Assembly (NCBI RefSeq): GCF_000327285.1 | Contig: NZ_HE998568.1 | Coordinates: 352,386-390,507 of the forward strand | Direction: 5' to 3' | Source: Holdemania massiliensis AP2 | Lineage (GTDB): Bacteria > Bacillota_I > Bacilli_A > Erysipelotrichales > Erysipelotrichaceae | DNA: 38,122 nucleotides | In this document: positions 1-38,122 of the stretch, piece by piece | Layout: the number at the start of each line of letters is the position of its first letter | Position numbering within the stretch: position 1 is the first letter of the stretch | The notes under the pieces: model-generated | Seen by the model: only the letters and a program-made list of their open reading frames with translations | What the model was told of the DNA's origin: nothing | Databases searched by the model: none | Program-made: the position numbers and the translations under genes

Positions 1-304
1 ACACATAGGTGTATGAGCTGAGGGTTCTGGTTCCCAGCTTGGTCAGCTGGGTTAACTGATTGCCGTTGTTGTCATAGCTCTTGGTGATGACGACATTGTT
101 GCACATCCACTCCTTGGTCATCCGGCCTGCCAGATCGTATTGGTAGGTGATGGACGTGTTATCCGGATAGGTGATCTTGGTGCGGTTACCGTAAGCGTCA
201 TACTGATACTGAATCATCTGGTTATCCCGGACCACCTTGGTCGTATTGCCTGCGGCATCGTAGGTGTATTGGGTTGAGCCATGATCGTCAGTCATTGTCG
301 CGAT
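1..304 (-). pseudogene. Orphan Rhs/YD-repeat core fragment, open at the left window edge
   Basis: Read on the minus strand, this stretch encodes YD repeats nearly identical to residues about 2184-2306 of the large Rhs protein (positions 3357-3720). By eye, identity is about 95% over 300 bases. It lacks exactly 60 bases, one 20-residue YD unit, relative to the intact copy. The missing unit lies between two 15-base direct repeats (3469-3483 and 3529-3543). An in-frame TAA sits at 305-307 where homology ends, and I see no ribosome binding site or promoter before it. It is therefore a headless cassette that cannot be translated as it stands. Known Rhs loci carry such orphan core-tip cassettes downstream of the immunity gene as donors for swapping the toxin tip. 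Whether a second toxin tip follows lies outside the window. Confidence 0.85.
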
Positions 305-381
305 TTAATTAGCACTTAGCCATAGCGATCAAGCGTGAATGCTGAGGGTTATCCGTATTCTTTAGCTCATTTTTAGAATTT

Positions 382-421
382 AAAAAGCTTTGCAATGGCT
401 TCAAGCCATGCAAAGCTTTTT
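382..421 (-). terminator. Intrinsic terminator after the immunity gene
   Basis: An 18-bp stem with a single bulged A (arms AAAAAGCTTTGCA and TGCAAAGCTTTTT, with a further ATGGCT/AGCCAT segment) closes on a three-base loop. It lies 83 bases past the immunity stop. It ends the presumed agrD-lipoprotein-rhs-immunity transcript and separates it from the orphan cassette. The symmetry could also stop leftward or rightward transcripts. Confidence 0.8.
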
Positions 422-504
422 CAAATGACCTTAGTAGAAAGACTCCTTTAGTTTTTCTACAAAAACGGAATTTAATGTTAAATACTCCGACAACCCGCTT
501 ATTT

Positions 505-924
505 TCAGCAGCAATTCAATATAACTTCTTCTCCTATATCAGCGTCTATTAACCCTTTTAAATTTTCACCGAATCTTTCAAGAGAACCCAATTCACTCAT
601 AACATAGAAACAGCATCGATGTCTTCGTGAATTATTATCCGGCACTTCTAAATCAACCTCAATTTGAACATGACCTGTCGTATTTATTTCCGTAATTTCC
701 ATTGAAAATGCCGGTGTATAATTACCATTTTTCTTCCCAAATTCGAAATAACAATCTGATTTTAAATATTTCGTACAATTAGAAATCTGATCACTTATTT
801 TATTCAAAATTTGTGTTTGAATGTAGCAAGTTTGATATGCTGTAACGAATTGAGATTGACACATTATCTTCAATTCCAGCAAGTCATTCTCTTGCCAGAT
901 TTTATTAATTACAATATTATCCAT
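505..924 (-). CDS. Presumed immunity protein of the Rhs toxin (unassigned family)
   Basis: This 139-residue soluble protein has no signal peptide or membrane segment, so it is expected to stay in the cytoplasm. I do not recognise its family with certainty. It is acidic and rich in beta-strand-like segments, and ends with a GEEVILN motif. Its job is inferred from position. It starts 9 bases after the toxin stop, and its TAAGGAG ribosome binding site overlaps that stop, so translation is coupled. A small cytosolic protein in this place is the standard arrangement for the cognate immunity protein of a polymorphic toxin. The gene is visibly richer in A+T than the Rhs core, as is the toxin tip, which suggests the pair arrived together. 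No other function is supported by the sequence. Confidence 0.8.
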   Translation of the reverse strand: MDNIVINKIWQENDLLELKIMCQSQFVTAYQTCYIQTQILNKISDQISNCTKYLKSDCYFEFGKKNGNYTPAFSMEITEINTTGHVQIEVDLEVPDNNSRRHRCCFYVMSELGSLERFGENLKGLIDADIGEEVILNCC

Positions 925-933
925 AGATTCTCC

Positions 934-3900
934 TTAATTCTTAAACTTAAAGTCATCAAATGCACCTGTTACCTTATTATAGTTAAAATGAATTGTTATA
1001 TTAGTACCATCCTCCATTCTAACTACATTCTCCATTTTTACCCATCCATCCGAAAATAACCATTTAGGATCTTTCATTTCCAGAGGAACCTGCCTAGCTC
1101 CCTCTAAAGGATTGGATTGGACTTGCTTCATTGCCATTTGTTCATTGAGATCATTAGGTATTACTCTTCCCGTACTTCCTTTACCTTCAACTTTAACAGG
1201 ATTGCCAACACCGATATTAGATTCTTCTTTTTCTTTCTCACCTGTTGTTCCCGACGATCCACCACCATTAACAATCGCAGATTGAGTGATGCCTAAAGCT
1301 TCACTGATTGCTGGATTCGAGGCTGCTGCGCCTTCCAAGGTTAATGTATAGCCAATAAGCTGTCCACCATTGACTGCCGCACTTCCATCCGGCTGCATTG
1401 TCATTCCTGTTGAACTGCCGCCGCTGATGTTTCCCTGAGCTCCAAGTGCTCCGATCGTGGTAACTGCTGATAGACCGATCATCTTAAGATCTTGTACGCC
1501 TTTTTCTTTATCTCCGCTCTCATATTCATAGATAGCATAGACTGTCGCTCCACCATAAGCGGCCGCTGCAGTATGTCCAAGAACTGCTGCCAATGCAGGT
1601 AAGGTTCCAAACGAAGCTGCTGTCAAATACAGCGCTGCCGCTCCACCTCCTATTATCACCAGATTTTCCACCGGATGATCCAAGAAGCTTTGAATCGTAT
1701 TCTTCGTCAACCTCGTGGCTGCATCCCAAGCTTCCCCAGCTTTTTCGCCAACCCATTGAATTCCCTGGCTCACTTTTTCCTTTTGTTCACTGCACCAGCC
1801 GCTAACTCGATTCGCTATCGATCCAATTTTATCGGTTACATCCTTAAAGTTAATGCCCTTAAAACTATTCAAGTTGACTTGTACACTTCGTCTTGCTTCT
1901 TCTTTCTTTGCATATTCCGATGTAATTTTTTTCATCGTGCTTGTCAGAACTCCATGCTGCTCTTCTATTCGCTGTTTTAATAGTTCAGCAGCTTTTTTCG
2001 CATCTTCCTGACTCTTTCGCGTTGTGTTTTTTCCAGAAGAAGTATTCTTTGAAGAACTGTTGGAATTATTCTGATATACTGTCGAATTCGAATAATTCGT
2101 GTTATTCGACGGATACTGGATCGCCTTATCATATTGCTTATAGATCGGCGGCGCTGTTCTCGCATCCGTTGGATTCATTGGATTTGATGGCTGACTCTTC
2201 GGCGTACTCTTCTTTGTATTGGAGGAACTTGGCGTGCTTTTCTTGCTTGGCGTTGTTTTTTTCGGGGTAAAGGCATTCTTTACCGTATTCACAACCTTGT
2301 TCACCGTATTGGTGATTGCTCCCCAAATACTCCACATTCCCCTTGGATCAAAGTACTTATTCGGGTTGTTTCGGCTATAGTTGTACCGGTTCTGGCTTAA
2401 CGGATCCTGCCAATCCCCACGATACCCATCCGCACTGATGAACAGTTCCGTCACGGTATCATAATACCGCGCTCTTAAGTACTGCGTTTCATCACTGTTG
2501 TGTGCTTCTGAGCGATACCCATATTCGTCACTGCTGCTGACAAACGGATTGTATTTCTTATCTCTCCTTCCATAATCGCTGTAGCTGTATGTCGACAGCA
2601 CCTGATTGGATCCGCTTAACAGCATTGTAACGCTTCCTTGACCATCGTACAAATAGAAATCGTCATTGGTGCACAATCTCTCATTGCCATACCAATACTT
2701 TGTTTTTGCACTGTCCTGCGTCTTCACCAAGACGACGGGATACTCGGCCAGCTCGTCGTTGAGATACTGAATCGTCGTCGTGTTGCCGCTGACTGACCGC
2801 GTCGTTGCTGAGCTTGCGTTCTGGTGCGTTTCTGCGGCTTCCAGCGGCGTTTGTTTCAGCTGGGCGATCAAGGTGTCGATACTGTCGGAAATCGCCTGAG
2901 GCGAGGTCACAGGCACGGTATTCGTCCGGCCGGCAGTCTGTTGGATCCGATTGCCTGCTCCGTCATACGCATACGTCGTTACCGTTCCGTCGAAGTCCTT
3001 CACTTTCACCAGCTGATTCAGCTTGTTGTACGTGTATTCCTTCACCTTGTTGTCATCCCGGCCTTCCCGAATCCGGTTGCCGTTAGCGTCATAGGCATAG
3101 GTGAAGTGATAAGTACCATCATAATAGGTCTTGATCCGGTTGAAGTCGTCATAGGTCGCACGGTAGGTGACCTGCCCTTCCGTCACTTCCGTCTTATTGC
3201 CAGTCAGTGTGATCACGGTTTCCGTTGTCGTTTTCGTTGATCCTTGCGTCTTCACCGTTTTGATCAGCTCGTCGTTTTCATTGTAGCTGTACTCTTTGAC
3301 GGTCGTTGCCCCGTTGAGGATTTCCGTCTGCTTGGCCACGCTGTTGATCGCGTTGTAAACATAGGTGTAAGAGCTGAGGGTTTTGGTTCCCAGCTTGGTC
3401 AGCTGGGTTAACTGATTCCCATTGTTGTCATAGCTCTTGGTGATGACGACATTGTTGCACATCCACTCCTTGGTCATCCGGCCCAGCGCGTCATATTCAT
3501 AATTGGAATAATGCGACGCGTTGACAGTCTTGGTCATCCGGCCTGCCAGATCGTATTGGTAGGTGATGGACGTATTATCCGGATAGGTGATCTTGGTGCG
3601 GTTGCCGTAAGCGTCATATTGATACTGGATCGTCTGATTATCCCGGACCACCTTGATTGTATTGCCTGCGGCATCATAGGTGTATTGGGTTGAGCCATGA
3701 TCGTCAGTCATTGTCGCAATCCGGTCTAAAGCGTCATACGTGAAGGCCGCGTCCGGCTTGGTCAGCACATTCTGGTTCGCGTCATAAGTATACGTCAGAA
3801 CTGTGCCGTCCTTCTGCTTTAGGGTTAACAGATTGCCGTTTTTATCGTAGGTATATTCTTCCGACTTCTTGTCTTCATCTGTCGCTTTGATCAATTGACC

Positions 3901-6900
3901 TGAGGTATTGTAGACATACAGAACCTCTGTTTGGTCATAGTAGCGGCGAATGATCTTGCCCATCTTGTTCAGCGTATAGTTCAGCTTGAATCCGCGGGCA
4001 TCCTGAACAGAAGTCATATTCCCAGCGGCGTCATAGGTATACGTAACCAAATGATTCAGCGGATCCTTTTCCTGAATCAGGTTGTAGACGGAATCATAAA
4101 CCTTTTCATAGCGCTGGCCATTGGCGTCGACCCGGGCTGTTTCATAGCCGGCGGCATTGTACTCCACGGTTGAAACATGGTTTAATGCGTCGGTGATTTT
4201 GACAAGCTGCTGATTCAGATCATAATCATAGCGCGTCGTGTTTCCGACAGGATCGGTTTCACTCAGAATCTGGTTGAACGCGTCGTAGGTCCAGGTGGTC
4301 GTCTTCGCGTTGTTGACTTTTTCAGTGAGCTTGTTGCCGGCGGCATCGTAGGTATAGACCGTTTTGATGCCGGCCTCATCGGTCATGCTGAGAATCCGGT
4401 CTTCTGGGTCATAAGTATACGTCCGCGTCTGGTTCAGCGCATTTTTCTGCTGAATGACGCGGCCGGTCTTATCATACTGCCAGCTTGTTTTGTGCCGCAG
4501 CGCATCGTAAGCCTCGGTCTTATTGCCGATCACGTCATAGACATTCTCCGCAACCAACTTGTCATCCTGCCATGTTTTCAGCAGCTGGTTGTAGGCATTA
4601 TAGGAATACTTCCAAACCGAGCCGTTGGTCATCGTTTCACTGACCTTCTGGTTTAAAGCGTTATAGGTTGCGGTTTCAATGCCGCCGTCGGGATACGTTG
4701 TTTTCTTGACATTGCCGAAAATATCGTATTCGTAGGCTGTGATTCCGCCGATCTTGGATGTTTCCTTAATGCATTGATTCAGTGCATTGTACTGCCGCTG
4801 GATCGTATTGCCCTTCGCATCCTTCGTAGCGGTCAAATTGTCATGGTCATCATAGGTGTATTCCGTCGCGTAGCCCAGCGGATCCACCGTTTTGGAAACC
4901 AGACCGGCGGGATTGTACACCGTCTGCGTGATGCCGCCTAAGCCGTCGGTTTCCTTGATCAGCCGGCCATCGGCGTCATAAGCAGTTTGCCGGATTGTTT
5001 TGTTATCCACCTTTTCCGTTACCTTTTGATTCAAGGCGTTGTAGACAGACTGGGTCGTATGACCGTTGGACGTCATCGTCAGCACGTTGCCTTCTCCATC
5101 ATAAGTCGATGTCGTGACGTTGTTGTTGCGGTCGGTCACGCTGATGACATGGCCGAAAGTGTCATAGGCATAAAGAATCGTATCCCCGTTGATGGTTTCC
5201 TTGATCAGGCGGTTTAAGGCATCATATTCCAGCGTTTTGGTATTCTGAAGGCTGTCGCTTTCCGAGATCTTATTCCCGTTTAAATCATAGGTAAACTGCG
5301 TCGTCACGCCGCGGCTGACCTGCTTGATGATCTTGCCGTCATCGTTGATCGTGTAGGTCGTGGTGCTGCCGTAAGCGTCGGTTTCGGAAGTCACCTGATC
5401 ATAAACGTCATAGGTATACGTATGATTGATTTCACCGTTAACCTTGACCTGCGTCAGCCGGTGCAGCGCATCCAGCGTGTTCTCAGTGACTAAGCCCGTC
5501 GGCTCGGTTGTCTTAATCAGCTGATCGTAGGCATCATAGACAAATGTCGTGGTTAAGCCCAGGATAGTCTGGGAGGTCAGATTGCCGAAGGTATCATAAA
5601 CATAGCTTTCAATGACTTTGCCATTGCGTGTCTTCTGTGTTAGATGCCCGTGAACATCATAGTGATAGCCGGTCTGGTTGCCCAGCGGCGTGGTCGTTAA
5701 GATTGTCCGTCCGCGGCTGTCGACGGTCATTGTCGTGCGGTTGTTCAGCGCGTCCTTCGTTTCAATTACCTGATGATTGCCATTGTAGACATAGGTCGTC
5801 GTGTGGCCGTTGGTATCGGTAGAAGTGAGGATATTGCCTTCATGATCATACGTCCAGCTGCGCGTCTTTTCCGCCTTGGTTTCACTGAGCACCCGGCCCA
5901 TCGCGTCATAGGTATAGGTTGTTTCCTGTCCCAAGGCATCCGTCATTTTTGTCTTTAAGCCTTTGGCGTAGGTATAGGTTGTCGTGTGCCCCAGCGGATC
6001 CTTGACGCTTGTCAGATGACCCATCGCGTCGTAAGTCTTTTCCGTCACCTTGGCCTGATCATTGCTCGTCAGCGTCTGCTTGACTTCATGACCCAGGGCA
6101 TCGTATTCAAACGTGGTCGTCTGACGGGTAGTTGCCTGACTGAGCCGCTGACCTTTCGCGTCATAGGTATAGGTCGTCACATTGCCTGCTTTGTCCGTAG
6201 CGGTTAAAATCCGGCCTAAGACATCGTAGGTGTTGATCGTTTCCTTTCCATCGAAATCCGTCGTTTTAATGACGTTGCCCAGCGTGTCATAGGTATAGGT
6301 TTTAATTTGCTTATGGGCATTGGTTTCTGTCGCGACACCGAACTGATTGTAGGTGTAGCTTTTTGTCAAACCGTTGGCTGTTTCCGTCACTGTCCGGCCG
6401 CGGCTGTCAACCGTGCGCGATGTGACTGCGCCGTCGGGGTAGGTGGTTTTCGTCAGATTCTGATTTTTATCATAGGTATAGGTTGTGACGTTCCCTTCCG
6501 AGTCCGTCATTTTGACAACATTGCCATAGAGATCGTATTCATAGGCGGTGATGTTTCCGTCATAGTCGCTCTCCGTCAGCTTGTTGCCGGCCGCGTCATA
6601 GATGAACGACTTCGTTCCCCCGTCCGGATTGATAATCTGAACGATTTCATTGCGGGCGTTGAGGACATGGGTGGTTGTATGATTGTCCTGATCGGTGGCG
6701 GTTAACAGATAGCCTGCCGCATTGTAGGTATAGGTAAAATAGGTTCCGTCAGGATAGGTAATCTTACTTACCCGGCCCTGATCGTTATATTCATAGCTTG
6801 TCGTCTGATTCAATGGATTGGTTTCACTGATCAGCTGCTTCAGATCGTTGTAAGCATAGGTTGTTTTATGCCCCAGGGCATCGGTGTAGCTAGTCTTGTT

Positions 6901-9900
6901 GTTGTGGGCGTCATAGGTCCAGGCTTCATTCTGACCAGCCGTATTGGACTTTGTTAACAGGTTGTTCTTGGCGTCATAGGTGCGGGTTTCCTTGAAGCCG
7001 TCGCTGCGCGTCGCAGTCAGCTGATTGCCGCGGTCATCATAGGTATAGGTCCAGCGCACGCCGTTTTCCAAGGTTTCTTCCGTTAACAGTCCTTTGACAA
7101 AGGTCTTTAAAACCTGGCGGCTGTCCGCGTATTCAACCTTGGTCGTCTGCCCATTGGCATCAAACCAGGTCGTTTCCACATTGCCTAACGCGTCCGTCGT
7201 CTTTGTGCGGCCTTCCAGATACTCCAAGGTCATGATGTTGCCCTGGCCGTCGACCTGTTTTGTGACGCGGTGCTGATCGTCATAGGTATTGGTGATGACT
7301 AACGCCTCATTCTGATTCGTCCACGAGGTCATATTGTGATCTGCATCATACGTGTATTCGATCACCGCGCCGGTCTGGTCGGTAAAGGAGATCAGATTCA
7401 GGTTGGCATCATAGCCATAGCTGACCTTATCCGTTTCTGACAGCCGGATTTCATCAACCAGATTCTCCGCATTGTAATGGAAGGTCATCGTCTTGCCGTC
7501 TTTTAAAGTGATCGTCTTCGGCAGACCTTGAGTGTAGGTAAACGTTGTTTCGCGTCCCTGCTTGTCGATGTTCTTGGTTACTAATCCCTGGGCGTTGTAA
7601 ATCCAGGTTGTATCCTGATTTTTCAGCACAAAGTGATCGGTATCCCAGCTCAGCTTCATCGTCGTTGTCAGCGTGTTGGCATAGGTGCCGTCGGCTTGCT
7701 TCGCGAAGTAATATTTCGTGCCGTCTTCCAGCATCACGGTTGCGCCCTGATCGTCGCTGGCAACCCGGGATAATCCGCTGAACGCCCAGCCCATGCCGAA
7801 GATGCTGAAGACTCCGGCGGCGCTGCTGTTGTAAGCGCGGGAGAATGTAAACGTTTCATCCAGCACGTTCATCGCGAAATCCTGACTTTCCAGGATAAAG
7901 TTGCCGGTGTTCAGGTTAATCGGCTCAAAGCCGAATTCGCACTGCACATCGCGTCCGCGCAGCGCCGCGTCGACCTGCTTCTTCTGATCTGTCGACAGGT
8001 CTTCCTCCACATAATCGACGTCTTTGTTTTTCTGCGGTTCGCGGATAAACAGAATATTTCCCTGAGTGATCAATTCATCCTGCAGGTTGTTGTCCTTCAT
8101 CAGGGTTTCTTTGGAAATCCCGTAGAAGGAAGCGATCGAGCTGACTAAGTCAAAACCTTTCACCTCATAGGTTCTAAAGTAGGTTTCCTTGACCGCGCTC
8201 TTCTGGGTTCCCTTCACCGATTGGAATTGCACGGTATACAGCTTGCCCGGCTCAAAGCTGTCAAAGAACTTCCCGGTTTGATAATTGCTGACCTTGACGC
8301 CATTGTAGCTTTGTGTTTTCTCAATTTCCGGATAGTCCGGATAACGGTAAAAGTTATCTACCGCTTCCATGGTTTCCGTAAACTTCACGGTTTCCCCGTC
8401 TTTAATCGTAACGGTTGTCTGGGCATGATACGGCGCCGTGCCGTCAAATCCGACCGCGACTAAATACGCTAAGCCTTCCTGATAGTCATATTTGACAAAC
8501 GGGCGGACATTGAACGTAAACTGATTGACGTCGGTCATCGTGACATCCGGGCTGTCGTAATATTCCGCTTCAACATACGGCGTATCCTCACCGGTGCCGG
8601 TGATGTAATAATATTCTGAAGCGTACATCTCCAGATAGCTGGATTCCGGATCCTTCAGGGTTAACAGCACGCCGTTGTTGGGCTTGTTGTTTTCCGCAAC
8701 GTCTTTAACATAGGGTGTAATATCGAGCGAATGCAGCCAAAAGCCCTCCCAGGTCCAATCGCTGGTAAAGCAGTCGTAATTGGCCGGCATGTTCAAATAA
8801 GTCGCTTTGGAAATATCATAAGTCCCCGGGATGCTGCAGGCAAGCAGCTCATTGGTCGTCCCCGGCTTGGTTTTTCCCTGAACGATATTCAGCGTTGCTT
8901 TTTTGATGTATTTGCCTTTCAAGACTTCATTCATGCGGTCATCGTTAATTTTATAAAAGCTGAAGGCGTGCGCATAACGCGGATGATTACCGATAAACAA
9001 AAACGCGTCGTCATAGTTTTTTAACACCCAGCCGTCCGCTTCCATATTCGGATTGCCCAGCGTCTTGGTCGGACGGCTTTGAGAAACACTGACGTCAGTT
9101 CCGTTGTGAGCATAGCCGAAATAATTGGGATCGATCACGACTGGATAAACCCGGTCTTCGCTCATCAGCCAGCTCTCGTCCACGCTGTAATGAACAAGAT
9201 TTTCTTCTAAGGACACGAAAACCTCGGTTTCATTGCCCGCTGCATCCTTAGCCTTCGGCGCCCGGATCAGCATGGCCAGCTGTTCGTTCTGATCGACAAC
9301 AACCAAGCCATGCTCGTCGCCCTGCCGGACTGTTCCGTTTTCAACGGTGATCTGGCTGTCAAAAGTATTCGCTGCCGGCTTTTCATACAGAACCAGTTCC
9401 TCTTCCACCCAGGCCGGCATGACCGTATAGCGCAGATTCACCTGATTTTCCATCGGATAGATCAGCTGCGCCCCCTCCACGCTCGGTTCGCCGATTTGTT
9501 TCAGCTGCGGAATTACTGTAATCCGAACATCGTCTTTTTCCAAGACAACGCCGGTTTTGGAATCCGCTGGATAATAGCTGCGGACAACATTCGCCGTATT
9601 CTGCACAAAAATACCCTGGCCCTCCTCAGAAAGCAGGTTCACTGCCGGCGTCAGCTGGGTATCAATCGGCGCAAAGCCATTCTCCGTCTTATAATTCCGA
9701 ATGACGCCCATGACCATTTTTTTCAGATTCTGGTCTTCTTTATTGGTGTAAATCACTGTTCTTTCATCCACAATTTCCGGATTCGTATAATCCTCAGGCT
9801 GAGAATCTGCCGGATTCGTATCCGTCTGTGTAAATTCCAGCGGTGCCGCGGACGCTGGTGTTTCACCGGCTGTTGGCGTCGGCACCAGCGTCGGCTGAGG

Positions 9901-10272
9901 TGTTTGTACAGGAATCTGCGTTGGTTCTGCCGAGGGTTCTGTCGAGGGGTCAGCCGTTGGCTGCGCAGTCGGCTCCTCCGTTATTTCCGGTGTTTCAGCC
10001 GGCTTGGGTTCGGCTGTTGCATCAACACTCGGCGTGGGCTGGAGTTCTTCGCCCTCTGTTGGCTCACTCCCATTTTCTGATTCTTCCGAATCTTTGTTGT
10101 TGACGGGATCATTTTCAGTAATATCAACGTTGTAGTAAGGTCCTGTCTGATTGTATTTTTCAATGATTCTGCGCTCATTGACTGCCCGGATCATATCCGT
10201 GTTCTGTATCAGCATACAGAAACTGAACAGACAGATCATAAGCTTTTTAATTCCACCGCTGAACGATTTCAT
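934..10272 (-). CDS. Secreted Rhs/WapA-like YD-repeat polymorphic toxin, 3112 aa
   Basis: This is a giant secreted toxin of the Rhs/WapA class. In order it has: a Sec signal peptide (about residues 1-30); a low-complexity Pro/Thr/Glu linker (about 75-142); a DNRLRE-like beta domain (about 385-580); a LysM-like module (about 700-750); a DUF6531-like entry segment with NLNTGNF (about 780-815); and a long array of YD repeats (about 885-2430). The Rhs core domain follows, with YLRARYYD, closing at DPRG (2642-2645). The 467-residue variable C-terminus has Gly/Ala-rich hydrophobic helices (about 2870-2920). It ends in a domain with NEQMAMKQV, DGWVKM and DDFKFK motifs, which resembles the polymorphic toxin type 35 (Ntox35) group; that assignment is from memory and unverified. 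The YD array forms a shell around the toxin in known family members. The reading frame is intact. The start lies inside the 3' end of the upstream lipoprotein gene. The tip is A+T-rich compared with the core. Confidence 0.93.
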   Translation of the reverse strand: MKSFSGGIKKLMICLFSFCMLIQNTDMIRAVNERRIIEKYNQTGPYYNVDITENDPVNNKDSEESENGSEPTEGEELQPTPSVDATAEPKPAETPEITEEPTAQPTADPSTEPSAEPTQIPVQTPQPTLVPTPTAGETPASAAPLEFTQTDTNPADSQPEDYTNPEIVDERTVIYTNKEDQNLKKMVMGVIRNYKTENGFAPIDTQLTPAVNLLSEEGQGIFVQNTANVVRSYYPADSKTGVVLEKDDVRITVIPQLKQIGEPSVEGAQLIYPMENQVNLRYTVMPAWVEEELVLYEKPAANTFDSQITVENGTVRQGDEHGLVVVDQNEQLAMLIRAPKAKDAAGNETEVFVSLEENLVHYSVDESWLMSEDRVYPVVIDPNYFGYAHNGTDVSVSQSRPTKTLGNPNMEADGWVLKNYDDAFLFIGNHPRYAHAFSFYKINDDRMNEVLKGKYIKKATLNIVQGKTKPGTTNELLACSIPGTYDISKATYLNMPANYDCFTSDWTWEGFWLHSLDITPYVKDVAENNKPNNGVLLTLKDPESSYLEMYASEYYYITGTGEDTPYVEAEYYDSPDVTMTDVNQFTFNVRPFVKYDYQEGLAYLVAVGFDGTAPYHAQTTVTIKDGETVKFTETMEAVDNFYRYPDYPEIEKTQSYNGVKVSNYQTGKFFDSFEPGKLYTVQFQSVKGTQKSAVKETYFRTYEVKGFDLVSSIASFYGISKETLMKDNNLQDELITQGNILFIREPQKNKDVDYVEEDLSTDQKKQVDAALRGRDVQCEFGFEPINLNTGNFILESQDFAMNVLDETFTFSRAYNSSAAGVFSIFGMGWAFSGLSRVASDDQGATVMLEDGTKYYFAKQADGTYANTLTTTMKLSWDTDHFVLKNQDTTWIYNAQGLVTKNIDKQGRETTFTYTQGLPKTITLKDGKTMTFHYNAENLVDEIRLSETDKVSYGYDANLNLISFTDQTGAVIEYTYDADHNMTSWTNQNEALVITNTYDDQHRVTKQVDGQGNIMTLEYLEGRTKTTDALGNVETTWFDANGQTTKVEYADSRQVLKTFVKGLLTEETLENGVRWTYTYDDRGNQLTATRSDGFKETRTYDAKNNLLTKSNTAGQNEAWTYDAHNNKTSYTDALGHKTTYAYNDLKQLISETNPLNQTTSYEYNDQGRVSKITYPDGTYFTYTYNAAGYLLTATDQDNHTTTHVLNARNEIVQIINPDGGTKSFIYDAAGNKLTESDYDGNITAYEYDLYGNVVKMTDSEGNVTTYTYDKNQNLTKTTYPDGAVTSRTVDSRGRTVTETANGLTKSYTYNQFGVATETNAHKQIKTYTYDTLGNVIKTTDFDGKETINTYDVLGRILTATDKAGNVTTYTYDAKGQRLSQATTRQTTTFEYDALGHEVKQTLTSNDQAKVTEKTYDAMGHLTSVKDPLGHTTTYTYAKGLKTKMTDALGQETTYTYDAMGRVLSETKAEKTRSWTYDHEGNILTSTDTNGHTTTYVYNGNHQVIETKDALNNRTTMTVDSRGRTILTTTPLGNQTGYHYDVHGHLTQKTRNGKVIESYVYDTFGNLTSQTILGLTTTFVYDAYDQLIKTTEPTGLVTENTLDALHRLTQVKVNGEINHTYTYDVYDQVTSETDAYGSTTTYTINDDGKIIKQVSRGVTTQFTYDLNGNKISESDSLQNTKTLEYDALNRLIKETINGDTILYAYDTFGHVISVTDRNNNVTTSTYDGEGNVLTMTSNGHTTQSVYNALNQKVTEKVDNKTIRQTAYDADGRLIKETDGLGGITQTVYNPAGLVSKTVDPLGYATEYTYDDHDNLTATKDAKGNTIQRQYNALNQCIKETSKIGGITAYEYDIFGNVKKTTYPDGGIETATYNALNQKVSETMTNGSVWKYSYNAYNQLLKTWQDDKLVAENVYDVIGNKTEAYDALRHKTSWQYDKTGRVIQQKNALNQTRTYTYDPEDRILSMTDEAGIKTVYTYDAAGNKLTEKVNNAKTTTWTYDAFNQILSETDPVGNTTRYDYDLNQQLVKITDALNHVSTVEYNAAGYETARVDANGQRYEKVYDSVYNLIQEKDPLNHLVTYTYDAAGNMTSVQDARGFKLNYTLNKMGKIIRRYYDQTEVLYVYNTSGQLIKATDEDKKSEEYTYDKNGNLLTLKQKDGTVLTYTYDANQNVLTKPDAAFTYDALDRIATMTDDHGSTQYTYDAAGNTIKVVRDNQTIQYQYDAYGNRTKITYPDNTSITYQYDLAGRMTKTVNASHYSNYEYDALGRMTKEWMCNNVVITKSYDNNGNQLTQLTKLGTKTLSSYTYVYNAINSVAKQTEILNGATTVKEYSYNENDELIKTVKTQGSTKTTTETVITLTGNKTEVTEGQVTYRATYDDFNRIKTYYDGTYHFTYAYDANGNRIREGRDDNKVKEYTYNKLNQLVKVKDFDGTVTTYAYDGAGNRIQQTAGRTNTVPVTSPQAISDSIDTLIAQLKQTPLEAAETHQNASSATTRSVSGNTTTIQYLNDELAEYPVVLVKTQDSAKTKYWYGNERLCTNDDFYLYDGQGSVTMLLSGSNQVLSTYSYSDYGRRDKKYNPFVSSSDEYGYRSEAHNSDETQYLRARYYDTVTELFISADGYRGDWQDPLSQNRYNYSRNNPNKYFDPRGMWSIWGAITNTVNKVVNTVKNAFTPKKTTPSKKSTPSSSNTKKSTPKSQPSNPMNPTDARTAPPIYKQYDKAIQYPSNNTNYSNSTVYQNNSNSSSKNTSSGKNTTRKSQEDAKKAAELLKQRIEEQHGVLTSTMKKITSEYAKKEEARRSVQVNLNSFKGINFKDVTDKIGSIANRVSGWCSEQKEKVSQGIQWVGEKAGEAWDAATRLTKNTIQSFLDHPVENLVIIGGGAAALYLTAASFGTLPALAAVLGHTAAAAYGGATVYAIYEYESGDKEKGVQDLKMIGLSAVTTIGALGAQGNISGGSSTGMTMQPDGSAAVNGGQLIGYTLTLEGAAASNPAISEALGITQSAIVNGGGSSGTTGEKEKEESNIGVGNPVKVEGKGSTGRVIPNDLNEQMAMKQVQSNPLEGARQVPLEMKDPKWLFSDGWVKMENVVRMEDGTNITIHFNYNKVTGAFDDFKFKN

Positions 10273-10657
10273 TTAATTTTTCCCCATTCTTTCCTGCTTC
10301 AGATTTTAGTTTTTCCAGTTCATCAATCGCTTTTTCTGTGGCTTGATGTTGTAAGGCCTCAGCGATCACACAGACTTGCTTTCCCATTTTTTCATAGGCC
10401 TGTGCTAAGCCTGCGACTTCCTCGTCGCTGCCGTGGTAAGTCTCCTCCGGTTCACTCCATTGCTCGCCGATTGCACTAAGCTGTGCCAGCCAGTCCGGCG
10501 ACTGCGGCTGACCATTTTCAAATAAGGCGGTCAGCTCAGCCTGGCTTTTCTGCAATGTCTGCAGATATTGCTGCTCCGCACTCATTTGCGTTTTTGACTG
10601 ACAACCAGCAAGCAGACTGAGTATCAAAATCAGAAGTAATCCTCGTTTTCCCTGCAT
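10247..10657 (-). CDS. Small lipoprotein upstream of and overlapping the Rhs toxin gene
   Basis: The 136-residue product starts with a basic, hydrophobic signal peptide and a clear lipobox (LLAGC, Cys 19), so it should be lipid-anchored on the outer face of the membrane. The mature part is acidic and helical (many Gln, Glu and Ala), with no domain I recognise. The start is set by AAAGGAG a few bases upstream. Its last 26 bases overlap the start of the Rhs gene, which points to translational coupling and joint function, perhaps anchoring, folding or release of the toxin. That role is inference only. It lies downstream of the AgrD-like gene, after a hairpin at 10687-10707. Confidence 0.85.
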   Translation of the reverse strand: MQGKRGLLLILILSLLAGCQSKTQMSAEQQYLQTLQKSQAELTALFENGQPQSPDWLAQLSAIGEQWSEPEETYHGSDEEVAGLAQAYEKMGKQVCVIAEALQHQATEKAIDELEKLKSEAGKNGEKLNEIVQRWN

Positions 10658-10686
10658 ATCGGTCTCCTTTTGGGCATAATAAAAGC

Positions 10687-10707
10687 GCCTATGAGAAAAT
10701 CATAGGC
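10687..10707 (-). terminator. Hairpin between agrD and the lipoprotein gene: weak terminator or attenuator
   Basis: A perfect 8-bp stem (GCCTATGA/TCATAGGC) with a five-base loop is followed, on the minus strand, by GCTTTTATT. It could end a short agrD transcript while letting a fraction read on into the lipoprotein and toxin genes. No convincing promoter was found between it and the lipoprotein start. Confidence 0.5.
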
Positions 10708-10816
10708 AGAAAGAGAAATGAATTGTTCTGACCTTCAGTGAATGAGAGCGGACTTTTGCGCATTTGCACCGATGATCAATTCCCTGTTCTTTCCCCTGTT
10801 GTTGAAAATTCCCTGA

Positions 10817-10924
10817 TTAGTCTTCTTCCGGCTGATACCAGCCCCATTGTGAAATTGTCAGCTTGCTGATGGCTGCCATTGCTAAAACGAGCATCGCCGC
10901 AGTTTTCCAGAAACGCTGTCTCAT
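10817..10924 (-). CDS. agrD: AgrD-like cyclic autoinducer peptide precursor, 35 aa, with Ser in place of Cys
   Basis: The 35-residue peptide has a basic amphipathic N-terminus (residues 1-21), a short aromatic core (SQWGWY, residues 25-30) and an acidic tail beginning QPEED. This is the layout of AgrD/cyclic lactone autoinducer precursors, which AgrB cuts and cyclises. The start is chosen at 10924 because AAAGGGGAG lies 7 bases upstream; the same frame stays open further up but lacks a ribosome binding site. The residue that normally forms the thiolactone (Cys) is Ser 25, so the predicted pheromone is a true lactone, as in the Ser-containing variants known from Staphylococcus intermedius and the Fsr system of Enterococcus. 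The exact cut sites cannot be read from the sequence. It sits 145 bases downstream of agrB under its own promoter. Confidence 0.85.
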   Translation of the reverse strand: MRQRFWKTAAMLVLAMAAISKLTISQWGWYQPEED

Positions 10925-10958
10925 GCTTTTCTCCCCTTTCTTTCCATTTGATAATTTT

Positions 10959-10986
10959 ATTATAGAAAATTTTACGGAAATGTCTT
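10959..10986 (-). promoter_or_regulatory. Strong sigma-A-type promoter of agrD (and probably the toxin operon)
   Basis: On the minus strand, -35 AAGACA (10981-10986) and a perfect -10 TATAAT (10959-10964) are 16 bases apart, inside an A+T-rich stretch. The weak -35 beside an operator-like repeat fits a promoter that needs an activator. Transcription would begin about 10951, giving a short leader before the agrD start at 10924. Confidence 0.7.
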
Positions 10987-10990
10987 TAGT

Positions 10991-11025
10991 TTGGGAACCA
11001 ATAGGCAGTTTTTGGGAGCGAATAG
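10991..11025 (-). promoter_or_regulatory. Tandem direct repeats, probable LytTR/AgrA operator
   Basis: Two 14-base direct repeats, TTGGGAACCAATAG (10991-11004) and TTGGGAGCGAATAG (11012-11025) as read on the plus strand, match at 12 of 14 positions. They start exactly 21 bases apart, two helical turns. The nearer one ends 4 bases from the agrD -35 box. LytTR response regulators such as AgrA bind direct repeats with this period next to -35. I infer that the AgrA homologue at 12894-13595 binds here. Confidence 0.7.
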
Positions 11026-11069
11026 ACATATTTCGACAAATTTAAGGCTTAGCAGAAAAAAAGACAGTT

Positions 11070-11627
11070 TCACTGCACTGTCTTCTGAGCCAAAGCTAAA
11101 GATATGGCGCTGGCAGTTAGGGAGCAGGCAATAATCCGCCCCATTCCCTGATTGATTGCCAGCAGTTCAATCACTGAGAAAATACCGCAGATACTGGTTA
11201 ATATCCGACTTAACCGTCGGGCTCGCTGACGATCCTGCTCGGTTTTGCGGCGTTTGTAGCGCATGTCAGGAGCCCATTTCCAAATGATGCCCAGGGATAA
11301 GAGATCAAGCAGGACATAAATTCCAGGATTAGGGATGAACTGTGTGAGGGCAATGCATCCGAAACAAACGCTGTGGGTCACAAGCAGACAATGGGAAAAG
11401 CGGTGCAGATGGATTCCACCGGTAAAGGAACGGACTGCCATCAGACTGAGCATAAAAACCAGCATTTCCTGAACACAGTTGAAGACCAAGGCAATACCGG
11501 TCATGCACAGGATCAGAATTCCTTGAATTAATAAATTCTCGATGCCAAAGCGCAGATCATTCTCATTCACGGGTTCGTTCAGCTGTCCGTTGAGCCAGCG
11601 GCCCAGCTTTAAAGAAAAATTACGCAT
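11070..11627 (-). CDS. agrB: AgrB-family membrane peptidase that processes the AgrD pheromone
   Basis: This 185-residue multi-pass membrane protein has the AgrB signature. A Gly-Gly-Ile-His segment puts His 73 seven residues before Cys 80, the same spacing as the His/Cys catalytic pair of AgrB. It is expected to cut the C-terminal tail of AgrD and form the ring while handing the peptide outward. Hydrophobic segments lie near residues 31-50, 53-66, 78-95, 100-115 and 145-180. The start at 11627 is supported by AAGGAGG at 11634-11640, inside the end of the kinase gene. The two genes overlap by 8 bases. A longer open frame upstream of this ATG is only kinase sequence read in another frame. Confidence 0.92.
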   Translation of the reverse strand: MRNFSLKLGRWLNGQLNEPVNENDLRFGIENLLIQGILILCMTGIALVFNCVQEMLVFMLSLMAVRSFTGGIHLHRFSHCLLVTHSVCFGCIALTQFIPNPGIYVLLDLLSLGIIWKWAPDMRYKRRKTEQDRQRARRLSRILTSICGIFSVIELLAINQGMGRIIACSLTASAISLALAQKTVQ

Positions 11628-12897
11628 GTTTTTCCTCCTTCGGCAGTAAAATCCGGACTTCAAAACGGTCTGAAGCCAAGTGAAAATCAAGCTCGCCTTC
11701 AGCCTGCTTCACAATCGTGCGGATACTCTCAATTCCATAACCATGTTCTTCCCAATCTGACTTTGAACTTCGTTTTAGATTGATGCGTAGATTCGGCTTA
11801 ACCGAATTGATCAACGTCAGATAAATTGTCGTTTCATCTTCTTTAAGATAGAGTTTAATTTCTTTCTGCTGTGACAGCTTTGCGGCTTCCACAGCATTGC
11901 TCAGCAGATTGGAAATTAAAATACAGGTATCGACTTCCTTTAACGACCATTGTACGCGGCCGGTTTCCAGATGAAACTGAAGATGGGGCTCACTCTCTAT
12001 CGTTCGATTTAAGAGACTGTCAATGATTGGATCTCCGGTATGTTCCTTCCTTGAGATATCCTCTACCGTTTTCATAGTTGATCGAATGTATTCAAGAGCT
12101 TCCAGGCTGCGTTCCTGTGATAAATATAATTCAAGCAGCCCCAGCAAATGTTTCAGATCATGACGCTGCTTACGGTACTTCTCCTGATTTTCCAAGGTCT
12201 CCGCAAGCCAAACTGCTTTCAGCGTATTGCAATTATGTTCAATCTCAAGCCGTTTCTTACTTTCCCGCATTTGACGATATTGCAAAAACACCCAATTCAT
12301 CAGCACAAAGAATCCAAATAAAGCTGCGCTGAGCGCGGCCGAGAGAATCCGAATCCGCCGGTCATTGAAGGTGCAGCAGATCAGATAATTAAAGAACACG
12401 CAGAGAAACAATAAAAGACAGCTAAACCGAAACATCCAGCTTAAATTTTCATATCGGAGCAATTCCGGTTTCTTCTTCATCAGGACAATCGGCGTCAAAA
12501 TCGCCAGTTTATTAAAATAACCACCCAGCGTTCGCAGCCAGTTCTCCTGCATCAAGACTTCGATCGGGATTTTGGCACCCAGCGTTAAAACCTGAAACGA
12601 AATCACTGAGAGGATTCCTTCTGCGATGTAAAACAACAAAACTAAAATTCCCAGGTTCATGGTTTTCCCTGTGAAGACTAAGCGAATCATGATCATCATA
12701 TTCAAAAACATCAGAAGAACTAGTAAAGTTGGATCAGCCATCCAAAATTCCATCGAATATTCAACAGCGGCAAATCCCAGCAGGGACAAAAGCAGGACTG
12801 GAAGGGAAACCCGCAGGGCAAAAAATTTCTGCACTAATAGGGTGACACTGAGCATTTCAAGCAGGCAAAAACTGAATTCGATCACAAATGCATTCAT
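11620..12897 (-). CDS. agrC: AgrC-like sensor histidine kinase
   Basis: The 425-residue protein has an N-terminal sensor of about six or seven membrane segments (residues 1-205), a short coiled linker, and a cytoplasmic kinase of the AgrC/GHKL type. The phospho-acceptor is His 246 in RHDLKH. The N-box is at residues 330-338 (NLLSNAVEA) and the G-box at 385-392 (HGYGIESI). It should sense the processed AgrD peptide and phosphorylate the response regulator encoded just upstream. Its ATG overlaps the TGA of the regulator gene (ATGA, 12894-12897), a tight two-component pair. There are no frame breaks or missing key residues. Confidence 0.93.
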   Translation of the reverse strand: MNAFVIEFSFCLLEMLSVTLLVQKFFALRVSLPVLLLSLLGFAAVEYSMEFWMADPTLLVLLMFLNMMIMIRLVFTGKTMNLGILVLLFYIAEGILSVISFQVLTLGAKIPIEVLMQENWLRTLGGYFNKLAILTPIVLMKKKPELLRYENLSWMFRFSCLLLFLCVFFNYLICCTFNDRRIRILSAALSAALFGFFVLMNWVFLQYRQMRESKKRLEIEHNCNTLKAVWLAETLENQEKYRKQRHDLKHLLGLLELYLSQERSLEALEYIRSTMKTVEDISRKEHTGDPIIDSLLNRTIESEPHLQFHLETGRVQWSLKEVDTCILISNLLSNAVEAAKLSQQKEIKLYLKEDETTIYLTLINSVKPNLRINLKRSSKSDWEEHGYGIESIRTIVKQAEGELDFHLASDRFEVRILLPKEEKHA

Positions 12898-13595
12898 ACC
12901 ATCACCTTATAATCTGAAAAGCGCCGAAGAACCTCTGCCTTCTGATACTTGCTGATCATTAAAGGCTGACTCAGTCCGCGGATAAACAAGGTATTGGCTT
13001 TGATTTTTTCCACATTCATTAGGTTCACGACTTCCGATCGATTAATCTGAACCAAATATTCACGCATTGCCAGCACACAGACAGCATCGTTTAAAACACG
13101 TCCGCGCAATTCATATTTTATCCCGCCCTGCAATGTCAGTGTTACCTTGCGGTTAAAACAGCTGAGCATTAAAATCTGATCGCGGCGAATTGAGATTTTG
13201 CCTTGTGTCGTTTCCACTGTCACCTGACGATAGGCAATTTCCTCGTTGATTTTAATGATCATTCCCGCCAGCTGTTCCTGGAGTTTTGACTTGACAAGAA
13301 AGCCGATCACATGAAAACCGAACGCTTCCGCCATATAGTGTTCCTCGGCTGTAACATAAACAATCAAGGGGGAAACTGGCTGTTCCCGCAAAGCTTTCGC
13401 CACAGAAAAACCATTAATATTCGGCATTTCAATGTCCAAGAATAAAACATCAGAAGCAATTTGACCGAGTGTGGCGATCAATTTCTGCGGATCATTATAC
13501 GTCTTAATTTCACCAAATAGCTGAGTCTTTTCCAGTTCGCCTGACATCATTTCAAGAAATTCCAGATCATCATCTACAATTGCTGCTTTTATCAT
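12894..13595 (-). CDS. agrA: AgrA-like response regulator, receiver plus LytTR DNA-binding domain
   Basis: The 233-residue regulator has a receiver domain (about 1-120) with acidic residues Asp 8-10 and phospho-acceptor Asp 54 in FLDIEMP. A LytTR domain (about 135-232) includes a typical segment with EYLVQINRSEVVN. The start at 13595 follows AAGGGAGG by 8 bases; an ATG 33 bases upstream has no such site. It is the first gene of agrA-agrC-agrB, an order unlike the staphylococcal agrBDCA. Its likely target is the direct repeat pair before agrD. No other tandem site of this sequence was noticed in the intergenic regions of the window. Confidence 0.93.
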   Translation of the reverse strand: MIKAAIVDDDLEFLEMMSGELEKTQLFGEIKTYNDPQKLIATLGQIASDVLFLDIEMPNINGFSVAKALREQPVSPLIVYVTAEEHYMAEAFGFHVIGFLVKSKLQEQLAGMIIKINEEIAYRQVTVETTQGKISIRRDQILMLSCFNRKVTLTLQGGIKYELRGRVLNDAVCVLAMREYLVQINRSEVVNLMNVEKIKANTLFIRGLSQPLMISKYQKAEVLRRFSDYKVMV

Positions 13596-13660
13596 GATTA
13601 ACGCCTCCCTTAGGTCGTCATACTCCATCCTTATTTATAACACAAACGCTGAGCGACTAC

Positions 13661-13703
13661 AAAAAAAGCCGGGCTGTCAAAATGTGAAATCCAACAGCCC
13701 AGC
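13661..13703 (-). terminator. Intrinsic terminator between the EEP lipoprotein gene and agrA
   Basis: On the minus strand, GCTGGGCTGT and ACAGCCCGGC form a 10-bp stem (one G-T pair) followed by seven T. It lies 14 bases after the stop of the upstream gene and insulates the agr operon from it. Confidence 0.88.
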
Positions 13704-13716
13704 CTAAGCCTTCATT

Positions 13717-15693
13717 CTATTCTTCCACTGTGACTAACAGAGATGACTCCACGCGCAGTTCACTGCCGCTGCACAATCCAATATAGGCCTTGCCCGGCTT
13801 CACTGCGGTGACCTGACCTTGTTCATCAACAACTGCGACCCGTTCATCCGAGGAAAACCAATGCAGTGTGACATCGCTTGCCGCCTCCGGCAATCTCTCA
13901 CCCGTCACCGTTGTCTTTTCTCCGGCTTTCAAAGCTGCAGCTTCCGTCTTCAGGAAAATGTTTTCTGTCGGCACCGCTTCCCGAATCTGAACGTCATCCA
14001 GCCACAATGTCCCTTCAGCACCGCTCAGCCTGAAGCTGAGATCCAATGAGTCCGCAGAATAGGCTGTGACAAAGTTTAAACTGTAAACCGCCCACTCCTC
14101 GCTCATGCACAGATTATCGTTGAGTGTAACCTGATGCGTTGAAATGGATTCGCCGTTAGCCGTCTTCTGCGTCATTTCAATCGTGAAGTCAGTGCTGCTC
14201 AGCTGCTGCGCTCTGTGATCGAAAACAAGCTGATATGTTGTATTCGGCTTCACCGCGGCAGAGGTGCTCAGAACTCCATCAATGCCTGATCTGATTCCTG
14301 ATTGGGTGAGCATCAGGGACGAACTGCCCGCTGTTTTTGCAGCAGTGTCTGCACTTAAAACAAATGCAGCCGATCCGCTGTGTTCCTCCGCCTGCACTAC
14401 CGTCCAGTTCCAGCCTTCCGGCTGATTCCCATTCCAAACTTCAAAACTGCCCTGCGGCAAACGATTGGCAGAATCAATCTGCGGTGACAATGGATCCCCA
14501 AAAATCTGAATTTCAGTGATTTCATAACCTTGGTTCGCGGCCTTTTTCCCCGACAGCTCCAAGCGGACAAACTTGACTGGCTGGTTATTCACCGCAATGG
14601 CATCGCTGTCTTTCACATCCTGAATTTCAGCAAGAGTTTGATAGCTTTCGCCGTCCAGAGAGCCGGAAACTAGATACTGTTTGGCTTTCACTGTATCCCA
14701 CAGCACATGGATCTGATCAACTGCGTACACCCGATCCAGTTCAATCGTAATGAATTGCTGATCCGCAGCATCGGACACCCACGGTGTTTTCGTGTCATAG
14801 TCCACAAGCAAATACGGAGAGATTTCTTCATTCAAAGAAGAAACGATGACATTTTGCCCCAGCGCCCGATTGTCAGAATTGGCAAGGCCTTCCACTTCAC
14901 CCAGCAATTCAAATTCCGCATAGAACAGATCATGATCAGACAGATCACTTTCAACCCGCTGAATATCTGTGATCCGCATATTCTTTGTACATAAGACATT
15001 GTCTATCGTAAAAACATTCATGGACGGATCATCCGCTTCCCGATAGGTATCATACCACATGGACTTATATCCATTCGCTACGTTGAAGTTATCCAGAAAC
15101 ATCGAATATTCATATTCATGCTGATCGGTATTGAAATCTCCGGTAATCACTTTGTACTCCATCGGATCAGCATTGACCCGCTGAATGACCTGTGCAATCT
15201 GACGGCGGCGCAGATCAAGATTTTCCCAGCTTAGATGCGTATTGTATAACGCGATCTGGACTCCGTCTTTCTCGATGACCACCCGTTCCAACGTCTTTGT
15301 TGCCCGACTGCCGGTACTTTCTAACGGAATGGAACTAACCTGCAGCAGCTCGTGCTGACTCACGATGCCAATTCCAAAGGCCCCATCCGCAAAATCCCGA
15401 CCTTTGGCAAAATGAACGTAAGGAACGTCATCATTCACAAAAGCCTGAGCCAGATCCTGTGAATTCCGGTTGTTCTGCACATCCACTTCCTGAATTCCAA
15501 CAGCGTCAAGACGGTGCTTGGCCAGCACAGCCGCCATGGCCTGCGGATCCGGATGTTTTTGGGAAGCGATGTTCCATGTTCCAATCCGCAGCGTTACAGG
15601 ACCGCTGCCCGAAGATGAATCCGGTACCGGGCTGCAGCCTGTGATCATGCCAAGGACAGCAAAGCTGATTAGTATTTTTTTTAACTTATTCAT
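13717..15693 (-). CDS. Surface lipoprotein: EEP-family phosphodiesterase with F5/8 and carbohydrate-binding-like domains
   Basis: The 658-residue lipoprotein starts at 15693 behind GGAGGAATGT, and has a signal peptide with a lipobox (GMITGC). Residues about 30-265 form an endonuclease/exonuclease/phosphatase fold with the expected motifs: WNIA, IQEVD, YNTHLSW, TGDFN and a final SDHD. Next come an F5/8 (discoidin)-like domain (about 275-410), a carbohydrate-binding-like jelly roll (about 420-575) and a C-terminal Big2-like module (about 580-655). Metal-dependent cleavage of phosphodiesters (DNA, RNA, phospholipid or phosphosugar) at the cell surface is expected, but the substrate cannot be told. 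It has its own promoter and terminator, and is divergent from a LysR regulator. A 12-codon longer start exists without a ribosome binding site. Confidence 0.88.
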   Translation of the reverse strand: MNKLKKILISFAVLGMITGCSPVPDSSSGSGPVTLRIGTWNIASQKHPDPQAMAAVLAKHRLDAVGIQEVDVQNNRNSQDLAQAFVNDDVPYVHFAKGRDFADGAFGIGIVSQHELLQVSSIPLESTGSRATKTLERVVIEKDGVQIALYNTHLSWENLDLRRRQIAQVIQRVNADPMEYKVITGDFNTDQHEYEYSMFLDNFNVANGYKSMWYDTYREADDPSMNVFTIDNVLCTKNMRITDIQRVESDLSDHDLFYAEFELLGEVEGLANSDNRALGQNVIVSSLNEEISPYLLVDYDTKTPWVSDAADQQFITIELDRVYAVDQIHVLWDTVKAKQYLVSGSLDGESYQTLAEIQDVKDSDAIAVNNQPVKFVRLELSGKKAANQGYEITEIQIFGDPLSPQIDSANRLPQGSFEVWNGNQPEGWNWTVVQAEEHSGSAAFVLSADTAAKTAGSSSLMLTQSGIRSGIDGVLSTSAAVKPNTTYQLVFDHRAQQLSSTDFTIEMTQKTANGESISTHQVTLNDNLCMSEEWAVYSLNFVTAYSADSLDLSFRLSGAEGTLWLDDVQIREAVPTENIFLKTEAAALKAGEKTTVTGERLPEAASDVTLHWFSSDERVAVVDEQGQVTAVKPGKAYIGLCSGSELRVESSLLVTVEE

Positions 15694-15742
15694 ACATTCC
15701 TCCGGGTATTCTTTTGATTGAGATTTCATTTTTCTTAACTAT

Positions 15743-15771
15743 AGTGTACCCATGTTCCGCGGTCTTGTCCA
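15743..15771 (-). promoter_or_regulatory. Promoter of the EEP lipoprotein gene
   Basis: On the minus strand, -35 TGGACA (15766-15771) and -10 TACACT (15743-15748) are 17 bases apart. The predicted start of transcription is about 43 bases before the ATG at 15693. Confidence 0.5.
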
Positions 15772-15809
15772 TGTATGATTTCTTTCTATAAGTTGATTTT
15801 CATGATCCA

Positions 15810-15826
15810 TAAATTCATCTTATGAT
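15810..15826 (+). promoter_or_regulatory. LysR-type dyad (T-N11-A box) in the divergent promoter region
   Basis: CATAAATTCATCTTATG is a perfect interrupted dyad (CATAA-N7-TTATG) containing the T-N11-A spacing of LysR-family boxes. It lies directly before a TATAAT (15828-15833) that could be the -10 of the LysR gene, so autoregulation is likely. It is also about 40 bases upstream of the -35 of the divergent lipoprotein gene, which may be the target. Confidence 0.5.
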
Positions 15827-15853
15827 ATAATAAAACCAGAATCGAGGGATAGT

Positions 15854-16759
15854 ATGCTGGATTATCGCCTAAAGACCTTTCTGCTTCTCAGCAAAACGCT
15901 GAATTACACGAAAACAGCCCAGCAGCTGCATATGAGCCAACCCGCCGTTTCGCAGCATATCCGCTACCTGGAACAAACCTACAACATCAAGCTGTTTGAG
16001 TATTATAATCGCCGGCTGCAGCTGACGGAAATGGGACAGCGGTTTTATCAGCAGGTTCTGGCGCTGGAAGTGCAGAGTCAGGATATCATCGAACGGCTGC
16101 GGCAGGAACAGGAAAACCGTCGTTTACTGCGGTTTGACTGTACCTTCACTTTTGGCGAATACATCATGCCGCCACTGATCTGCCGGTGGATGAAAGAAAA
16201 TCCAAACACCGAGCTGTGCATGCGGATTCTGGGAACTGCCGCTTGCCTGGAAGCGCTGGATCAGGGAGAAATTGATTTCGCTTTGGTTGAGGGATTCTTT
16301 GATAAAGCGGTCTATGAAAGCCGGCTGGTGAAAATGACCCACATGGGTCTGGTTGTTCCCGTAGGCCATCCGCTGACGCAGAAAAAAGAGGTTATGCTGA
16401 ATGACCTGATTGCTTATCCGCTGGTTGTGCGTCAAAAGGAATCGCGGATGCGCGGAATTCTGCCGACTGGGTTGGCTGAACACAATTTATCCTATGAGAG
16501 CTTTGCCGGAATGGTTCAGTGCGGAAGCATGAATGTCATGAAGACGTTGATTAAAAATGGATGCGGAATCGGTTTTCTGCATGAAGATATCATTCATGCT
16601 GATCTGGTTGAAGGAACCCTGGTGGAAATTCCGGTTGTCGATTTTGTTTTGAAGCGGGAGCTGAACATGGTTTACCTGCCGCATCATCAAGATCCGGCGC
16701 TATTAGATCAGATCTATCAGGATTTGTGTGAACATCTGCGGCAGCTGGGGACAGATTAA
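15854..16759 (+). CDS. LysR-family transcriptional regulator
   Basis: This 301-residue regulator has an N-terminal winged helix-turn-helix (residues 1-60, with TKTAQQLHMSQPAVSQHIRY covering the recognition helix). A periplasmic-binding-protein-like effector domain occupies about 90-295. The start at 15854 follows GAGGGA. It is divergent from the surface phosphodiesterase gene and shares a 160-base control region with it, which includes a LysR-type dyad. The effector cannot be predicted. A weak hairpin follows the stop. Confidence 0.92.
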   Translation: MLDYRLKTFLLLSKTLNYTKTAQQLHMSQPAVSQHIRYLEQTYNIKLFEYYNRRLQLTEMGQRFYQQVLALEVQSQDIIERLRQEQENRRLLRFDCTFTFGEYIMPPLICRWMKENPNTELCMRILGTAACLEALDQGEIDFALVEGFFDKAVYESRLVKMTHMGLVVPVGHPLTQKKEVMLNDLIAYPLVVRQKESRMRGILPTGLAEHNLSYESFAGMVQCGSMNVMKTLIKNGCGIGFLHEDIIHADLVEGTLVEIPVVDFVLKRELNMVYLPHHQDPALLDQIYQDLCEHLRQLGTD

Positions 16760-16793
16760 TCCGCCTTCTAAGCAGAAATCATAGAAGACGGAT
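16759..16793 (+). terminator. Weak hairpin after the LysR gene
   Basis: ATCCGCCTTCTA and TAGAAGACGGAT form a 12-bp stem with one C-A mismatch and an 11-base loop. What follows is GATGGATTATTT, so the U tract is poor. Confidence 0.45.
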
Positions 16794-17070
16794 GATGGAT
16801 TATTTATGCGTAAAATTCTATTTCTATTCTTGTTTATGTTGTGATTGGGCAGATGTTCTTTAAGCAGAACGATGTGTCATCCGCTTCGCTTGATCCCAAA
16901 ACGAAGAGATTTCCTTACGTGTGTCATCAAGGGTATTATACCTTTCCAGCCTCTGCGGCTGATGCAATGGATATACGCACAGGATGGTTCGCGAAAGATT
17001 GCCGAAACCTTCTTCTTACGGACAACGAAAGCCTGAGAATACGATCATCACCGAAACATAGTCAATGAAT
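16794..17070. other. Gene-poor stretch between convergent genes
   Basis: Together with the hairpin before it, this is a stretch of about 300 bases with no credible gene. Two short overlapping open frames on the plus strand (from 16841 and 16845) lack a ribosome binding site and match nothing I know. I see no terminator with a clear U tract for the GH13 gene that ends at 17071. Confidence 0.5.
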
Positions 17071-18829
17071 TTAATCAACGCCGGCTTCAACAATCAGCCA
17101 TAGAAATTCATACGCTTTAAGATCCAATGTTTCCTGACTGCCGCTGATCCGGCGGCCTGTCAGCAGCTCCCGCGCCTGTTCTTCCTTATTAAACAAGGAT
17201 GTCAGCGGGCAATACTGCGGAGATTCCGTAAAGTTGAACAAAAACAGAAGCCGCTGCTTTTTACAGGATCGGCTCCATACCAACAAAGCATCATTGCCCG
17301 TATCCAGAATCTGTTCCTGTCCGCAGTTCCAGTCCGGATAATCTGAACGGACCTGAAGCATGGCTTTTAAACTTTGGAATATCCGGTATTCCAAGCTCAG
17401 CAGCTGAAAGCGCTGCTGGGCTTTTTCTTCGATATAAACCGGTCTTTGCAGCCATCGTCGATCTTGTTCTTTGTCTGGATCCAGGCGGAAGCTGACATCA
17501 TTCAGCGCGCCCAGTTCATCGCCATCTGACAACAGCGGCATTCCCCGCATCGCCAGACTTAATCCCTGAAGCAGCAGCACACGCCGGCAGCTGTTCTCCA
17601 ATTCGTAAGGCTCATGATGATCCATCGCCCGGCCGCATCCAGCCCAGCTTGCCAAGGTTCCGTAACAGCGCCCGCTTTCCGGATCGCTTTCCCCTTCGGC
17701 AAAGCTGCCCAAAGCCTGTCCGGTATAGAAATCCGTCAAAAACTGCCGATGCGACTCCGGATTCCATCCGCGCATCATCGCCGCTTCCTCATTAAAATTC
17801 CAGCGGAGGCCCTGATCGCAGCCCACCGGGTGAATCGCGATCGTGGCTGGGGTCAGCGCATGAAAAAATCAGATCGGCCCGCTGCATTTTCGTATCGCGG
17901 GTCGCCAGCGAATTCCAGCTGTTGATCATGGCGGCTTGATCGAGGACGGATGCGGACTGCGGAGCACGCTGGGCCAGAATTTGTAAGTCATGAGCTGCTG
18001 CTTCGCTGTGACCGATCACCAGCACGGATGGGCATACCAGCTTTCCAGCCGCAACAAAAAGCGCAAACAGGTCTGGAATCTGCGGATAAAGCGGCTGAGC
18101 TTTGCATTCTTTCCACATATGATCCAGCTGCCGCAGCTCAATCGCATCCACACCTAAATCCGCAAGCGAACAAAAGCGTTTCAGCATCACGCTCAGCACC
18201 TGAGGATTTTTATAATCCAACAGCCATCCGCCAGTCTGCGGGCTGCGGTAGACATATTGATGAATCTTTTCCAGCTTATAAAATACACCGGTTTCATTTT
18301 CTTTGGAAAACGGACTGTATAAAGAGGCAAGCTTAGCATCAGCAATCATCCAATACCGCTGCTGCATCGAAAGATCCCCTTTTAGCGCCTGGCTTGCCCA
18401 AGGATCGTCCTGCGGAGTTCCAGCCACGTCAAAATCTATGCCCACCGCAAAGCCTTCCGCATGCCACGCGTCAATCTCGGTTTGAAGGACTTGCCGTGAA
18501 CGTTGCGTATGCGGAAAAGGGACCTCGCTGAGCTGTACCCAGCCGATCCCTAACTCCCGCAGTTCCTTAGCCCGCAGGGATATCTGCGCTGCAGACTGCG
18601 CGGCAGAATAATTCAGCCGCATGCCTGCCGGCGCCGAGCAGAACCAAGCTGGGCCGCGGTCTTTCCCGCGATGAAGCAGACTGCGATTGAGCCTCTGTTC
18701 ATCCAGCATTGCCAAAAGCGCATCGAATGTTTCTTCCTGAACATGAAACGGCTGATAGATCCTAAAGAAAGCCGCTTCCATTTCTGCCATAAGCGGCTGC
18801 AGCCGCTGCAGGAATTCGCCGGCGCTCAT
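17071..18829 (-). pseudogene. Frameshifted, catalytically degenerate amylosucrase-like GH13 gene
   Basis: Two overlapping frames (18829-17792 and 17871-17071) together give one GH13 protein of about 585 residues. It lines up along its length with amylosucrase, which makes glucan and fructose from sucrose. Examples are MINSWNSLATRD, then DGDELGALND in the second frame. The frame breaks in a run of six T on the coding strand (17863-17868); five T would restore it. Compared from memory with Neisseria polysaccharea amylosucrase, the nucleophile Asp 286 is replaced by Arg 233, His 187 by Gly 137, and the HDD motif reads CDQ. The acid/base Glu is kept (Glu 276). A B-domain stretch is missing. It starts 3 bases after the fructokinase stop, so the pair looks like a sucrose-use operon. 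It may be a dying gene, a pseudoenzyme, or an assembly error on top of a degenerate family member. Confidence 0.8.
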
Positions 18830-18832
18830 CCC

Positions 18833-19798
18833 TCAGCTCTCCGGCTGCTGATCCAGCAAAGCCTGTGCTTCTTCGGTTGTGACCAGGGACGGCATTCCGC
18901 CCTTACGAGTTACGGACAAAGCCCCGGAAGCATTCGCCAGCCGCAGCATCTGATAGACATCCTCACCGCTGAGCTGTTCCAGCGTTTTTTCCGATTTTAG
19001 GAAACTGGCCAGAAAGCAGCCTAAGAAACCATCGCCAGCGCCGGTTGTATCCACCACCGATACCGGGAAAGCTGGAGCGTTAATATAGTAATCGTGAATT
19101 AAGGCATGACTGCCCTGACTGCCCTCGGTGACGAGGATCAGCGGCGTTTTGTATTTCTTCGCAATCTGCCGTGCTCCTTCTTCCAGCGTCTTGCAGCCGG
19201 TTAGAAAAATCAATTCTTCTTCCGCAACTTTGAGGATATCGCAGAACTGCAGACCATGCCGGATTTCATGCCGGGCTTCTTCTTCACTGTTCCACAGCGG
19301 CATCCTGAGATTCGGGTCAAATGAAAGCAGCTTCCCTTTCTGCTGGGCATATTTTATGAGTTCAAAAGTCGTAATCCGCGCCGGATTGTGAGTCATTGAC
19401 ACTGAACCATAATGGAAGAGTTCACACTCGTCGATCGCCCGCAGATTGACTTCCTGACTTTCAATCATCGTATCTGCCCCCGGATTGCGGTAAAAGCAAA
19501 AGGACCGTTCACCTTTTTCATCGAGCTGAACGAAGGCCAACGTTGTTTTATAACGGGAATTGATCACCATATATTCCGTGTCAACACCCTCGCCCTTGAG
19601 CTTTTCATTCAAAAACTGACCGAAGATATCGTCGCCGACCTCGCCGATAAAGCTTGCCTGTACGCCATGCTTCACCGCAGCCACCGCCAAATTTGCGGGG
19701 GCTCCGCCCGGATTGCGTTCAAATAGGATATTTCCATTTTCACTGACGCCTACCGGCGTAAAATCAATCAAGGTTTCACCAAATGAGCATATTTTCAT
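18833..19798 (-). CDS. PfkB-family carbohydrate kinase, probably fructokinase
   Basis: The 321-residue kinase has both PfkB signatures: GGAPANLAVA near residue 31 for the sugar site, and DTTGAGDGFLG near residue 249 with the catalytic Asp. The closest pattern I know is bacterial fructokinase, ATP-dependent phosphorylation of fructose at C6 in the cytoplasm. GGAGG lies 8 bases before the start at 19798. The downstream neighbour resembles amylosucrase, which would release fructose, and this supports the substrate. A promoter and a CcpA-type cre site lie upstream. The frame is intact even though its partner gene is broken. Confidence 0.88.
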   Translation of the reverse strand: MKICSFGETLIDFTPVGVSENGNILFERNPGGAPANLAVAAVKHGVQASFIGEVGDDIFGQFLNEKLKGEGVDTEYMVINSRYKTTLAFVQLDEKGERSFCFYRNPGADTMIESQEVNLRAIDECELFHYGSVSMTHNPARITTFELIKYAQQKGKLLSFDPNLRMPLWNSEEEARHEIRHGLQFCDILKVAEEELIFLTGCKTLEEGARQIAKKYKTPLILVTEGSQGSHALIHDYYINAPAFPVSVVDTTGAGDGFLGCFLASFLKSEKTLEQLSGEDVYQMLRLANASGALSVTRKGGMPSLVTTEEAQALLDQQPES

Positions 19799-19840
19799 CT
19801 TTAGTTCCTCCTGCCTAAGATTTTGAGTCTTTCCTATCTT

Positions 19841-19868
19841 ATTCTAACACGAACCGAACTTTTCCCAA
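19841..19868 (-). promoter_or_regulatory. Promoter of the fructokinase gene
   Basis: On the minus strand, -35 TTGGGA (19863-19868) and -10 TAGAAT (19841-19846) are 16 bases apart, about 40 bases before the start codon. Confidence 0.5.
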
Positions 19869-19876
19869 ACCCTAAT

Positions 19877-19891
19877 CGCAAGCGTTTTCAT
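19877..19891 (-). promoter_or_regulatory. Catabolite response element (cre) for CcpA
   Basis: ATGAAAACGCTTGCG on the minus strand matches the cre consensus WTGNAANCGNWNNCW at every fixed position except the last W. It is centred about 50 bases upstream of the predicted transcription start of the fructokinase gene. Catabolite control of the sucrose/fructose pair is inferred. Confidence 0.6.
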
Positions 19892-19996
19892 CTTCTTTTT
19901 CTTTGCTGACTTCCTGTTTTCCATATAAAAATAATCATCCTTATTCGTTATAGCCAACAGGAGAAAGCGACGGAATAAAGGTTTTTACTCGATTTC

Positions 19997-20064
19997 GGGC
20001 AGGGATAAAATTTCCATACAAAAAGCAGGCAGAATGAAGCAGTATATAAAACTTTATCCTGCCC
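19997..20064. repeat. Long imperfect dyad of unknown role
   Basis: GGGCAGGGATAAA (19997-20009) and TTTATCCTGCCC (20053-20064) can pair over 12 bp with one bulged G, enclosing about 43 bases. Neither strand shows a U tract right after it, so it is not an obvious terminator. Confidence 0.5.
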
Positions 20065-20096
20065 TATCTCTAATTCTAGAACGGGCAATGCTTCAA

Positions 20097-20130
20097 ATCA
20101 AAAAGGTGCTTCGCTTGGAAACACCTTTTT
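20097..20130 (-). terminator. Intrinsic terminator of the secA-prfB operon
   Basis: On the minus strand, AAAAAGGTG and CACCTTTTT form a stem around a 13-base loop, 4 bases after the prfB stop. Confidence 0.88.
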
Positions 20131-20133
20131 AAT

Positions 20134-21235
20134 TTACTGAATCTGACTTTTGAGATAGCTGAAGATGAACCCGTCCAGATCGCCATCCATGACATTCTGA
20201 ACACTACCCATTTCATAGCCGGTACGATGATCCTTGACCATGGTATACGGACAGAAGACATACGAACGGATCTGCGATCCCCATTCAATGTTTTTCTGTT
20301 CGCCGCGGATCGCTGCCAGCTTGGCTTCCTGTTCCTCGATCATCCGCTGATACAGCTTGGATTTCAGCATGTTCATGCAGCGTTCCCGGTTCTGAATCTG
20401 ACTGCGCTCAGTCTGGCAGGATACCACAATGCCGGTCGGCTTGTGCGTCATGCGCACAGCGCTGTCGGTCTTGTTGATATGCTGTCCGCCGGCTCCGCTG
20501 GCCCGCATCGTTACGACGTCCAGATCTTTTTCATCAATCGTAATTTCAATTTCATCCGCGAACTGCGGCATCACGTCCAGGGAAGCAAACGAGGTGTGCC
20601 GACGGCCGGAGGAATCAAACGGAGAAATCCGCACCAGCCGGTGCACGCCCTTTTCCGCTTTCAGATAACCGTAGGCCATATCGCCCTCGATCAGAATGCT
20701 CGCCGATTTAATCCCGGCTTCTTCGCCTTCCTGATAGTCCAGCAAGGTAACCTTATAGCCCTTCCGTTCAGCCCAGCGGCAATACATCCGATAAAGCATG
20801 CTTGCCCAGTCCTGACTTTCCGTGCCGCCGGCTCCCGGATGCAGCTCCAGAATCGCGTTGTTTTTGTCATAAGGATGCGAAAGCAGCACCATGACTTCAA
20901 ACTCTTCAAACTGACTGAGCGTATCCTGATATTCCATATCCAGCAGCTCTTTCAGTTCCTCATCAAAATTCTGGTTCAGCTCATCCACGGTTTCCTGCAA
21001 TGAGGCTAAAGCCTGTTCCATCTGATGATATTTAGCTTCCAACTCTTTCATGCCGTTGCATTGGCGAATGACATTCTGAGCCGCTTTCGGATCGTCCCAG
21101 AAATGTTCTTCGTTCATCTTCGCTTCCAGTTCTTCAATTTGTTTTTGCTTTGCAGCTAAGTCAAAGAGAGTCGCCTAACTGCTTTAACTTCGTTACCGAA
21201 GCGGTTAGGCCTTGTCGAATCTCATACAGTTCCAT
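20134..21235 (-). CDS. prfB: Peptide chain release factor 2, with programmed +1 frameshift
   Basis: Release factor 2 ends translation at UGA and UAA. The true start is ATG 21235; 24 codons lead to CTT TGA C, where the ribosome must slip by +1 (skipping base 21163) to read GAC and continue to 20134. The product has 366 residues, the family norm. An AGGCGA motif just before CTTTGAC is the internal Shine-Dalgarno-like stimulator. The mature part shows the SPF tripeptide for stop-codon reading (in [11 protein letters not shown]) and GGQ (in [10 protein letters not shown]) for peptidyl-tRNA hydrolysis. The start is 2 bases past the secA stop, the same gene pair as in Bacillus. Regulation is by RF2's own level through the frameshift. 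Confidence 0.97.
21158..21175 (-). promoter_or_regulatory. RF2 programmed frameshift site
   Basis: On the minus strand, AGGCGACTCTCTTTGACT contains the SD-like AGGCGA, then CTT TGA C. The in-frame TGA is at 21163-21161. This matches the classical prfB autoregulatory site. Confidence 0.95.
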
Positions 21236-21237
21236 CG

Positions 21238-23586
21238 TTATTTCTTACGCTCCTCTATTACAATTCTTACATTCAGGCAGAAAGTGACAACTTCCTGCGC
21301 AATTCGTGCCATCATGTCTTCAAACAGCTGATAGCCTTCGGAAACATACGCCTGCAGCGGGTTGGACTGGGCATAGGATCGCAGATGAATACCGTCGCGC
21401 AGCTTGCTCATGGTATCGATATGATCCACCCAGTTGCGGTCGATAACTTTTAACACCATCGTCTTTTCTATCGGCAGGACATGCACCTTGATCGGTTCAA
21501 TCTTGCCTTCATAGACATCCCAAGCCGCTTTGCAGCACAGCTCGCTGATCTCCGGAATACTCTTGCCTTCCAGATCCGTTTCCGTCAGACTTTCATGGAA
21601 GCCCATCTTGCCTAACGATTCCAGCAGTTCCGCGGTATTGACATGTTCTTCCTTCCCATCGTGTTCCGTATGGGCAGCAACCAGATTGCTGACAACGCGG
21701 TCAAACATATCCTTCACGATGCTGTGGACATCGTCATGATCAAGAATGAAGTTGCGCTGTTCATAGATAATTTCACGCTGCTGCCGCAGAACATCATCAT
21801 ATTCCAGCAAGGTTTTACGTACGTCGAAGTTCACGCCTTCCACGCGCTTCTGCGCGCTGCCGATCGACTTGGTCACGACCTTGGATTCAATCGGAACATC
21901 GCCCAGCTGAGAGAACAGGCTTTCCATCTTTTCCGAGCCGAACCGCACCATCAGATCATCCTGGACCGAGACATAGAAACGGGAATAGCCCGGATCTCCC
22001 TGACGGCCGGAACGACCGCGCAGCTGGTTATCAATACGGCGGGATTCATGCCGTTCTGAACCGATGACCGCCAGACCGCCAAGTTCCCGGACCCCTTCGC
22101 CCAGCTTGATATCGGTACCACGGCCGGCCATGTTGGTCGCAATCGTTACCGAACCCTTCTGACCTGCCTTTTTGATGATTTCCGCTTCTCTGGCATGGTT
22201 TTTCGCATTCAGGACTTCATGCGGAATCTTGCGTTCTTTTAACATCTTCGCAATGAATTCACTGGTTTCCACAGCGATGGTGCCGACTAGAACCGGCTGG
22301 CCTTTTTCATGACATTCCTTGACCTCGTTGACCAGAGCTTCAAATTTAGCCTTCTTGGTGCCGAAGATGGCATCCGGATAGTCAATACGGGCAACCGGCC
22401 GATTGGTCGGAATTTCCATGACGCGCATGTTGTAAATGCTTAAGAATTCTTCTTCTTCCGTCTTTGCCGTACCGGTCATGCCGGCCAGCTTGTTGTATAG
22501 GCGGAAGAAATTCTGATAGGTGATCGTGGCCAGCGTTGTCGTTTCCTGTTTGATGGATACGCCTTCCTTGGCTTCAATCGCCTGATGCAGACCATCGGAA
22601 TAAGCACGGCCCTTCATCAAACGGCCGGTGAACTGGTCAACGATGACGATCTCATCGTTATCCACGACATATTCCACATCCTTCATCATGATGTAGTTGG
22701 CCTTTAAGGCCTGGGAAATATGGTGCACCAGCTGCGTATGATCAAGCTCGTACAGGTTTTTTACCCGGAACGCCTTTTCCGCTTTGGTAACGCCGGAATC
22801 CGTCAGCTGCACGGTTTTGCTTTTGACGTCGATCTCATAGTCTTCGTCCATTTTCAGTGATTTCACAAAACGATCCGCCTGAATATACAGGTTGGCCGTC
22901 TGTTTCTGACCGCCGGAAATAATCAGCGGGGTCCGCGATTCATCGATCAGGATGGAGTCGACTTCATCGACCAACGCAAAATTCAGAGGCCGCAGAACAC
23001 GATCCTCAACACGCGTCACCATGTTGTCGCGCAGATAATCAAATCCGACTTCCGCATTGGTCGTATAGGTAATATCGCAGTTGTAAGCAGCCCGTTTCTG
23101 AGCCGGGGTCAGCTGACGCAGATTTAAGCCGACAGTCAAGCCCAGGAAGCGGTGAATCTGTCCCATCCATTCAGCGTCGCGGCCGGCCAGGTATTCATTG
23201 ACGGTGACGACATGCACTCCCCGGCCATCCAAGGCATTTAAATAGACCGGCAAAACCGAGGTCAGGGTTTTACCTTCACCGGTTTTCATTTCCGCGATAT
23301 CGCCGCCATGCAGAACGATGCCGCCCATCAGCTGAACAAGATACGGATATTCGCCGATCACTCGCTTAGCCGCTTCGCGGACAACCGCGAAGGCTTCCGG
23401 AAGCAAGTCATCCAGCGTTTCGCCGTTCTTTAACCGCTGCTGAAACTGCGGTGTTTTTGCTTTTAGTTCCTCATCGCTCAGACCCGCCATCTGCGATGCC
23501 AGCGCATCGACTTCATGAGCGCGTTTCTCGACTTCTTTCAGCCGTTTTTTATCGTAATTAAAAAGTTTATCCAAAAAAGTTGCCAT
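21238..23586 (-). CDS. secA: Preprotein translocase ATPase SecA
   Basis: SecA drives proteins through the SecYEG channel by ATP hydrolysis at the inner face of the membrane. The 782-residue product has Walker A MKTGEGKT (100-107), the Walker B/DEVD motif with DEVDSILIDE (about 205-215), and helicase-like motifs LRGRSGRQGDPG and GRGTDIKLG in NBF2. It ends at RIVIEERKK, without the C-terminal zinc-binding tail found in many SecA proteins, so it is short by about 50 residues compared with the E. coli type. The start at 23586 is set by GGAGGG; an upstream in-frame extension starting at 23652 has no such site. It is the first gene of secA-prfB. Confidence 0.97.
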   Translation of the reverse strand: MATFLDKLFNYDKKRLKEVEKRAHEVDALASQMAGLSDEELKAKTPQFQQRLKNGETLDDLLPEAFAVVREAAKRVIGEYPYLVQLMGGIVLHGGDIAEMKTGEGKTLTSVLPVYLNALDGRGVHVVTVNEYLAGRDAEWMGQIHRFLGLTVGLNLRQLTPAQKRAAYNCDITYTTNAEVGFDYLRDNMVTRVEDRVLRPLNFALVDEVDSILIDESRTPLIISGGQKQTANLYIQADRFVKSLKMDEDYEIDVKSKTVQLTDSGVTKAEKAFRVKNLYELDHTQLVHHISQALKANYIMMKDVEYVVDNDEIVIVDQFTGRLMKGRAYSDGLHQAIEAKEGVSIKQETTTLATITYQNFFRLYNKLAGMTGTAKTEEEEFLSIYNMRVMEIPTNRPVARIDYPDAIFGTKKAKFEALVNEVKECHEKGQPVLVGTIAVETSEFIAKMLKERKIPHEVLNAKNHAREAEIIKKAGQKGSVTIATNMAGRGTDIKLGEGVRELGGLAVIGSERHESRRIDNQLRGRSGRQGDPGYSRFYVSVQDDLMVRFGSEKMESLFSQLGDVPIESKVVTKSIGSAQKRVEGVNFDVRKTLLEYDDVLRQQREIIYEQRNFILDHDDVHSIVKDMFDRVVSNLVAAHTEHDGKEEHVNTAELLESLGKMGFHESLTETDLEGKSIPEISELCCKAAWDVYEGKIEPIKVHVLPIEKTMVLKVIDRNWVDHIDTMSKLRDGIHLRSYAQSNPLQAYVSEGYQLFEDMMARIAQEVVTFCLNVRIVIEERKK

Positions 23587-23607
23587 TGTGGTCCCTCCAT
23601 CGTTCCT

Positions 23608-23636
23608 ATTGTATCGTAATTGAGCGAAAAACACAA
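23608..23636 (-). promoter_or_regulatory. Possible secA promoter
   Basis: On the minus strand, TTGTGT (23631-23636) and TACAAT (23608-23613) are 17 bases apart, directly after the cold-shock gene terminator. The -35 is weak. Confidence 0.4.
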
Positions 23637-23663
23637 AGAAAAAGGCCGTCAAACCCGGCCTTT
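23636..23663 (-). terminator. Intrinsic terminator of the cold-shock gene
   Basis: AAAGGCCG and CGGCCTTT form an 8-bp stem around a 7-base loop, followed by TTCTTTG on the minus strand. It begins 10 bases after the csp stop. Confidence 0.8.
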
Positions 23664-23673
23664 GATCGCTGTT

Positions 23674-23871
23674 TTACAGTTTTTTGACGTTGTGGGCCTG
23701 GTAACCCCGGTCGCCCTCGATCAGATCGAATTCCACCTCGGCGTTTTCTTCGATCGTCTTGAAGCCGTCCATGACCAGCTGAGAATAATGGAAAAAGACA
23801 TCGCGGCCATCATTAAGCTTAATAAAACCATAGCCCTTTTCCTTATTAAACATCTTTACTTTACCTTGCAT
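23674..23871 (-). CDS. Cold-shock protein, CspA family
   Basis: The 65-residue single OB-fold protein binds single-stranded RNA and DNA and acts as an RNA chaperone. RNP1 is seen as KGYGFIKL (12-19) and RNP2 as DVFFHYSQL (about 24-32). Length and sequence are typical. The ribosome binding site is weak, and the promoter lies about 200 bases upstream, so it has the long leader common among cold-shock genes. Confidence 0.95.
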   Translation of the reverse strand: MQGKVKMFNKEKGYGFIKLNDGRDVFFHYSQLVMDGFKTIEENAEVEFDLIEGDRGYQAHNVKKL

Positions 23872-24082
23872 CTGCTTCTAAACCTAACCCTTTCTTCTTT
23901 TTCTCTGCAGCGCTGAATCACGCTGTTTTGCTGATTGGATCAGAACTGAAATGTGTTCCTTAATCCTGAAATTCATTGTTCCGCTGCATCCCTTTGTCTG
24001 CTGATAGCGAAGAATCCTTAAGCGATGCCGCGGACTTTTGTTGCCTCCTGCAGCCGGAATTCCTCCTTTCCCGTCTACTTTG

Positions 24083-24111
24083 AGTATAGAGAGGAATGAG
24101 CGCAAACTCAA
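24083..24111 (-). promoter_or_regulatory. Promoter of the cold-shock gene, giving a leader of about 205 bases
   Basis: On the minus strand, -35 TTGAGT (24106-24111) and -10 TATACT (24083-24088) are 17 bases apart. Transcription would start near 24076, far upstream of the ATG at 23871. Confidence 0.6.
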
Positions 24112-24154
24112 ATCTTTTCCTTCGCCTTATTTCGAGCTTTTTTATTTCAACCCC

Positions 24155-24182
24155 CATGATGAGTCCTAGATCGCTCATCATG
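24155..24182. repeat. Perfect 9-bp inverted repeat after comFC
   Basis: CATGATGAG and CTCATCATG flank a 10-base centre. There is no U tract on either side. It may be a weak terminator for comFC or an operator upstream of the csp promoter. Confidence 0.4.
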
Positions 24183-24235
24183 ACACGGCAGTCTTGCTGC
24201 CTTTGATCTCGTTTCCAGATCGATTTGACTTCATG

Positions 24236-24901
24236 TCAGTGGGGGAATCCCCGCTTATTTCGTTGAAAAGAGAAGGGCGGGCGCGGATCAGGCGGCAGAA
24301 AACGTTGATTAACAGCCAGAACCAAGGCTTCATGGGCTTGGGGCAGCAGCGCCTGCGCAGCCCTAAGCGTGCTGCCGGTCGTGAGCACATCGTCGATCAG
24401 AACCAGCGGGCCCGAAGGAATAGAAACCCCTGGAATCAAGCGGATATGGCTGGCGGCGCTTTGACGCTGCTTAGCATTGCCCTGCTGCTCATAGTCGTCT
24501 GTTTTTTCCAATAACGGAACAACCGGCAGCCGCAAACCAAAGAACAGCTGCGGGATCGTATCAAAACCGCGTTTCTCCCGTTTAGCGCGGGAGGAGGGCA
24601 TTGGGATCAGCGCGGCCCGGCGGTAACGCCGGCGCAGCGAATCCTGCCGCGGTTTTAAGAAAATATTCTGCAGCGCTTCATCCATGCATTCCTTATACTG
24701 CACAAGCATTTTCATAAAGGCCTCGTCATAGACATATAAGCCCTGAACCGACAAATCGCCCAGCTTAACCTGACCCGCAATCGGCGTCAGCAGACCGCGG
24801 CATTTCCCGCACAATTCATCGTCAACAAACAACAATTCGCTGATCGTGCGGCCGTTGAGCAGCGGGCCGCCGCACCACAGACACCGTTCAGCCGGCGGCA
24901 T
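24236..24901 (-). CDS. comFC: ComFC, competence-linked phosphoribosyltransferase-like protein
   Basis: The 221-residue protein has N-terminal Cys pairs (CLWCGG and CGKCRG, residues 7-35) that could bind zinc. The C-terminal PRPP-binding segment is VLIDDVLTTGST (about 167-178), preceded by the family's KREKRGFD-type motif. ComFC works with the ComFA ATPase in taking up single-stranded DNA during natural transformation. Its start overlaps comFA by 14 bases, so the two are translated together. Confidence 0.93.
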   Translation of the reverse strand: MPPAERCLWCGGPLLNGRTISELLFVDDELCGKCRGLLTPIAGQVKLGDLSVQGLYVYDEAFMKMLVQYKECMDEALQNIFLKPRQDSLRRRYRRAALIPMPSSRAKREKRGFDTIPQLFFGLRLPVVPLLEKTDDYEQQGNAKQRQSAASHIRLIPGVSIPSGPLVLIDDVLTTGSTLRAAQALLPQAHEALVLAVNQRFLPPDPRPPFSFQRNKRGFPH

Positions 24902-26036
24902 TGGCTTCCTTCAGCCGCTTCACACAGCGTTCAACAGCGGCGCTGCGCTGCCGGCATAAAAACAACCCGTCTCCCTGCGGGCAGGCAAAACTGCGGCCGA
25001 CCCGTCCGATCATCTGTATTAATGAGGCTTCGTCAAAAACACTGTGATCCGCCAACATGACGCACACATCAACCCCGCTGATCGTCACGCCTCTTTCCAG
25101 CACCGTCGTCGCGAAGCAAAACGGCAGTTCCTTTGCTCGCAGCTTCCGCAGCGTTTCATCCTGATCCTCAGATTTACTGGTCAGTGCCCCGCACGCAAAA
25201 CGCAGCGAAAACAAAGCTTTTAAACGATAGCATTCCTGAATCGTGGGCACAAAAATCAAAGCTTGCTTGCCGGCTTTCTGCTTGCTTTTCAGCCAGCGGT
25301 ACAGCTGAATCAGAAGCCAGATCCCAGGTCCGATCACAACGTGCGGCACGGGCAGATCATAGCCATGCGGACGGCGGTTGAGCTTAAGCTGCGCTAATGT
25401 CCCAACCCGGATTCGGGCCTGCAGCTCAGCATCCGGAGTCGCCGTCGTGTAGACGATCTGACCGCGGCAGCTGACGCGGGCAATCCCATGCAGCACCGGA
25501 TCGCCTTTATAGGGAAAGGCATCCGGCTCATCCAGCACCAACAGATCAAACCGCCGGGGATAGCGGTACAGCTGATGGGTCGTGCAGACAATCAGATCCG
25601 CTTCCGTTTTTTGCGTATAGCCCTGACAGACCGGAATAACCGATAAATCCGGGAAAGCCGCCGCCAGCCGTTTCGCCAGTTCCAGCACGACCTGCCGCCG
25701 GGCCACCGCCACAGCGACCTGTTGCCCGCGCTGAAGCCTCCGCTGCAGACATGCCATCACAATTTCCGTTTTTCCTGCTCCGCACACCGCGTCAACCAAA
25801 ACATCCTGAGTTTCGGATAATTCGCAAAGCTGATCCGAGATTCGCTGCTGCGCCGCGGTCAGCGGATAATCCAGCCGCAGATGCGGATCCAACGGTTCCT
25901 TGGGTTCAGGCTCAGGAAGCTCAGCCGTTTCGCACACCAGCATCCGGGAAAAACCGATGCAGCGGCGGCAGTACCATCCTTTGCTGCCAAGATAAAACCA
26001 GCTTGGATCTTCATTGAAGCATCGCGGGCATCGCAT
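24888..26036 (-). CDS. comFA: ComFA, DNA-uptake ATPase/helicase
   Basis: The 382-residue superfamily 2 ATPase is thought to pull the incoming DNA strand through the membrane channel in transformation. It opens with a zinc-finger pattern (CPRC and CRRC within residues 3-26). Walker A is GAGKTE (about residue 88), the DEAD-type box is LDEPDAFPY, and the motif VI-like segment is QMIGRVGRS. The start at 26036 has GGAGGTG in front; a GTG 15 bases upstream lies inside that site. It is divergent from the beta-galactosidase gene. At 382 residues it is somewhat shorter than the Bacillus protein. Confidence 0.93.
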   Translation of the reverse strand: MRCPRCFNEDPSWFYLGSKGWYCRRCIGFSRMLVCETAELPEPEPKEPLDPHLRLDYPLTAAQQRISDQLCELSETQDVLVDAVCGAGKTEIVMACLQRRLQRGQQVAVAVARRQVVLELAKRLAAAFPDLSVIPVCQGYTQKTEADLIVCTTHQLYRYPRRFDLLVLDEPDAFPYKGDPVLHGIARVSCRGQIVYTTATPDAELQARIRVGTLAQLKLNRRPHGYDLPVPHVVIGPGIWLLIQLYRWLKSKQKAGKQALIFVPTIQECYRLKALFSLRFACGALTSKSEDQDETLRKLRAKELPFCFATTVLERGVTISGVDVCVMLADHSVFDEASLIQMIGRVGRSFACPQGDGLFLCRQRSAAVERCVKRLKEANAAG

Positions 26037-26159
26037 CTTTTCACCTCCCACTTATAATATTGCGGAAAATTGGAAAAAGCCCCGCAAAAAATAAGAATTT
26101 CTTTATTTTTTCCCATTTCTTTTCTACAATGAAAGAAAGAGTAAGAGGAGGAACAGATC

Positions 26160-27941
26160 ATGACTACGTTTACGATTCAGGATGATTTTATCCTTGACGG
26201 CCAGCCGGTTAAGCTGATCAGCGGAGCGCTGCATTACTTCCGAATCGTTCCGGAATACTGGCAGGATCGCTTGGAAAAGCTGAAAAACATGGGCTGCAAC
26301 TGCGTTGAAACCTATATTCCATGGAACTACCATGAACCAAAGAAGGGACAGTTTGATTTTACCGGACGTAAAGACGTCGCCCGGTTTGTCCGATTGGCTC
26401 AGGCACTGGGCTTATGGGTCATTTTGCGTCCAACCCCTTATATCTGCGCCGAATGGGAATTCGGCGGCTTGCCTGCCTGGTTGTTAGCGGATGAATCCAT
26501 GCGGGTGCGCTCAACGTATCAGCCGTATCTGGATGCGGTCGATGCTTACTACGCGGAATTATTCCAGGTCATCCGGCCGTTGTTTTTCACGCATGGCGGT
26601 CCGGTGCTGATGTGCCAAATTGAAAATGAATATGGCTCCTTCGGCAACGATAAGAATTATTTAAAAGCGGTCAAGCGTTTGATGGAAAAGCACGGCTGCG
26701 ATGTTCCGATGTTTACCTCGGACGGGGGCTGGCGCGAGGTGCTGGACGCCGGTACCTTGCTTCATGAAGGCGTGCTGCCGACCGCTAATTTCGGCTCCCG
26801 CACTGATGAACAAATCGGAGCGCTGCGTCAGTTCATGCATGACAATCAGATTCAAGGCCCTTTGATGTGCATGGAATTTTGGATCGGCTGGTTCAACAAC
26901 TGGGGTTCACCGTTGAAAACCCGCGACGCCCATGAAGCCGCCGGCGAACTGGAAGCGATGCTGAAGCAGGGCAGCGTCAACATTTATATGTTCCATGGCG
27001 GCACCAATCCTGAATTTTATAATGGCTGCAGCTACCATAACGGGATGGATCCGCAGATCACTTCTTACGACTACGCCGCGCCGTTAACAGAATGGGGCAC
27101 AGAAGCAGACAAATATGCGGCCTTCCGCGAAGTGATCGCCAAGTTCCATGCGTTCACACCGGTGCCGCTGTCTACGCCGATTCAGTTTCAAGGAATTGGT
27201 GAATTGACCTGTACGAATCGGGTATCTTTGTTTAATACGCTTTCCTCATTAACTCAGCCGATCACAACGGATATTCCTCAGCCAATGGAAAAACTGGGGC
27301 AGGGTTATGGCTATATTCTGTACCGGGCCCATGTCGGCAAAGCCCGCGAGCTGGCCAAAGCGAAGCTCGCGGATTGTGATGACCGCGCCCAGATTTTTGT
27401 CAATCAGAAGCTGATCGCCACGCAATACAAGGAAACGATGGGCAGCAATATTCCGTTGACGCTGGATCATCCTTCCGATAACGTCATTGATATTCTAGTA
27501 GAGAACCTCGGACGCATCAATTACGGCGCCAGTCTGGTTTCCCCGCATCAGCGCAAGGGCATCAAGGGCGGCTTTATGCTTGATCTGCATTTCCATACCG
27601 GCTGGCAGCAGTATTGTCTGGAGCTGAACAATGTGGAACAGGTCGATTTTACACAGGACTATCAATCCGGCGTCCCGGCCTTCTATGAATATGCTTTTGA
27701 GCTCGACGAACCCGCGGACATGTTTTTGAATCTGAAGGGCTGGGGCAAAGGCTGCGCCTTTATCAATAGCGAAAACCTCGGCCGCTTCTGGGATATCGGA
27801 CCGACACATTATCTTTACATCCCTGCCCCTTTATTTAAAAAGGGAAAAAATACAGTGATCTTATTTGAAACCGAAGGCCGCTCAGGATCTGTGTCGCTGG
27901 ACGATCATCCGCTCATTGATCAGCCGGATACAAACGATTAG
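26160..27941 (+). CDS. Glycoside hydrolase family 35 beta-galactosidase
   Basis: The 593-residue enzyme is expected to release terminal beta-linked galactose. The GH35 signature is present: GALHYFRI (22-29), IENEYGS with acid/base Glu 157, and CMEFWIGWF with nucleophile Glu 239. A TIM barrel (1-330) is followed by jelly-roll domains. There is no signal peptide, so it acts in the cytoplasm on imported galactosides. GAGGAGG precedes the start, and a TACAAT (26125-26130) may be the -10. It stands alone, with its own terminator, and no transporter is nearby. Confidence 0.95.
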   Translation: MTTFTIQDDFILDGQPVKLISGALHYFRIVPEYWQDRLEKLKNMGCNCVETYIPWNYHEPKKGQFDFTGRKDVARFVRLAQALGLWVILRPTPYICAEWEFGGLPAWLLADESMRVRSTYQPYLDAVDAYYAELFQVIRPLFFTHGGPVLMCQIENEYGSFGNDKNYLKAVKRLMEKHGCDVPMFTSDGGWREVLDAGTLLHEGVLPTANFGSRTDEQIGALRQFMHDNQIQGPLMCMEFWIGWFNNWGSPLKTRDAHEAAGELEAMLKQGSVNIYMFHGGTNPEFYNGCSYHNGMDPQITSYDYAAPLTEWGTEADKYAAFREVIAKFHAFTPVPLSTPIQFQGIGELTCTNRVSLFNTLSSLTQPITTDIPQPMEKLGQGYGYILYRAHVGKARELAKAKLADCDDRAQIFVNQKLIATQYKETMGSNIPLTLDHPSDNVIDILVENLGRINYGASLVSPHQRKGIKGGFMLDLHFHTGWQQYCLELNNVEQVDFTQDYQSGVPAFYEYAFELDEPADMFLNLKGWGKGCAFINSENLGRFWDIGPTHYLYIPAPLFKKGKNTVILFETEGRSGSVSLDDHPLIDQPDTND

Positions 27942-27975
27942 AATTTTATTCTGAGAAAATAGTTTTAACCTAAAC

Positions 27976-28017
27976 TATCCGAGAATCTTTAATTTTAAAG
28001 ATAGCTCGGATATTTTT
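27976..28017 (+). terminator. Intrinsic terminator of the beta-galactosidase gene
   Basis: TATCCGAG and CTCGGATA close an outer stem, with an inner ATCTTT/AAAGAT stem, followed by TTTTTCTT. Confidence 0.88.
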
Positions 28018-28035
28018 CTTGACAGTCCGCAAAAC

Positions 28036-28063
28036 AAAAAAGCATGCCGCTAAGCAATGCTTT
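28036..28063 (-). terminator. Intrinsic terminator of the DEAD-box helicase gene
   Basis: On the minus strand, AAAGCAT and ATGCTTT pair around an 11-base loop and run into TTTTTTG. It is 37 bases beyond the stop. Confidence 0.75.
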
Positions 28064-28099
28064 CCTTATCAAATTACTTTTTAACAATTTTCCTAGACT

Positions 28100-29416
28100 T
28101 TACTGATGCGCAGTTTCAGACTTGCCCTGGCCTGCGAAACGCCGGCGTGCAGAGCGTTGGGAAGCAGCTGGCTTTTGTTCATTCCGGGTCTGCGTACGTA
28201 CTGCCTTTGAGGATTCCGGTCTTTTCGCTTCCGATTTTGTCTCAGATTTATTTCTAGCTTCCAGCTCGGCCAGCGTCATAACGGATTCCTGATTGATTTT
28301 CGGTGCTTTTCTGACCGGTATTGTATACCGAATCAATTTTTCAATGTCCTTGAGATAGGGCCGCTCGTCGGTCTGGCAAAAGGAAATCGCAACGCCGGAT
28401 TCTCCCGCCCGCGCCGTTCTTCCAATACGATGGACATACGTTTCGCTGATATTGGGAATGTTGAAATTAACAACATGTGATAAGCGTTCAATATCAATTC
28501 CGCGGGCTGCAATATCCGTTGCCACCAAAACCCGGATCTGATGATTCTTAAAGGCTGCCAAAGCATTTTGGCGGGCATTCTGCGATTTGTTGCCATGAAT
28601 CGCCATCGCCTTCACATGACCTTTATTTAAGACCCGGACAACTTTATCCGCTTCATGCTTGGTACGGGTAAAAACCAATGCTGAAGTCACGGACTTATCT
28701 TTTAATAATTCCATTAACAATGCGCTTTTATCCTTTTTCTCGACAAAATACACCGCCTGCTCGATCTTTTCAATCGGTGTGGATACTGGCGTTGCTTCCA
28801 CGCGAACGGGATTTTTTAATAAAGAAGCGGCCAGTCCCGAAATTTCCTTCGGCATTGTGGCTGAGAATAACAAGGTCTGTTGTTTGTTGACCAGCAAAGC
28901 GCTGATCTTCTTTACGTCATGAATAAAACCCATATCGAGCATTCGATCAGCTTCATCCAAAACAAAGATTTCAACCTGTCCCAAATCCAATAATCCCTGC
29001 CCGACCAGATCCAATAGCCGGCCCGGCGTTGCAATGAGGACGTCCGTGCCTCTTTTCAGCTGTTCAACCTGAGCGCCCTGCTTCACTCCGCCGAAAATCA
29101 CCGTTGTTTTTAACGGCAGACTTTCCCCATAACGATGGAAATTGTCAACGATCTGAATCGCTAGCTCGCGCGTCGGCGTTAAAACCAAAGCCCGTACCGG
29201 CCGTTTGCCCTTCACGGGCGCCTTGGCTAAACGATCCAGAATCGGCAGCGCAAAAGCTGCCGTCTTCCCGGTTCCGGTCTGCGCCAAACCTAATAAATCA
29301 CGTCCCTCCAAAACAGGCGGGATCGCTTTCTGCTGAATTTTAGTTGGGGTTGTATATCCCATTTTACGGCAATTTCTTAAAATGCCGGGGTTGATTGATA
29401 ATTCTTCAAATTTCAT
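28100..29416 (-). CDS. DEAD-box ATP-dependent RNA helicase, RhlE/CshA type
   Basis: The 438-residue protein carries the full DEAD-box set: Q motif near [31 protein letters not shown] with [20 protein letters not shown] and HRIGRTAR. A basic, low-complexity C-terminal tail (about 370-438, rich in Lys, Arg, Ser and Gln) should bind RNA. It unwinds short RNA duplexes in ribosome assembly, mRNA decay or cold adaptation. The leader holds a terminator-like hairpin 30 bases before the ATG, so expression may be set by attenuation. Confidence 0.95.
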
Positions 29417-29441
29417 TTTTTACTCTTTCTATTCCGAATTC

Positions 29442-29465
29442 AAAAACAGTGCCGAAACGCACTGT
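29442..29465 (-). terminator. Terminator-like hairpin in the helicase leader (possible attenuator)
   Basis: On the minus strand, ACAGTGC and GCACTGT form a perfect 7-bp stem with loop GTTTCG, followed by TTTTT. The only gene it precedes is the helicase (start 29416). No minus-strand gene lies upstream for it to terminate. Confidence 0.65.
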
Positions 29466-29474
29466 CAGGATGTC

Positions 29475-29521
29475 ATAACCAGATTATGCATCAAGAAATG
29501 GAACCTCTGGTTATTAGTATA
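29475..29521 (-). promoter_or_regulatory. Helicase -10 box with overlapping 9-bp dyad
   Basis: On the minus strand, TATACT (29516-29521) is followed by ATAACCAGA, a 22-base gap and TCTGGTTAT (arms 29506-29514 and 29475-29483). The dyad covers the expected start of transcription, as an operator would. No good -35 was found. Confidence 0.4.
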
Positions 29522-29982
29522 GCTCAAGTTGTCCGATTTTACCAGAAAAAAGCACAAATACCTGCTTAATCGTCAATTCCAGAAACCGACCGGGTCTGAA
29601 AACACAAGGCGCGCTGAGTTTCATGTTCTTCATTTCCAGCGTCGATGTTAAATCTGTATTTCAGCACGGTCCTGCGGAGAAATCGAATTGACGTTTTCGT
29701 TTTATCCCGATTTCCCGGAAACTTCCAAGTGGAGCTTTGTCCACAGCCGCGCTATAATAGAAACAATGAACGCTGCTGGTTCCCTTCTCTGGCAGATCAA
29801 TCGGAGCAGGTCTATGCAGAAAAAACAAGACTCACTTCTGCGCTTCTACGATGAAGATCAAGGGCAGCTTTTTGTATTGTGTTCCCAGGAATGTAAGTTT
29901 TTATTAATTCCGCAAATTAATATCCAAAAAAATGTCACAAACTTCTCTGCCTTCCGTCTAATTATTGAAAGGAGAAATTCAG

Positions 29983-30807
29983 ATGGACAAACAAATTTCC
30001 GAAGCTTTAATTGAAAAGGTGCTGGATCATCAGCCGCAGGCCGTCAATGAACTGATTGCACAGCTGCAGACTTCCATATTTAATTTGGCGCTGCGGATGC
30101 TAGGAAACATCGCGGATGCCGAAGATGCCACACAGGAAATTCTGCTTCTCGTATTGGAAAAGCTGCCGGCTTTCCGCGGCGAGAGCGCGTTGACAACCTG
30201 GGTTTACCGCGTCGCCGTCAATCGTCTGATTGATGAAAAACGGTCGATGTTCGCTCAGCATCCGCTCAGTTTTGAGGCTTATGCCCAGGATATTCAGGCT
30301 TATCAGCAGGAATCGCAGCGCGAGGATAGAGTAATTTTAGCCAGAGAGCTGAAGCTTTCCTGCACAAACGTGATGCTTCAGTGTCTGAAACCGCAGGATC
30401 GCTGTATCTTCATCTTGGGAACGATGTTTAAAGCCGACAGCCGGCAGGCTGCTGAAATTCTCGGTCTGACGCCGGAAAATTACCGGCAGCGCTTATCCCG
30501 TGCCAGACGGAAGATGGCAGACTTCATGTCGCAATATTGTTATCTGGCATCCGGAGGCTGCCGCTGTACCTGCCGTATTGACTTTGCGATCGGAACCCAG
30601 CGGCTGGATCCGGAAAATTTAGAATATTCCAAACTGCCTTCCGCTGATCCGCAGGTCCTGCATCAACACTTAGAAGCAATGGAAAAAATTGAAGACCACA
30701 TGACGATTTTCGATCAAATGGAAGCCTGCCTGCTGCCGGAAGAAAAGCAGCGCCATTTACAGGAAGTGGTTTCTTCCGTCTGGATGGAAAAAGTATGTCA
30801 GAATTAG
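29983..30807 (+). CDS. ECF-type sigma factor with Cys-rich C-terminal extension
   Basis: The 274-residue sigma-70 family factor has region 2 (about 20-90, including EDATQEILLLVLEKL and the TTWVYRVAVNRLID segment) and region 4 (about 125-180, with a helix-turn-helix at RQAAEILGLTPENYRQRLSR). After these comes a roughly 95-residue extension that opens with clustered cysteines (CYLASGGCRCTCR), which may bind metal or sense redox. No anti-sigma gene is adjacent. GAAAGGAG is 8 bases before the start at 29983. Its 3' end overlaps the DUF2461 gene by 13 bases. Confidence 0.88.
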   Translation: MDKQISEALIEKVLDHQPQAVNELIAQLQTSIFNLALRMLGNIADAEDATQEILLLVLEKLPAFRGESALTTWVYRVAVNRLIDEKRSMFAQHPLSFEAYAQDIQAYQQESQREDRVILARELKLSCTNVMLQCLKPQDRCIFILGTMFKADSRQAAEILGLTPENYRQRLSRARRKMADFMSQYCYLASGGCRCTCRIDFAIGTQRLDPENLEYSKLPSADPQVLHQHLEAMEKIEDHMTIFDQMEACLLPEEKQRHLQEVVSSVWMEKVCQN

Positions 30808-31484
30808 ATATGGATCTGGCTTTCACTCAACAGTTTCTCAGCGACCTTGCCCGCAACAACAATTTAGACTGGATGCATGCTCACCAAGCTGAATACAAAC
30901 AGGCCCGGCGGCAGTTTGAAAAGCTGGCCCAGGCAGTCAACGACGTTTTAGCTCAGGAGGATCCGCGTCGTTTGGATATTGATATTGCCCGCCGCATCAG
31001 CCGGCTGAACCGGGATACTCGTTTCTCAAAAGATAAATCGCCTTACAGCCCGCTCTTCCGGATTCATTTATCCCCCAGCGGTCCGCAGCCCATTCCCTGC
31101 GATCTGTTTCTCTGCCTGACTGCTGAAACACTGCTAGTCGGAGGCGGATTATTTGCCTCCATGTTCAGCGAAGCCACAGCTTTGGTCAGACAGGCGATCC
31201 TGGATCAGGCCGATGAATTTGACAGACTCATTCACAATCAGGAATTCGCTGTCTGTCTGCCGATTCGGGGCGAGAGTTTAAAGCGCGTGCCAAAGCCGTT
31301 TCCAGCTGATCATCCGTTAGCGGATTACTTAAAAATGAAGTCCTGGTACCTGGAGCAGACCGTTGAGCTCGGCGAATCGAATGCGGCGCTGATCGAACAC
31401 ATGATCGCACTCGCAAAAAGCATGCAGCCTTTCAATGATTTCTTAAACAAAGCCTTGGCTGATTTTACCATGCCCCAGCGTTAA
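30795..31484 (+). CDS. DUF2461 family protein
   Basis: The 229-residue cytoplasmic protein carries the DUF2461 pattern: NNNLDWMHAH near the N-terminus and RDTRFSKDKSPYSP near residue 75. The function of the family is not established. It overlaps the sigma factor gene by 13 bases and is surely co-transcribed, so it may be part of the same response. A strong terminator follows at once. Confidence 0.88.
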   Translation: MSELDMDLAFTQQFLSDLARNNNLDWMHAHQAEYKQARRQFEKLAQAVNDVLAQEDPRRLDIDIARRISRLNRDTRFSKDKSPYSPLFRIHLSPSGPQPIPCDLFLCLTAETLLVGGGLFASMFSEATALVRQAILDQADEFDRLIHNQEFAVCLPIRGESLKRVPKPFPADHPLADYLKMKSWYLEQTVELGESNAALIEHMIALAKSMQPFNDFLNKALADFTMPQR

Positions 31485-31493
31485 TTTATATTG

Positions 31494-31523
31494 AAAACGA
31501 AGCCGACAGACTTCGTTTTTTTT
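31494..31523 (+). terminator. Intrinsic terminator of the sigma-DUF2461 operon
   Basis: AAAACGAAG and CTTCGTTTT form a 9-bp stem with an 8-base loop, followed by TTTT. Confidence 0.9.
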
Positions 31524-31670
31524 CACAATTTGCAGATCTGATTTCTCCCTCGCAATCTGCCTTTTTTAAGATCCGCTTAGCTCGATTCATGATGCCTCAC
31601 TAAGAAAGCCAAAAGACCATGATGACTTAACCGCTGACGACCAAACATTAAAATCGAATCCTATCCGCTG

Positions 31671-32465
31671 TTATTTTCTTCTTGCTGGAACGAATGTAAA
31701 TTGAAAACCTTCATCTGCTTTGACAAATGAGCATTCCGGAAAAATCTGACTTAAATACTTTACCAATCCGAGCATTCCTTCCATCTCATTTGTGGAATGA
31801 TGGCAGAGGATACAAGGAATCTGGGCGTCCAAACACCATTGCAGGTCAATCCAGTTGGTGCAGCTGTCATCCGAAAGAATCATGCAGTCCACATTTTCCA
31901 TCCGCATGATCTGAGAATCCATTTCAGCCCCGACTCCAACGCCTAATTTAGTCACTGACTGTTCAGGATTTCCCAAAATTTCAACGCCGCTGCAGCCATG
32001 CGGGGCTAACGCCTCCGCTAATTTCTCAGCTAATTCCAACACGGTTTTATGCCGAAGACAGGCGTAATGATAAAAGGAGTCGGTTGGCCGAGGATTAAAC
32101 GGAATTCCGGTAATTTGGGCAAGGCAATCCGCAACACCATATTCAGGAAAGCGATCCCAGCCATCATGGCAGCGATAAATTGTAATCTGATGATCACGGC
32201 AAAGTTTGATTTTTTCATCCCGAAGCTCTTTCATGGATTGATATGGAGCCGTTGTTTCCAGATAGAAGCAATTTTCATGAGAGATGATAAAATGAATATC
32301 CCGCTTAATACATTCCTCAATCACCTTTTTTGTTGCAACCCAGCAAACTGCAGCCTGAGTGATCTCCGTCTGTGTTTCGCCGATCAGAACGATATCCCGG
32401 GTTTTGCGATAGTCCACCCAGGGCGTATGTTGTTGGAGATGATCTAAAATCGTCTGTATTTGCAT
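31671..32465 (-). CDS. NIF3-family dinuclear metal protein
   Basis: This 264-residue protein resembles the NIF3/GTP cyclohydrolase 1 type 2 family. Likely metal ligands are His in IISHENC, the CHDGWDR segment, and HHSTNE near the C-terminus, a pattern of His and Glu that closes the two-metal site in known members. Its biological role is unsettled in bacteria. The start at 32465 follows AGGAGG by 7 bases; a TTG two codons upstream is less likely. It stands alone between plus-strand genes. Confidence 0.85.
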   Translation of the reverse strand: MQIQTILDHLQQHTPWVDYRKTRDIVLIGETQTEITQAAVCWVATKKVIEECIKRDIHFIISHENCFYLETTAPYQSMKELRDEKIKLCRDHQITIYRCHDGWDRFPEYGVADCLAQITGIPFNPRPTDSFYHYACLRHKTVLELAEKLAEALAPHGCSGVEILGNPEQSVTKLGVGVGAEMDSQIMRMENVDCMILSDDSCTNWIDLQWCLDAQIPCILCHHSTNEMEGMLGLVKYLSQIFPECSFVKADEGFQFTFVPARRK

Positions 32466-32639
32466 AAACAAACCTCCTATTTATTCCATTATAAACCGAA
32501 CAACGGCAGATATCCTATGATATTTAATTCCCTGATCGGCTTTCTCAGCCACTTTATGCACAAAGTCTGTTCAGATCAAGTTTTTTGAGTCATTTCATGT
32601 ATAATATATCTAGGCGGCAACAGAAAAAGAGGTTTCAAT

Positions 32640-33392
32640 ATGAATTTGGATTTTGTAACTTTAACTTTGGATAATCTGGAAACAGAACATCTCAGCTGCA
32701 TCATCCGCAGCAAAAAACCGCATCCAGGTGTAGAAGCGAAACGCCGATGGCTGGCTGAGCGGATTCCTGAAGGTCATATATTTCGGAAACTGAATGTGAA
32801 GGAAGCGGTTTTCATCGAATATGCGCCATTGGAAACGGCTTGGGTTCCAATTCTTGGTGAGAATTATCTCTATCTATACTGTCTATGGGTGTCTGGATCT
32901 TATAAAGGTCAGGGTATCGGGCAGGCACTGCTGGAATCCTGTCTGGCAGACGCTGAAAGGCAAGGCAAATCTGGTGTCTGCATGCTTGGCTCCCGCAAAC
33001 AAAAAGCCTGGCTTTCTGACCAAGCCTTCGCGAAGAAGTTTAATTTTAGGGTTGTTGATCAAACAGAGAATGGTTACGATCTGTTGGCCTTGTCTTTTGA
33101 TAATACCTTGCCGAGGTTCGCTCAAAACGTGAAACAGATGCGAATTGAAAATCAGGAATTAACACTTTTTTATGATGATCAATGTCCGTTTATTAATCAA
33201 TATATAGAAACTATACGGAAAGAATGTGCGGCCGACGCCATTCCGCTATCGCTCAATCCCATTGACTCTCTGGAAAAAGCGAAGTCCCTTCCTTGTGTGT
33301 TCAATAACTGGGCCTGCTTCTATAAAGGGCATTTTGAAACAGTCAATCTGCTTAACCTAGACGCCTTAAAACGGATCTTAAGGAAAGGCTGA
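32640..33392 (+). CDS. GNAT acetyltransferase with YoaP-like C-terminal domain
   Basis: The 250-residue protein has a GNAT fold (about 1-150). Its acetyl-CoA binding segment is GSYKGQGIGQALLE (about 85-98). A second domain (about 165-248) starts LTLFYDDQCPF and resembles the YoaP/thioredoxin-like addition found in some GNAT proteins. The lone Cys at the thioredoxin-like turn lacks the second Cys of a CxxC. The acceptor substrate is unknown. GAGG precedes the start, and a TATAAT lies at 32600-32605 without a clear -35. Confidence 0.85.
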   Translation: MNLDFVTLTLDNLETEHLSCIIRSKKPHPGVEAKRRWLAERIPEGHIFRKLNVKEAVFIEYAPLETAWVPILGENYLYLYCLWVSGSYKGQGIGQALLESCLADAERQGKSGVCMLGSRKQKAWLSDQAFAKKFNFRVVDQTENGYDLLALSFDNTLPRFAQNVKQMRIENQELTLFYDDQCPFINQYIETIRKECAADAIPLSLNPIDSLEKAKSLPCVFNNWACFYKGHFETVNLLNLDALKRILRKG

Positions 33393-33422
33393 ATCGACAT
33401 TATTCATATCGTTCTTCATTTG

Positions 33423-33449
33423 GGCGCTGATAAACAGCGTCTTTTTTTT
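33423..33449 (+). terminator. Intrinsic terminator of the acetyltransferase gene
   Basis: GGCGCTG and CAGCGTC pair over 7 bp (one G-T) around ATAAA, followed by eight T. A 62-codon open frame that starts here is an accident of this element. Confidence 0.85.
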
Positions 33450-33655
33450 GTTTTCATCTATACAATATTAATCATTACAATTCCATACTTTTACAACCCA
33501 ATTCAAACGAAGTTGGAGATCATCCGCGATTCTTTGATACTTCCAATTCAGCCGGTAATTATCCTGAGCGGATTAGGATGCGTACTGCAGACATGGATAA
33601 CTTATTGAAGCACGCTCAGCATACGCTTTTGTCCCCTTGAGCAGCCGACAGCGGC

Positions 33656-33679
33656 AAAAAAAGACAGCGCGCAGCTGTC
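33656..33679 (-). terminator. Intrinsic terminator of ispD
   Basis: On the minus strand, GACAGC and GCTGTC enclose a 5-base loop, followed by seven T. It begins 3 bases past the ispD stop. Confidence 0.85.
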
Positions 33680-33682
33680 CTT

Positions 33683-34327
33683 TCAGCGCAGATCTTCCTG
33701 CGTTGTAATCTTAATGTTTTTATAAGAACCCAAAACGGCATAGACCGCCTCGCCTGTCAACAGTTCCACAACCTGAGCGTCATCGGTGGCCTGCACCTTT
33801 TCCTGACGCGCTTTGCGGTATGCCCGTAGAATCAGCGACGTTTTAAAAGCCTGCGGCGTCTGCGCCTGAACCAGCTGGCTGCGGTTAGGCGTTTCCTTAA
33901 TTCTTCCCTCTTCAATGACCTTGATCGTATCCTTGCACGGTACGGTCAGAAGACAAGCGTCATGCTCGCTTAAACATTGACAAAGCCGGTCCAGACAAGC
34001 TTGTTCAAGAAACGGCCGCGCTCCGTCATGGATCAGCACATAATCCTCACTCACCGCCATCAGGCCGTTGAACACACTCTCCTGCCGGGTCGCTCCGCCT
34101 TCCACGAAAACCACATTTCCCCGCTGCGTTCGATTGCGCATGCAGCGAACATAATCCTCACGCTGCGTAACGATGACAATCTGACGGCAGCGCGGGTCTG
34201 CTTCAAAGATACTCATTGTTTTTTCCAATACATTTTTGCCGTCCGCAAAGGTGTAAAACACCTTGTTGTAGCCAAGATTCATCCGGCGGCCTTGTCCGGC
34301 AGCCACGATCAACGCTGAATATTCCAT
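33683..34327 (-). CDS. ispD: 2-C-methyl-D-erythritol 4-phosphate cytidylyltransferase
   Basis: IspD joins CTP to methylerythritol phosphate in the non-mevalonate isoprenoid pathway. The 214-residue protein shows the CTP-binding loop AAGQGRRM (9-16), HDGARPF near residue 100, TPNRSQLVQAQTPQAF, ATDDA and the C-terminal NIKITTQEDL. The start at 34327 is supported by GAGGGAAAAGG; an earlier in-frame ATG at 34390 overlaps the promoter. It has its own promoter, yet it sits beside a clpC-like gene, as in the clpC-radA-disA-ispD cluster of Bacillus from which radA and disA are missing here. Confidence 0.95.
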   Translation of the reverse strand: MEYSALIVAAGQGRRMNLGYNKVFYTFADGKNVLEKTMSIFEADPRCRQIVIVTQREDYVRCMRNRTQRGNVVFVEGGATRQESVFNGLMAVSEDYVLIHDGARPFLEQACLDRLCQCLSEHDACLLTVPCKDTIKVIEEGRIKETPNRSQLVQAQTPQAFKTSLILRAYRKARQEKVQATDDAQVVELLTGEAVYAVLGSYKNIKITTQEDLR

Positions 34328-34361
34328 CCTTTTCCCTCTTTTTCGCCTTTTAGTAGTGTTT

Positions 34362-34390
34362 ATTTTATCACACCCTGTAAAGCCAGGCAA
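34362..34390 (-). promoter_or_regulatory. Promoter of ispD
   Basis: On the minus strand, -35 TTGCCT (34385-34390) and -10 TAAAAT (34362-34367) are 17 bases apart, in the gap after the clpC-like gene. Confidence 0.6.
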
Positions 34391-34435
34391 CCAGCGCCGC
34401 TGTTTTTCACAGTTCCCGGACTGTTTTTACCTCAT

Positions 34436-36433
34436 TCAGCCAACTGATTTTTTAAAATGCCGTGTTAAATAGGAACGGATCTGCCGGTCGATCTTTTCCG
34501 GATCTTCGCCTTCCACATCAAAAGGCGTATCTTCTCCCAGCTCCAGCGCCAGCTGCGGCATTTTGCGGGTAATTTCCTGATAACGCCGGCGGGCCAGAGC
34601 TTCCATTTCCGCACTGCCCAGCGTCTTAAAATCGAGAACGGCATCAGCCAGTGTTTCCCAACCCTCGCCCTCACTTTGAACAGCGGCGGCCTGAAAGCCG
34701 AGTCCCGACAGACTGCGGCTCTGCTGGGTGTCCAGCAGAATCAGACAATGCCGCAGATCGACCTTGCGTCCGGCTTCTTCTTCAATCATTCCCTGCTCGA
34801 TGCCTTTGCGCAGAATCGCCTCACACTCTGCCCGAGCCGCATCCAGGTTCCGAATCAATAACAGCGAATAAGGGGAACGCCGCAGTTTTTCCAGCCACAA
34901 TGAATACTGCTGATCGGTTCCGTGGACAAACCGATATCCCGCCTGACTGTCCTGATAATCCATCATATCCACTTCAATCCGCCGGTCATCCTGGCCAAAA
35001 TACAGCTGCGCCAGCACTTTCGCTAATCGCTGCTTCAAGGAAAACTGCTTTCCGCAAAGCAACCAGACGCCTAACGGCTTGTCTTCAACAACGCCCAGTT
35101 CCATCCATTGCAGCTGCTGATCAATCTGCGTCAGCATCGTCTGCTGACCGACGAGTTCCTTGCGCAGACGCTGCATCACACGGTCCTTGCGATTTCGATC
35201 CTGCAGCGGCACATCCGTTAACTGCTGCAGAATCTGATCGATATCCTGCCGGCTGACCTGATCGCGATGATCCATCCGCGCGCTGGCACAGGCCAGATCA
35301 ATAACGTCCAGCGCTTTGTCCGGCAGTTTGCGTGAAGGCATGAAATACTGCGTGCTTTCCATCAGCGGTTCAATGAGATCCATTGGAAACTGAATCTGAT
35401 GATGCTGCTCGTATTCGGGAATTTTAGCTTCAATCATCCGCCGGGCGGAATCGAGATCCGGCTCTTCTATCATCACGGGCTGGAAACGCCGCTGCAAGGC
35501 CCGATCCTTCTCAATAAACTTAAGGTATTCGTCATAGGTCGTTGCTCCGATGCAGCGGATTTCACCCCGCGCCAGCACCGGCTTAAGCACGCCCGCAACA
35601 TCGATCGAACCTTCAGCTTTACCGGCACCGATGATCTGATGAATTTCATCAATAAAAAGAATGACCTGGGGAAACTGCTTCAGGGCATCCAGTATTTTCT
35701 GAATCTTTTCTTCAAACTCACCGCGGTATTTTGTCCCGGCCACTAATCCGTTGACGCTGAGTTCAAAGATCACGCTGCCGCGCAAACAATCCGGGACTTC
35801 CCCATCCTGAATACTTTTCGCCAGCTGTTCAACAAGTGCCGTTTTGCCTACTCCCGGGTCGCCTAACAACAGCGGATTCGCTTTTTCCTTGCGGCATAAA
35901 ATCCGAATTACGGCTTTCATCTGTTCCTGGCGTTCAACGATATTGGAAGGCCGGTTTGTCATCCACTGATTCAGATTGCGCAGCTCCCGAATCGAGTTCA
36001 GACTTTCAATATCCTGCTGATTCAGTTCGCTGATTAATTGGGCAATATCCATATCATACCGGCGCAGCAGTTCAGAAGCCACATTATTCGGGGTTTCCAG
36101 CAATGTCCGCGTCAACATTTTCAGCGTGATCACATGCGGTGTAGACCGCGCCGCTTCAATCAAACATTTCTCCAGGATTTCTTCGACGGTCTGCGTGTAT
36201 TCCGTCTGCCGTGTTTCCTCCTCATTAAATCCGAACAGCACCTGAATATCTTCTTTTAACTGTTCCGCGGTAATTCCGCGATCATTCAGCAGCTTTTTCA
36301 ATGCTGAGTTTTCCGTCTGCAGAATACCGATCAACAAATGTTCCGTCCCGATAAAGGTATTTTTCATCTGCCGGGCTACCGTGCGGGCTGCCTGCAGCGC
36401 CTTTTGGGCCTGAGGATCAAAATTGGTTTTCAT
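34436..36433 (-). CDS. Shortened ClpC-like AAA+ protein with degenerate second ATPase domain
   Basis: The 665-residue protein begins with a Clp N-domain (about 1-140), then a complete first AAA+ module with Walker A GDPGVGKT (191-198), Walker B LFIDEIH (262-263 Asp-Glu) and CIGATTYDEY. ClpC proteins are around 810 residues; here the coiled-coil M domain that should follow is absent. The second module is degraded. Its P-loop reads LLCGKQFSLKQ (about 459-469) instead of GPTGVGKT, and the Walker B region reads LLLIRNLDAA without Asp-Glu. An LGF tripeptide (578-580) remains where ClpC docks on ClpP. It probably still unfolds proteins with one active ring, or acts as an adaptor or regulator. GGAGGAA sets the start at 36433. 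A dyad lies just upstream. Confidence 0.88.
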   Translation of the reverse strand: MKTNFDPQAQKALQAARTVARQMKNTFIGTEHLLIGILQTENSALKKLLNDRGITAEQLKEDIQVLFGFNEEETRQTEYTQTVEEILEKCLIEAARSTPHVITLKMLTRTLLETPNNVASELLRRYDMDIAQLISELNQQDIESLNSIRELRNLNQWMTNRPSNIVERQEQMKAVIRILCRKEKANPLLLGDPGVGKTALVEQLAKSIQDGEVPDCLRGSVIFELSVNGLVAGTKYRGEFEEKIQKILDALKQFPQVILFIDEIHQIIGAGKAEGSIDVAGVLKPVLARGEIRCIGATTYDEYLKFIEKDRALQRRFQPVMIEEPDLDSARRMIEAKIPEYEQHHQIQFPMDLIEPLMESTQYFMPSRKLPDKALDVIDLACASARMDHRDQVSRQDIDQILQQLTDVPLQDRNRKDRVMQRLRKELVGQQTMLTQIDQQLQWMELGVVEDKPLGVWLLCGKQFSLKQRLAKVLAQLYFGQDDRRIEVDMMDYQDSQAGYRFVHGTDQQYSLWLEKLRRSPYSLLLIRNLDAARAECEAILRKGIEQGMIEEEAGRKVDLRHCLILLDTQQSRSLSGLGFQAAAVQSEGEGWETLADAVLDFKTLGSAEMEALARRRYQEITRKMPQLALELGEDTPFDVEGEDPEKIDRQIRSYLTRHFKKSVG

Positions 36434-36459
36434 CCTCGCGATTCCTCCTTCCAAACCGT

Positions 36460-36481
36460 TGAACTTCCCAGTCCAAGTTCA
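36460..36481 (-). promoter_or_regulatory. Perfect 7-bp dyad over the clpC-like transcription start
   Basis: TGAACTT-N8-AAGTTCA is a perfect interrupted dyad, 27 bases before the ATG and 3 bases after a TACTAT -10 on the minus strand. It matches neither the CtsR heptad repeats nor CIRCE, so a different repressor is suggested. Confidence 0.5.
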
Positions 36482-36726
36482 GTGATAGTATTGCCCCGAG
36501 CCGTAACCACTACTCTGGAGCTGTCTGTTCCAATTTTAGGATTTACCTCTGGCTGCTTCAACAAGCTTCATTTCAGTTTATCCGATAACCGGAGAACTTA
36601 TGCCCGATCTTGAATCAGCACCTTGTTTTCTCAAACATGCGTTATCTGAAAACAAAAATAAAGGCGGTAACATTACCTTCGCATTTTTATCATAAAAATG
36701 TAAATTGTTTCCAAATCACTTTCTTT

Positions 36727-36755
36727 ATGACATCCAGGCAAAAACATTTTATAAT
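36727..36755 (+). promoter_or_regulatory. Promoter of the adenosyltransferase-NrdJ operon
   Basis: -35 ATGACA (36727-36732) and a perfect -10 TATAAT (36750-36755) are 17 bases apart, giving a leader of roughly 40 bases. Confidence 0.75.
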
Positions 36756-36799
36756 GGAAGCAATGACTTGCAGAAAGCAGGGAAAAGCGAGGTGATGTC

Positions 36800-37324
36800 A
36801 TGATCGTAACAACCAAAACGGGAGATCAGGGAACAACTGAAATTCAAAGCGGACGGATTTCCAAAGCCGACCCGCTGTTGGAAGTGTTGGGTGATCTGGA
36901 TGAACTGAGCGCCGATTGTCTTGTTTTCGCCAGTCTGACGCCTGCCTATCGGCTGGTTATGGAAGCTCTTGTCCAAGATCTCAGCGCCGGCTGCGCGGAA
37001 CTGGCAGGGTATGGAGAAGGCCGGTTCTGCCAACGCATTGAACGGCTTGAGCTTGAAATGAAGGAGATGCTGAAGGATGGGAGTGAGTTTCGGTTTCATT
37101 ATCCTCTCGCCTGTCCCTCCAGCGCCTTGTTCAACCGTTTAAGAGCTGTCAGCCGGCGGGCTGAACGGCATTGGTGGGGATTGCAGAACAGCCGCAAAAC
37201 CAATCCGCAGCTGGGCATTTATCTGAATCGAATCAGTGATTATTTCTTTGCTTTGCAGATTCAAGCGGCTGTCGATTCAAAATCCAATTCATCAGCGAAT
37301 TCCACTGCGGATTCAGCCATGTAA
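36800..37324 (+). CDS. pduO: PduO-type cob(I)alamin adenosyltransferase
   Basis: The 174-residue enzyme transfers the adenosyl group of ATP to cob(I)alamin, making adenosylcobalamin. The family's ATP-binding start TKTGDQGTT (5-13) is clear, followed by GDLDELSA (31-38), VSRRAER near residue 120 and LNRISDYFFAL near residue 142. A Ser/Asn-rich tail of about 17 residues is dispensable-looking. GAGGTGATGTC precedes the start. It is 26 bases upstream of an adenosylcobalamin-dependent ribonucleotide reductase gene, so its product most likely feeds that enzyme. Confidence 0.92.
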   Translation: MIVTTKTGDQGTTEIQSGRISKADPLLEVLGDLDELSADCLVFASLTPAYRLVMEALVQDLSAGCAELAGYGEGRFCQRIERLELEMKEMLKDGSEFRFHYPLACPSSALFNRLRAVSRRAERHWWGLQNSRKTNPQLGIYLNRISDYFFALQIQAAVDSKSNSSANSTADSAM

Positions 37325-37350
37325 AATAGAGGAAAGGAAGCAATGCTATT

Positions 37351-38122
37351 ATGGGATATCGTAAGGAAACGATCGCTAAACTCAATCAGGATATTCGGGA
37401 TTTTTTCCCGTATTTAACTGAAATCCAACCGGAGGATCATACGATTCATTCCGGCGTATCACGGCTGGTCATGCTTGACCGTTATGCCCAAAAGGACCGG
37501 GAATTAAAGACGCTGGGGGTTGGGGATATCGTTCTGGCGGTCATTAAAGAGGACCCGAAGTATCCAGCCCGGGGAGTGGGGGCAGTAAAGACGATCGATT
37601 GGGAAAACGAAAGCGTCACCATTGAGATCGAAGAGGAATTCCGCGGTACGCTGGAAGACGAGCAGGAGTCGGTCACCGGCTTAATCCGCCGGCCGTTTTC
37701 CGAAATTGACAAGCCGATGGAAATCTACTATGAACAGATTGCCCGCCGTGTCGGCAAAGCGCTGGCGGAGCCGGAGAACAACGAGGCTCAGCGGGAAAAA
37801 TATGCCGATTTGTTCACCGATCAATTAAAAAAGTTAAATGTCATTCCGGCCGGACGCGTTTTATTCGGCGCCGGCAGCGGAACTCAGGTCACCTATTTCA
37901 ACTGCTTCGTTATGCCGTTTGTCGCGGATTCCCGCGGCGGCATTGCGGAACACCGCAAGGAAGTCATGGAAATCATGTCGCGCGGGGGCGGCGTCGGCAC
38001 CAATGGGTCCACTTTGCGTCCGAAGCATGCTCCGGCAAAGGGCGTCGGGGGACGCAGCAGCGGTGCTGTCAGCTGGCTGAACGATATCGCCAACCTGACC
38101 AACCTGGTTGAACAGGGCGGTT
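37351..38122 (+). CDS. nrdJ: Adenosylcobalamin-dependent ribonucleotide reductase, 5' part only
   Basis: The frame is open to the right edge (257 codons seen). Sequence such as PAGRVLFGAGSGTQ, FNCFVMP and EIMSRGGGVGTNGSTLRP is that of class II ribonucleotide reductases, which use adenosylcobalamin to make the thiyl radical that reduces ribonucleotides for DNA synthesis without oxygen. The N-terminal ~150 residues precede the barrel. The radical-bearing and C-terminal cysteines lie beyond the window. The start at 37351 has GGAAAGGAAG about 10 bases upstream. The adenosyltransferase gene immediately before it supplies the cofactor. Confidence 0.9.
   Translation, partial: MGYRKETIAKLNQDIRDFFPYLTEIQPEDHTIHSGVSRLVMLDRYAQKDRELKTLGVGDIVLAVIKEDPKYPARGVGAVKTIDWENESVTIEIEEEFRGTLEDEQESVTGLIRRPFSEIDKPMEIYYEQIARRVGKALAEPENNEAQREKYADLFTDQLKKLNVIPAGRVLFGAGSGTQVTYFNCFVMPFVADSRGGIAEHRKEVMEIMSRGGGVGTNGSTLRPKHAPAKGVGGRSSGAVSWLNDIANLTNLVEQGG

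Follow-up and report, generated by a model that had tools for sequence, protein, structure and literature searches.

Repeats at the agrD promoter of Holdemania as a predicted AgrA operator whose word is not the staphylococcal one, and a remote tandem array of the same site

The window analysed here is a stretch of 38,122 nucleotides from Holdemania massiliensis AP2. An agr system lies on its minus strand, where an AgrB protease, an AgrC kinase, an AgrA regulator with a LytTR domain and an AgrD precursor are found together. Read along this strand, the order is agrA, agrC, agrB, a hairpin, the repeat pair with the promoter, agrD and a second hairpin. The features are as follows.

10686-10708, minus strand: terminator-like hairpin behind agrD, with a weak T run
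10817-10924, minus strand: agrD, 35 aa, MRQRFWKTAAMLVLAMAAISKLTISQWGWYQPEED, with homologous peptides in Holdemania sp. and in G046
10959-10964, minus strand: -10 of the agrD promoter, TATAAT, behind a 16-nt spacer
10981-10986, minus strand: -35 of the agrD promoter, AAGACA, weak; the repeat is 4 nt away and the CTATTGG core 11 nt away
10991-11004: promoter-proximal half-site, TTGGGAACCAATAG on the plus strand and CTATTGGTTCCCAA toward agrD (minus strand), with the core CTATTGG at 10998-11004
11012-11025: distal half-site, TTGGGAGCGAATAG on the plus strand and CTATTCGCTCCCAA toward agrD (minus strand), with the core CTATTCG at 11019-11025
11059-11086, minus strand: terminator-like hairpin behind agrB, separating agrD from agrACB
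11070-11627, minus strand: agrB (PF04647 AgrB, E 9e-26, obtained with the longer ORF 11070-11690)
11620-12897, minus strand: agrC-like sensor kinase of the GHKL type (PF14501, E 2e-18)
12894-13595, minus strand: agrA, receiver plus LytTR response regulator (PF00072, PF04397), the presumed binder of the repeats

The agrD promoter was the best of the seven promoter-like matches in 10600-13800 and agreed with the consensus at 10 of 12 positions. The family search of the window's own AgrD gave no match; the AgrD-like peptide of G046, a genome of another genus, matched TIGR04223 AgrD. The ring of the signal probably starts at the serine of SQWGW, and a serine lactone is presumed.

The sequence-only reading had described two 14-base repeats with 12 matches, which start exactly two helical turns apart and end 4 nt from a weak -35 with a perfect -10. 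The positions and the identity (12 of 14) were as described, the repeat starts were exactly 21 nt apart, and AAGACA-N16-TATAAT was found on the minus strand. The full 21-nt unit was in fact repeated, 10990-11010 and 11011-11031 being 76% similar. To see how often chance yields a pair of at least 12/14, the 145 nt between agrB and agrD were shuffled 20,000 times with the dinucleotide composition preserved. Such a pair appeared in 0.16% of the shuffles at a spacing of 21, in 0.5% at 20-22, and in 6% at any spacing from 14 to 59. Judged by shuffling, the repeat pair alone is thus suggestive and not proof.

LytTR sites consist of repeats of 9-11 nt with 11-13 nt between them and are placed directly upstream of the -35 (PMC4847170, PMC6193735); in Streptococcus mutans they lie 4-11 nt upstream of it (PMC6193735), and what they have in common is the geometry, not the word (PMC4847170). 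The direct repeats at agrD, about two helical turns apart and, in the window's own genome and in Holdemania sp. Marseille-P2844 (G002) alike, 4 nt upstream of the -35 (11 nt counted from the core), fit this published geometry, in line with the earlier proposal that LytTR regulators bind this kind of site. The sites of HdrR/BrsR of S. mutans, YpdB, VirR, PlnC and FsrA have a geometry like that in Holdemania, and their words are regulator-specific.

The regulator encoded beside the repeats carries a LytTR domain that barely exceeded the Pfam cut-off (PF04397, 22.7 vs 22.6 bits). Sixteen LytTR matches were obtained in the genome, among which that of AgrA was the weakest (25.5 bits, compared with 37-92). 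Receiver domains took up the whole result of a fold search with full-length AgrA, so the LytTR domain was submitted alone, and its model (pLDDT 89) matched 3d6w, ComE and S. aureus AgrA with Z of 11-13.5, the next unrelated row having a Z of 3.8. In the LytTR family the motif FhRhHRS takes the form FFRCHNS in S. aureus AgrA, of which R198, N201 and S202 touch the DNA (PMC4227749). At this position the window's AgrA reads LVQINRS and the AgrA of G046 reads FFLINRS; forms such as FFRCHRS occur in several of the genome's other LytTR proteins. A divergent word and a divergent recognition motif of AgrA would be coherent with each other, and both agree with the new AgrA specificity that had been suggested, in so far as the word appears non-classical. 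The broad LytTR consensus contains GTT, and no conserved GTT core was seen by eye in the 12-site alignment. The GGGA in the repeat presumably resembles the FsrA word, a likeness that was not used as evidence.

Lack of conservation upstream of agrD in relatives had been named as the observation that would speak against the site. Among the 195 family genomes sampled, a related AgrB was found only in the window's own genome (G000), Holdemania sp. Marseille-P2844 of the same genus, and G046, and the site was present at agrD in all three. In Holdemania sp. 33 of the 35 bases of the site were kept, compared with 40 of 90 columns for the 60 nt upstream and 30 of 40 for the -35/-10 stretch; in G046 the core and the register were retained. 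The prediction of conservation thus passed in both relatives.

The locus of G046 has the order agrA-agrC-agrB, with a short precursor peptide, a radical-SAM/SPASM maturase and an ABC exporter arranged divergently, followed by agrD. Its AgrA is 29% identical to that of the window. Two candidate promoters were found there: CTATTCAAACCAAGAATTTGCCTATTCG, 11 nt, TTGCGT, 18 nt and TATGAT at agrD, and CTATTCGAACCAAAATAATGACTATTCG, 11 nt, TTGTTT, 17 nt and TATGAT at the peptide operon. Both agr-linked promoters carry the pair CTATTCA/G-N14-CTATTCG, and the register, 21 nt and then 11 nt to the -35, is the same at both as at agrD of the window. When the core pair was sought with at most one mismatch over 318,638 positions of the loci scanned, it was obtained only at the two G046 promoters and at the agrD and array sites of Holdemania; the chance expectation for this number of positions was 0.19. 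Read toward agrD, the cross-genus core is CTATTSG-NN-CC, as judged from three genomes in two genera only. It refines the word TTGGGA-N3-AATAG of the earlier reading, whose AATAG side is the better conserved across the genera and whose TTGGGA side did not hold up as well.

A functionless chance repeat, to which the 6% of shuffles with an equal pair at free spacing would lend some room, is hardly credible in view of the conservation of the site, the 13 strong profile matches from two genomes and the recurrence of the core in a second genus; conservation together with genome-wide recurrence makes a chance origin untenable.

The distribution of the site was examined by pattern and profile searches. 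In the profile scan of five genomes, seven sites were found in the window's genome (agrD and six in a remote array) and six in Holdemania sp. (agrD and five in an array). All 13 matches had E <= 2.4e-11, and the next best had E 0.09. The two kinds of search agreed on exactly two loci in each genome, and the spacing in all the other copies was also 21 nt, with one exception at 20. A genome scan had been proposed as the way to the regulon. An ordinary regulon did not emerge, as neither search gave sites beyond agrD and the array in the window's own genome; what the scan revealed instead was a single promoter and a remote tandem array. Among the 195 family genomes, the Holdemania word occurred only in the two genomes with this AgrA, plus one poor match in G084 (two mismatches) that looks like chance. 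Among 395 class-wide genomes, taken without Holdemania sp. and G046, the refined pair was obtained in the window's own genome only. When 315 genomes of the order were scanned with a looser pair pattern, isolated single matches with other spacers turned up, including two that came from different species of a single further genus. A CGAATAG-N14-CGAATAG pair with a near-identical spacer was seen in G197 and G199 (L130, L131), two species that belong to a different family within the order, and this spacer is unlike that of Holdemania. The pair had no match in viral contigs, and a reading of the remote array as viral DNA was rejected.

This distribution bears on whether AgrA or some other regulator binds the repeats. 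Because the genome has 16 LytTR matches, another LytTR protein could in principle use the site, and the word is not classical; an unrelated factor would be a further candidate. However, in the family sample the site co-occurs only with this agr, and it stands at agr-linked promoters in three genomes, so that linkage and co-occurrence point to AgrA and a different binder appears improbable. Taking the anatomy, conservation, genome-wide distribution and fold as established, we consider, at a probability of roughly 0.8, that the repeat pair is the operator through which AgrA of this same locus acts on the agrD promoter, and that its word is not the staphylococcal one.

If so, AgrC would phosphorylate AgrA on sensing the AgrD-derived peptide, as in the family, and AgrA~P would bind both half-sites (CTATTSG-NN-CC, 21 nt apart on the same face of the DNA). 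The bound AgrA~P would be expected to help RNA polymerase at the weak -35, so that signal raises signal. Since only agrD carries the site and a hairpin separates it from agrACB, the feedback would be limited to the supply of the signal, that is, to the agrD precursor alone, with agrACB lacking the site.

Each remote array is located on the 3' side of degV between converging genes, and its orientation with respect to degV is the same in both genomes.

C1:1016005-1016532 (L050:5990-6532), window's own genome: array of six copies with a 97-bp period, the half-sites of one copy being spaced at 20 nt
C14:23083-23545 (L067:9087-9548), Holdemania sp. Marseille-P2844: array of five copies with a 106-bp period

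The gene facing degV across the array is cpaB-like in the former and rnfB in the latter, and the sequences downstream of the arrays differ, being the 3' end of the cpaB-like gene and rnfB, respectively. Between array and degV the window's own genome has a gap of 996 N (L050:6599-7594), which is unread, so that a gene might lie there; Holdemania sp. has no such gap. The array copies were homogenised within each species, and the periods differ. Across the two species the array sites were 76% alike without gaps. The DNA between the sites was 0.63 alike, within the range of shuffled sequences (mean 0.55, maximum 0.65). Two other readings of the arrays were rejected. A repeat protein was dismissed for want of a conserved ORF, as periods of 97 and 106 shift the frame at every unit, and a structured or Rfam RNA was dismissed since neither array gave a fold signal (z -0.8 to +0.8) and the array of the window's own genome had no match in Rfam.

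Of the 11 array copies of the two species, 10 have TTGACA, or in one case CTGACA, in the register seen at agrD, and these are better -35s than agrD's own. The arrays might thus be promoter arrays, in which TTGACA and the AgrA site start an AgrA-dependent non-coding or antisense RNA from a non-canonical -10. The register has been kept despite divergence of the remaining unit sequence, and AgrA-dependent promoters tolerate poor spacing (PMC4227749). Nevertheless, no -10 elements were seen in the array by inspection, no promoter-like match was found in either array where about one was expected, there was no sign of a structured RNA, and the downstream sequence differs between the species. We therefore regard promoter arrays as unlikely. 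Multiple genuine-looking operators are present with neither a promoter nor a gene, the 996-N gap in the window's own genome being unread, and we favour reading the array as DNA without a promoter that is predicted to bind AgrA.

Such DNA could still be neutral, a tandem satellite into which an AgrA site was captured before slippage expanded it, and quorum sensing would then be unaffected. Tandem arrays expand easily, and homogenisation within species at periods of 97 and 106 is what a satellite would give. Further evidence on this point came from G001, which is close to Holdemania sp. Marseille-P2844 (94% in the flanking Exo_endo_phos protein, vs 68-69% for the window's genome). It has no agr at the orthologous place, where a LysR gene follows the Exo_endo_phos gene instead. 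Its rnfB-degV gap holds an unclosed stretch of 459 N (L105:5690-6270), and the edges of this stretch, GGAATGAATAGG and TTTTGGGAATGAATAG, are variants of the word. These edges are read as those of an array that outlived its agr system; unless such an array is a mere relic, it would not depend strictly on the AgrA of today. G001 has a different agr of its own (AgrA about 30%), and where the DNA next to its agrA and agrB was inspected, 21-nt repeats were absent; G003 has neither this agr nor the array. Relative to G001, degV, a tRNA and the array appear inverted with respect to the rnf operon in the window's genome, the array-degV orientation being kept. Against a neutral satellite stands the observation that the site words and the -35 register are recognisable in two species, whereas the DNA between the sites is no more alike than shuffles allow.

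The most likely role of the array, if it has any, would be that of a decoy that binds AgrA~P and thereby raises or sharpens the switching threshold. Extra sites can titrate a regulator, as found in theory and in two-component tests (PMC9725139, PMC7686491). On this reading the array would be a dedicated chromosomal decoy, its full AgrA operators without -10 being filled before the single agrD operator; a graded feedback loop would thereby become a switch with a threshold, and it is through array copy number that this set point would evolve. In an equilibrium estimate, adding six equal sites increased the amount of AgrA~P required to reach half occupancy by 1.1- to 4.8-fold, with the upper values only where binding is tight; with a Kd of about 3 dimers per cell or weaker the shift was less than 2-fold, which suits a neutral satellite. 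In the published test with the two-component regulator CusR, 96-192 extra sites gave bimodality (PMC9725139), so that a strong decoy effect here would need few AgrA molecules. For that reason the decoy is proposed tentatively, level with the neutral satellite, itself doubtful, and ahead of a promoter array.

Compared with S. aureus, the Holdemania system differs in several respects. Its word is unlike that of the AgrA sites at P2/P3, its site precedes agrD only and not the whole operon, its gene order is A-C-B with a separate D, an RNAIII-type divergent target was not found in Holdemania, and the AgrA motif is LVQINRS instead of FFRCHNS. Compared with LytTR sites generally, it has the CTATTSG-NN-CC word and, in addition, complete operators in a tandem array that shows no recognisable promoters. 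We place the predicted operator in the LytTR class as a new member that has a word of its own and is set apart by the promoterless array. Among the papers searched, none named both Holdemania and agrD. Published decoys are scattered genomic sites or engineered plasmids, whereas Holdemania has a compact natural array of five to six copies as a candidate quorum decoy. The predicted agr regulator word lies outside the staphylococcal ones, is common to two genera of one family, and is tied to the signal gene agrD, the only promoter found under the operator in Holdemania. Were the array a decoy, it would amount to a natural device for setting a quorum threshold, one whose units can be counted, and copy number could be tested against switching density.

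Since the second genus has the operator at a radical-SAM peptide operon, the word may serve to predict quorum-controlled products in the family. This RiPP-like operon of G046 (L128:632-3890) is divergent from agrACB, and its precursor ends in GIAVCCCG; the maturase is nearest to PapB-type ranthipeptide maturases, with a score below the model cut-off.

In the window, no other promoter was predicted in the interval from agrD to a lipoprotein gene, so read-through of the weak agrD hairpin could possibly extend quorum control to the lipoprotein and to the Rhs protein encoded after it. The latter is a secreted Rhs/YD-repeat protein of 3112 aa (934-10272, minus strand), and behind its gene lie a possible immunity ORF (505-924, minus strand) and a further Rhs fragment (2-295, minus strand). 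The order agrD, lipoprotein, Rhs is the same in Holdemania sp. (L049).
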